From: Stomorhina lunata
Taxonomy: Eukaryota > Arthropoda > Insecta > Diptera > Rhiniidae
NCBI GenBank assembly: GCA_933228675.1
Contig: OW121743.1
Coordinates: 111,719,468 to 111,783,467 of the forward strand
Direction: 5' to 3'
DNA length: 64,000 nt
Part shown: positions 1 through 64,000 of the stretch, in pieces
How positions within the stretch are numbered: the stretch's first letter is position 1
Layout of the letters: each line of letters opens with the position of its first letter
The notes under the pieces: model-generated
The model's input: only the letters and a program-made list of their open reading frames with translations
Told to the model about the DNA's origin: nothing
The model's database searches: none
Position numbers and translations under genes: made by a program

Positions 1-57
1 AAAATTTTGGATAAAAATATTTATATAAAAAATATTCCCAATTCGGTTTTATTTGTT

Positions 58-247
58 TCAAATAATATAACAAATGTTCGAGATTATATATCTTTGTTCT
101 CTCGAAACGTGTACTTTTTTGCTAATATACAAATATCAACTGAATGTCTTGTATACTCATTTTCACGAGTTTGATTAATGATCGTGATAGTAACGAAAAT
201 TACAAATAGTCTTCGGCTTCTGGTGGTAGAGGCTGCCTACGCCTGCT
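58..247 (-). mobile_element. Interspersed 'AGAAGCCGAAG' module, copy 1
   Basis: Reads in reverse as the same sequence found at 36666, 41036 and (also reversed) 47305. Shared blocks are CTTCGGCTTCTGGTGGT near 211-228, TTAATGATCGTGATA near 175-190 and ATATATCTTTGTTCTCTCG near 86-105. The outer end continues into GGCTGCCTACGCC, as in the 41036 copy. At the other loci this module sits next to a CTATAG/GAT satellite array. Here the array side lies off the left edge of the window, apart from a few AT-rich bases at 1-57. No coding capacity. Family identity is unknown. Confidence 0.6.
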
Positions 248-249
248 TA

Positions 250-310
250 TATATTTAGATAATCCTTAAAGTATGTTACACAAATCTTTCTGAAATATCT
301 TACATTTCAA
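250..310. mobile_element. MITE right-arm fragment
   Basis: The stretch from TTAGATAATCCTTAAAGTAT through to ATCTTACATTT matches the right arm of the palindromic MITEs at 47584-47846 and 51042-51343, without a partner left arm. It is a solo arm or truncated relic and contains one copy of the dispersed CCTAAAAGTATGCAACA-type motif. Confidence 0.5.
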
Positions 311-2100
311 AATATTTTTTAGTTTATTCAAAATTTAAAAAAAAAATCGAATTTAAGAGTTTGTTCTGAATCTAAATAAAACTGACATTTTCTCATACAG
401 TTTTTCCTTATATACCTCTAGAAGTTAATGTATGGCCTCAGAATCGGGATTGACTGAATATTATAACTTTTTTTGAAATCAATTTAACTATTCTCATTCC
501 AACCAACTGAGACCTGATTCCAATTGATACTGAAAACAACACTTCTCGAATTCGGAGACAATTATAGAAGATTATGGTGCATACTTAAGGGCATTTAAAA
601 TTAAATATAAATCATACGAAATTCTAAGACAAGACAAAAATAACATATAAACAAATACTGGAAAACCTTCAAACAGTTAATTTTTTTCTCTTTGAAACAT
701 GTAAGCCTATAAGTAGGCATCAGAATACACACGTAAGAATTTATAACCTATTAAGTATGAACTCACAAAATTATCCTATTTATAATTATATACCAAAACA
801 CATACATAAATTATTATTATACAATATTTATAAGGTATTCTACTAGAAATTCAGAATAAACTTATTTGAAATTATAACGCTATTAATATATAAAACTTCA
901 TTATCATCATAAACATTAACATTAACAAAAATACAATATAATAATGATTATAAACATAATGATGGTAATTTTTTTTTGCGTGAAATTAGGCTTTAATAAA
1001 AGGAAGAAAAAAAAATGAAAAAAAAATCCATATTAAACTCCCAATTTAATGACGACAGAACTGACGTTACTCTCGTTGTAGACTGGCGATGGTTGGGTGT
1101 GGCGCTTTAAGAGCCAAATAGCAAAATATAGAATAAAAAGAACATGTTATAATTATATAAATTTTAAGTGTTATGACTGTATTAAAGGAACCGTATAATA
1201 ATGAAGCTTGTTAACAGTTTAAAATTGAATACACTATTGACCCTGGTTATATGCTATGGAAAATTCTCTGTTCAAATGTTTGCTTTTGCCTTTTCCTGCT
1301 GCCAACATTAAAATGCTAAAAATATTTGTTGATTTACATTTTATATATCTATGTAAATTTGTATAAAGATATATTTAGGTCTTATGGCAAAAGGAAGTTT
1401 TATTTAGGGTGAAAGTCTCATTTTCTTGTTAAAACTTTTTTTGTTTAGGTTTTTATTTCGCTGTTTAGGTAACTAAAGTTCAAAGTTTGTTTATTGAAAA
1501 TTTTTGAAATGAAAGTGAGCGTTGCCTAAAAAAGACAGCAATAACAGATAATAAAAAAGAGGTTTTTGAAAGGAAAATTGACAATTTAAATTGAAATTGG
1601 TTGGCAGAAATTGAATTTTATTAAGAAGTTGGAAAAAAGCGTTGTCTATATTTAGGAGGTAGCCAAAATTATATTTATGATTGACTTGAAGTAACTGGAA
1701 GGGAAGCTAAAATGAATTTTGGGTAAATTAATATAATAAAGTTTATATAGAGAAGAAAGAAATGTCTGAACAATACAATATTTCATAAAAATTTTATTGC
1801 ATTTTTTTAACGCCGTCTTTATTTGGTCTTTGATCATGGATTAAATGTTATGAGCTAAAATTGAATTATTAAATAAGATAAGAGGATTTGAATTCTTTAA
1901 GTTCGAGCCAATATCTGATAGGTTTTTGTATCAACCGTGAGTTTGTAGCTTGCTTGTTTTTCTTTTGAAGCCTCCGATAAATATGCAACACTTTTTTACA
2001 TAAGGTTTTAATTTGTATTAAATAAGATTTCAAATCGTATTAAATAGCATATAAATCATGATTCTGATATTCTACTAAAACCAAAATCTGTGAAATTTAA
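311..2100. other. AT-rich unique DNA, no gene seen
   Basis: Stop codons are dense in all frames and no domain is recognisable. The longest open frame (61 codons) is unremarkable at this base composition. It holds copies of the dispersed 20-bp motif at about 575-591, 1641-1660 and 1971-1992. Nothing else was recognised. Confidence 0.6.
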
Positions 2101-2735
2101 AACAAAAATATTGTTAACGAAAATTTTTCTATGGAAAATATTTTTGACGAATATTTTTTTATAGAAAAAAATCTTAACGAAAATGTTTCCATAGATAAAT
2201 ATGCTAAACGAAAATTTTTTTATAGAAAAATATTTTTAACACAATTTTTTCTATAGAAAAATATTTTTAACACAAATTTTTCTATAGAAAAATATTTTTA
2301 ACACAAATTTTTCTATAGAAAAATATTTTTAACAAAAATTTTTCTATAGAAAAATATATTTAACAAAAATTTTTCTATAGAAAAATATTTTTTAACAAAA
2401 ATTTTTCTATAGAAAACTATTTTTAACAAAAATTTTTCTATAGAAAAATATTTTTAACAAAAATTTTTCTATAGAAAAATATTTTTAACAAAAATTTTTC
2501 TATAGAAAAATATTTTTAACAAAAATTTTTCTATAGAAAAATATTTTTAACAAAAATTTTTCTATAGAAAAATATTTTTAACAAAAATTTTTCTATAGAA
2601 AAATATTTTTAACAAAAATTTTTCTATAGAAAAATATTTTTAACAAACATTTTTCTATAGAAAAATATTTTTAAGAAAAATTTTTTTATGGAAAACTATT
2701 TTTAACAAAAATTTTTCTATAGAAAAATATTTTAA
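2101..2735. repeat. Satellite array S1, 31-bp period
   Basis: The unit can be written T5-CTATAG-A5-TA-T5-AAC-A5, 31 bp. About 13 units between 2270 and 2680 are nearly identical. Units at both edges are degenerate (CTATGG, GACG, AACG linkers), the usual picture of an array with a homogenised core and decaying margins. No transcription signal is visible. Confidence 0.9.
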
Positions 2736-5335
2736 AAGAAAACTTTGAATTACCTGAAAGTATGCTACAAAATATTTACTAATAAGTTTAGACTTCTCTT
2801 TTGATGTTAAAGGATTCAATTTGTTTTAAAACAAAATTTAGGGTAAAGAAACACAATTTAACAAATTGTGCTGCATACTTTTAGGAGTTTTGAGTCAATA
2901 TATCACACATTTCGGGAAATTTCATTAAGAAAAACAATATTTCTTCACTTCTTGAGACACGTACTAGTAAAGTTCATCAACTTAATTTAAAGAAATAAAA
3001 AGTTAAAGTTGCACTTCTCCTAAAAGTATACACCATAATATTTTCTAAAAAGTCCACATATATTCCTCGCTCGATGTCGAGTAGTGTTTAGAAACCAATT
3101 TCATTAAAGTATAATTCAGGAGTAAATAAAACCCATTTCAACAAAATATGTTGCATACTTTTTGGATTTTTGAGTTAATGTATTCTATATTTCGGGCAAG
3201 TTCATAAGGTTAAACGATATATTTTCACTTGTTGACATCCTAACACATCCCAACAGAATATTTCTCATCACATTTTGTAGTAAGAAAATTTGATGCTATT
3301 TTTATATATATAACAAAATTTAAAAGATATAAACATCTACTCAAAAAGTTTAACAACTTTATTAATTAAAATTTCAAAAACTCATAAAAACAAAATGTCA
3401 AATATAAAATGACCAATGCAGAAACACAAAAAATTTGCATAAAAATCGAAAGAAAAATTTTGCTTTTAAAGCACCTCAACAAAAAATTATGCAGAAACAT
3501 GATTGAAAATTAAATATGTATGAAAATAAAACCAAATAAACAAATAAATAAAATGAAAATACTAAAATTATGCAAAAAATTTTTTTCGGAATTATTTTTC
3601 TAGTTTAGAAAGAGTAGAAATATTTAATTAAAATTAAAATTTTAAAATAATATTTAGCTAAAGAAAAACAAACAACACTTAACTAGAAAAACCACTAGAA
3701 ATAAATTAAATTTATTTAAACAATAGTCAAAATATAAATTATTTAAAATACCATATAATTTAATTTAAAAATCATTTTAAATAGATATCAAGCAACAAAT
3801 ATTTTTATGACAGTATTTTAAATTAAAAGCTCTTTGTATTTATAAACTTTTCATATTTTATTTTATATCCCCTTAAACAAAATTTCAGTTGAAAAACCAC
3901 CCCTAAAATATACTATTATTTTGTGTATAATTAATTTTGTGTCATTTTGTCTATTTGAAGTTTTCCTATAAAATTGAGTATTATTATGTTCGTTATACAC
4001 ATTTCCATCATAACCTCTAATACATACATACATTCAACATTTTTACGAATTTATCATTTAACAATAGATCCCTAATGATAGGCAATATTTTTTTTAAACA
4101 CCGCCAATGCTGTTGTTTGTAAAAGAACATGTTTATTTTAGGGATTTTTTGTTTTCGAAAACAATTTAGAGTTTTTTTCCTTTTTGCTCTTACGAGGCCA
4201 GATAATCAAAGCACTAAGACATTAACAAAAACGCCATTACTAAAAGACATTAAAATTCTAACAATTGTAAGCTGTTATGACAATGACTTTATAGCATACA
4301 TTTAGGCAAATAGACAAATTTATCTTTAAGAGAAATATATTTCAGTCTTAAGGCAATAACACAAAAACTTCCACTGAACCACAATAACTAAATAAGAGCA
4401 GTTTGACAAATTTATCACGTCATTATTAAGCAACACCAAAACTTAAGACGTTTTAAGTAGCAGCAGATTTTGTTGCCTATTTTAAGGCTAAAATTTAAAT
4501 TTTTAGTTAATGCTGTAAAAAGATTTAACTCGCCAAAAATGTAGTAGCGAACATTAAAAACGTGACATTTTTTTTTAATTTTATTTTCAGAAATTTTAAA
4601 TAAGTGTTGGAAAAAAACCAAAGCATACTTTTGGACTCTAAAGTAGCCAACAAATTTAAACCACATTTTATACCAAAACTTTTAGCTATTAAATGCTTAA
4701 AAAACTACTTGTTTTATGTGATTTTTGGCAAGTGGACAAATTTGAGTAAATAGTTTAGACTTTAAGGGTAGAAAAAAAAAAACAAATTGTAAAAAAATAT
4801 ACGTGAAAGTAAGTCAAGACTAAAGTGTACGTCATGAAAGTGAATGAATAAAATGCACTTAAAAAATATAAGGTCTTTTCATGAATTATTAAGCTACAAC
4901 AAACAAGATTTCCATTTAAATTAAAACTAACAGGGGTTCTGAGAGAATTTTGTTGTATTTTCTAGGAGGTTCGAGATTGAAAAAGTGTTAATGAAAATTT
5001 GCATATGCAATTTTTGGCTTTTTGAAGTCTCTGATTTCAGTAAATTTTGTGAATTAAGTCCTTTTAAAGCAAATAATAATTCCAAAAAGATCCAGGCAAT
5101 TCCAAATAATGTCTGTTAATATAATTATATTATTGTAATGACCCTAAAATATGCAATACATTTTTTAATAACTTTAATTTTTCCTAATAGAATTTAAAAA
5201 CAATTGTAGTAAATACTCTTAGAGATTTCAGTTAAATTAGGGCATAATAAATAAAATTTGTAAGTTTTGAGGAAATAAGTTTCACGCCAAACCAAAGATT
5301 TATACCAACAATCAATTGAAAGTTTAAAAATAATC
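2736..5335. other. AT-rich unique DNA with dispersed motifs
   Basis: No supported gene. The one 83-codon open frame (4415-4666, minus) has no recognisable domain. The dispersed 20-bp motif appears at 2753-2770, 2868-2887, 3017-3034, 3149-3166, 4470-4488, 4621-4636, 4951-4970 and 5139-5162, in both orientations. That is an unusually dense run. Confidence 0.6.
2868..2887 (+). repeat. Dispersed 20-bp motif copy
   Basis: GTGCTGCATACTTTTAGGAG, the reverse-complement orientation of the consensus. Part of a cluster of four copies within 420 bp (2753, 2868, 3017, 3149) lying just after satellite S1. Confidence 0.7.
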
Positions 5336-5420
5336 GGATAAGGGGAAAGCGTGTCTATGACCCGCCCAAAGTCTATTTTTCAGACTTTGGGCGGGTCATG
5401 GACGCGCTTTACCCTTATCC
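5336..5420. repeat. GC-rich 39-bp inverted repeat (hairpin)
   Basis: Arms 5336-5374 and 5382-5420 are complementary with three mismatches around a 7-base loop. The arms contain TATGACCCGCCCAAAGTCT, strikingly GC-rich against about 80% AT surroundings. It could be a small foldback transposon, the relic of a larger palindrome, or a hairpin-RNA locus. I see no target duplication that decides. Confidence 0.8.
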
Positions 5421-5552
5421 CTTATCCTTATCCTCATTTTTTACTTTGATTCTCAATAACTTGATTACAACTTAATAATTAAGAAATTCCAAAATAAGAC
5501 ATGATTTACAATTTTGTGGCCTATAAGTACTAAATAGCTGAGTTTTTTTTTC

Positions 5553-6820
5553 TTACTAGCTATACCCTGCATTCGTTGTTGCGCCACCAACAAAAATAAG
5601 TTTGAAGGAAAACCATTACACAAATATTCAATAAGATTAGAATAATGTTTGGTGGTGCCATCTATCGGTAATTAATCGATCCAACATAGAAACCTCCGTC
5701 GACTCATGAGCAACAACTTTGCTAAAGATCATGAAAAATTTTATATAAAAATAAAAAAAATTTGAAAAATTTCCTATAAAAATATTACATTTTTAAAAAA
5801 TTGCTAAAAAATAAGAAATTTTCGAAAAATTTCCTATAAAAATAAGAAATTTTTGAAAAATTTCCTATAAAAATAAGAAATTTTTGAAAAATTTCCTATA
5901 AAAATAAGAAATTTTTGAAAAATTTCCTATAGAAATAAGAAATTTTTGAAAAATTTCCTATAAAAATAAGAAATTTTTGAAAAATTTCCTATAAAAATAA
6001 GAAATTTTTGAAAAATTTCCTATAAAAATAAGAAATTTTTGAAAAATTTCCTATAAAAATAAGAAATTTTTGAAAAATTTCCTATAAAAATAAGAAATTT
6101 TTGAAAAATTTCCTATAAAAATAAGAAATTTTTGAAAAATTTTCTTTAAAAATAAGAAATTTTTGAAAAATTTTCTATAAAAATAAGAATTTATTTAAAA
6201 ATTTTCTACAAAAATATAAAATTTATTAAAAATATCTTATATAAATAGGAACATTTTTAAAAAATTTTTGAAAAATTTCCTATAAAAATAAGAAATTTTG
6301 GAAACGGTTTCTACAAAAACAAGAAATTTTTGAAAAATTTCCTAAAAAAAAGAAATTTTTGAAAAATTTCCTAAAAAAAAAAAAAAAAAAAAAATTAAAA
6401 TTTTTTTTTAAGTGGTACCATCTGACAAAAGTTAGTCACATCTTCATTGGGTCAGGCACATTAACTTTGCTTAAGATCTTAGCATGATCAAAGGCACAGT
6501 TTACGATTTAATTAGTTTTGAGTAATTTTCAGTGGTGCCACCTGTCGGAAATTGAGTATACCAACTTTACAACCTTCGTCGGCTCATGCGCAAAAACTTT
6601 GCTAAAGATCATAGGATTATCAAATGCACAGTTTACGATTTAATTAACTTTAAGCAATTTACAGTAGCGCCACCTGTCGGAACATGGTCATACCAACTTA
6701 TTAATGTTCGTCGGCTTATGAGCAACAGTTTTTTATGAGATCATAACATGAGCAAATGCATATTTTACTATTCTATAAAGGACATACAGACAAACGTTAA
6801 TTTTTATATATAGAAGGTAG
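5553..6820 (+). mobile_element. Helentron-like element with ~125-bp internal repeats, copy 1
   Basis: It opens with ACTAGCTATACCCTGC and a GCGCCACCAAC block, and closes with GGACATACAGACAAACG followed by TTTTTATATATAGAAG. Inside are four diverged units of 120-130 bp (about 5649, 6411, 6530, 6661). Each carries GGCGCCACCTGTCGGAA, then CGTCGGCTCATGAGCAA, then ACTTTGCTAAAGATCAT. This layout (ACTAGCT-type start, internal minisatellite, TATATATAGAA end) is typical of non-autonomous Helentron/HINE elements; that family call is inference. A 31-bp satellite (S2) has expanded between units 1 and 2. A reversed copy lies at 12384-12900. No helicase coding. Confidence 0.6.
5735..6395. repeat. Satellite array S2, 31-bp period
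   Basis: Unit A3-T5-G-A5-T3-CC-TAT-A5-TAAG, 31 bp. The region 5820-6150 is almost invariant and the 3' side decays into a poly(A) run near 6367-6394. The array lies inside the Helentron-like element, directly after its first internal unit. The unit differs from satellite E (26936 onwards) mainly in TAAG versus TAGT, so the two are close relatives. Confidence 0.9.
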
Positions 6821-9800
6821 AAGAAGATCAGAAAATTGGACTTTTTCTCAGATCGGTTTCAAAATTTTTTGATAAATACCAAAAAATTATACCGAAACGG
6901 CCCTTATATTTCTGTTCAAGTCTAATAATGGCATTAAGAGTAATTAAAAAAAAATTAAGTTTCTTATACTTTAACATTTTCGCCTAGATTTTTAACTCTA
7001 CTTAACAAACAAAAGAAAGTAGTAACGGAAATGGTTACTGGCACAAGGATCTTGAAAAACAAATGTAAGCCTTAAAAAAATAAAGTGGTAGAAAAAATAT
7101 TCTAATTTTTTTAAACAAAACACAATACAGGGAAAGTTAACAAAAAACGTCACTGTTGCATTTCTAACAAAAAATCTGTACAAAACGGCTTTAAACAACA
7201 ACAAGATATAGCTAAAAAAAAAGCTTAATAAAAGACCCGCACTAGCTTTAGTTCTTTAAATTATTATCCTTGAGCGATTTTTTTACGTTTTCTGCAATGT
7301 TTTTTTAAACAACTTGCTCTAAACTTTGCTCACATTTACACTGACACATACTAGATAAACAAATAGCTTTCGGTCTTGCATTAACTAAAATGTGTTGCCT
7401 ACATTTAGGGTTGTAAGAAAATAAAATTTATAGCATACACACAAAACATTTTCTTAAAAAAAGTTCTAAAAAAGAGAAAGTAAACGAAGAAGGGTAGACT
7501 GGTTTCATATTGTATAATAGATATAAAGTTAGATAATTATTTTAAAAATAACTGCGAACAGAAACAACATTGTACGAGTATTATTTATGAGTCCGGAAAC
7601 CCAATCACGTTTTTTAATTTAATTTACTCTACAATTTCGCTAGAAATTTGAACATGAAAATAGGAAAGAACACTAAACAGTTTGCCGAGTTTTTAATTGG
7701 TTGTACAGTGGCGTCATTTATAAAAAAAGGTTTAAAAATATATTTAAGCTTGTGAAGAAAAAAAGGTATTAAATTAAATTTGGTAGAGAAAATAGTTAGC
7801 GACAAATCAATCAAAAAAAGTATATAAAATGTTTAAATAGGTGTAAATTTTAAATGAAATGAGACATTTAAAGTAACAAAGAGCGTTAAATCTCATAAAA
7901 GGATTGAGGAGAAATGTTTGAAAAATAGTGCTGCATACTTTTAGGGCGTCCGAGAAATAACAAAATTAATTTATTGCTGTTCTCCTTTAAGTATGCAACA
8001 CATTTTCTCAAACATTTTTAAATTTAAATCAGTATCATATTTATTAGTTTTTATAATTTTAGCAATTTTAGCGATTTTGTATTTTAATAAAATTTCAAAA
8101 AGCCCCCAAATTATGAGTTAGAATTTGTTTTAAATTTTCTTAGAGACTCAACTTTTCAAAATTATATTTTTAAATTTTTGCTTAAAAACTAACAAAAAAC
8201 TAACATAACAAAAATTTTTGAATATTTTTTTGTGTGTATTTTATAATTTCTTATCCCTGGAGTCTATAAATAAATGTTGCCTTTTTAAAACGTGTATGTT
8301 GCTCCCTAAAGTAGGCTTTGGAAATTTGAAGGCAAACGAATAAAATGCCCACAATTTATTTTGTAATTTTATAAATGAGAGTGGAAGCAGTTAAGGTAGG
8401 AGTTACTTAAGCAAATAAAATGTTGCCTATTTTAAGACTGCGCATTAAAAAATGTTTTCATGTCTTAATATAAACTCTAGATCTGTAAAAAATTGTAAAA
8501 ATTTGAATTTTTGTATTCTATAAATATATATTTTGTATTGTTTATGTATTGCATTTGAAAATTGTATGTACAACTTCAAGATCAAATAGATTGTCAAGTT
8601 GCTCCTTAAAGATACCGCTACTAAATTTAATTTTTCTATATAATTTTGTTGTTATTTAAAAAATTTAATTTGTATTGTGTATTTCAAGGCACAAATAATT
8701 TTATAAAATTTTATAAGTTCCATTTTGTCTACTTCAAGGCAGTAATTTAAAAATTTTATTTTGTATTGCCTATTTCAAGGCGCTTCTAAAGATGTTCTTT
8801 ACTATTTTATGCAATTTTATAAGTTCAGTTTTCGATAATTTATTAAATCTTTAATATTTGAATTTTATAGCAAGCTTTCAGGCTATTTTGCATATTTCTG
8901 ACTTATTCTAAGAAATTCCAAAACAACTTGAGGAAAACTTTAGTTTTTTCAATTTTTTTTAGCAATTCTGGTTAAGTATTCAAATGCTTTGTTGTGACAA
9001 AAAACAGTGGCGTATTATGCAAATTTGTTAAAATGTTTTTAAAACTTGCCAATTTTTTTTGTAATACTATTTATAAAATTCAAGACAGCCGCTAAATGTT
9101 GAAAAGGTCAAAATGCAGGGCTCAAGTTAAGTACTTAATTTTAAGAAAATTAGTGATTCATATGAAATTGAAAATTTGTTTAAAACTTAATAAAATACCT
9201 AAATTTTATTCTTAGAAAATAATAATTTGAAAACTCTGAAAATAAAATGACATAATTAACATAAGTGTTTATTGGCACCGAAAACTAGGCTTTCATTTTT
9301 AAAACTTCCTGTTTGTGCACAAAACTGTTTTCATTGGGGATTTTTGCTTTTGAAAATAATAACAAAATAAGCTTCTAAATATACACAATTTAAAATTCCA
9401 AAAATATTCAAAATAAGAATTTTTGATTGCCTATAAAAAGCTTTTGGAACCTTAACGTATACCTAAATTTATTTATAGATATAAAGCCTTAAGGTAGGCA
9501 AACAAAATTGTAAAAACAAACTTATAAGAAATTAATTGTAACAACTTGATTCCTAGAAATGTTGTTAAATTTTTATAAATCCATAAAGCTCTAATTCAAT
9601 AACAAGTTTATTTTCTCTATATAAATACCTTTTAATTAGGTTTGGGATAAGTCGAAAGTCAAAAATTATATTGTCCACGAATAGCTTTTAGTTATACACA
9701 AACACCATCAAGATACTCCGCCAGTCCATCTTTTATGGCTATTTAAAACATAAATTCCAACTAAATCCAAAACTCATAAAAAGCCAACAACAAAAATAAT

Positions 9801-10139
9801 ATGTTCTCGAGATCATAAAACAAAACAATTAGCATACTTTAGGGCGGCTTTTTCTTCTAAGAATGAAAAAAATAAATATTAATTGAAAAAGATTTTTATA
9901 CAGCTTCGAAAGTACTTTTAAAGTGAAATTTTTGTTTTTTTATGTTAAGTAATAAATGTCTATTAATTAAAAAGTACAACCACAAGATAAAGCCGGCATA
10001 TATTAATCTCGTCACAAAAAAAGAAATTAAAAGAAAAATAAAAATTTAAATATCTAATTAATTTTTGGCAAAAAGTTTGGTTTGTACTTTAAAACAGATT
10101 TAAACTTTTTAAGAGACATATTATTTAATTTAGCCCAAA
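6821..10139. other. AT-rich unique DNA
   Basis: No gene is supported. Open frames of 61-68 codons at 6998-7204 and 7629-7814 (minus) show no domain. It holds further copies of the dispersed motif at 7392-7410, 7928-7947, 7982-8001, 8421-8437 and 9829-9846. Copies 7928 and 7982 face each other across about 35 bp. Confidence 0.55.
7982..8001 (-). repeat. Dispersed 20-bp motif copy
   Basis: CTCCTTTAAGTATGCAACAC, facing the opposite-strand copy GTGCTGCATACTTTTAGGGC at 7928-7947. Confidence 0.7.
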
Positions 10140-10756
10140 CTGTACCTTTAAAAATTTTTTAACACAAATTTTTTCAAAGGTTTATGGGAAAAGTGTTTTT
10201 CTACAAATTTTATGTCGATGTAAAAATTTTTCTCAAGAAATTTTCATGAGAAATTTTACATCGAGAATTTTTCTATGAAAAAGATTTACATCAAGAAATT
10301 TTAATGAAAAAAATTGTAATAAATATTTTTTCATTAAATTTTTTTTTTTCTATAAAAAATTGTTATCAAATATTTTGATATGAAAAATGTCCATAAAACT
10401 TTTTTGTACAAAAATTTTTTTATAATTTTTTTTTTTTTAGAAAAATTTACTCGAAATTGCACCAAGAAATTTTATTGCTATAAGAAATTTTATATTAATC
10501 ATTTTTTTGTTTAAATGTTCTTCAAAAAATTTTTTACAAAAAATGTATATCAATAATTTTTCTTAAAAATTTTACATCAATAATTTTTATAGGAAAGTGT
10601 TCATAAAAAATTTGCCAAGAAATTTTCTTTGAAAAATTTGACATAAAAAATTTGAATATAAAATTTTTACTAGAAATTTTTCCAAAAAAAACTTGACTTC
10701 TTAAAAATTTTATTCAAGAAGTTTTTGGTTGAAATGTTTTATCGAAAATTTTTCTA

Positions 10757-10880
10757 GAAAGAAATTAATTTTAGTTGAACCAGAATTTATGTTGATGGTA
10801 GTGGGTTCGAGTCGGGCTCAGGTTCATGTCATAAAAAAAATAATTTATGACATGAACCTGAGCCCGACTCGAACCCACGA
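10757..10880 (+). mobile_element. Foldback element with B-box-like arm, copy 1
   Basis: Arms 10801-10834 and 10845-10878 are a perfect 34-bp inverted repeat beginning GTGGGTTCGAGTCGGGCTCA, with a 10-base loop. GGTTCGAGTC resembles a tRNA B-box, but no A-box or cloverleaf is seen. To the left, 10757-10796 (GTTGAACCAGAATTTATGTT) is the outer arm, whose inverted partner is absent here but present at 20095-20129 in the second copy. The element inserted into a satellite duplicate whose twin at 12217 is empty. Confidence 0.7.
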
Positions 10881-11057
10881 AAATTTTTCTATTAAAAAAA
10901 ATTTATTAAAAGGTTTATCAAAATTTGGGACATCAAACATTTAATTAAAAAGTTTTACTGTAGTGTATTGCACTAAGAATCCCAATTTATTACAATTATT
11001 TATTATTGTAATAAATAGTTTTTTGATAAAACCAAAAAATGTTGGTGGAGAAACCTT

Positions 11058-11103
11058 TCCTCGACGCGTTTCGATGGTTGGTTAGACCATCTCATCAGGA
11101 GGA
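11058..11103 (-). ncRNA. Type I hammerhead ribozyme, minimal stem III (left arm)
   Basis: Exact reverse-complement twin of the ribozyme at 11134-11179, with every core and stem base identical. The predicted cleavage is on the minus strand between 11063 and 11062. The two ribozymes are head to head 30 bp apart, so each strand of the palindrome encodes one. A transcript through the whole palindrome would also contain the antisense of the other and could fold into a long hairpin that competes with ribozyme folding. Confidence 0.88.
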
Positions 11104-11133
11104 TTATCCCTAATTATCCCTAATTAGGGATAA

Positions 11134-11179
11134 TCCTCCTGATGAGATGGTCTAACCAACCATCGAAACGCGTCGAGGA
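11134..11179 (+). ncRNA. Type I hammerhead ribozyme, minimal stem III (right arm)
   Basis: All core elements are present in order. Stem I is TCCTC (11134-11138) pairing with GAGGA (11175-11179). The conserved CTGATGA is at 11139-11145. Stem II GATGGT (11146-11151) pairs with ACCATC (11159-11164) across a 7-base loop. GAAA is at 11165-11168. Then comes ACGCGT (11168-11173) and the cleavage-site C at 11174. Self-cleavage is predicted between 11174 and 11175. Stem III is the self-complementary ACGCGT with essentially no loop. In known ribozymes of this form the stem works best between two copies, as a dimer. I see no missing core base. Activity is inferred, not shown. Confidence 0.88.
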
Positions 11180-12383
11180 AAGGTTTCCCCACCAACATTT
11201 TTTGGTTTTATCAAAAAACTATTTATTACAATAATAAATAATTGTAATAAATTGGGATTCTTAGTGCAATACACTACAGTAAAACTTTTTAAAAAAATTT
11301 ACATCACGAATTTTCAATAAAAAGTTTTTGCATTCAAATTTTGTTTCTTTAAAGAATTTTACATCAAAAATTTTTTTTTATAAAAAATGTTCATCAAAAA
11401 CTTGATGTAAAATTTAACATCAAAAATTTTTATATGAAAAAATTGGATCAAGCATTTTTTATATATTTTTTTTATTAAAAATTTTACACCAAACATTTTT
11501 TTATGAAAAATCAATAAAAAAATTTGACCTCAAAAATTTTCATTGGAAAAATTGGATTCAATATTTTTTTTATTAAAATCTATCCCCCAATTAATAAACA
11601 AATTTTAAAATTATCAAATTCTTATAATTTGAAATTTGTATGGAAAATTTGAAAAAAATTGTAATAAATATTTTTTCATTATATATTTTTTTTCTATAAA
11701 AAATTTTTATCAAACATTTTGATATGAAAAATGTCCATAAAACTTTTTTGTACAATATTTTAAAATCAAGAACTTTTCGATAAAAAATTATGAGTAGAAA
11801 ATTTCCATGGAAATTTTGGAATTCACAAGAATTTTTTAAAAATTTTTTTATAATTTTTTTTTTTTAGAAAATTTTACTTGAAATTTTTCAATGAAGAAAA
11901 TTGCACCAAGAAATTTTATTGCTATAAGAAATTTTACATTAATCACTTTTTTGTAAAAATTTTCATCAAAAAATTGTTTACGAAAATTTTATATTAATAA
12001 TTTTTCTTAAAAATTTTACATCAATAATTTTTATAAGAAAGTGTTCATAAAAAATTTTTCTACAAAAATTTTGCCAAGAAATTTTCTTTGAAAAATTTTA
12101 CATCAAAAATTTGTATATGAAATTTTTACTAGAAATTTTTCCATAAAAAACTTGACTTCTTAAAAATTTTATTCAAGAAGTTTTTGGTTGAAATGTTTTA
12201 TCGAAAATTTTTCTATGAAAAAATTTACATCACGAATATTCAATAAAAAGTTTGGATCAAACATTTTTGCATTAAAATTTTGTTTCTTTAAAGAATTTTA
12301 CATCAAAATTTTTTTTTGTAAAAAATGTTCATCAAAAACTTGATGTAAAATTTAACATCAAAAATTTGTATATGAAAAAATGT

Positions 12384-12900
12384 ATATAAAAATTAATGTA
12401 TGTCCTTTATAGAATATTAAACTATACATTTGATAATATTATTATCTTAAGAAAAGTTGTTCCACTTGAGCAGACGATTATTATTAAGTTGGTATAACCA
12501 AGTTCCGATAGGTGGCGCCACTAACATTTGCTTAAAGTTAATTAAATCTAAAACTGTGGATTATGTAGATTATGCTGTGATCTTTGGCAGAGTTGTTGCG
12601 CATGAGCCGACGAAGGTTTCTATATTAGTATGACCAATTTTCGATAGATAGCGCCACTGAAAATTATTCAAAATTAATTAAATCGTAAACTATTCATTTG
12701 TTCACGCTATGATCCTTAGCAAAGTTGTTGCTTATAAGCCAACGAAGGTTTCTAAGTTAGAATGACCAATTTCCGACAGGTGGAGCCACTGAAAATTACT
12801 CAAAATTAATTAAATAAAGTGATTCAAAATTAATTAGATATTTATTTAATATCTTTCCTTTATATTTACTTTAGTTGGTGAAAAGCGTGCAGGGCATCAA
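12384..12900 (-). mobile_element. Helentron-like element, copy 2
   Basis: Reverse-oriented relative of 5553-6820. It begins with TATATAAAAATTAATGTATG and GTCCTTTATAGAATA, the reverse of the other copy's 3' end. It contains about three diverged ~125-bp units bearing GGTGGCGCCACT, GCGCATGAGCCGACGAAGG and CTTAGCAAAGTTGTTGC. It ends at GTTGGTG followed by GCAGGGCATC, corresponding to the CTATACCCTGC start of copy 1. It lacks the satellite S2 insertion. The call rests on the match to copy 1; the superfamily is inferred. Confidence 0.6.
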
Positions 12901-13600
12901 AAATTTTGCATAAAAAAAATTAAGAGAAGTTTAATATCAAAATACGATTTCGTAGAAGAACTTTATAAATTTAATATCAAAAATTCTTCTATGAAAATTA
13001 AACAATTTTAAATAATTGTTTTATAAAAATTTATATATAAAAAAAAATTTGTATAAAAATTTTCCATAAAAAATTTTTCATCCAAGATCGAAAACTTTCC
13101 TTATGAAAACTTTTCATCAATATGTTTTTTTTTCATTTTAATCATGAAGTTTTCTATGAAAAATTTTGTTCCGATAATTTGTATACCAAAGTTTATATTA
13201 AAAATGTTAAAAAATATTTGTGAAAAATTTTAAATAAAAAAATAATTTTATGTGAATAATTCTTGGATGAAAAATTTTGAATCAAAAATAATTTTTCTTT
13301 TAGTAATTTCAATTTCATTCAATTTTTTTTTTATGAAAATTTTACATATTTTTATTATTAATGACTATTTTTTTAGAGTTTTTCATCTAAGATTTTTAAA
13401 ATAAAACTTTTGATAAAAATTAAAAAAAAAAATATCGACAATTTGCTATGAAAAATTTTACTTCGACAATTTTTGTATCGAAATCTTACATCGAAAAATT
13501 TATATCAAAAATATTATCATCAAACATTTTTCCATACAGATTTTTTACATCAAAATTGTTTAAATTAGAAATCATAAACGATCAATAAAATTATTTAAAC
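12901..13600. repeat. Degenerate A/T satellite-like DNA
   Basis: Irregular repetition of AAAATTTT blocks with TATGAAAA, ATCAAAAA and CATCGAA linkers. It is similar to 10140-12383 but has no clean period. Probably an old, decayed array. No gene. Confidence 0.5.
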
Positions 13601-14850
13601 TTTATAGTACGAAATTTGGAAAATTTTATTTGTAAGCTTGTCATATCATTATTTTTCGTTTATGAATAAGGGGTGAAATTTTTACATTGAAAATTGTTAT
13701 TTTGAATATTTTTACACTGAAAATTTTCTTTCAGAAATTTTTTTTCTAAATTATTAAAAAGAGACTTAATAGATGATGCTATAAATTGAGTTCAAAGAAA
13801 AATTCTCTAGGGCTTAAAACTTTCTTTTCAAAAAGTTTTAAGTATTTTCTTCATTCCCTATGTACGAGTACAAAATGTTATGACGTATTTCCGCATTTGT
13901 TATGTGCGTCAATATATAAATATACAAAAAAAAAAACACACTTTCTACTTAATTTCAAGCAGCTAAAACATTAATGTTAACAAATTTATTAAGAAAATAT
14001 CCAAAACTTAGATTATTAACAATTTAAGTTATTTTCATATTTTTGAGTTTTTTTGTTAATTTTAAGAAACAAAGTATTTCCCCAAAATAAAATTTAAAAA
14101 ATTCAAAGCACGTTTTTTTATTCTTGAACATACTTTCGTGAATTAAAAACATACGTCAAATGAATTTGAAAATACTTTGAATGTATGCAAAATTATAGCG
14201 GGGTAACCAGATACGATAATACCAAACACGACATATGTATTAACATGAGATTTGTATGTACTTTATTTAAATATTAACACAAAAATTCAAATCAAGCGAA
14301 ATAAGAAGGAAACAATTTTTTTCTATTTTGCATATTTTTATATTATTTTTGTGTGTAATACAAAAGCATAAAGAGTGCAAACGCTTGATTTAAATATAAA
14401 TTACCCTTTAAGTTGAATATGATCCCAGAAAAAACAAGTGAATAAGGAATTTTGTAAAGAATAAAAATCCGTGAAGGTATTAAATTATAAAATAAAATGG
14501 ATATTATGTTGGAAATTTTCCATGAAGTGTAAGAAAATAAACGTATTTTTAATGGTGGGGAAACATATGATGAAAGATTAAGAGAGATGAAATATTAAGT
14601 GACATATTTTAAATATGAAAATGTTTATGTGGTTGTAAAAATAAAAGTGTCATGTTTGTAAGCTGAGATTTTCTTTAGTGATATTAATGTTAATCCTAAG
14701 CAGTTGGAAGCCCTTTTATCAAGGCTCATCAATGTTGAGATGATTTTAATTAACAAAAAAGTAGTTTTAATTATTTTAATAAATATAGGTATAAAGCTCC
14801 TAAAAGTAGGCAACAAAAATTAAATAGAGTAGAAATTCATTAGTAAAAGG
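13601..14850. other. AT-rich unique DNA
   Basis: No supported gene. Open frames of 62-63 codons (13786-13974 plus, 14625-14816 minus) carry no domain. One copy of the dispersed motif in reverse form lies at 14797-14816, immediately before a MITE pair. Confidence 0.55.
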
Positions 14851-15159
14851 CCAGGAGCCAAATTACCGCATTCGATATCGATCGAAAACTCTGACTTTTA
14901 AGCAAATATTGTAAAGTATACTTTAGGGATGTTCAAAGTTACTTCGATGCAAAAAGTTTATTGGTATCCATTTTGATTCGTTTTTAAATATAGTTCAATT
15001 AAAACTCTTTTACTATTGTTCATCTTTTAGCAAATAACTTAAAAAAATAGTAAACCATGCATCTTTTAAATAATTTTGATTATCCTTAAAGTATGCTATA
15101 CAAATGTTTTGAAAATATCTAAGACTTCGATCGATATCGAATGCGGTAAATTGGCCCCA
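14851..15159. mobile_element. CGATATCG-ended MITE, copy 1
   Basis: The left end GGAGCCAAATTACCGCATTC followed by GATATCGATCGAAAA is matched by the inverted right end TCGATCGATATCGAATGCGG followed by TAAATTGGCCCC. Further in, both arms carry the dispersed motif (GTATACTTTAGGGAT on the left, ATCCTTAAAGTATGCTA on the right). There is no coding. The same ends occur at 15155, 21815, 22558 and 51042. Its right end directly abuts the next copy. Confidence 0.75.
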
Positions 15160-15456
15160 GGGCCAAATCGCTGCATTCGATATCGACCAAAAACTGAAAC
15201 TTTTAAGTAAATATTGTGTAGCATACCTTAGGGATTTTCAAAATAATTTATTTTGCAAAAAGTTGTCAAAGTTTGTTTGTTAAAACATTTAGTTTAAATA
15301 AATTTGTTACTACACATCAGGAAACTTTTGACAAATAAGTTCCAATATAATAACTCATATTTTATATATTATTTAGGTTATCCTTAAAGTATGCTACACA
15401 AGTGGTACTGAAATATTTTAAATTTAGATCGTCAACGAATGCGGCGATTTTGACCC
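15155..15456. mobile_element. CGATATCG-ended MITE, copy 2
   Basis: Left end GGGCCAAATCGCTGCATTCG, right end GAATGCGGCGATTTTGACCC. The motif-bearing subterminal blocks are GTAGCATACCTTAGGGATT and ATCCTTAAAGTATGCTACAC. It is joined head to tail to copy 1 through a shared GGCCCCAGGGCC junction, suggesting insertion into the terminus of the first element or a tandem dimer. Confidence 0.75.
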
Positions 15457-15497
15457 TAATTCGATAAAATGATGTTGTAATACAGCTTATTACACAT

Positions 15498-15953
15498 TAG
15501 GGTGGGTCGTTTTTTTAACTTTTGTCTCTGATCGATTTCTAATAGTGAAATTATATGGCCAAATTATGTCAATCGGAAGTGTGCAAAATATTATTGATTT
15601 ATTTTTAGGATACGAGCCCGCGCAACGGGCCCAAAGTTTTTAGGATACGAGCCCGCGCAACGGGCCCAAAGTTTTTGAGCCCATTTGTATGGGGAAAACT
15701 AAGAGTATTTGCAGTTTTTGCTACATTTCGTCCATTTACAATTTATTTTAAAGAGAAAAGATAATGGAATCTAAAAGTGAACTAATGCAGCTTTAATCGA
15801 AGTCATTAATATTTGAAATCCATGAAACAGTTTTGAAGTTATTGCGATTTTCCCCCAAAAATTCGTATCCTTGACAATACTCCTAAGGATATACCGCTAG
15901 AAAAAACTATTAGAAGTCGATCAGAGACAAAAGGCAAAAAACGACACACCCTA
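15498..15953. mobile_element. hAT-type MITE with 8-bp target duplication
   Basis: The terminal inverted repeats begin TAGGGTGGGTCGTTTTTT and end AAAAAACGACACACCCTA. Complementarity continues about 50 bp inward through TGTCTCTGATCGA. The element is flanked by a perfect direct repeat TTACACAT at 15490-15497 and 15954-15961. An 8-bp duplication plus a TAGGG terminus fits the hAT superfamily. At 456 bp with no coding it is non-autonomous. It contains a GC-rich 35-bp tandem duplication at 15606-15675. Confidence 0.85.
15606..15675. repeat. 35-bp GC-rich direct duplication inside the hAT MITE
   Basis: Two exact consecutive copies of a unit starting TAGGATACGAGCCCGCGCAA. The second begins at 15641. 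The unit holds a small palindrome, GCCCGcgcaaCGGGC. It is unusually GC-rich for this window and recent, as there are no differences between the copies. Confidence 0.85.
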
Positions 15954-15961
15954 TTACACAT

Positions 15962-17320
15962 AAACGATACATTAGTACAGGGGCGTTACTGTGTATTTCG
16001 ATTCGAACAGTTTTACTTTCGAACCGAGATACGCAGTACTGAATATAATTGTTGAAAACAACTTAAACTTATATTCGTAGTGGAATAAAAAAAATTTGTC
16101 AGAGGCGCCTAAAAGTATACAAAACTAATTTCACAAAAATACATAAATTTCGTCTTAAGGAATTTAGAACCTAAATTAGTAGTTTTAATTACATAACAAT
16201 TAAAGCTTTTATCAGCATAAATAAAAATCTGGGGTATACTTCAAGGAGGTAAAAATTTAATACTTCTCAAAATATTTTCCACATATGACGGAAAATGTTA
16301 ATATAAAATTTTAGTAAACTTTATAGTATCATATAAACTTTGTCATCATTGAAATTAATATCTCTTTAATGAATTCATCAAATAATTGTACAAGTATCAT
16401 AAAATTTAATGCAAAACAACTAACAGCCATAAACATTTACTGCTCTATACTTGTACAACTAAATAAATACATTTAAATGTAAAATAAAGTAGTTGTAGCT
16501 TTTTTTTATAGTTATATGTCAAACACATTTAAAATCTACATCAATCCATAATAAGTGAATACCTTACCCCCTGCTACGGCTGATAATATCAACAACAAAG
16601 GCTCAGAACTTATACAAAGAAGAAGAAATATTAATAAATTCATATGAATTAAGGGAGAATAAAAATCTAAAATGAATTGTGACTTGTGAGTTGAGTGGTT
16701 AGTAACTAAGAATCGTTCAAACTCTAGTGGCTTATGAGTATAAAACACACGTGCTAAATTTATTAAAACGATTTCAAATGATTTCCTGCCACGAAACACC
16801 CTCCCCCACCAAAAATTCCAAATCGTAGCTAAAAATAAAAAAAAACAACCTAGAAAATTACTTATTTTTATTTTCACACATTATTCAAGTGTAGAGACAT
16901 AAGAGTAAAATGAATGTAAAGAATTGAATTATGGAAGTTAAGGGTATAATGAAAAACTTTAAGGAATAAAATCACTTATAAGATATTCGTTAAATACTGA
17001 TATGTATATGAAAGACATTTTTTAATTCAAATAAAGAAAGCATTCTTTGCGACGTCTGCTTAAGTAATTGTTAATGTGCATCATTATGTTAAAACATGGC
17101 TGTAGTAGTTGTGGTAGTTGTTAAACGTGTTCTGAATTTGTTTAGATTAGTGTCTTACAAACACTGACGTCTGTCATCTTCAAATACAAACTTACACATG
17201 TGAACGCACAATTGTTTACACTTAAGCCTATAGATAAATGTTTAAATTTAGGGTTTAATATTTTCTCCACTGTAACATATTTTTATTTGAACCCCCTAAA
17301 AATAGGCAACACATTTTTTT
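15962..17320. other. AT-rich unique DNA
   Basis: Contains motif copies at 16104-16124, 16231-16250 and 17293-17312. A 113-codon open frame at 16536-16877 (minus) is non-repetitive and hydrophobic at both ends but matches no family I know. I do not call it a gene. Nothing else is recognisable. Confidence 0.5.
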
Positions 17321-17770
17321 CTAAAAAATTTCAATAGAAAAATTTTCGATGCTAAATCTTTTTATAGAATATTTGTTATACAATTTTTTAAAGAAAAATT
17401 TTAGAAATACAATTTTTCAATAGAACAATTTTTGTTCTCGATTGTTTTCATATTTTAATAGAAAATTTTTTGATTAAAAATTTTTCAATAGAAACTTTTT
17501 TATAAAAAGTTTTTGAATATTGTTTGAATTTTTAAAATTTTTTTGATAGAACATTTTTTAATAGAAAATTTTTTGATTAAATATACAACACAATTTTTTA
17601 TAAGAAATTTCAATAGAAAAATTATGCATGCAAAATTCTTCAAAATTTTTTATATACAATTTTTGATAGAAAAATTTTAGATTTTTTCAACAGAAATTTT
17701 GTTTAATAAATTTTATATTTTTTAAAAGAAATTCTTCATACAATAATTTTTTAATGAAAAGTTATTGTTA

Positions 17771-17820
17771 TATGTGACCCGGTCTATGAAAAGGTCAAAA
17801 ACAAATTTTCGGGTCACATA
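17771..17820. mobile_element. TATGTGACCC foldback, internally deleted copy
   Basis: Inverted ends TATGTGACCC and GGGTCACATA enclose a short interior with GGTCTATGAAAAGGT. A fuller relative is at 22883-22995. It is embedded in the CAATAG satellite region. Confidence 0.6.
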
Positions 17821-18539
17821 TACTTTTTTAATAGAAAAATGTTTCATATAAGATTTTTGATAAAAAATTTTGTAATAGAACAATTTAAGATAAACAACAT
17901 TTAAAGATTTTTAAAACTTTTCAATAGAAACATTTTTTGTATACAATTTTTCAATAGCCAAATTTCAATGTAAAATATTTCAATAGAAACAATTTTAGTA
18001 TAAAATTTTTCAATCGAAAAATTTTTAGTATAAAAATTTTCAATCGAAAAATTTTTTATATAATTTGTTGATCCAAAATTTTTAATTTCATTTTTCTTAA
18101 CAGAAAAATTTTCAATAGAAAAATTTTGGACAAAAAAAATTTTTAATAGAAAATTTTTCGATATAAAATTTTTTAATAGAACAATTCAAAATCAAAATTT
18201 TTAAAACGGAACATTTTCGAATAGAACATTTTTTAAAGAAATTTTTTACAAGAAAATTTTTCAATAGAAAACATTTCGGTATAAAATTTTTAATGGAACA
18301 TTTTTACAATACAAAAATTTTCACTATAAAAAATTAAAAAAAAAAATCTTGAATAGAAAATATTAAGGTATAAATTTTTTAATAGAACATTTTCCGATAT
18401 AAAATTTTTATATAAAATTTTTCAATATACAAATTTTGAGTAGTAAAATTTTTCAATAAAAAAATTTTTAATATAAAATTTTTTATATACAAATTTTTAA
18501 TTAAAAAATTTTTAATAAAAAAATATTAATAGAAAAATT

Positions 18540-18955
18540 TTAATAAAAAAATTCTGATAAAGTTTTTCAATAAAAAAATTTTGATAAAATTTTTCAATAG
18601 AAAATTTTTGATAAAATTTTTCAATAGAAAAATTTTGATAAAATTTTTGAATAGAAAAATTTTGATAAAAATTTTCAATAGAAAAATTTCGATAAAATTT
18701 TTCAATAGAAAAATTTTGATAAAATTTTTCAATAGAAAAATTTTGATAAAATTTTTCAATAGAAAAATTTTGATAAAATTTTTCAATAGAAAAATTTTGA
18801 TAAAATTTTTCAATAGAAAAATTTTGATAAAATTTTTCAATAGAAAAATTTTGATAAAATTTTTCAATAGAAAAATTTTGATAAAATTTTTCAATAGAAA
18901 AATTTTGATAAAATTTTTCAACAGAAAAATTTTGATAAAACCTTTCAATAGAAAA
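18540..18955. repeat. Satellite array C core, 27-bp period
   Basis: Unit GAT-A4-T5-C-AATAG-A5-T4, 27 bp, about 15 copies and nearly invariant in 18690-18920. The period is nine codons, so any frame that is open in one unit stays open throughout. This yields ~145-codon frames on both strands encoding nine-residue repeats, which I regard as spurious. Confidence 0.92.
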
Positions 18956-20035
18956 ATAGAAATTTTTCGATACAAAATTTTAAAATTTTCTGAAGAAAAA
19001 TTAAATTTTTTTCAATAGAAAATTCTTATATAAAAAACTTAATAGAAAAATTTCAACAGAAAATTTTTAAATAGAAAAATTTCAATAGAAAATTTTTTTA
19101 TAAAAAAAGTTTTTTATAAAAAAAGTTTTTTATAAAAAAAGTTTTTTATAAAAAAATTTTAGTTAAAACCTTTTTTAATAGAATATTTTTAAATATAAAA
19201 ATCTCAGTAGAAGAATTTTTCGATATAAAATTTTGAATATAAAATTTTTGGTTTTAAAATTTTAAATAGGAAATTTTTCATTATTAAATTTATTATTTGA
19301 AACTTTCCGATATCAAATTTTCAATATAACATTTTTTAATAAAAAATGTTCATTATTAAAATTTTTAATACAAAAATTTTCATAGAAAAATTTTAAATAG
19401 AAAATTTTCATAGAAAAATTTTAAATAGAAAATTTTTCAAAATAAAAATTTTTAATAGAAAATTCTTAAAAGAAATTTTTTGTAGAAAATTTTTCAAAAA
19501 AAAATTTTGAATAGAAAATTTTTCACAAGAAAAATTTTGAATAGAAAAATTTTTTAAACTAAATTTTTTAAATTTTCTATAGAAAAATATTCCATTTAAA
19601 TTTTTTCAAGAGAAAAATTTTTGAATAAAAATAAAATTGAATATAAAATTTTTAAATAGAAAAATTTCGATAGAGAAGTGTTTAAAGAAAAAATTTTCGG
19701 TATTAAGTTTTAATTAGAACATTTTATGTTGGAAACTTTTCGATACAAACAATTTTTTTTTAATTTTCTATAGAAAAATATTTAACTAAAATTTTTTCAA
19801 TAGAAATAAAAAAAAAATAATAGAAAATTTTAAAATCGAAAAATTTTAATATAAAAATTTTTGAACTTAAAATTTTTCGTTTTAAAATTTTAAATAGAAA
19901 ATTTTTTATTATTTAATTTTATATAAGAAATTTTTCAATGTAAAATTTTTTGATGTAAAATTTTTCAATGGAAATTTATCAATATGAAATTTTTTAAAAG
20001 AAAAATTTGTGAATTTTTCATTATAAAACTTTTTC

Positions 20036-20129
20036 GTTGATGGTCGTGGGTTCGAGTCGGGCTTAGGTTCATGTCATAATTTTTTTGTTTTTAACATAAA
20101 TTCTGGTTCAATTAAAATTAATTTCTTTC
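20036..20129 (+). mobile_element. Foldback element with B-box-like arm, copy 2
   Basis: Contains GATGGTCGTGGGTTCGAGTC followed by GGGCTTAGGTTCATGTCATA (20040-20079), the inner left arm of the element at 10757. After a short T-rich gap comes AACATAAATTCTGGTTCAAT (20093-20112), the inverted outer arm. The two loci together show that the intact element was a long inverted repeat. Each copy has lost a different part. Confidence 0.65.
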
Positions 20130-20230
20130 AATAAAATTTTTTCTGTAAAAAAAAATTTCGATATAAATTTTTTCAATATAAACATTTTCTATATAAACTT
20201 TTTTAAGGATATACAATTTTTCAATAGAAA

Positions 20231-20696
20231 TGTTATAACATCTGTGAAGAGAATATTGTTCGTTATATCATTATTTTTCATTATATAATTTTTCGATATA
20301 TACATTTTTTTATAAGAAAAATTTTCTTTACAAAATTTTTATATACAAAAGTGTTAGATTAAAATTTTCTAATAAAAATATTTAAATATGTTTTAAAACA
20401 TATTTTTATATAAAATTGTTCAATTGAAAAATCCGACTTTAAATGTGCCAACTTTTTGAAACCCCTTTACAGTGCTTTTGTCTTTAGTTGCCAAAAAAAG
20501 TAAAAACAAAATTGTGGGAAGAAAAAACAAAACACATGAACCTGAAGAATGATTAAATCCGTTTAGGTAACAATTTTCGCTTTATTTTGATATTTTGAAT
20601 AGACATTATAATTCGTATTAAGTTTGTCTTACAAATTAGAAATAAAAACAAAAAAAATAGTTTTTAATTTGACTAGAATTAGAGATACAACTTCTG
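20231..20696. other. AT-rich unique DNA
   Basis: No gene. ACATGAACCTGA near 20533 matches the end of the foldback arm at 10850-10862. It may be a remnant, which would place foldback pieces on both sides of this gap, but 12 bases is weak evidence. Confidence 0.4.
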
Positions 20697-20815
20697 ATAA
20701 TAATGGACTAACCAACCATTAAGGAAAGGTTATCCTCAACAACATTTTTTTGGTTTTATTGACAAAATTGTTTCTTACAATGATAAATAACTGTAATAAA
20801 TTGTTATCTTTTTTA
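20697..20815 (+). mobile_element. Relic of the ribozyme-bearing palindrome arm
   Basis: Aligns with 11145-11270 through GACTAACCAACCATTAAGG, GGAAAGGTTATCCTCAACAA, TTTTTTTGGTTTTATTGACA and AATAACTGTAATAAATTG. The bases corresponding to CGAAACGCGTCG of the hammerhead are deleted, so no ribozyme could form. Old, diverged single arm. Confidence 0.75.
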
Positions 20816-21814
20816 AGAAAAAAAATTATAAAAAGTTTGTCAACAGAAAAAATGTTGATACAAAGTTTTCCAACAAATAAAAGATTTCGATATAAAATAA
20901 AACCAATTACGACACAAAATTGTTTAGTAGAAAAATCAAAAGAAACGTAAATTGAGTCCTTGGTGTACACAAACCACTAAATCATCAATGTATGCGTAAG
21001 TACTTAAAGAACAGTATGAAAACCACTTTTTTACTAAACATAAGAAAGAAATACAAACGAAGCTGTTAATGATGATGCCTTTTTCTTTCATATATATATA
21101 TATATTATAATACAAATATATGTATATATACAATATATAAACATATACATAAGTACGTACATTACATTTACATATAAATAAATTTATATATTTACCTTGC
21201 CTGTATAAGTGTGTAGATTTGAGTCTGATAAATTATTTTTAATAATGTATGATTGATATTCACTAAACGCTTTATGGTTAGTTCTTTAACCAACAACAAA
21301 GCAGCTTTAGTTTAGTATTTTATTTATGTACTAATAAAATATTTAAGGTTCCAGGGAAGAGTATAAAAAAATATGTATATGTACGTATGCTAAATATTCA
21401 ATTGTGTATAAAATAAATTATGTATAATGTTAAAAATAAAAACATTTGATACCAGTAAAAATAACAGCATGAGTAAAAACAGCTGAGAGAATACTTCTAA
21501 TATAGTGTATAATAAATTTGCTTAGCATACTTATTTGGTTTTTATTTGTATATACATGATATTACATATTTTTAGGCTGAATAGGAAAAAAAACAATCTT
21601 ATCGCTAAATGATTGATGTGTAGAGCAAAGATAAAGATTTAGGTGTTTATTTATAGGCAGTAGGTTTATTAAGTTTGGGGTTCAAAATTCTCCCCTAAAA
21701 TTGAATTTAATAAGATTTCATATTAATCTGCGTTGTATACTTTTCGAGAAAAATATCACAAAAGTTTTAAAAATATTAAGAACAAATTTTTATCTACTTC
21801 AGGGAAATTAATGT
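20816..21814. other. AT-rich unique DNA with TA/CATA microsatellite
   Basis: A TATATA/CATATA simple repeat lies at about 21090-21180. The remainder shows no domain. Open frames at 20719-20970 and 20936-21133 (minus) are low-complexity or unremarkable. Confidence 0.55.
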
Positions 21815-22130
21815 GGGCCCAAACGTCGTATTCAATATAGATCGAAATGTGAGAAATTTCAGAAACATTTGTGTAGCAGACTTTTAGGATCATCTAAATA
21901 ATATATACGTATAGAGATTACAACATAGTAAATTATTTGTCAAAAGTTGTTTGATAGTAAAATAGTTTTATTACAACAAAATATGTTGACAAACAAACGG
22001 ATATGTTTAGATATTAATTTTATAAAACTTTTTGCAAAATAAATTATTTTGAAAATCCTTAAGGTATATTACATAATATTTGCTAAAAGTCTGAGTTTTC
22101 GATCAATATCGAATGATGCGAGTTGGCCCT
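21815..22130. mobile_element. CGATATCG-ended MITE, copy 3 (diverged)
   Basis: Left end GGGCCCAAACGTCGTATTCA followed by ATATAGATCGAAA. Right end TTCGATCAATATCGAATGAT followed by GCGAGTTGGCCCT. The subterminal motif block GTGTAGCAGACTTTTAGGAT is present on the left. Older than copies 1, 4 and 5. Confidence 0.7.
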
Positions 22131-22557
22131 TGTTAGGAAGCAATTTTGCAAAACTAGAACATAATGAAAGCTGAGGTAATATTAAGATCTAGCCAGGGAT
22201 TTTTTTTGCAAAAATGTTGTGTATAATTTTAGGAAATCAAAATTATATACATATATAATTTAATTTAATTTAAAAACTTCTAAATTTGTTCTTCATTCGT
22301 TAATTCTGTTCAGTGTACTGCACAAATTAAAAGCAATCTTTTTGTAAAGCAAAACAAACTTAATTGAAATTCTTTATGATTTATTGAATGTATTAAGTAC
22401 TTTAACATGAAGATACAAACAGAAATTAGTTATAACAAATTAGAGCAAATACCAAATGAAGACAAATCTATACAAAAATATCAAAAGCAATAGAAATCAG
22501 TGGTCGGCAATAAAGAATTTTATATACCCTTCAGTCTGATAGATTTTCTTTTGTGAC
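22131..22557. other. AT-rich unique spacer
   Basis: No gene or repeat recognised between two MITEs of the same family. Confidence 0.5.
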
Positions 22558-22882
22558 CTGGGCCCTAATTACCGCATTCAATATCGATCGAAATCTTAGA
22601 TATTTTCAAAATATTTATATAGCATACCTTAAGGATGATCAAAATTATATAAAAGATGCACAGTTTACTATATTTCTTTTTGTAGTTATTTGCCAAAAGA
22701 TGACCAATAGTAAAGGAGTTTTAATTAAACTATGTGTTCTTAAAAACTAATCAAAATGGATACCACATTTTAATAAACGTTTTCCATCGAAGTAACTTTG
22801 AACATCCCTAAAGTATACTTGACAATATTTGCTTAAAAGTCTGAATTTTCGATCGATATCGAATGCGGTAATTTGGCCCCTG
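22558..22882. mobile_element. CGATATCG-ended MITE, copy 4
   Basis: Left end GGGCCCTAATTACCGCATTC, right end TCGATCGATATCGAATGCGG then TAATTTGGCCCC. The interior matches copy 1 closely (for example ATAAAAGATGCACAGTTTAC against its reverse in copy 1). It abuts and appears to truncate the TATGTGACCC foldback on its right. Confidence 0.75.
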
Positions 22883-22995
22883 GTCTATGAAAAGGTGGCT
22901 TATGACTCAAAAATAAAATTTCGAAAAATTAGCTAATTTTTTTTTGTTTTTGTGTTATAAGCCACCTTTTCCCTTTTCATGGAACGGGTCACATA
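22883..22995. mobile_element. TATGTGACCC foldback, longer copy
   Basis: GGTCTATGAAAAGGTGGCTT on the left is answered by AAGCCACCTTTTCCCTTTTC on the right, ending GGAACGGGTCACATA. The outermost TATGTGACCC of the left end, seen at 17771, is missing here and replaced by the neighbouring MITE, which suggests the MITE arrived later. Confidence 0.7.
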
Positions 22996-22997
22996 TA

Positions 22998-25310
22998 AAC
23001 AAATTTTGATGAAATTTTGAATATTTTAAAATAATTTCAATAACATTTTTCATATAAAAAATGTTGATGATATTTTTCATATAAAAAAATTTTGATGAAA
23101 CTTTTCGTATAAAATAATTTCGATGAAATTGTTTTATGTAAAAAAATGTTGATAAAATTTTTCTATATGAAAAATTTTTAATAAAATTTTTCATGTAAAA
23201 TGTTGATGAAATTTGGATGAAATTTTTCATATTAAAAAAATAAAAATAAATAAAATATTTCATATAAAAAAAATTTTAAAAAGATTTTTTATATAAAAAA
23301 AATTTGATAAAATTTTTCATATAAAAAAAATTTTGATATAATTTTTTATATAAAAAAAATTTGATAAAATTTTTCATAAAAAAAATTGTTGATGAAATTT
23401 TTCATAAAAAAAATTGTTGATGAAATTTTTGATATAGAAAAATTTTTAAATAATTTCGATAAAATTTTTCATATAAAAAAATTTGATGAAATTTTTCATA
23501 TAAAAATAATTCTGATAAAATTTTTCAAAAAAAAATAAAGAAAATTTTGATAAAAATTTTAAAATAATTTCGATAAAATTTTTCATATTAAAAAATTTTG
23601 ATAAAATTTTTCATATAAAATTAAATTTTTCATATAAAATTTTTTCATATAACAAAATCTTAAAATAGTTTCGATAAAATTTTTCATATAAAAAAATTTT
23701 CATGAAATTTTTTATATAAAAAAATGTTGATAAAATTTTTCATAAAAAAAGTGATGACATTTTTGATATAAAAAAATTTTCATAAAATTTTTTATACAGT
23801 AAAATTTTTTCTGTATAATTTTTCATATAAAAAAAAATTTGATGAAATTTTTTACATATAAAAAAAATTTGATATAAATTTTCACATAAAGAAAAATTTT
23901 TAAATAATTTCGATAAAATTTTTCTTATAAAAAAAATTTATGAAATTTTTCCTTAGAAAAATTTTGATATATATAAAAAAAATTTTAATGAAATTTTTCA
24001 TATTAAAAAATTGGATGAAATTTTTTATATAAAAAAATTTGATAAAATTTTTTATATAAAAAAAATTTGATAAAAAATTTTATATAAAGAAAAATTTTTA
24101 AATAATTTCGATAAAATTTTTCATATAAAAAAAATTTATGAAATTTTTCCTTAGAAAAATTTTGATACATATAAAAAAATTTTCATAAAGTTTTTCATAT
24201 AAAAAAATTTTCATGGAATTTTTTATATAAAAAAATTTTGATAAAATTTTTCATAAAAAAAAAGTTGATGAAATTTTTGATTTAAAAAATTTTGATAAAA
24301 TTTTTTATACAGAAAAAATTTGAAATAATTTCGATAAAATTTTTATTAATAAAAAAAAATAATGAAGCATATAAAAAAAATTTGATATAAAAAAATGTTG
24401 ATGAAATGTTTCATGCAAAAAAAATTTGATGAAATTTTTTTATATAAAAAAACTTGATAAAATTTTTTATGTAAAAAAAAATTTGATAAAACTTTTTGTA
24501 TAAAAAAATTTTAAAACAATTTCGAAAATATTTTTCATATAAAAAAATTTTGATAAAATTTTTCATATAAAAAAATTTGATTAAATTTTTTATATAAAAA
24601 AAATTTTATGAAGTTTTTCATATAACAAAATGTTAAAATAATTTCGATAAAATTTTTCATATAAAAAAATTTTCATGAAATTTTTTACATAAAAAAATTT
24701 TTATAAAATTTTTCATAAAAAAAAATTGATAAAAGTTTTGATATAAAAAAATTTTGATAAAATTTTTTATACAGAAAAATCTTGAAAAAATTTCGGTAAA
24801 ATTTTTCATATAAAAAAAATTTGATGAAATTTTAAAAAAAAAAATTTAATATAAATTTAAATATGAAAAAATTTTGATGAAATTTTTCATATAAAAAAAT
24901 TGGATGAAATTTTTTATATAAAAAAAATTTGATAAAATTGATAAAATAAAAAAATTTTCATAAAATTTTTTATACAGAAATTTTATAGAAAAATTTTGAA
25001 ATAATTTCTGTAAAATTTTTTATATAAAAAAAATTTAATGAAATTTTTTATATAAAAAAAATTTGATATAAATTTTTCATATAAAAAAAAATTTATGAAA
25101 TTTTTCCTTAGAAAAATTTTGATACATATAAAAAAATTTTCATGAAATTTTTCATATAAAAAAACTTTCTTGAAATTTTTTATATAAAAAAATTTTGATA
25201 AAATTTTTCATAAAAAAAATTTATGAAATTTTTCCTATAGAAAAATTTTCCATATAAAAAAATTTTGATAAATTTTTTCATATAAAAAAATTTTGATGAA
25301 ATTTTTCTTT
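22998..25310. repeat. Satellite region D (CATATA/GAT type), 27-29-bp period
   Basis: Approximate unit GAT-A4-T5-CATAT-A7-T4. Period and linkers vary (TTGATGAAA, TTCATGAAA, AATAATTTCGATAAA), with many frameless length changes. More degenerate than the other arrays, so probably older or less often homogenised. The variant AATAATTTCGATAAAATTTT recurs at irregular intervals, hinting at higher-order structure. Confidence 0.85.
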
Positions 25311-26935
25311 TCAGTTACAATAAGAAAAATTAAAAGCTAACGTTCTAAAAAATGATTAAAACAAGTTTAACCTTATAAACAGAATAATTTATTGCGAACC
25401 TCCTAAAAGTATACTACACGATTTTTACAAAATAACATTAATTTCGAATCGAGTGCTGGAATTAAGCTCAAAATTATACCGTATTCCATTTAAATGGGTT
25501 AATGTTACATTCGATATAAAATGCCTAAAGTAGAGTGCATTTAAAAAATCCTAAAAGTGCAACAGTGCGTAGACAAGAAGTTTGGTTTTACACAACATTT
25601 CTTTTGCAAAAATAGAAAAAATTTTCACACTTAAAGTTTAGGTATTTCTGAACAGAAATCTAAAAAAATTAAGAAGAAAAATTGAAAAACAAAACGAAAT
25701 GAAAACTTGAAACATAGAGAAAATATTTTAATTAAAAATAATGTTCTGTTGCTTATGATATTCTGGCTGTAGCTGATACTCTTTAAACACAGCCGCTCGT
25801 TCTTAAAGCGACCGACAGAAAGACAAAACCTACCGAGAATTGTTTCAGCAATAAAACAGCAGGAAGGCAAAATGTCTGTCTGTCTGTCTGACTGGCAGAC
25901 TGACTCGCTGGCTGACTTGTTTATTGTAAGACAGTCGTTTAGTTAAATGACCTTGTTAGGCCTAGAAGAGAGTAGCTCTGTATAAAGACCGTTAGAGCAA
26001 CAGCTACAAAAGACCATAGAGAGTGCAGAAACAGAAAAAATGTTAAGGAAAAGAAAATGAGGTTAAAAGAGGTAAGAGGATACAGACAAAAAAGAAACCC
26101 ACACACATAAAAAATATCATACATACATATACGCAAATAAATTTTGAAAAAATACAATCACAAAAAAAGATGCGAAATTTGAAAGAAGAAAAAAATACTC
26201 ATACGTACGAGTATCTTCTAGAGCTTGACAAAACAAAAAAAAAAAAAAAAAACGAGATATTGACAAGGTTAACTCATATAATTTTACTTATTTATAACAT
26301 AGATGTGTCTGATATGAAAAAAAAAAAACAAGAAAAAAAAACTTTATGAAAATGAAAGTATCCATGAGATATTAAACGAACCATAGATATGACGAAAAAT
26401 ATAAAATAAAAATGCTGACAAGAAAAATAATGAAAACAATCATTTGATTTTGATGTTAAATTCTTAAAAAAGGCCACTTGATATTTTTTTTTGTTTTTAA
26501 CTAACAGAAAACATTTTGCGATTTTGATGACTTAAATAATTGTGACATAAATTAAGAGGTTTATTTGTTATGACATAAAAATTTCAATGAAAAATTCAAA
26601 TTCACAAGATCCGCCACAAATTTATACCAGATTTTACATAAAACAAACAAATTCATAAACGAATAGGCGATTTTTTTGCGTGTGATTGTCAACAACATTT
26701 TTAAATTATCTTTTTGAGATAATAGTAGCTGGTAAAGCGTTAAATATATTTATGGCTGTAGTTAAAATTACGTTATTTATTTCATATTCTGTTTTTTTGG
26801 GCCCTTGCTATCTTGCTGTGACTTACATTTAGCGTGAGACTACAAGATATTGATACGAGTTGTTTGTTTCTTTCAATATTGTCAAATATAAAAGTTCTTA
26901 TCTTCAGTTGACAAAAGAGAACAGAAATAAAAATA
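25311..26935. other. Unique island with TCTG microsatellite
   Basis: A less AT-rich island. A TGTCTGTCTGTCTGTCTGAC microsatellite lies at 25872-25900. A motif copy is at 25400-25419. Poly(A) runs occur near 26236. Open frames of 61-79 codons (minus) show no domain. A dense A-rich purine strand follows at 26160-26345. No gene called. Confidence 0.5.
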
Positions 26936-28010
26936 CACCTTTTACAGAAAATTTAATATTTATAGGAAATTTTAGCCAAATTTCTTATAAATAGTAAATT
27001 TTCAAAAAATTTCCTATAAATAGAAAATTATAAATTTTTGAAAAAAATAGTAAAGTTTTAAAATATTACCAATAAAAAAAATAAATTTTTGAAAACTTTC
27101 CTATAAAAATAGTAAATTTTTGAAAAATTTCCTATAAAAATAGTAAATTTTTGAAAAATTTCCTATAAAAATAGTAAATTTTTGAAAAATTTTCTATAAA
27201 AATAGTAAATTTTTCAAAAATTTCCTATAAAAATAGTACATTTTTCAAAAATTTCCAATAAAAATAGTAAATTTTTGCAAAATTTCTTATAAAAATAGTA
27301 AAGTTTTAAAAAATTTCCTATAAAAATAGTAAATTTTTGAAAATTTTCCTATAAAAATAGTAAATTTTTGAAAAATTTCCTTTAAAAGTAGTAAATTTTT
27401 GAAAAAATTCCTATAAGAATAGTAAATTTTTGAAAAATTTCCTATAAAAATAGTAAATTTTTGAAAAAATTCCTATAAGAATAGTAAATTTTTGAAAAAA
27501 TTCCTATAAGAATAGTAAATTTTTGAAAAAATTCCTATAAAAATAGTAAATTTTTGAAAAATTTCCTATAAAAATAGTAAATTTTTGAAATATTTCCTTT
27601 AAAAATGGTAAATTTTTGAAAATTTTCCGATAAATATAGTAAATTTTTGAAAAATTTCCTATAAAAATAGCAAATTTTTTAAAAATTTCCAATAAAAATA
27701 GTAAATTTTTGAAAAATTTCTTATCAAAATAGTAAATTTTTAAAAAAATTCCTATAAAAATAGTAAATTTTTGAAAAATTTCCTATAAATAGTAAATGTC
27801 TGAAAAATTTCCAACAAATAGCAAATTTTCGAAAAATTTCCTCCAAAAAGTAAATTTTCGAAAAATTTCCTCTAAAAAGTAAATTCTCGAAAAATTTCCT
27901 ATAAATAGTCAATTTTGGAAATCTTATAAATAGTAAATTTTGAAAAAATTTCCTGTTAATAGAAAATTTTAAAAAAATTTCTTGTTAATAGAAAATTTTT
28001 TAAACATTTT
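26936..28010 (+). repeat. Satellite array E1, 31-bp period
   Basis: Unit A5-TAGT-A3T5-G-A5T3-CCTAT, 31 bp, about 33 units, with frequent single-base variants (CCTTT, GGTAAA, TCCAAT) and shortened units towards 27785-27960. Same orientation as E2. Confidence 0.9.
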
Positions 28011-28549
28011 CTTTTACATGGCTCACCCTATATTTAGTTTACAACAATTTGTTAAAATTAAACACAAAAATACCAGACGTGCCTGAGTTAATAAATTTTA
28101 TTTTTAGATAAGTTTTTTATATTTTCTAGAAATTATTGTTTTTTTTTTTCAAAAACCCATAAAATTTTTGTTTAACAAAATCAAAGAAAATTTTGTAATT
28201 ATATATTTTTTTATTCCCTTCTAATGTAAATGACCTTAAATAAACAACCACCCTCGTAATTAGAAAAATATTTTACTGTTTGATAAAAACCAACAAATAC
28301 CTAACGAGAGGTGGGCTAATTTCGTAAATAAATAATATTAGGCCCCATATTATCAGTGACAGTGGCAGCTAAGGCAAATAAGAAATTTATTATTAAAGAC
28401 AATAAAAATAGACGACAAACAAAAAAATTATAAATAAATACGTAATAAAAACAAAACAAAAAAAAAAAAAAAACGAAATGTAAATAAAAATAATGTTATT
28501 AATAATTTTATAAACTTCGCTCCCACAAAAAGGCAATAAGAATTTTTTT
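28011..28549. other. AT-rich unique spacer between E arrays
   Basis: No gene. Contains a poly(A) tract near 28451-28473. Confidence 0.5.
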
Positions 28550-28750
28550 TTTACAAATTTACTATTTATAGGAAATTTTATAAAAATTTACTATTTATTG
28601 GAAATTTTTTGAAAAATATACTATCATAGGAAATTTTTCAAAAATTTATTATTTATAGAAAATTTTTAAAAACTTTACTATCTATAAGAAATTTTTTGAA
28701 AAATTTGCTATCAATAGGAAATTTTTCTAAAATTTACTGGTTATAGCAAC
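28550..28750 (-). repeat. Small satellite E block, inverted
   Basis: About six units of the reverse complement of satellite E (TTTACTATTTATAGGAAATT). They are diverged and shortened. Marks an orientation switch within the E cluster. Confidence 0.8.
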
Positions 28751-29325
28751 GTTTTAAAAAATTAACTTAAAACATTGATCGTTTAATTAACTTCCACTCC
28801 CTAATAAAAGAAAACAGCACATGAACTTAAATGTAATTTTTTCAGTTATTTTTATTGCTTTAATAAATCAAAAATTTTGTCTACGAACCTCCAAGTGACG
28901 TTTGAAAAAAGAAATTTTTGTCTCAACAAAATTTTAAATTGATTTTATTATTCATAAATGTATCGAGTGAGTTTATATCGCGAGTCGTAGTAGTAAAAAT
29001 GTTGTTAAAACATATGTAGTTTAAATTGATTTAAATCATTATTATTAAAATGTCTCTGTTTTGTCAACTAGTTTTAATTTCCTACAACAAAATTGTAAAT
29101 AATCAAAAACCGTTTAAAAATTTGTATTTATTAGTTATTTATTCTCGGCACGTTTTTAAAAATTGTTTTTTTAATATTTTTTGAGGGTATTTTTTGTTGT
29201 TCTCTTATTTATTATCAATTCAAAATGTGTCTATAATTAACTAACGCAAAAGAAATCTGTTTTTTTTTTGTAACTACATATAACAAAGCAAACATTGACA
29301 AAATACGTTAAAAATAAACGAAAAA
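28751..29325. other. AT-rich unique spacer
   Basis: No gene, repeat or motif of note was recognised. Confidence 0.5.
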
Positions 29326-32000
29326 TTCAATTTCCTATAAAAATTGTAAATTTTTGAAAAATTTCTTATAAAAATAGTAAACTTTTGAAAAACTTCCTAT
29401 AAAAATAGTAGATTTTGAAACATTTCCTATAAAAATAGTAAATTTTTTAAACATTTCCTATAAAAATAGTAAATTTTTGAAAAATTTCCTGTAAAAATAG
29501 TAAATTAAAAAAAAAATTCTTATCAAAATAGTAAATGTTTAAAAAACTTCATATAAAAATAATAAAATTAAATTTTTGAAACATTTCCTATAAAAATAGT
29601 AAATTTATGAAAAATTTCCATAAAACCAGTAAATTTTTGAAAAAAATCCTATAAAAATAGTAAATTTTTGAAAAAAATCCTATAAAATAGTAAAATATTG
29701 AAAAATTTCCTAAAAAAAATAGTAAATTTTTGAAAAATTTCCTATAAAAATAGTAAATTTTTGAAAAATTTAATATAAAAATAGTAAATTTTTGAAAAAT
29801 TTCTTATAAAAATTCAAAATTTTTGTAAAATTTCCTATAAAAATATTAAATTTTTGAAAAATTTCCTTAGTAAATTTTGAGACATTTCCTATAAAATAGT
29901 AAAATTTTGAAACATTTCCTATAAAAATAATAAATTTATGAAAAATTTCCATAAAACCAATAAATTTTTTAAAAATTTCCTATAAGAATAGTGAATTTTT
30001 AAAAAAATTTCCTATAAAAATAGTAAATTTTTGAAAAATTTCCTATAAAAATAGTAAATTTTTGAAAAATTTCCTATAAAAATAGTAAATTTTTGAAAAA
30101 TTTCCTTTAAAAATAGTAAATTTTTGAAAAATTTCCTTTAAAAATAGTAAATTTTTGAAAAATTTCCTATAAAAATAGTAAATTTTTGAAAAATTTCCTA
30201 TAAAAATAGTAAATTTTTGAAAAATTTCCTATAAAAATAGTAAATTTTTGAAAAATTTCCTATAAAAATAGTAAATTTTTGAAAAATTTCCTATAAAAAT
30301 AGTAAATTTTTGAAAAATTTCCTATAAAAATAGTAAATTTTTGAAAAATTTCCTATAAAAATAGTAAATTTTTGAAAAATTTCCTTTAAAAATAGTAAAT
30401 TTTTGAAAAATTTCCTTTAAAAATAGTAATTTTTTGAAAAATTTCCTATAAAAATAGTAAATTTTTGAAAAATTTCCTATAAAAATAGTAAATTTTTGAA
30501 AAATTTCCTATAAAAATAGTAAATTTATGAAAAATTTCCTATAAAAATAGTAAATTTTTGAAAAATTTCCTATAAAAATAGTAAATTTTTTAAAAATTTC
30601 CTATAAAAATAGCAAAACTTTTGAAAAATTTCCTAAGAATAATAGTAAATTTTTGAAAAATTTCCTATAAAAATAGTAAATTTTTGAAAAATTTCCTATA
30701 ACAATAGTACATTTTTTAAAAATTTCCTATAAAAATAGTAAATTTTTGAAAAATTTCCTATAAAAATAGTAAATTTTTGAAAAATTTCCTATAAAAATAG
30801 TAAATTTTTGAAAAAATTCCTATCAAAATAGTAAATTTTTGAAAAATTTCCTATAAAAATAGTAAATTTTTGAAAAATTTTCCTATAAAAATAGTAAATT
30901 TTTGAAAAATTTCCTATAAAAATAGCAAAACTTTTGAAAAATTTCCTAAGAAAAAAAATTTCCTATAAAAATAGTAAATTTTTGAAAAATTTCCTATAAA
31001 AATAGTAAATTTTTGAAAAATTTCCTACAACAATAGTACATTTTTGAAAAATTTCCTATAAAAATAGTAAATTTTTGAAAAATTTCCTATAAAAATAGTA
31101 AATTTTTGAAAAATATCCTATAAAAATAGTAAATTTTTGAAAAATTTCCTATAAAAATAGTAAATTTTTGAAAAATTTCCTATAAAAATAGTAAATTTTT
31201 GAAAAATTTCCTATAAAAATAGTAAATTTTTGAAAAATTTCCTATAAAAATAGTAAATTTTTGAAAAATTTCCTATAAAAATAGGAAAATTTCCTATAAA
31301 AATAGTAAATTTTTGAAAAATTTCCTATAAAAATAGTAAATTTTTGAAAAATTTCCTATAAAAATAGTAAATTTTTGAAAAATTTCCTATAAAAATAGTA
31401 AATTTTTGAAAAATTTCCTATAAAAATAGTAAATTTTTGAAAAATTTCCTATAAAAATAGTAAATTTTTGAAAAATTTCCTATAAAAATAGTAAATTTTT
31501 GAAAAATTTCCTATAAAAATAGTAAATTTTTGAAAAATTTCCTATAAAAATAGTAAATTTTTGAAAAATTTCCTATAAAAATAGTAAATTTTTGAAAAAT
31601 TTCCTATAAAAATAGTAAATTTTTGAAAAATTTCCTATAAAAATAGTAAATTTTTGAAAAATTTCCTATAAAAATAGTAAATTTTTGAAAAATTTCCTAT
31701 AAAAATAGTAAATTTTTGAAAAATTTCCTATAAAAATAGTAAATTTTTGAAAAATTTCCTATAAAAATAGTAAATTTTTGAAAAATTTCCTATAAAAATA
31801 GTAAATTTTTGAAAAATTTCCTATAAAAATAGTAAATTTTTGAAAAATTTCCTATAAAAATAGTAAATTTTCGAAAAATTTCCTATAAAAATAGTAAAAT
31901 TTTTAAAAAATTTCCTATAAAGATAGTGAATTTTTAAAAAATTTCCTAAAAATAGTAAATTTTTGAAAAATTTTCTATAAAAATTGTAAAATTTTGAATA
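29326..32000 (+). repeat. Satellite array E2, 31-bp period, large
   Basis: About 85 units of the 31-bp E monomer. The core 31040-31870 is almost invariant. Marker variants recur. AGCAAAACTTTTG followed by CCTAAG occurs at 30611 and 30923 (312 bp apart). ACAATAGTAC occurs at 30701 and 31030 (329 bp apart). This indicates duplication of a roughly ten-monomer block. The 5' part (29326-29990) is degenerate. Confidence 0.93.
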
Positions 32001-33655
32001 ACTTATATATTATTTTATATAATAACTTAAATTTTTGAAAAAATTTTTTTTTAAACGAAAAAATTTTCTATAAGAAATCAAATCTTTTGAAAAGAAACAA
32101 TTAAAATTTTATTTTAGATTTTTTCTACTTGAAAATTTTTGTTTGGGTATTGAAAGGTATTAATTAATTTATGTTTCCTTATATCTATATCCAAAACATG
32201 CAGAAGACATTTTAAAGCCTCTTAGGCATCAATAGCAGTCCAGGCTGTATCTTTGTGATAATTTAATCAAAGGATTTAATGAAAGACAGACAAACTGTTT
32301 CATGATTAAAATTTGCTTTATTTTGTGTTGAAAATTATGCAACCAGAAATAAATTAATAATAATTTAAAGTAAGATTAAATGCATCATCAATAATGTAGC
32401 GATAATTAAATATTTATTAAATACAAAATAGATTCAATATAAAATTTTCAATATAAAATATTTAATATAAAATTGTAAATGTAGTAAAATACAATACAAC
32501 TACTTGATGTGGTTATATAAAATGAATTGTCTGGTTATTTATTTCATTTAAAGCAATAAAGTAATTATGTATAAAAAGTTATTAATAAAATATTTATGTA
32601 AGAGTGAGTAAGTGAGTGAGAGTGTAAATGTGTGTGTGTGTTTAAAGAATTATAAATATCATAATTATTATTACGTTGATGGCGATGATAATTACAGAGT
32701 GTTTTGTATAAAGACTTAAACACTCCTTTATGTACTAAACAATATGAGTAATATTCTGTCTGTCTTAGTGTGTGTGTATGTGTGTTTTGTGTTGTGTATC
32801 CTTAAGTCTATGTGTTTGTATGGTTGCGGTTAAAGGGGGTCTCTTCTTTTTATTAAAAGCTATTTAATATTTAAAGTTTATTGTGTTATTTTAATTACAT
32901 TGTGCATTAAGCGTGAATAAACGCATTTAAAATATTTTCCTTGCATTTTAAATAAGCTCCAAAGCACACACATACAGCGAAAAAAATAAAACTCATACTT
33001 GAGCTTTAATCACTTACACAGAGAAATATTTATTCACACATTTATTCGCATAGACAATAAATATTGTCTTATGAAAGTTACAGCGCTTCTGTCAGACTTA
33101 CGGTCTGTCCGTCCGTACGACTGGCAGACAATCATATTTGTAATACATTTGCCGGTTACTAGGAAAAAGTGAAGGCGTGTTTTTATTGCAAACCGTGGAA
33201 GTGTAAATATTTGAACATCTGCGTGTGTATGTATGTGAGTATAAGTTTACACAAAGTAAAATATGCAATACATACACACTTGCTTATACATATATGTAAC
33301 TACTTAGTGGATAGGTTACAGTGGGGTAAATTGCAAGTAAAACTTATTAGAAATTACAATTTTTGAGCAATTGTTATTAAAAAGTTCCAAACTAAAATTA
33401 TAATTTTTAAGTGTATATTTTAAGGCGCTTATGTTACAATCGTGTTAAATTACGCTTAAGTTTTTAGTGTTACAATTTAAAATTTAAAAATCTATCTATC
33501 TATCTATATTAGTTTTTAGCATGCAAAAATATCAAAAAAGTACAGTATACTTTTAGGAAGTTAAGTAATATTATGTATAATATAATAGTTTTTCTAGACA
33601 TTATCGAAGAATTGTCGAATTTTTTATGATTTGTTTTTGCCTTTTTTCCCCACTA
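32001..33655. other. Unique spacer between oppositely oriented E arrays
   Basis: Higher-complexity DNA with short microsatellites: GAGTGAGTAAGTGAGTGAGA near 32600, TGTGTGTGTG near 32630 and 32765, and TCTATC near 33490. A motif copy lies at 33540-33560. The open frame at 33169-33366 has no domain. It forms the loop of a giant inverted repeat. Confidence 0.5.
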
Positions 33656-35290
33656 AAATTAAATAATACTTATAGGAATTTTTTCAAAAATTTAGTATTT
33701 TTTTATAGGAATATTTTCAAAAATTTACTATTTTTGTTTTTATAGGAAATTTTTCAAGAAATTATAAGAAATTTTTTAAAAATTTACTATTTTTATAGGA
33801 AATTTTTCAAAAATTTACAATTTTTATAGGAAATTTTTGAAAAATTTACTATTTTTATAGAAAATTTTTCAAAAATTTACAATTTTTATAGGAAATTTTT
33901 CAAAAATTTACTATTTTTATAGGAAATTTTTCAAAAATTTACTATTTTTATAGGAAAATTTTCAAAAATTTACTATTTTTATAGGAAACTTTTCAAAAAT
34001 TTACTATTTTTTATAGGAAATTTTTGAAAAATTTACTATTTTTACAGGAAATTTTTTAAAAATTAACAATTTTTATAGGAAATTTTTCAAAAATTTACTA
34101 TTTTTATAGGAAATTTTTCAAAAATTTACTATTTTTATAGGAAATTTTTCAAAAATTTACTATTTTTATAGGAAATTTTTCAAAAATTTACTATTTTTAT
34201 AGGAAATTTTTCAAAAATTTACTATTTTTATAGGAAATTTTTCAAAAATTTACTATTTTTATAGGAAATTTTTCAAAAATTTACTATTTTTATAGGAAAT
34301 TTTTCAAAAATTTACTATTTTTATAGGAAATTTTTCAAAAATTTACTATTTTTATAGGAAATTTTTCAAAAATTTACTATTTTTATAGGAAATTTTTCAA
34401 AAATTTACTATTTTTATAGGAAATTTTTCAAAAATTTACTATTTTTATAGGAAATTTTTCAAAAATTTACTATTTTTATAGGAAATTTTTCAAAAATTTA
34501 CTATTTTTATAGGAAATTTTTCAAAAATTTACTATTTTTATAGGAAATTTTTCAAAAATTTACTATTTTTATAGGAAATTTTTCAAAAATTTACTATTTT
34601 TATAGGAAATTTTTCAAAAATTTACTATTTTTATAGGAAATTTTTCAAAAATTTACTATTTTTATAGGAAATTTTTCAAAAATTTACTATTTTTATAGGA
34701 AATTTTTCAAAAATTTACTATTTTTATAGGAAATTTTTCAAAAATTTACTATTTTTATAGGAAATTTTTCAAAAATTTACTATTTTTATAGGAAATTTTT
34801 CAAAAATTTACTATTTTTATAGGAAATTTTTCAAAAATTTACTATTTTTATAGGAAAATTTTTCAAAAATTTACTATTTTTATAGGAAATTTTTAAAAAT
34901 TTACTATTTTTATAGGAAATTTTTCAAAAATTTACTATTTTTATAGGAAATTTTTCAAAAATTTACTATTTTTATAGGAAATTTTTCAAAAATTTACTAT
35001 TTTTATAGGAAATTTTTCAAAAATTTACTATTTTTATAGGAAATTTTTCAAAAATTTACTATTTTTATAGGAAAATTTTTCAAAAATTTACTATTTTTAT
35101 AGGAAATTTTTAAAAATTTACTATTTCTGTAGGAAATTTTTGAAAAATTTCCTACTTTTATAAGAAATTTTTCAAAAATTTACTATTTATTTTTAGGAAG
35201 TTTTTAAAAATTTACTATTTTTATAGGATTTTTTTTAAATTTATTGTTTTTATAGAATTATTTTTTTTTTCATTTATTATTTTTATAGGA
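33656..35290 (-). repeat. Satellite array E3, 31-bp period, inverted
   Basis: Reverse complement of satellite E (T5-ATAGG-A3T5-C-A5T3-ACTA). About 50 units, with 34075-34860 almost invariant. With E2 it forms an inverted pair separated by 1.66 kb. Confidence 0.93.
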
Positions 35291-36382
35291 ATTTTTGTTA
35301 AAAAGATAAATATTTTTTAAAACCTCCTAAAAGTATATAACAAAAAATTTTCTTCGAAAACTCGTTATTTCGTGTCAAATAGTAGTGGGAAAATCTGCTA
35401 CCGATTTAAGAAACAAGTATTTTTCTAACAAATTTTAATGAAACCACTGTACATCTCTAAAAATATTTACCCATTTATATGCACTCAAACGATGCTTACT
35501 CTGCTATACTCAAAACCTTTAAGTAAAATAAATAAAAAACGACAAAATAGCGAAAAAATAGTTAAAGCAACCACAACAATTTTCATTAATACTCAACACC
35601 TGTTTGCAAAGCAATAAAAACTAACAAATTCACGCACAAACTTGCACTCGAACACCTTCTTCCTTCATTCGTCCTCCCTTGTTGCCATTGCTCGTAAATG
35701 CAATTTTTAATAATAACAAAAAAGAAGATGCTTTTCTAACTTTAACATTGTAACAAAATGTTTATAAAAGCAAATACTCGTACCATAAAAATCGACAGTT
35801 TCAACAACGGCATGTGTATTCGCATGTGATCCCTCCAAAGAGCAGTTGCATCAGCAAACGGCAGCGAGATGCAATAAAATTAACGAGGTGGGTGGTCTTC
35901 GGCATTTTTAGCTTTCGAAAAGGAATAAAACCGGGTGCTTTTAGCTTTTATTGCATACTGAGAAAATTAGAAGCAAGAAATGATGGGAATTTAGAGCAAA
36001 AGTTTAATAAAAGATAATTTGAATGAGTTTATGGGAAAAATGAGGAATGACACTTAAACGTTTTGGAATACATTGAGGTCAGCTTTATAAAGTGAATACA
36101 GAACAGACATTTAAGTAAAAGGTTAAACGTGAAGATGTTGAAAAATTTAAGTGATGAATTAGTTAGATTTGTAAGAATCCAAGATTGTAAGCGAAATTTT
36201 GTTAATTTTCATAAAATGTCTAACTGTATACTTTTAGGATGTTGTAAATAAATTTTATTTAAATTAAACAAAAAACCATACCCGTTAGTTAAAGCTAACT
36301 ACTCGATAGGTACCATGATCAATGCAAATCAACATTGTAACTTTGAGTTGAGACATTTACATATTATACTCAACTGTAATAG
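35291..36382. other. Unique AT-rich DNA
   Basis: Motif copies lie at about 35323-35343 and 36220-36240. The 67-codon frame at 35814-36017 (plus) lies in a locally GC-richer patch but shows no domain. No gene called. Confidence 0.5.
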
Positions 36383-36595
36383 GTTGACTTTTGAACATCC
36401 TAAAAATATGCAACACAATATTTGAAATATACTAAATTTAGATCACATTCGATGAATGAGTGGTATATTAGGAGTTTGAAAATAAATGAAACAAAATCTA
36501 AAATTTTAGTATGTTTTATCAATAACCTTCCAAATATAGGTAATAAAATCGGTTTGCGATATCTACATAACTTCGATTCTTAAGTGATATTGGTT
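36383..36595 (+). repeat. Duplicated ~210-bp segment P, copy 1
   Basis: Matches 43979-44210. Both start with ACTTTTGAACATCCTAAA followed by ATATGCAACACAAT, then ATCACATTCG, GGTAATAAAATC/GGCAATAAAATC, TTTGCGATATC and TTGATTCTTAA-type blocks, ending TGATATTGGT. It begins with a copy of the dispersed motif. Here it lies just upstream of the AGAAGCCGAAG module; at 43979 it lies just after the CGGCAAC module. Confidence 0.65.
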
Positions 36596-36665
36596 TGGAA
36601 ATAAGATTAAGATATTATTTGGAATGTGCAAATTTCGGAATCCCTTTTAATATTTTAATAACTTT

Positions 36666-36990
36666 TAAACAGGAGCCGAAGACTTTTTGCAATTTTCGTA
36701 AATATCATGACCACTAATGAAACTCGTGCAAATGAGTTTTAAAAGCATTCAGTTGGAATTTGGATGTTAGCATAGTTGGTTGGATATTGAAGAAAATACA
36801 AAAAAAAATACACAAGAAACAAAATCCGATTGATAGCAACAAAATACATGGTTCGAAAAAACAAAGAAATTTACTTTCGAACATTGTTGCTACGACAATA
36901 GTATTTTTGCAAACATTCTTTAAAATAAATGTAACTCAATTGGAAATATTTTTCGAAACAGAAATTTAGAATTTTAGGGTTTTACATTTT
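36666..36990 (+). mobile_element. 'AGAAGCCGAAG' module, copy 2
   Basis: Starts AGGAGCCGAAGACTTTTTGC, then TTTCGTAAATATCATGACCA, and ends near TTGGAAATATTTTTCGAAAC. It is about 320 bp and aligns along its length with 41036-41335, and in parts with 58-247 and 47305-47520. Satellite F1 begins within 40 bp of its end. The 69-codon frame across it is not conserved in the other copies. Confidence 0.7.
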
Positions 36991-37019
36991 TAAGATGAAA
37001 AATATTTTTTAGATACATA

Positions 37020-37940
37020 TTGTCTCTACAAACATTTTTTATAGAAAAATTTTTGATAAAAAATTTTTCTTTGGAAAATTTGTATAGAAAAATTTTCAAT
37101 ACAAATATTTTTCAAAAAATTTAAAATTTTTCTATAAAAATATTTTTTTTTTGTAAAAAAAAATTTCAAAAAAAAAATTTTATAAGACAAATTTTTTTAT
37201 AGAAGAAGTTTTGATACTAAAATTTTTTATAGAGAAATTTTTGATATAAAAATTTTTTTAAATTTTCTGTAGAAACATTTTTGATAGAAACATTTTTTAT
37301 AGAAACATTTTTGATAAAAAATTTTCTATAGATAAGTTTTTGATAAAAAAATTTTCTATAAAAAATTTTTTTTAGAAATTTTTTATCAAAAACTTTTCTA
37401 TGGGAAATTTTATTTATCAAAAAGAAAAGTTTTTGATAAAAAAATTTTTTTATCAAAAACTTTCCTATAAAAAATTTTGTTATCAAAAATTTTTCTATGG
37501 AAAATTTTTGTATCAAAAATTTTTCTATGGAAAATTTTTGTATCAAAAATTTTTCTATGGAAAATTTTTGTATCAAAAATTTTCCTATGGAAAATTTTTG
37601 TATCAAAAAGTTTTCTATAGAAAATTTTTGTATCAAAACTTTTTATAGAAAATTTTTTACCAAAAATTTTCTATGTAAAAATTTTTGATATAAGAATTAT
37701 TAGAAATTTTCTAAAGAAAAATTTTTGATAAAAAATTTTCTATAGAATAGTTTTCGATAAAAAAATTTTCTATAGAAAAGTTTTTGATATAAAAATTTTC
37801 TATAGAAAAGTTTTTGATAAAAAAATTTTCTATAGAAAAGTTTTTGATAAAAAAATTTTCTATAGAAAAGTTTTTGATAAAAAATTTTTCTATAACAAAT
37901 TTTTTCAAAAAATAACAATATTGTCGGGATGTAAATATTA
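37020..37940. repeat. Satellite array F1, first part, ~30-bp period
   Basis: Units mix TTGATAAAAA/CTATAG and its reverse complement, with an orientation switch near 37330-37400. The right-hand stretch 37490-37640 has a 30-bp period (CTATGG-A4-T5-G-TATC-A5-T5). The 30-bp period keeps ten-residue frames open on both strands; these are not genes. Confidence 0.85.
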
Positions 37941-38116
37941 TTTAAAAAGAAAGACTATTCGCATTTGATACCAAATCTGTTATTTTTATTTATTAATGTC
38001 GAGGAATTTTGGTTTCTCTGCAAAAAATTTTTGGCTTTTTATCAATAAATTGATCTGTTTCATTAATAAATAAATGTAACAGAGTTGGGATCAAATGCGA
38101 ATAGTCATTCTTTTTA
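37941..38116. mobile_element. Foldback MITE inserted in satellite F1
   Basis: TTTAAAAAGAAAGACTATTC then GCATTTGAT on the left is answered by ATCAAATGCGAATAGTCATT then CTTTTTAAA on the right. Complementarity continues inward through TTATTTATTAATG/CATTAATAAATAA. The interior holds TGTCGAGGAATTTTGGTTTC. No coding. It splits one array in two, so it is younger than the array. Confidence 0.75.
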
Positions 38117-38440
38117 AAAAATTTTTTGATAAAAAAATTTTCTATAAAAAATTTTTTGATAAAAAAAATTTTCTATAAAAATTTTTTATCAAAAAATTTT
38201 TTATAGAAAAAGTTTTGATACAAAATATTCTATAGAAAAAAAAAAAAATTTTTGATAAAAAAAATTTTCTATTGAAGAGATTTTGATAAAAAAAAATTTT
38301 GTAAAAAATTTTTGATAGAAAAATTTTCTATAAAAAAATTTTTGATAAAAAAAAATTTCTATGGAAAAACTTTTGATAAAAAACTTTTCTATAAAAAAAA
38401 TTTTCTATAAAAGAATTTTCTATAGAAAAATTTTTGATTA
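38117..38440. repeat. Satellite array F1, second part
   Basis: Continuation of the TTGATAAAA/CTATAG units after the MITE, irregular period, both orientations. Confidence 0.8.
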
Positions 38441-38477
38441 AAAAAAAAATTGACTAGAAAACTTTTTTGTTTTTAAA

Positions 38478-38600
38478 TACGAAAAAATACCTGTTTTAGT
38501 AAAAAGTTTTAAAAACGGCAACCCTGGCGACGATTTTTTTGTTCTGTTCTCTTTGAGCCGACCTCTGCTTTTAAACATAAGCATTTTTAAATCGCACTCG
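38478..38600 (+). mobile_element. 'CGGCAAC' module, copy 1
   Basis: TACCTGTTTTAGTAAAAAG, then AAAACGGCAACCCTGGCGAC, then TTTTTTTGTTCTGTTCTC, then TTTGAGCCGACCTCTGC. The same series occurs at 43905 (plus) and 46262 (minus), always at the opposite side of an F-type satellite from the AGAAGCCGAAG module. Origin unknown. Confidence 0.7.
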
Positions 38601-41035
38601 TAAATATAATTTGAGAGAATTAAGAAGTGTTGCATACTTAAGGGCCATTATTTGTTTTTCTTGGATATGATCATAGCTTTTTTATTTGAGATTCGTTTAA
38701 TAACTGATCAAATAAAAATATACAGATATAAAATCAGGCTTACGAAAATTATACAAAAAGTGTTGCATACATTAGAGCGTTTAAGTATAACTCTTTAAAA
38801 TACGAAATGATAAATGAAATATTATATCTATATATTTAATGATGTAAATTAACTATATAAATTTAAATGTCAAGAACTGGTGTATACTTTAAGGGATTTT
38901 GACTTAAGCTTTGAAATGTTCAAGTTCTTGGAAATATGTGTTGCATGCTTTAAGGCTTTATTGAGTATTTTGTATACATAACAATTAAGTGTTCAAATTT
39001 TAGTTATGATCTTTGAAATGCAAAATTCTCCTTCAGGGCTACGGATAACATTTTTTTTTTAATTTCTTATTAAAGCAATTTTTGCAATATTTTATTTTCT
39101 AGCATTTCTGCAACATTTCATTATTGAACATTTTCCAGATAAAATATTTTCTTAGTGTGGCTTATGAGCTAAAATAAAACACATGGCTCCGCATAGAAGA
39201 AAAAGAAAAATTATTGTCTAAAAGTGCGAAACAAAAAGGTCATAAATACTCCTTAGTGTTTTGTTAGTTATTAATAAAACACGTGCAAATTCCTTACATA
39301 AGCAAGAAAAAATATAAAGTATAAAATATTTTCTATTTAGTTTTAGTTTTTTTCCTTACAAAGTATTTTTTCTACTTCCTGTTATTGGACAGTACGTAAG
39401 ACCGTCCGTCGTCGTCCTGCATGAGTCTTAACAAATGACTTCCACTGGGGGTGCTAAAACAGTACAACCATATTGCAATAAAAATTATTACATTTAAAAC
39501 AAAATGCTTTGGTATAGTATTGGGAAATGGAGAAAATTGTGTAACACAAAAAATACATACAGTAATGGAAATAAAGTGCGAATAAATTGCTGGTGTTGGA
39601 AGGAAAAAGTTTTGAGTTTTTCTAAAATTAAAATTTATGTTAAAAAAGTAATTACATTTCACTTGGGGTAAAATAAATTTAATAAATGAATTTTATATGT
39701 TTAGAAAGTAATTAGATTGGTATTAAATTTGGGAAATTCCTAGGAATATTTTACTGCATCGATAACGGTAAAAACTTTATTTTAGGTGTTTCTTAGTTCT
39801 AGTGAATTTGAAATTATTAAATTTATATTCTTTTGAAATAGAGAAAATCCCCAAAATACTCTGTTTATATATAAATGCAATTTTACACCAGGCAACACAA
39901 TTTAATAGTGCTATAAAAGTGTCAGTGGCTGAATATAGTCACTCGAAATACAAAACGTCACTTATTAAAATTGTGTTGCATATTTTTAGGAGAACCAACA
40001 AAATATTTTTTTTTTATAAAATAAATAAATTTTCCTTCTTCACCAATTATTTAAAGAAATATATAATTTCGTTGAGATCATATATGAAGAACTATATTTT
40101 TAACTTAAAGTAAAACAATTGTATTGAATATTTTCTGGAACTCCTTAAGAGAAACAATACCAATTGTCTAAAATATCTTAGCCTAGATTTCTTCAAAATG
40201 CTCTAATATGACCCTACAACAAACGATTTTGCAGCTCCATATTTCTAATTCCAGGAGTTCTTCAAAATATTTATTTAAAACTTATTTTTTCCTAGAACGT
40301 GTTAATGTCTATTCTCATATAATATTGCTTTGTATTCCTCTTATTTCATCTCCATAAATTTTTCAAATCTATTTCTATTTTCATTTGAAATATACTTTTC
40401 ATTTTATAAAGAATTTTTCTTTTTTCCAACTTAAAGAATTTCACTTTGAAACTTAAGTTTTTTTTTTTGTTGTTTTCATTTGTTCTTCTTTATTCCGAAT
40501 TGGTATGATCAAATGCATACATTCATTTTAGACTTGTACAAATATTTGTCTCTAAAGAGTGTTTGAAAAGCAAAAAAAAAAGTAAAAAAAACTCATAAGA
40601 AATGTTAAAGTATAACAAGGATTTCCCATACTGACAGGTAGAAAATGTTTTGAACATCTGAGGCTATTAACAGACCATGTGCACCACAACAAGAGTTCAG
40701 CCATCTTTTAGTTGTTGAAGGAAAATGGTTGGAAAATATAGATAAAATGAAAAACGTGCGTCACAAAACTTTGTTTGGAGTCATTGATAAGTTATATGGG
40801 AAAGATAGAGTTTAGAAGGACACAAATTCCAAAAAGTGTTAGTCAAATCAAAAAAAAGTTTAAAGTAATCATAATTGGGTAATATCAATTCATTCAATTG
40901 CTCTTCCTATCTTATTTATATGATTAGATGTCTCGAAACATCTTGACTCAAGTTAATCATAATTTGTTCATGCCATAATCATAGTTTCACTTAATCATAG
41001 CTTTCCATACCAGACGTTTATATGATCACATCCAT
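38601..41035. other. Unique AT-rich DNA with clustered motif copies
   Basis: Dispersed-motif copies lie at 38627-38646, about 38760-38778, 38880-38896, 38938-38957 and 39973-39992. The frames 39372-39662 (minus, 96 codons) and 39802-40113 (plus, 103 codons) show no recognisable domain and no splice or promoter context. I do not call them genes. Confidence 0.5.
39973..39992 (+). repeat. Dispersed 20-bp motif copy
   Basis: GTGTTGCATATTTTTAGGAG in unique DNA, one mismatch from the reverse consensus in its core. Confidence 0.65.
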
Positions 41036-41335
41036 TTAGATCAGGAGTAGGCAGCCCATACTACCAGAAGCCGAAGATTTTTGTAGCTTTCGCAAATATC
41101 ACGATCATTAATGAAACCCATGAAAATATGTATAAAAAGCATGCAGTCGAGACTTGGATGTAAGCAAAGTCGGTTGGTGCCACTTTGCTAAAGAAAAAAC
41201 ATAAACAAAATATGCAAGTAACAAAATCAAATTTATACCAACAAAATATACACTACAAATTATTTTTATAAATGTAACCGAATTAGAAATATTTTTCGAA
41301 GCAAAAATAAATTCCAATATTAAACAATTTAAATT
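41036..41335 (+). mobile_element. 'AGAAGCCGAAG' module, copy 3
   Basis: Fullest outer end: AGGAGTAGGCAGCCCATACT, then ACCAGAAGCCGAAG, then TCGCAAATATCACGATCATT, ending TAGAAATATTTTTCGAAGCA. The large satellite F2 starts directly after it. The outer GTAGGCAGCC is shared with the copy at 58-247, which fixes the module boundary. Confidence 0.72.
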
Positions 41336-41339
41336 TTTT

Positions 41340-43815
41340 TTTACAGAAAAATTTTCGATAAAAAAATTTTTCTATAGATTCTATAGAATTTTCGATAATA
41401 AAATTTTTCTATAGAAAAAAATTTTTGAAAATAAAATTTTTCTATAGAAAAAAATTTTCGATAAAAAAATTTTTTTATAGAAAAAAATTTTCGATAAAAA
41501 AAATTTTCTTTAGAAAAAAATGTTCGATAAAAAAATTTTTCTATAGAAAAATTTTCGATAATAAAATTTTTCTATGGAAAAAATTTTCGGTAATAAAATT
41601 TTTCTATAGAAAAAAAATTTCGATAAAAAAATTTTTCTATACAAAAATGTTCGATAAAAAAATTTTTCTATAGAAAAATGTTCGATAAAAAAATTTTTCT
41701 AAAGACACATGTTCGATAAAAAAAATTTTTGATAAAAAAATTTTTCTATAGAAAAATTTTTTTATCGAAAAAAAAAAAAAAATTTTTGATAAAAATTTTT
41801 TTCTATTGAAAAATTTTAGATAAAAAATTTTCTCTATAGAAAAAGATTTTCGATAAAAAAATTTTTCTATAGAAAAATTTTCGATAAAAAAATTTTTCTA
41901 TAGAAAAATTTTCGATAAAAAAATTTTTCTATAGAAAAATTTTCGATAAAAAAATTTTTCTATAGAAAAATTTTCGATAAAAAAATTTTTCTATAGAAAA
42001 ATTTTCGATAAAAAAATTTTTCTATAGAAAAATTTTCGATAAAAAAATTTTTCTATAGAAAAATTTTCGATAAAAAAAATTTTCTGTAGAAAAATTTTCG
42101 ATAAGAAAATTTTTCTATAGAAAAATTTTCGATAAAAAAATTTTTCTATAGAAAAATTTTCGATAAAAAAATTTTTCTATAGAAAAATTTTCGATAAAAA
42201 AATTTTTCTATAGAAAAATTTTCGATAAAAAAATTTTTCTATAGAAAAATTTTCGATAAAAAAATTTTTCTATAGAAAAATTTTCGATAAAAAAATTTTT
42301 CTATAGAAAAATTTTCGATAAAAAAATTTTTCTATAGAAAAAGTTTCCATAAAAAAATTTTTCTATAGAAAAATTTTCGATAAAAAAATTTTTCTATAGA
42401 AAAATTTTCGATAAAAAAATTTTTCTATAGAAAAATTTTCGATAAAAAAATTTTTCTATAGAAAAATTTTCGATAAAAAAATGTTTCTATAGAAAAATTT
42501 TCGATAAAAAAATGTTTCTATAGAAAAATTTTCGATAAAAAAATGTTTCTATAGAAAAATTTTCGATAAAAAAATGTTTCTATAGAAAAATTTTCGATAA
42601 AAAAATGTTTCTATAGAAAAATTTTCGATAAAAAAATTTTTCTATAGAAAAATTTTCGATAAAAAAATTTTTCTATAGAAAAATTTTCGATAAAAAAATT
42701 TTTCTATAGAAAAATTTTCGATAAAAAAATTTTTCTATAGAAAAATTTTCGATAAAAAAATTTTTCTATAGAAAAATTTTCGATAAAAAAATTTTTCTAT
42801 AGAAAAATTTTCGATAAAAAAATTTTTCTATAGAAAAATTTTCGATAAAAAAATTTTTCTATAGAAAAATTTTCGATAAAAAAATTTTTCTATAGAAAAA
42901 TTTTCGATAAAAAAATTTTTCTATAGAAAAATTTTCGATAAAAAAATTTTTCTATAGAAAAATTTTCGATAAAAAAATTTTTCTATAGAAAAATTTTCGA
43001 TAAAAAAATTTTTCTATAGAAAAATTTTCGATAAAAAAATTTTTCTATAGAAAAATTTTCGATAAAAAAATTTTTCTATAGAAAAATTTTCGATAAAAAA
43101 ATTTTTCTATAGAAAAATTTTCGATAAAAAAATTTTTCTATAGAAAAATTTTCGATAAAAAAATTTTTCTATAGAAAAATTTTCGATAAAAAAATTTTTC
43201 TATAGAAAAATTTTCGATAAAAAAATTTTTCTATAGAAAAATTTTCGATAAAAAAATTTTTCTATAGAAAAATTTTCGATAAAAAAATTTTTCTATAGAA
43301 AAATTTTCGATAAAAAAATTTTTCTATAGAAAAATTTTCGATAAAAAAATTTTTCTATAGAAAAATTTTCGATAAAAAAATTTTTCTATAGAAAAATTTT
43401 CGATAAAAAAATTTTTCTATAGAAAAATTTTCGATAAAAAAATTTTTCTATAGAAAAATTTTCGATAAAAAAATTTTTCTATAGAAAAATTTTCGATAAA
43501 AAAATTTTTCTATAGAAAAATTTTCGATAAAAAAATTTTTCTATAGAAAAATTTTCGATAAAAAAATTTTTCTATAGAAAAATTTTCGATAAAAAAATTT
43601 TTCTATAGAAAAATTTTCGATAAAAAAATTTTTCTATAAAAAAATTTTCGATAAAAAAATTTTTCTATAGAAATATTTTCGATAAAAAAAATTTTTCTAT
43701 AGAAAAATTTTCGAAAAAAATATTTTTCTGTAGAAATATTTTCAATAAAATATTTATACAGAAAACTTTTTGATTGAAAAATTTCTATAGAAAAATTTTA
43801 AATAAACAAAAGTTT
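41340..43815 (+). repeat. Satellite array F2, 31-bp period, highly homogenised
   Basis: Unit A5-T4-CGAT-A7-T5-CTATAG, 31 bp. About 58 almost identical units lie in 41870-43660, with degenerate margins on both sides. Five consecutive units (42478-42620) share a T-to-G change (ATGTTTCTATAG), a clear local amplification of one variant. It is flanked by the AGAAGCCGAAG module on the left and the CGGCAAC module on the right. Confidence 0.95.
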
Positions 43816-43904
43816 TTTGAGAACAATTTTCGATAAAAAAAATGTTTGTGACCAATTTTTGGTAAAACAATTTTTTAATAGAACAATTTTTGATAAAAAA
43901 GCAT

Positions 43905-43975
43905 ATATAAAAAACGGCAACTCTGCCTACGATTTTTTGGTTCTGTTCTCTTTGTGCCGACCTGTGTTTATAAGT
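43905..43975 (+). mobile_element. 'CGGCAAC' module, copy 2
   Basis: AAACGGCAACTCTGCCTACG, ATTTTTTGGTTCTGTTCTC and TTTGTGCCGACCTGTGTT, matching 38478-38600 and the reverse of 46262-46345. It is directly followed by segment P copy 2. Confidence 0.7.
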
Positions 43976-43978
43976 AAT

Positions 43979-44210
43979 AGTTTAACTTTTGAACATCCTA
44001 AACATATGCAACACAATCTTTGAAATGTAATTTTTATCACATTCGGTCACCAGAAAGAATTAGGAAACAATATTTCGCAGTATAACAATATATCTGTAGT
44101 ATATTTTGAGGAGTTCGGAAAAAAATAAAATTTATCTATAACCCCCCTTAAAATAGGCAATAAAATCTTTTTGCGATATCTTGATAATTTTGATTCTTAA
44201 CTGATATTGG
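43979..44210 (+). repeat. Duplicated segment P, copy 2
   Basis: Diverged counterpart of 36383-36595 in the same orientation, starting with the motif CATCCTAAACATATGCAACA. Its position after, rather than before, the satellite-bearing modules implies rearrangement or a former tandem arrangement of the composite. Confidence 0.6.
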
Positions 44211-45534
44211 TAATTTTTTTGGTAGTTTGCGCTAAATACTTTAAGTTTTTCATCGATATAGAATGACACCCAAATAATTGTAAGTGAAAAATTCATAACA
44301 CTAAAACTTAATACTTTTAGTAAAAATGGAATATTTTAAATGTTTAAAAGCTTTTTGCACAGGTGCTAAAAAAGACCCCTAACAATTTGTTTTACCATTA
44401 TTCTGTCGGCTTCTGTTGCCAGAATAATTAAAACTTCTTTAAATGTTTTTATTTCATTTCTGTGATATAAAAGCTTTCATGGAAGCTAAAACAACCTTAA
44501 GCAACTGCTAAAATTCCTTTTGCTTTTAGCATGAATATCGTTTTTTTCTTTCATTCTGCTCTGTTTTTGATGCCTCCTCAAACGAAGTAAAAAACATGAT
44601 TTTATCGCAAAAAGGAAACATTTCAATTTCTTGCTAAATATTCAAGAACAAAAAGTTTATAGCAAAATCTTGTTGCTTTTCGTATGTTGCTTTGCTGGTG
44701 GCCAAGAAGAGCCTACAAACCAAAAAAGGAAAAAAAAAAACAAAATGGAAATGTGTAAATAACAAAAAACTAGGTTAAGGTAACATTTCCTCTCTAACTG
44801 TTGGCTTGGCTTTTAAAGGCCGGTAGTTGAAGGTAGGAAAAATAGGAGTCATTCGTAACAACCCTGAACACTTTGAAATATTAAAATCTAAATTATTTTA
44901 AACGTGCTGGGAGAAGAAGGAGTTTTAGAAATGTTTTTTTCGTTTTTTAATAAATAAAAAAGAAGATACGCTGTTTTTCTTATTTATTTAAGTGATTTCA
45001 ATGTGAGAAAATGAATATAAAATAAACTTAAGTCATGACTTGAAGGTTGATGTTTGATTAAAATATGAAAAGAGAGTTTAAGATCATGTTTAAGAAGAAA
45101 ACAGAAAAAAACAGGTGAAGGTGGGCTTCAAACATTGTTGTTTAACCTTGATTCGATCAGCTACATACGTCAAAGTTAGATAGGAATGTTTAGTTCAAAA
45201 ACTATAAAATTTTAGTGTATATTTTAAGGCTTTTCAAATATTTTATGTTTTAAGATAATGTAAACTTTGGCTGTATTATTAGGACAATTAATAACTAAAA
45301 TGAACTCAGTGACTTTATGTATTTTAATATAAAAAAGTTTTTAGTATCTTTATTTTCATTTAATTCCTTAAAATATGCCACACATTTTTTAAAAATTTTA
45401 TTCAACGAATTTTGGTACCGGATGAAAAGTATGTACACAAAAATCTTTTACACCATAAATCTTATTTTTATTCTAACAAATTTAAGTTTATTCTAAAAAA
45501 TGTAAGTTTCATAAAAAACTTGGAAAATCGACTA
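44211..45534. other. Unique AT-rich DNA
   Basis: No gene. A short imperfect hairpin (TTATTCTG...CAGAATAA) lies at about 44388-44420. Motif copies are near 45215 and 45365. The 97-codon frame at 45412-45705 runs into the adjacent palindrome and is not supported. Confidence 0.5.
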
Positions 45535-46198
45535 CACAGGCCTACAAATATTGGGGTCATGGAAGTTGTTGGAAAATGGAGGGTCATTTCCGAAGTAATT
45601 TTTTCCGTAGAATCCGAATCCGGGGTCCGAATTGCTCTATCACGTCAGGATTTTGAGATATTTGAGGTTTTTTACCCAAAAAATGGCGTTTTTGGCTACT
45701 TTTGAGGTTATGTACAGAAGAGACAAAATTTTTTGGGAGTTTTTTTTTAGTTGCATCTTATAGCACTACTCTTCCTCTTTAATTTAAGAGTCGCAGAGTT
45801 CAATTACGATTTTTCTACACCAAGTTACGTCAATTTGAAATTACGAGATATGTCCTATTAATTGCATGACCATTTGCATTGAATACGGGACTCCCGCTCG
45901 TAATTTCAAATTGACGTAACTTGGTGTAGAAAAATCGTAATTGAACTCTGCGACTCTTAAATTAAAGAGGAAGAGTAGTGCTATAAGATGCAACTAAAAA
46001 AAAACTCCCAAAAAATTTTGTCTCTTCTGTACATAACCTCAAAAGTAGCCAAAAACGCCATTTTTTGGGTAAAAAACCTCAAATATCTCAAAATCCTGAC
46101 GTGATAGAGCAATTCGGACCCCGGATTCGGATTCTACGCAAAAAATTACTTCGGAAATGACCCTCCACTTTTTGACAACAAAACCATGTTGGCCTGTG
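45535..46198. mobile_element. Giant young foldback (two ~300-bp arms)
   Basis: The left arm ends at 45847 and the right arm begins at 45897, around a 49-base loop. The inner ~285 bp of the arms (from GGAGGGTCATTTCCGAAGTA inwards) show a single mismatch by eye. The outermost ~40 bp are diverged and unequal. Arms contain GGGGTCCGAATTGCTCTATC, TGGCGTTTTTGGCTACTTTT and CAAGTTACGTCAATTTG. No conserved coding, and target duplications are not obvious. Near-identity implies a recent origin or gene conversion between arms. Family unknown. Confidence 0.85.
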
Positions 46199-46249
46199 CT
46201 ATTTACCATGATTTTGAGTTTTTAATTAAGAATTAAAATTTTACCAAGG

Positions 46250-46345
46250 TTTAAAATTTGTGCTAAAGGTCATAACCGGAGGTCGGCACAAATAGAACAG
46301 AACAAAAAAATCGTGGGTAGAGTAGCCGTTTTTAACAAAAATAGG
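46250..46345 (-). mobile_element. 'CGGCAAC' module, copy 3
   Basis: Reverse complement of the copies at 38478 and 43905: GGAGGTCGGCACAAATAGAA, then CAGAACAAAAAAATCGTGGG, then AGTAGCCGTTTTTAAC. It lies just outside the right arm of the giant foldback and just before satellite F3. Confidence 0.7.
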
Positions 46346-46384
46346 TATTTTTTTCAAAGATCAATAATGTTTTAAAAAAAAAAA

Positions 46385-47280
46385 TTCCACTCCATTTTTT
46401 AAATATTTATTTCAAAAATTTTCTATGGAACATTTTTCTATAGAAAATTTTTTTATCAAAAATTTTTCTATAAAAAATTTTTGATAAAAAAAATTTCTAT
46501 AGAAACATTTTTGATAAAAAAATTTTCTATAAAAAAATATATTTTTTTTAATTTTTTCTAAAGAAAATTTTTCGATAAAAATATTTTTCTATAGAAAAAT
46601 TTTTGATAAAAAAATTCTCTATAGAAAATTTTTTGATAAAAAAAATTTCTGTAGAAAAATTTGATAAAAAAAAAATTTTTTCTACAGAAAATTTTTCTAC
46701 ACCAAAATATTTCTATCGAAAATTTTTCTATAGAAAAATATTTTTCTATTTTCTTTAGAAAAAATTTAAAAAAATATATTTTTTTATAGAAAATATTTTT
46801 ATCAAAAATTTTTCTATAGAAATTTTTTTTTATCAAAAATTTTTCTATAGAAAATTTTTTTGTCAAAAATTTTTCTGTACAAAATTTTTTATCAAAAATT
46901 TTTCTATACAAAATTTTATTATCAAAATTTTTCTACAGACAATTTTTTTATAAAAAATTTTAAGAAAATTTTTCTACAACAAAATATTTTTATTAAAAAT
47001 TTTTCTATACAAAACATTTTTATCGAAAATTTTTCTACAGAAAAAAATTTATACAGAAAAATTTTCTTTTGAGAAAAATTTTTATAACAAATTTATATAA
47101 ATTTTTTTTTTTTTTATTTTTAGATAGAAACAAAAAATTTTTATTCAAAATTTTTACAGAAAAATATTTTTTATTGCAAACAGTTCTATAAAAAATTTTT
47201 ATCGAAAAATTTTTCAAATTTTCCAAATGTTTGTATAAAAAAATGTATCGAAGATATTTAAAAAATATTTTTTATTTATA
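46385..47280 (-). repeat. Satellite array F3
   Basis: Irregular CTATAG/TATCAAAA units of about 28-31 bp, more degenerate than F2. Enclosed by the CGGCAAC module on its left and the AGAAGCCGAAG module on its right, so the whole composite is inverted relative to 36666-38600 and 41036-43975. Confidence 0.85.
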
Positions 47281-47304
47281 AAGTATAAAAACCTAAAAAA
47301 AGTG

Positions 47305-47520
47305 TCATGGCAACAATGTTCGAAATTATATATCTTTGTTGTCTCGAAACTCTTAAAAGTATGCAACACAATCATGATATTGTATATTTTATTGCTATAA
47401 ATTGGATTTTGTTTCTTGTGTATTTTGTATTTGTATTTTCTTTACCAAACTGGCATTAATGATCGTGGTATTTACGAAAATTACAAAAATTCCTCGGCTT
47501 CTGGTGGTGTGTATGGATCT
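47305..47520 (-). mobile_element. 'AGAAGCCGAAG' module, copy 4
   Basis: Contains ATATATCTTTGTTGTCTCGA, CATTAATGATCGTGGTATTT and CTCGGCTTCTGGTGGTGTG, matching copy 1 and the reverse of copies 2 and 3. One dispersed-motif copy (47350-47369) lies inside it but is absent from copies 2 and 3. Confidence 0.7.
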
Positions 47521-47583
47521 AAAACGTAGATCGAGGCGAAATAAAATAATATAAGAAAAAGCTGTATTGAAGTAAAGAATATC

Positions 47584-47846
47584 GCCGTCAAAAGATCAGG
47601 AAAATGTAATATATCTCGAAAATATTTGTGTAGCATACTTTTAGGATTATTTAAATAATATGTTTGATATTATTTAGATAATCCTAAAAGTATGCTACAC
47701 AAATCTTTCTGAGATATCTTATATCTAAAGTAACTTACCTCTGAGATATCTGAGATATTTATGTTCGATATTTTGTAGATAATCCTAAAAGTATGCTACA
47801 CAAATGTTTTTGAGATATCTTACATTTCCCTGACCTATTGACGGTT
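47584..47846. mobile_element. Palindromic MITE with long arms and a duplicated right arm
   Basis: The left end GCCGTCAAAAGATCAGGAAA is inverted at TTTCCCTGACCTATTGACGG. Arms run about 75 bp inwards through ATTTGTGTAGCATACTTTTA. The right arm is present twice (47669-47727 and 47768-47846). The arms carry three perfect or near-perfect dispersed-motif copies. It is related to the subterminal parts of the CGATATCG-ended MITEs but has different tips. Confidence 0.75.
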
Positions 47847-49684
47847 CAATACATAACTGTAACTTATTTGTCAAAAGTTCCCTGATAGTAAAAGAATTTC
47901 GTTTAAACTAAAAGTTTTGACAAATTTTATTAAACTTTTTTCCCAGAATGAAAAAAAATTATACAAAAAAAAATTACATTTTCGCCACAACTTAAATTTT
48001 TGGAAAAATTAAAATTTATATTTTTAATATAAATTTAAATTTTTACCTTGGATTAAAATTTTTCACAACATTTTTAATTTTACAAATTTTAAATTGTTAA
48101 CAAAATTTTGAATTTCATTCCAGATTTGGCGCTTTAAAGGTACTTTAGTCTTAGCAATAGAGAAAAAGTACTTCTAAAACTCTACTCCAGAGAATAACGT
48201 GAAATGAATTTACCTTTTTCCCTTAACCAATTAAATATTTGCTACAACTTTCTTAAAAACATTCGCTTGAGCCCTCACTGTCAACTGACAACCTTCTGCT
48301 AGTGCCATATAATTAATTAAATATAAATTTTATTAAATTCCCTTTGGGGCAAAAATTAGAGATGAACGGAAACGAATAGCAAAAAATAAAAAAGAGAAAC
48401 ACAAAGAAAATATTTCATACCCTCATTAGTTTTGAAATGTCTTCTGTGTTAAATCCTCTTTTGAAATTAAATTAAAAAAAAAAGAAAAATATAACGTAGA
48501 AAAAAAAGCACGTAAATATAATCATCTTTTTCACATTTCATTCATTCAAGTATTATAATCGATCGATTGCATTTATAACTTTATTTCATTTCAGGCTCCT
48601 GCTTTATGCTCCTCTTGCTGGGGATTTTTCCAATGAGATGGCAAAAATGTTGATGATGATGATGGTGGCAGGCGTTTTATATACAATTTGAAACGTTTTC
48701 ATACTTGCAATATAGACACGTAGCCAAGACACATACATTCACACGGCATTACGAGTACAGTCATAAAACCCCATAAAAATAACCAACATACCTTAGAGAT
48801 TTTTAAATATTCGTTAGATACTTGTGAAGTCACTCAGCCAAGCAAACAAACAGATAGAAAAACAATCACATAACCTCATAAACATACACACACACACACA
48901 TCAAACCTATGATGAAAATATGTGTTTGTATGGGAGAGAAAAAATAACTGTTATGCCTGGATCTGTATCCGTGTCCTTAGTTGGGGATACATGTGTTTGT
49001 GTAATAAGACCTGTTCTCTGAGACTTAAGTGTTGAGTAGAACGAACAGGAGAAATATGGGAGCAATATGATGCAGAAAAAAGCTGGTACGTATTACAAAA
49101 TATTGGTTGTGATGATGATGACGATAATGATGATGCCGTTGATGATAATGTTGATTGTGATTGCATTTACAATTGTAGATTGTATTACGTCGAAAACATT
49201 TGGTATTGAAAAGAGAAGTTTCAGGAAAATAGGATAGAAATTACAGAAAATTAATGCTTTAGAATCTTGTGGAGAAAAAAAAAAAAAAAATTATAAAAAA
49301 CTTTGTAAGATTCTTAGTTGCTTTTAAAATGGTTTACTTATACATCATAACGATATTAAGTCAATGGTTATGGGAGCAAAAGGAAATTTATGGCATACTT
49401 CAAGGAATAACTAAACTTTGGAATTTTAATGCGAGATATAATATTAAAATGTTACTTAGTTCTTTTTTTTTCATCTTAATAAATCATCAATAGTCAAAGA
49501 TGAGAGGAATGCAAGAGATCATTATTTATAAAATGAGGTCAAATTGTAGCTGTTGATATGCTGATTATTGGCAGCAGATATATTTTATAAATGAAGAGGT
49601 ATACTTTTAGGAGTTTCATAACAAATTATGCCAGAAAATTATTTTCTGAATTAAGAAATAACACAGCCCAATACGAAAAACGGT
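47847..49684. other. Unique island with GAT and CA microsatellites
   Basis: GATGATGATGATG near 48650, CACACACACACACA near 48886, and an imperfect GATGATGAC tract at 49107-49160. A pyrimidine-rich TTATTTCATTTCAG at 48582-48595 could be a 3' splice site followed by a 32-codon open stretch, but nothing corroborates it. A motif copy lies at about 49592-49611. Confidence 0.5.
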
Positions 49685-50665
49685 GCCTTAAATTTATAAG
49701 TCAATTTGTATACATCTTATATAGGGCTTCAGTTACTCTAACTCTCTATTTTGGATAAGCTCTAGTTTTCGAGATATATTTTTTTTAAATTACGTAGTAA
49801 CACGATTTTGAATAACATAACTAAAGAACAGTTTATTCTACTAAGTGAACAGAAAAAATCAAAATTTAGCTGCAATATTACCTTTATACTGCCCTAACCA
49901 AGTATTTACTCCACTTGGTAGTTTTGGAGATATAGCCGAATATATGATGAAAAAATATAATTTAAAAATTTTTTTTGTTTTTCAAAATTTTATAAAAAAT
50001 AGAGATAATAACAAAAGTTCCAATATTTTTCTATAGCCATATAGACAGATATGTCCAGCATAAAATGCAATACTTCTTCTTAATATGGAATGTTTTTGAA
50101 TATTTTTGCAATATTTTTGATTTTATTATTAATTTTGTAAATCTACATCGCGGTGTTTGCTTGCTGTTATACAAAAATTAAAAAACAATTTTTCGTTTTC
50201 TTTTAATGATATAGAGTTATTACTTTATCTTGAATAAAATCTAGAGTTATAAATGGATTTTAACAAGATGTAGCTTGGTATATGCGTAACGAATTTTTCT
50301 ATAGGACTGAGGGAAAATAATGAAAAATTTGTTGTCTTCTCTATTTTTTATGAATTTTTGAAAAATAAAATAAAAGTATATTTCAGTCCAACAGTGAGCG
50401 ATATCTCTGAAACTACACTATAGATTCCAAATAATGTTAATGTAACAAAAGGATAATATTGTTGCCGAATTTAGGTTTTTTTATTTTTACTGAATAGAAC
50501 CAACCGTTTATTAGTTATCTTACTATAAATCGCGTAACTATGTAGTTTTCTTAAACAATTAATATCTCGAAAACTAGAGCCGATATAAAAAAGTGCGTTA
50601 GTGTAATTGAAGCCCAAAACGAAATGTATACAAACTGACGGGAAAAATCTTAATTTTGTCTCGCT
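49685..50665. mobile_element. Old giant foldback (~480-bp diverged arms)
   Basis: The left half aligns with the reverse complement of the right half at many points. GTCAATTTGTATACAT pairs with ATGTATACAAACTGAC. GGGCTTCAGTTAC pairs with GTAATTGAAGCCC. CTAGTTTTCGAGATAT pairs with ATATCTCGAAAACTAG. GCTGCAATATTACC pairs with GGATAATATTGTTGC. Divergence is substantial. Arms of this length suggest a foldback or long-TIR DNA element. No coding was recognised. Confidence 0.7.
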
Positions 50666-50689
50666 ATATATATTTCTTTAGGAAAAGTA

Positions 50690-50965
50690 ACACTCAGACA
50701 AACACGCCATCTGTTGTTAGGTCAATGCATTATATTAGATTCTAGTTCTACACCCTATTTTATTTCATTTACATCGGCTGCGTGTTAATGTTGTAGTGAT
50801 TACCGCTGATAGAGGTTGCTGTGGTAATTAACAATCTTAATACATAATAATGATTGCAAAAAATTGATAATTGCCGTGACTGGGGCTCGAACCAAGGCAG
50901 AAAATTATATGTTCTGATTAGTAAGCGACGTATTTACTAACTAAGCCACAGCATACGCTTATATC
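50690..50965 (-). mobile_element. tRNA-derived SINE, copy 1
   Basis: On the minus strand the 5' end carries TGGCTTAGTTAGTAAATACG (A-box like, 50954 downwards) and CTTGGTTCGAGCCCCAG (B-box and T-arm like, ~50898-50882). The body follows, through TAATGTTGTAGTGATTACC and CGCCATCTGTTGTTAG in plus-strand reading. The body and T-arm recur at 62857-63120. A tRNA-like head with a shared unrelated body is the SINE signature. The anticodon stem is not well formed, so this is not a working tRNA. Confidence 0.68.
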
Positions 50966-51041
50966 TCGGAAATTACCGCAACGATTCTTATTTCTTCAGC
51001 TTAAATTTACTTAACATTTTTTTCGATTTGTTTTGGTATCA

Positions 51042-51343
51042 GGGGCCAAATCGCAGCATTCGATCAGACTTTTAAGACAATGTTGTATAATATATCTTAA
51101 GGATTTTGAAAATAATTTATTTTCAAAAAATTTAATAAAATTTGATATATAAACATATCCATTTGTTTGTCAAAACAGTTTAAATGAAATTCTTTTGCTA
51201 TTACGAAACTTTTGACAAGTAAGTTACAATGTATTGAAACTTATATGTTATATATTATCCTCAAATTATCCTCAAAGTATGCTTCACAAATATTTCTAAA
51301 TATCTTACATTTCGATCGATATCGAATGCGGCGTTTTGGCCCC
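51042..51343. mobile_element. CGATATCG-ended MITE, copy 5
   Basis: Left end GGGGCCAAATCGCAGCATTC (with the following CGATATCGAT partly deleted), right end TTCGATCGATATCGAATGCG then GCGTTTTGGCCCC. Subterminal motif block ATCCTCAAAGTATGCTTCAC on the right. The 70-codon frame across it is not a gene. Confidence 0.72.
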
Positions 51344-51464
51344 AGATATGTTAATTTTACACTAGCTACAAGTTGTTTCCCAAGCAATTTTTTTTTTGAA
51401 ATTTCAACATTAATCAACAATTAATCGGAAACTTTAGAAACATTTTCAATAATTTTAAAAAGGG

Positions 51465-51595
51465 TTTTTCAAAAATTTTGGGACGTCAAAAATTTAATTA
51501 AAAAGTTTTACTGCAGTGTATTGTACTAAGATCCCAATTTATTACAATTATTTATTATTGTAATAAATAGTTTTTTGATAAAACCAACAAATTTT
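51465..51595 (+). mobile_element. Relic of the ribozyme palindrome, left outer arm and flank
   Basis: Aligns with 10917-11037: TTTGGGACGTCAAAAATTTA, AAAAAGTTTTACTGCAGTGT, then ATTGTACTAAGATCCCAATT and TTATTGTAATAAATAGTTTT. The match includes sequence outside the palindrome, showing that the parent element continued beyond it. It stops before the hammerhead. Confidence 0.75.
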
Positions 51596-51634
51596 GTTAA
51601 AATATTCTTAAGGAATGCTTTTATTATCATTATA

Positions 51635-51654
51635 TTCCTAAAAGTATGCAACAC
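51635..51654 (-). repeat. Dispersed 20-bp motif, near-consensus copy
   Basis: TTCCTAAAAGTATGCAACAC. One of the closest matches to the consensus, standing alone in unique DNA with no MITE terminus nearby. Neighbouring copies lie at 51808 and 51921 (opposite strand). Confidence 0.7.
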
Positions 51655-51920
51655 TTTTTTTTTAATTTTCTTGGATTTTGATTTTTTACCGTAAAAATAT
51701 GTGAAAGTATTTATTATGAATCAAAATCGTAACATAAATTTCTGAAAAATTTCAGTACTTTTAAATGACAAACCTTGATTACCAATATTACCATCATAAT
51801 ATTCATCATATTCCCAAAAATATGCAACACTTTTTGAAATTGCATCAGATTTTGCTTTTTAATAAAAACTGTAAAAAATAAGGCAATTTAAAGTATGAAT
51901 CAAAATTTTTAAAATAAATA

Positions 51921-51940
51921 GTGTTGCATACTTTAAGGAG
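51921..51940 (+). repeat. Dispersed 20-bp motif copy
   Basis: GTGTTGCATACTTTAAGGAG, in unique DNA. Confidence 0.7.
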
Positions 51941-52164
51941 GTAAAAGTAATTTAATTTTTATTATTTTATTATATCTTTTTTGTAACAATTATGAAACCT
52001 ATTACATAATTATATTTGTTTAATCATATATTATGGAAATGGTACAAAATGATATATTTTTCTCTTGTTACCTTAATGTCTCTTAAGTCTTAGCTTTTAA
52101 ATTAAATTCTAATAAGATTTAATCAGTAGAGTAGAGTTCCAGCTCTTTTTGAATATGAATCAAA

Positions 52165-52199
52165 CAAATATTTATACCTGCCCCAGGTATAAATATTTG
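52165..52199. repeat. Perfect 16-bp hairpin with 3-base loop
   Basis: CAAATATTTATACCTG and CAGGTATAAATATTTG around CCC. The right arm runs directly into a dispersed-motif copy (TTTGCATACTTTTGGGAGG). Confidence 0.85.
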
Positions 52200-53455
52200 C
52201 ATACTTTTGGGAGGTTTAAAAAAAAAATCTATCATTTTTATTATTTTAACATTATTTTCTGCAGTCTTTTAAAAGTATCCATTACCATTTTCAATTTGAG
52301 CCCTAACCTTTTGTGACATTTTGACTTTAAGTCCTCTTAAATCAAACCATAATGATATTTATCATCCATTATTCCCTGCCCTGATAATTTGTCTTTTCCC
52401 ACCAACTGAAATTAATTACAAAGCCATAAAAAATACTCAATAAATCTTTTGGAAAGTACTAGCACATTTTACCAGTGAAATATTGCCTAATAATTATCCA
52501 TTAACTCTAATCCTTTTACGGCAATTATTGCCTGAACACACGCATAGACATAAATTTTAAATGATAGAAACTCATGAAAAACTAAACAATACAACAAAAA
52601 GTATTGGGTGTTGAATAAAAAACTACATCAATCAATTTCATAATTGGCGCCACTTAGGCAAATTGCTTTAATAATGCAATTTTTACAAAACAAAATTTGT
52701 TTGATTAAATAATTTTTTTTTAATAAAAAAAAACTACATGAATTTTAAATTAAACATAAAAATCTTTATTTTTCTTAATACAATAATTTCTTTAGACAAA
52801 TTTATCTGCAACATTTTTATTGTAATGAAATCAAAGAGTCTTTACTAATATGATCTTTATCATCAAGACGATGATGACGACAACTAAATAAAAATATAAA
52901 TAAATTATACAATTACATTTAAAAGATTTGTAAGTTATGAGTCCAGGAGGAGGAGGTGGAGGAGGTGGTTGGGTAGGTAGCTCTGGTAGCTCTGGTGCTG
53001 AGTAGGAGACATTGTGTGTGTTTAGAATATAAATTTAAATTGAATTGATGTTGCGCTTTAACGTGAAAAGATCTTAGCAACAGAAAACCATTCAATCTTC
53101 TAAATATAACTGGGAACATATAAAGAAAAGGTTTGAAATTTATAAATCGTTGTCATAGAATTGAAGAATTTATAAATAAATTGAAATCTTAAAAGCTGTT
53201 TTTGATTGAGTGTTTTTTTACTTGAGAGAGAAGAAAAAGATTTTCTTTGAAGTTACTTTGATTCTTATGACAACTAAATTATGAAGAATTTTCACATTAA
53301 AATAAACGTCAAATGAAATAAGAAAAGAGGAATGAAAACGAATGAATTACTTTTATAAAAGAGTCAATTAGGAAGAGTTAGTCAGGTAAATTTTAAGGGT
53401 GTAGGGATCTATATTTAAACAAATTTAATAGAAATAATTTAAATTAATTTCTTCT

Positions 53456-54480
53456 TTAAAAAATTTTGACCGAAATTTTTTCTATAAAAAATTTTGACCG
53501 AATTTTTTTCTAAAAAAAATTTTCACCGAAATTTTTTCTATAAAAAATTTTTTTTCCCAGATTTTTTCTCTATAAAAAATTTTCACCGAAATTTTTTCTA
53601 TAAAAAATTTTTTTCCCAGATTTTTTCTCTATAAAAAGTTTTCACCGAAATTTTTTCTATAAAAAATTTTAACCGAAATTTTTTCTATAAAAAATTTTCA
53701 CCGAAATTTTTTCTATAAAAAATTTTCACCGAAATTTTTTCTAAAAAATTTTTACCGAAATTTTTTGTACAAAAAATTTTGACCGAAATTTTTTGTATAA
53801 AAAATTTTGACCGAAATTTTTTGTATAAAAAATTTTGACCGACATTTTTTCTATAAAAAATTTTGACCGAAATTTTTTTATATAAAAAATGTTGACCGAA
53901 ATTTTTTCTATATAAAAAATTTTGACCGAAATTTTTTCTATAAAAAAAATTTTGACCGAAATTTTTTCTCTATAAAAAATTTTGACCGAAATTTTTTCTA
54001 TATAAAAAATTTTGACCGAAATTTTTTCTATATAAAAAATTTTGACCGAAATTTTTTCTCTATAAAAAATTTTGACCGAAATTTTTTCTATATAAAAAAT
54101 TTTGACCGAAATTTTTTCTATATAAAAAATTTTGACCGAAATTTTTTCTATATAAAAAATTTTGACCGAAATTTTTTCTATATAAAAAATTTTGACCGAA
54201 ATTTTTTCTATATAAAAAATTTTGACCGAAATTTTTTCTATATAAAAAATTTTGACCGAAATTTTTTCTATATAAAAAATTTTGACCGAAATTTTTCCTA
54301 TATAAAAAATTTTGACAGAAATTTTTTCTATAAAAAGTTTTGACCGACATTTTTTCTATAAAAAATGTTGACCGACATTTTTTCTATAAAAAATTGTCAC
54401 CGAAATTTTTTCTTTATAAAAAATTTTTACCGAAATTTTTTCTGTATAAAAAATTTTGATCAAAATTTTTTCTAAAAAAA
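53456..54480 (-). repeat. Satellite array G1, 28-30-bp period
   Basis: Unit A6-T4-GACCG-A3-T6-CTATA (28 bp), with a TA-extended 30-bp form (CTATAT) homogenised at 53900-54310. CCCAG and CACCG linker variants occupy the left part. The 30-bp section creates a 96-codon minus-strand frame of ten-residue repeats, which I treat as spurious. Confidence 0.93.
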
Positions 54481-55440
54481 TTTTAGTAAAATTTTTTTAT
54501 AGAAAAAATGTTGACCAAAATTATTTCTATAAAAATTTTGACCACAATTATTTTTATAAAAAATTTTAAATACAATTTTTTCTCTAAAACATTTTTACTC
54601 ATATTTTTTCTATAGTATAATTTTGATCAAAACTTTTCTTTAGTAAAATTTTGATAAAAAATTTACTGAAAAAAAAATGTTGATTAAAATGTTACTAAAG
54701 AAAAATTTTGATAAAAATTTTACTGAAGAAACATTTTGATCGAAATTTTACTTAAGAAAAATTTTGATCAAAATTTTACTTAAGAATAATTTTGATCAAA
54801 ATTTTGCTAAAGAAAAATTTTGATCAAAATGTTAGTAAAGAAAAATTTTGATCAAAATTTTACTAAAGAAAAATTTTGATAAAAAATTTTACTAAAGAAA
54901 AAATTTGATCAAAATTTTACTAAAGAAAAATTTTGATAAAAAATTTTACTAACGAAAAATTTTAATCAAAATTTTGCTAAAGAAAAATTTTGATCAAAAT
55001 TTTGCTAAAGAAAAATTTTGATCAAAATTTTACTAAAGAAAAATTTTAATGAAAATTTTACTAAAGAAAAATTTTTATGAAAATTTTACTAAAGAAAAAT
55101 TTTGATCAAAATTTTACTAAAGAACAATTTTGATCAAAATTTTACTAAAGAACAATTTTGATCAAAATTTTAATCAAAATTTTACTAAAGAAAAATTTTG
55201 ATCAAAATTTTACTAAAGAAAAATTTTGATTAAAATTTTACTAAAGAAAAAATTTTATCAAAATTTTACTAAAGAAAATTTTTTATTAAAATTTTACTAA
55301 GGAACAATTTTGATCAAAATTTTAAACAAAATTTTATTAAGGAAAAATTTTGATCAAAATTTTACTAAAGAAAAATTTTGATCAAAATTTTACTAAAGAA
55401 AAATTTTGATCAAAATTTTATTAAAGAAAACTTTTGTAAA
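54481..55440 (+). repeat. Satellite array H1, 28-bp period
   Basis: Unit GATC-A4-T4-ACTAAAG-A5-T4, 28 bp, with AACAATTTT, GATAAAAA and length variants. It grades out of array G1 over about 54440-54700 through intermediate units. Confidence 0.92.
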
Positions 55441-56574
55441 ATTGTTTATGTAGTTCTCTGAATTTTGCTTCATACGTTCTGAACTATAATTAATTTTTTA
55501 AGACTTCCCCTCATATAAAATTTCTCTATAAGTGCAATAAATATTTATTCATATAAAAAGTTTTGTGGTAAACTTTTGATTACGAAGAGTTTGAGTTTTT
55601 TCATCATTTATATGAATTTTGGTTGTTGTTCTGGTAGTTGTTGCCATAAAAATTCATAATAAAAATAATTATACTTTTATGTTTTGTATATTTTTATATG
55701 TCATATTTGTCAAAATATTTCAACATGCTGTCATTTACATTACAATTGGTTTTTGTGCAGAAATTTAATAATAATTACTTGATATAAAGAACAAATGTAT
55801 GCAAGAAAAATAAGGTTGAACTTTCAACCTTTAGAAAATTGTTTAAAGGGTTCGAAATTCAGTCAAAATTTTGTTTAATGGGTTTTAAGCAAAACTGGAA
55901 TTTTATTTAGAAATTTTTAAACAGAATAAGAATTATAAGGTTTTCAAAATCGATTTTTTATGTTTGTTTGTAATTACTGATTGCCAAGATCAAGCATCTT
56001 AAAGAATATATCATATCCATATTGTTTGCATTATCTGTTACTCATTTTATCTTCAAAAAGGTTATAAGGTCCTATTACCTTTTCAATTACCTTATATGAA
56101 AAAATTCCCCTGGGTTATTTTTTCGATATTTCAGTATTTCTAAAAATTTTTTTAATATATTTCCACTTCCCTCTCAAAAAAAAAACTTTATATCTTTTGA
56201 ATTTTCTTAAACATTTTTGCCCACCAGACACTTTAACACACACACGAAACTTATTTAGGAGTTTTTAACAAGTTTTCTTTCAACTTGTGGCAAGTTGTTG
56301 TCGTCATAAGTCTTTTTATTTAACTTTGCCTCACATGCAAAAACTCTTAAACCAAAATGAATAAAAATAATTATGAAAGTATTACTGTCGGCTTAGATGG
56401 ATTATGTAATACCCTACACTATTGATGTCATAGGTTGATAGATTGCTAACAAATTTTAAAGATGTGTAGAAACTTAGAGATCGATAACCTAAGAACATTT
56501 TTCAGTCTTCTCCGACAGTTCGTTTTAAATATATTAAGACCACAGTTAAAATAGGGATCCATTGTGTCAAAATT
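55441..56574. other. Unique spacer between H arrays
   Basis: No gene recognised. Ordinary AT-rich DNA with a CACACACACG tract near 56241. Confidence 0.5.
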
Positions 56575-57965
56575 TCTTTTGGCATTTTGACCGAACGTTT
56601 TCTATATAAAAAATTTTGACAAAAAATTTTTCATTGAAAAAAAAAAATTATTTAAAATATATATTTGGTCAAAATTTTACTAAAGAAAAATTTTGATCAA
56701 AATTTTACTAAAGAAAAATTTTGATCAAAATTTTACTAAAGAAAAATTTTGATCAAAACTTTACTAAAGAAAAATTTTGATCAAAATTTTACTAAAGAAA
56801 AATTTTGATCAAAATTTTACTAAAGAAAAATTTTGATCAAAATTTTACTAAAGAAAAATTTTGATCAAAATTTTACTAAAGAAAAAGTTTGATCAAAATT
56901 TTACTAAAGAAAAATTTTGATCAAAATTTTACTAAAGAAAAATTTTGATCAAAATTTTACTAAAGAAAAATTTTGATCAAAATTTTACTAAAGAAAAATT
57001 TTGATCAAAATTTTACTAAAGAAAAATTTTGATCAAAATTTTACTAAAGAAAAATTTTGATCAAAATTTTACTAAAGAAAAATTTTGATCAAAATTTTAC
57101 TAAAGAAAAATTTTGATCAAAATTTTACTAAAGAAAAATTTTGATCAAAATTTTACTAAAGAAAAATTTTGATCAAAATTTTACTAAAGAAAAATTTTGA
57201 TCAAAATTTTACTAAAGAAAAATTTTGATCAAAATTTTACTAAAGAAAAATTTTGATCAAAATTTTACTAAAGAAAAATTTTGATCAAAATTTTACTAAA
57301 GAAAAATTTTGATCAAAATTTTACTTAAGAAAAATTTTGATCAAAATTTTACTAAAGAAAAATTTTGATAAAAATTTTACTAAAGAAAAATTTTGATCAA
57401 AATTTTACTAAAGAAAAATTTTGATCAAAATTTTACTAAAGAAAAATTTTGATCAAAATTTTACTAAAGAAAAATTTTGATCAAAATTTTACTAAAGAAA
57501 AATTTTGATCAAAATTTTACTAAAGAGAAATTTTGATCAAAATTTTACTAAAGAGAAATTTTGATCAAAATTTTACTAAAGAGAAATTTTGATCAAAATT
57601 TTACTAAAGAGAAATTTTGATCAAAATTTTACTAAAGAAAAATTTTAATAAAAATTTTACTAAAGAAAAATTTTAATAAAAATTTTACTAAAGAAAAATT
57701 TTAATCAAAATTGTACTAAAGAAAAATGTTGATCAAAATTTTACTAAAGAAAAATTTTGATCAAAATTTTACTAAAGAAAAATTTTGATCAAAATTTTAC
57801 TAAAGAAAAATTTTGATCAAAATTTTACTAAAGAATAATTTTTATCAAAATTTTACTAAAGAAAAATTTTGATCAAAATTTTACTAAAGAAAAATTTTGT
57901 TTAAAATTCTACTAAAGAAAAATTTTGATCAAAATGTTACTAAAGAAAATTTTTAATCAAACTAA
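56575..57965 (+). repeat. Satellite array H2, 28-bp period, homogenised
   Basis: It starts with about two G-type units (GACCGAACGTTTTCTATATA at 56589), then about 44 units of the 28-bp H monomer, nearly invariant. Four consecutive units (57523-57615) share AGAGAAATTTT. Three units near 57640-57705 share TTTTAAT. Both are local variant amplifications. Confidence 0.95.
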
Positions 57966-58589
57966 AGAAAAAACAAAGCATAGACTAAATATACCCTTCT
58001 TCAATCAATATTCGTGTAGGTCTTAATGAACAAATTCTAGTCTTAAATCTTACAAACTCTGCACAAGTATTTTGTTTGTTTTTCGTGCGTAATTAATAAA
58101 TTTATGTCAATTTATTTGTTGTTTTTGCTGTTTTTATTTATGTTTAACTAAAAAGCAACGGCTATAAAATAACAAAAACAAAAAACTAATAATTTAAGAA
58201 GAAAAACAAGTTTTCCCATTTATGAAAACTTATGTTCAAATAAATGCAAAGTTTTGTTACTTTCAACGATCAAAAAACGACTAAAACTAAAATGAAGTTT
58301 TGTTTCAGAACAATTTTGCTACAACTGATTTATGGTAATTTGTTGGTGGTGGTGGTATAGCAAATTTGGGTGGGGGTAAGACTGGTTAAATGTTGATGCA
58401 GAGTGTTACATTTATTGGAACAAATAGCAATTTTTATTGGAAAAAATAAAAGTTTCCAAAAAGGAATTAGTTTGGATAAAGAATCTCAAAACTTAATAGT
58501 TTATTGAAAAGAGGCTTAGTGATAAAACCTAGTAAAAAGTTTATTGGCAAATAAATAATAAAACAAAGCAACGGGTAAACCACTAAATA
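57966..58589. other. Unique AT-rich spacer
   Basis: No gene or motif recognised. A short GGTGGTGGTGG tract lies near 58345. Confidence 0.5.
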
Positions 58590-60690
58590 GTTTTTCTACA
58601 GTTTTTTCTATAAACAATTTTGAGTGAAATTTTTTCTATAAAAAACTTTGACAGTAATTTCTTACATAAAAATTGTTGACCAAAATTTTTCTAAAAAAAA
58701 ATGTTGACAGAAATTTTTCTATAAAAAATTTTGTTCGAAATTTTTCTATAAAAAATTATGACAGAAATTGCTACTACAAAAATTCTCATTAGAATTTTTT
58801 CTAAAAAAAACTTTTTCCCGAAATTTTTTCTATCAAAAATTTAGATATTTCAATGTTTTCCATTGTTTCTCTATATAAATTTTTTGCTCAAAATTTTTTC
58901 TATAAAAAATTTTGACTGAAATTTGTTCTATTAAAAATTTTGACTGAAATTTTTTCTATAAAAAATTTTGACTGAAATTTTTTCTATAAAAAATTTTGAC
59001 CGAAATTTTTTCGATAAAAATTTTGACCGAAATTTTTTTCTATAAAAATTTTTGACCGAAATTTTTTTCTATAAAAAAATTTTGACCAAACTTTTTTTCT
59101 ATAAAAATATTTGACCGAAATTTTTTGTATAAAATATTTAGAACGAAATTTTTTCTATAAAAAATTTTGTCCGAAATTTTTTCAATAAAAATTTTGACCG
59201 AAATTTTTTCTTGAAACAATTTTGACCGAAATATTTTTTATGAAAGGTATTGACCGAAATTTTTTCTATAATTTTTTTCTAAAATAGAATATTAAGAACG
59301 ACATTTTTTCTATAAAAAAACAAGACCGAAATTTTTTTTATAAAAAATATAGACAAAAATTTTTTCTATAACAATTCAGACCGAAATTTTTTCTATAAAA
59401 AATTTGACCGACATTTTTTCTATAAAAAATTTTGACCGAAATTTTTTCTATAAGAAATTTTGAGCAAAATTTTTTCTATAAAAAATTTTGACCGAAATTT
59501 TTTCTATAAAAAATTTTGAGCGAAATTTTTTTTATAAAAAATTTTGACCGAAATTTTTTCTATAAAAATTTTTGACCGAAATTTTTTCTATAAAAAAATT
59601 TTGAAATTTATCTAAAAAAAAATGTTGACCTAAAAAATTTTTTCTATAAAAATTTTCAACGAAATTTTTTCTCTAAAAATTTTAAAGGAAATATTTTATA
59701 GAAAAAATTTGGCCGAATTTTTTTCTATTAAATTTTTTTTGCGAATTTTTTTTTTATAAAAAATATTGACCAACATATCTTCTATAAAAAATTTTGACCG
59801 AAATTTTTTGATAAAAAATTTTGAACGAAATATTTTCTATGAAAGATATTGACCGACATTTTTTCGATAAAAAATAATGACCTAAATTTTTTCTATAATT
59901 TTTTCTAATATAAAATATTAAGACCGAAATTTTTTCTAAAAAAATTAAGACCAACATTTTTTTTATAAAAAATATAATAAGAAATTTTTTCTATAACAAT
60001 TCAGACCGAAATTTTTTCTATAAAAAAATTTTTACCAAAACTATAATCGAAGTTTTTCTATAAAAACTTTGGACAAAAATTTTTTCTATAAAAAATTTTT
60101 AACCGAATTTTTTCGTTAAAAAATTTTGACCAAAAATTTTTTCGTTAAAAAATTTTGACCAAAAATTTTTCTATAAAAAATTTTGACCAAAATTTTTTCT
60201 ATAAAAAATTTTGACCAAAATTTTTTCTATAAAAAATTTTGACCAAAATTTTTTCTATAAAAAATTTTGACCAACATTTTTTCTATAAAAAATTTTGACC
60301 AAAATTTTTTCTATAAAAAATTTTGACCAAAATTTTTTCTATAAAAAATTTTGACCAAAATTTTTTCTATAAAAAATTTTGACCAAAATTTTTTCTATAA
60401 AAAATTTTGACCAAAATTTTTTCTATAAAAAATTTTGACCAAAATTTTTTCTATAAAAAATTTTGACCAAAATTTTTTCTATAAAAAATTTTGACTAAAA
60501 TTTTTTCTATAAAAAATTTTGACCAAAATTTTTTCTATAAAAAATTTTGACCAAAATTTTTTCTATAAAAAATTTTGACCAAAATTTTTTCTATAAAAAA
60601 TTTTGACCAAAATTTATTTATAAAAAATTTTGACTAAAACTTTTCTATAAAAAATTTGGAATGAAGTTTTTTCTATTAAAAAATTTGACG
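58590..60690 (-). repeat. Satellite array G2, 28-bp period
   Basis: Left part degenerate (GACCG, GACTG, GAACG, GAGCG linkers). Right part 60110-60640 homogenised with GACCA and a strict 28-bp period. G1, H1, H2 and G2 share one orientation, so the cluster reads G-H-(gap)-H-(gap)-G. Confidence 0.93.
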
Positions 60691-62856
60691 ATTTTTAATT
60701 TTTTGCATCTTAAATATTGTATAGTAATTTTTTATAGAAAGTTTAGTTGTTTTTCCAACAAGACCCCAAATTTGTTGTCTTAAAATTTCTTATTAATTAT
60801 TTTAGAGGCTAAAATTAATGACCTTAAGTTGAAAAATGGAACAAAAAATGTTTAAATAAATACAACTGCTTTGCTGTTTTTTCAAAAAATTTCAGTAAAA
60901 TCTTTATAAATTACAAATAAATTATTTTTGAATAAAGAATGCCAACATACCACATTTGAACTGATGTCTGCAAGGATTTTTGCGCTTTTCTTAATTCACA
61001 TAAATTAATGAAATGTCGTTGTTAATCGTATTGTTTTTACAAGATTTTTTTTTTATAATTTTGAAAAATTTTAATTTTTTTTTCATTTGTTGTATTTTTT
61101 TTTTTTTCTTTTTCTTTATTTCAATTTCTTTATTATTGAATTTTTTAATTATTAGTCAGTGGTTTAATATTAGAACGAAGAAGAGATTTGGAAAGTCTAA
61201 GAGCCAGGGGGAAGTCAATTTTAGATTTTATTCACTTGACTACATTTTTATGGTTAGATCTGTTACACACAAGAATAGAGAAATAATCTAAAAGAAAACG
61301 TTTTAATTTTTTTATTTGTGTAATTTATTTTTATTTAAATTAAATGAATTAATATGAATTTATTAAATTTACTTTTTATTATAGACATTTTTCTTCTTTT
61401 ATATTTTTATTTATAGGAAAAAAAAGATTTTGTTTTTAAATATTTGTATAAGAGTTTATTTGAATGTTTTTCATTTGAATTCTTATTCTGGAAAAATATG
61501 TTTTACTTCTTCAAACTAAATGCTTGTGTTGTATTGTATTTATGTATGTATTTCTCTAACTATATTATAATGTATATGTATGTATGTGTTTATAAGTAAG
61601 TGTGTATGTTCTTAAGTATTAAATGAAAATTCAATCTAATTTGATTTTATTTGCGTTTACGTTTTACGTACGACTGCACAAATTATGGTGGGTTTTCATT
61701 GTGGTTTGAGTGCGAAATGATGTTGATGATGACGCTGATGACGAGTTGAGGTGGGTTTTGAAAACTGAAAACAGCAACAATTTTGAGAACTGCTTGGGGG
61801 ATTGGATTCTTAAATAGGGGATTTAGCTTTGGTTTGCTCATACTTGGGTTTTACATTTCTTTTAAATTTTTCCTTAGAAAAAAATTTTTCTGAAAAGAAG
61901 GTGTGTTCAAAGAAAATTTGATTTTTTTCTTAATTTTCTTTAATATACACATTTTTCAAAATAAAAAAAAAAAAAATAAATAAAAACAGAAATGCTTTAT
62001 TTTTGTATTACATTAAATCCTAAAGCGAAGAAAAATCCAAGTAGTGTGTTAAAGTATGTCAGTTTTTTTATGTTATAATATATTTTTTTATGATGTTGCT
62101 ACTGATGTTTTACATAAAAATGATGGAAATGAAAAAGAATTATAAAAAAAGTACAAGAAATTAAAAAGGAACAAGGGTAAAGGGGTTTCCTGCTTAAAGA
62201 AAACAGAAAAAAAGGACTTGTTTATTAAAAGTCTAGAACTAAAGAGATGGTTCGAGGAGCTGGGGTTGAACGAAAGACTCAATGAATGGAAGGATGTATG
62301 TCTAAATAAATGAAAGGATGGTTAGATTGTTCGTTGTTGGTTTGGTTGATTGTTGTAGATGTGTTTCTGTTTGGTTTATTGGTTGGTTGGTTTGTGCATT
62401 TGGCTTTTGTGTATATTTGATTTTTATTTTGTGTTTTTGTTGCTGCTGCTGTCAAGGGTGTTAGAAGATTAGATGTTAGATCTTGTTGGGTATTTGTTTA
62501 TTTTTTTTTTCTTTCATTCATTTGTTTCTTGTTGTCGGTTCATTCAAACTTGACACAGTGGTTCTATGGAGAGCACAGTGGGTGTAAATGGGAAAAATAC
62601 AAGAAAATTGAATTCTAACTTTGTTTGCCGTTAATACCTATACCATGATATCCACATAGCATTTAAATATTTAAGTTATTCCTTCAGAAATATTTTTTTC
62701 TTTTTTAAAGAGCAGTAACAGTCTAATCCTGCCTATACAATTGCATATAGCGAATATACGAATTGGATTACATTCTTTGAAATAGGAATAAATATAGAGG
62801 TGAAACGTAGTAAAAATGAGAGATTTCTGTAACTGCACATCATGTCTATTTTTAAA
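60691..62856. other. Unique island, low-complexity tracts, no gene called
   Basis: T-rich tract at 61040-61140, TATGTATG microsatellite near 61545-61590, GATGATGACG near 61720, and TTGGTTGGTTGG near 62380-62395. Less AT-rich at 61660-61820 and 62200-62620. Open frames up to 92 codons show no domain. Confidence 0.5.
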
Positions 62857-63120
62857 ACGTTAAAGTTGCGCCATCAGTTGTTAGTTTGTCGCATTATTTA
62901 ATTATTTTATTATACAGAGAATTTTTTCTTTTATATTGACGGCGTGATAATGTTGTAGTGCTTACTACCTATGAAGGATTTATAATTTTAATAGAAATAA
63001 GTAATGACGAAAATTGATGTAGCCCTAACTAGGACTCGAACCTATTCAGAATTTAATAATATTCCCAAACTGACCGAAATTTTCACCATTTTTTGGACTC
63101 GATTGAGTGTTGAATCTCGG
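62857..63120 (-). mobile_element. tRNA-derived SINE, copy 2 (decayed head)
   Basis: Body matches copy 1 in the same order: GCGCCATCAGTTGTTAG, then TAATGTTGTAGTGCTTAC, then AATGACGAAAATTGATG. It ends in a T-arm block that reads AATAGGTTCGAGTCCTAGTT on the minus strand, a perfect GGTTCGAGTCC B-box. The A-box region is not recognisable. Confidence 0.65.
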
Positions 63121-63249
63121 GTAGCTGGGCTTTAAATCAATATTTCCAAGACAAACATTATGTCTGGGGGAAATGGCGCAAACCTGTCAACACATATCAA
63201 TGTGCATAAATAGGTTATTGGATGTACCTACACATCTTTAATTATCTTA

Positions 63250-63693
63250 GAAGTTTGGTATCTACAAAAGGTGGGGCCAAGGAGGAAATTTAATTGCATA
63301 TTAAAAATTCAAAATCTACAATCGGCATTCGCCGAGCTATCAACAACAGCACAGTTACGAACATACATCTGGAATGTCAATTCCAAGCTGTATTACGGCT
63401 ACAAAGCTTAGAAAGGCACAAATGTCATCGATTAGCGCCTTTAAACTTTGCCGTAAGGAAATCCTTTATATGTGATGGCCGAACCGAATAAGAAATTAAG
63501 ATCTACCTAACGCGACAAATTAAATTCCTGCTTCTATAGATGTATGTTAACGGAAATGGTGATGGCCACACACTTCGAAAGTCAAATACCAACATTGTCC
63601 GACAAGCGCTTCGTTAGAATCCACAGGGAAGAGGCTGTCGTGTTGGTGTACCTACTAGAACATGGAGAAGGTCAATTGATGAGGAGTTGCGAG
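63250..63693 (+). pseudogene. Decayed LINE (RTE-like) reverse-transcriptase C-terminal remnant
   Basis: Across several frames the translation retains the order of landmarks typical of RTE-like non-LTR retrotransposons downstream of the RT fingers and palm. VSTKGGAKEE lies near 63258, IQNLQSAFAEL near 63306-63340, NVNSKLYYGYKA near 63375-63410, HTLRKSNTNIVRQAL near 63567-63612, and PTRTWRRSIDEELRA ending at a stop near 63693. Expected tryptophan and glutamine codons are stops (TAG, TAA) and at least two frameshifts are needed, so it is long dead. No endonuclease or upstream RT motifs (such as FADD) are in the window. Clade is inferred from pattern memory; CR1-like is the alternative. Confidence 0.72.
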
Positions 63694-63730
63694 CATGATT
63701 ACAAGCCATGTATTTTTATATAAAAATTCA

Positions 63731-63998
63731 TCATGATGAACATAGGGCATCTACAAAATCTCTCCATTGGGAACGGTCATTGGCTAGGGACTTGATTTCA
63801 TTCCACGTTTTATTTAATTTCGCTCCTTCTTGCTTTATCACTCTGATCCATGTATTACGTGGACGTCCTGGAAGGCGATGTCCTGAAGGATTCCAATCAA
63901 GAGCAGCTTTAGGTATTTCGCCAGTAGGTCTGCGTAAGACATGTCCTATCCAGGACCATTTTTGACGTCGGATTTAGATTTCAATTGGCTGACAGGAG
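63731..63998 (-). pseudogene. LINE (RTE-like) C-terminal fragment with internal stop
   Basis: Reads leftwards in a single frame from the window edge to a TGA at 63733-63731. It contains WSWIGHVLRRPTGEIPKAAL, DWNPSGHRLPGRPRNTW and NDRSQWRDFVDALCSS. These are the conserved tail motifs (IGH.LR, W.P.G.R..GRP..TW, D...WR..V..LC) of RTE-like LINEs. An in-frame TAA sits at 63976-63974, just before the RRQKWSW block, probably a CAA-to-TAA change, so the copy is not coding as it stands. The rest lies off the right edge. It is better preserved than, and tail to tail with, the LINE remnant at 63250-63693. The short ATG-containing 3' tail CATCATGATGAA may mark the 3' terminus. Confidence 0.8.
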
Positions 63999-64000
63999 GC

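Follow-up and report, generated by a model that had tools for sequence, protein, structure and literature searches.

Dispersed type I hammerhead ribozymes are well known from the non-coding DNA of animals. According to the excerpts of PMC7761336, the hammerheads of animals are taken to serve retroelements whose mobility passes through RNA, but what the ribozyme does in Penelope-type elements is still described as unknown. The locus described here lies in a 64,000-nucleotide stretch of Stomorhina lunata DNA (the window). It is a near-perfect palindrome with a hammerhead motif in each arm, and it resembles in its workings a small retroelement that carries a hammerhead.

The animal non-LTR retrozymes, as excerpted from PMC7229834, are alike in having a type I hammerhead, a short, low-GC, non-coding unit in the range of 150-450 bp and a target duplication of more than 4 bp. 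The present element is also a small non-coding unit without an LTR (~210 nt; GC of the palindrome, 31%), but it forms an inverted dimer, and none of the four family loci in the window has tandem (head-to-tail) units. Penelope-like elements and Terminons (excerpts of PMC7761336 and PMC11167929) resemble it in their dispersed type I hammerheads with a weak helix III in non-coding DNA. Their minimal hammerheads usually have no non-conserved helix III nucleotides (PMC7761336, in part), whereas here helix III is a single A-U pair closing a palindromic CGCG, and there is no tandem pseudo-LTR. The window ORF list and six short translations contain no Penelope-like protein and no intact reverse transcriptase ORF; the longest ORF in the window (149 aa) is of low complexity. 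A one-pair helix III with a palindromic tetraloop is described in the excerpted text of PMC7229834 for the satellite or retrozyme hammerhead of newt and axolotl, to which we liken ours by description only; the present locus differs in not being a satellite and in its head-to-head, not head-to-tail, arrangement. The preliminary description, which spoke of a minimal stem III of Penelope type, was only partly apt, since the form of helix III resembles the amphibian one rather than that of Penelope-like elements, as far as the excerpts describe them. Within the window, the element does not formally qualify as an animal retrozyme, for which tandem units are missing, or as a Penelope-like element, from whose usual hammerhead the form of helix III differs; it may nonetheless belong with the retrozymes, the Penelope-like elements or the SINEs.

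Two further systems are comparable. The SINE-like SMalpha element of Schistosoma mansoni is, by its description in part of PMC8490949, a short non-coding retroelement with a type I hammerhead; the tandem copies are absent here. In the fold-back inverted duplications at DNA ends outlined in excerpts of PMC10622511, an inverted repeat likewise lets a strand prime its own copying, whereas here the duplication is 170 nt long and lies within a transposable element. Among the literature matches listed, as excerpted, none described an inverted hammerhead pair or a fold-back pair with readable junctions.

Results

A type I hammerhead motif in each arm

Read outwards from the centre, each arm carries TCCTC-CTGATGA-GATGGTctaaccaACCATC-GAAA-CGCGTC^GAGGA, one copy on either strand. 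The right-arm copy lies at 11134-11179 (plus strand), with cleavage predicted after C11174, and was recognized by the descriptor and, below the gathering score, by Rfam RF00163, with stems I and II also appearing in the predicted RNA fold of the arm. The left-arm copy lies at 11058-11103 (minus strand), with cleavage predicted after 11063, and follows from the descriptor and the symmetry of the arms. According to the descriptor, the motif has what defines type I: three helices with stem I open, a core made up of CUGANGA and GAAA, and UH preceding the cleavage site. Loop II has 7 nt, and an outer stem I of GGGA/UCCC was read from the sequence by eye. A complete type I hammerhead in each arm, as first proposed from the letters alone, is thereby confirmed at the level of the descriptor.

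The stem-aware descriptor, which requires the hammerhead core plus stems, matched two places in the 64 kb, and both are the palindrome arms. As a control we used 100 simulated 64-kb sequences for each of two Markov orders. Matches to the loose descriptor averaged 0.05 (order 1) and 0.14 (order 3) per sequence, and none of the simulated sequences had a match with both stems of at least 5 bp. Chance does not explain the motif pair. Hammerhead core words alone were matched 2 and 23 times in viral and prokaryote contigs, respectively. We judged all 25 matches to be chance because none has a stem I of more than 2 bp (stem II reaches 5 and 6 bp in two of them). The exact 29-nt core stretch had no match in viral contigs, and a distant-similarity search of 10945-11292 against plasmids found no match.

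A check with the Rfam type I covariance model, proposed in the preliminary description, bore the motif out in extent: RF00163 was matched over its full length in 11117-11200. The score was 22.0 bits (E 0.0014 for 84 bases), under the gathering score of 34. Across the whole window Rfam gave no match at the gathering score. A search of 10900-11350 brought up Hammerhead_3 once per strand, at 13.9 bits and E 6 against a gathering score of 48.5, and no other hammerhead entry; all 29 matches up to E 10 in this interval fell below their own gathering scores. We set aside the microRNA and sRNA matches among them, since any long hairpin scores well with models of that type.

The right arm appears to be a copy of the left

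The inverted-repeat search returned arms of 178 nt at 10939-11116 and 11121-11298, 98% complementary and separated by 4 nt. After trimming, the left arm spans 10947-11116 (minus strand) and the right arm 11121-11290 (plus strand), each 170 nt long, with a single mismatch (11049). The loop TCCC (11117-11120) lies between TAATTA at 11111-11116 and TAATTA at 11121-11126, so that the centre reads GGATTATCCC-TAATTA-TCCC-TAATTA-GGGATAATCC. The near-perfect palindrome noticed at the outset therefore holds. Its description as a 166-bp arm around a 16-bp spacer refers to the same object, but counted the inner TAATTA pair as spacer in place of 170-nt arms and 4 nt. The GC content of the palindrome is 31% (window, 0.12-0.35 per 2 kb), and no ORF of at least 100 aa in the window ORF list overlaps it.

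The arms differ in how they end. A stretch of 41 nt (10906-10946, minus strand) prolongs the left arm only and is absent beyond the right arm, which ends at CTTTTT and is followed by the target array. The extension is common to a relic of the family at 51451-51596, with an alignment score of 42 that none of 3923 random 51-nt window stretches (both strands) reached. It is AT-rich and array-like, and arrays supply the runner-up matches (79% over 39 nt, E 3.8e-5). We nevertheless rejected the reading that it is mere array, because it fits the flank of the relic better than all 3923 random stretches.

The left arm looks like the native one, as it alone carries the 41-nt extension shared with the relic, and the right arm seems to be its recent duplicate, made by fold-back. 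Since the arms differ at one position in 170, the second hammerhead motif can be read as a copy of the first. Most likely the locus holds one independent ribozyme, not two, the pair being a single ribozyme copied by fold-back. The head-to-head pair, which had been put forward as a striking arrangement, is accordingly not supported as a meaningful one.

Target-site duplication and unoccupied site

The whole insertion measures ~386 bp (10906-11291) and is assigned to the minus strand, on which the left arm, presumed to be native, has its hammerhead in sense orientation. A paralogous stretch at 12064-12431 lacks the insertion and represents the unoccupied site. The left flank (10878-10905) aligns with 12202-12227 and the right flank (11292-11327) with 12218-12253. 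The two flanks overlap by 10 bp (12218-12227, AAAAAATTTA), which is the target-site duplication, with its left copy at 10896-10905 and its right copy at 11292-11301. A flanking repeat of at least 11 nt at the real spacing occurred in 0 of 1946 local background pairs, and window-wide in 144 of 1999 pairs, owing to tandem arrays. Because such arrays give flanking repeats throughout the window, the unoccupied site is the stronger argument. The target of the insertion is an AT-rich repeat array.

Relatives within the window

The element belongs to a dispersed family with four loci in the window: the palindrome and three relics. The two relics reported initially (near 20697 and 51465) were recovered, and a third, weaker one was added. 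The relic at 51451-51596 (minus strand) shares the outer arm and the 3' extension and lacks the whole ribozyme half, in agreement with the earlier remark that one relic has lost the ribozyme core. The relic at 20677-20803 (plus strand) has largely kept stem II, but CTGATGA has become CTGATAA and ~9-10 nt of the GAAACGCGTC stretch are gone. By eye, its outermost stem II pair is A-T versus G-C, with both sides changed, and its innermost pair is broken.

The weaker relic (37998-38125, plus strand) scored 103, compared with a maximum of 65 in 300 Markov sequences; nhmmer gave E 1.3e-6 and BLAST E 0.005 for the first 48 nt. Its similarity to the family starts at GTC|GAGGA, so that the predicted cut follows after 3 nt, and the letters GTC may match by chance. 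That this start marks a ribozyme footprint is suggestive only, as we estimate that ~7 of 170 start positions would lie equally close. If so, the boundary would be a genomic trace of ribozyme cleavage that can be counted genome-wide.

In a self comparison, the 3' end of this relic (partner ~38061-38115) recurs as an inverted copy at 37944-37998 (minus strand). This makes two inverted loci out of four, and in both of them the inverted copy ends at AAAAAG/CTTTTT. No inverted partner was found at the 20677 and 51451 loci in the comparisons made. We also considered whether the AT-rich arrays belong to the element and rejected this, because, when the borders of 16 arrays were inspected by eye, the arm turned up at a single one, the array with the 37998 relic.

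Predicted RNA folding

Folded alone as RNA, the right arm forms stem II with a probability of 0.86-0.92 and stem I with 0.42-0.56, while helix III has a probability of 0. In the minimum-energy fold of the ribozyme alone, the core GAUG pairs with CGUC in place of helix III, which may be an outcome of energy models without tertiary contacts. The RNA of the full palindrome is predicted to form a hairpin of -285.6 kcal/mol, in which the probability of both stem I and stem II is 0 to six decimals. On both strands the antisense arm precedes the sense arm, and a growing transcript is therefore predicted to pair while it emerges. This co-transcriptional picture comes from plus-strand transcripts folded at equilibrium over a series of growing lengths, and was extended to the minus strand by symmetry.

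The hairpin should therefore mask both ribozymes in transcripts that read through from either side, and cleavage would need transcription to start near the centre, or another copy with a single arm. The earlier statement that cleavage and hairpin folding compete was too generous, given that the antisense arm comes first in both directions. If the locus is transcribed, the likely product is double-stranded RNA that could feed small-RNA silencing; inverted element copies feeding RNA silencing are an idea found in the excerpts of PMC1431729. The locus would then illustrate how such an element, instead of giving self-cleaving RNA, could become a source of double-stranded RNA.

Discussion

Origin of the palindrome

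Our preferred explanation, to which we give a probability of roughly 55%, is that a short non-autonomous retroelement was copied into cDNA that primed itself by folding back, and that the resulting hairpin DNA was integrated. The element would measure ~210 nt between the palindrome centre and its 3' end and carry a single type I hammerhead close to the 5' end. In ordinary copies, cleavage of the transcript after GUC would define where the element RNA begins. In the present case, RNA would have been reverse transcribed from the 3' end (10906) towards the 5' end, and the new strand, ending in TAATTA, would have folded onto the TAATTA four bases upstream. Copying primed in this way would have run for 170 nt and halted 41 nt before the end, and the hairpin DNA would have entered the AT-rich repeat array, duplicating 10 bp of the target. 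RNA from the locus, if it is transcribed, would be a 170-bp hairpin with neither ribozyme active in read-through transcripts. Of this account, the motif, the arms and their asymmetry, the target duplication, the unoccupied site and the relics can be read from the sequence, whereas reverse transcription, self-priming, cleavage in vivo and silencing are deduced.

The TAATTA-TCCC-TAATTA centre is exactly what a strand ending in TAATTA would yield by priming on itself. In a DNA energy model, a 41-nt strand ending at TAATTA has its last six bases paired (-2.0 kcal/mol). For 60-nt stretches ending at the centre another hairpin beats the self-priming one as the minimum-energy fold, and the self-priming step is possible, not proven. 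Several observations count against a retroelement: no A-tail is visible, no reverse transcriptase was identified, and all four loci are non-tandem, unlike the known animal retrozymes. If the retroelement reading is correct, this young copy, with its readable fold-back junction, target duplication and unoccupied site, would give a concrete picture of one integration.

The palindrome could also be the usual form of transposition rather than an accident of it, with ribozyme-trimmed RNA giving self-primed hairpin DNA that integrates, such that palindromes would record the 5' ends of RNAs. Two inverted loci out of four, and the family similarity of one of them beginning only 3 nt away from where cleavage is predicted, speak for this route, which we regard as doubtful. 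The same inverted loci bear on an unlikely competitor, a foldback or MITE-like DNA transposon moved by a transposase, with the hammerhead inside long terminal inverted repeats. The common AAAAAG/CTTTTT end of both inverted copies favours an element with terminal inverted repeats and disfavours random stopping. The window also contains several other palindromic or inverted families of differing age, and a 10-bp target duplication is compatible with such an element, since some DNA transposons make duplications of this length. Inverted repeats of this kind would reach both ends beside the target duplication, however, and here only the right arm does; 41 nt of family sequence separate the left arm from the duplication, and the loci at 20677 and 51451 showed no inverted partner.

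A fold-back at the DNA level, in which a single-arm insertion later became palindromic when a strand primed on itself at a break or at a fork that had stalled, predicts the same centre. The window has other palindromes, and excerpts of PMC10622511 propose this route for inverted duplications at DNA breaks. The copy ends inside the element and the right flank continues precisely from the target duplication, a point that a later event could have hit only by chance, and we consider such an origin quite improbable. Under the retroelement reading, fold-back is most simply placed on the cDNA before or during integration, given that the copy halts within the element while the target duplication is present in the flank. 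It is very improbable that the locus is a functional head-to-head double ribozyme, for example with outward transcription from the centre giving one sense hammerhead per RNA. Both motifs are intact, the right arm alone is predicted to fold into stems I and II, and most tested invertebrate type I hammerheads cleave as monomers, according to the excerpts of PMC7229834 and PMC7761336. The intactness follows from recency, however, a promoter at the centre is hypothetical, and transcripts entering from either side would form the hairpin first; moreover, amphibian hammerheads with a comparably weak helix III need same-sense dimers for efficient cleavage (excerpts of PMC7229834, PMC6155905 and PMC7761336). 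Whole-genome amplification can create artificial palindromes (PMC6218980, in part), but an artefact of assembly or amplification is hardly credible here, in view of the arm mismatch, the asymmetric ends and the target duplication, and the other palindromes in the window have arm identities of 68-95%.

Other repeats in the window

A small tRNA-like palindromic element (10743-10891) adjoins the hammerhead insertion on its left. It has 35-bp inverted arms (10801-10835 and 10844-10878) and contains GGTTCGAGTC, which we take to be a box-B-like motif. Its 14-nt flanking repeat, CGAAAATTTTTCTA, lies at 10743-10756 and 10878-10891, the right copy stopping 4 nt short of the target duplication of the hammerhead insertion. 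A single-arm relative occurs at 20036-20126. The large palindrome at 45565-46179 (242-bp perfect stem, 49-nt centre, 94.5% over 615 nt) is, by the look of its letters, a young foldback structure of another family. An inverted-repeat family with CGATATCGA-type ends is found at 14851-15250, 21827-22130, 22555-22883 and 51043-51345, with 69-87% likeness to the first.

The open stretch at 63734-63973 presumably resembles the C-terminus of a reverse transcriptase of LINE type; it had no Pfam match and no homologue by protein search. A Pfam search of six translated window stretches gave one sub-threshold match only. By eye, a repeat with AGGTCGGC(A/T)CAAA(G/T)AGAACAGAAC borders three AT-rich arrays (~38446-38650, 43900-44100 and 46280-46414). 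Two arrays of a 132-bp unit, at 6463-6772 and 12485-12815, also appear related by eye and lie beside AT-rich minisatellites. Finally, the 31-bp minisatellite arrays at 29329-31998 and 33762-35304 have a common unit in opposite orientation, with a 1.8-kb spacer between them.
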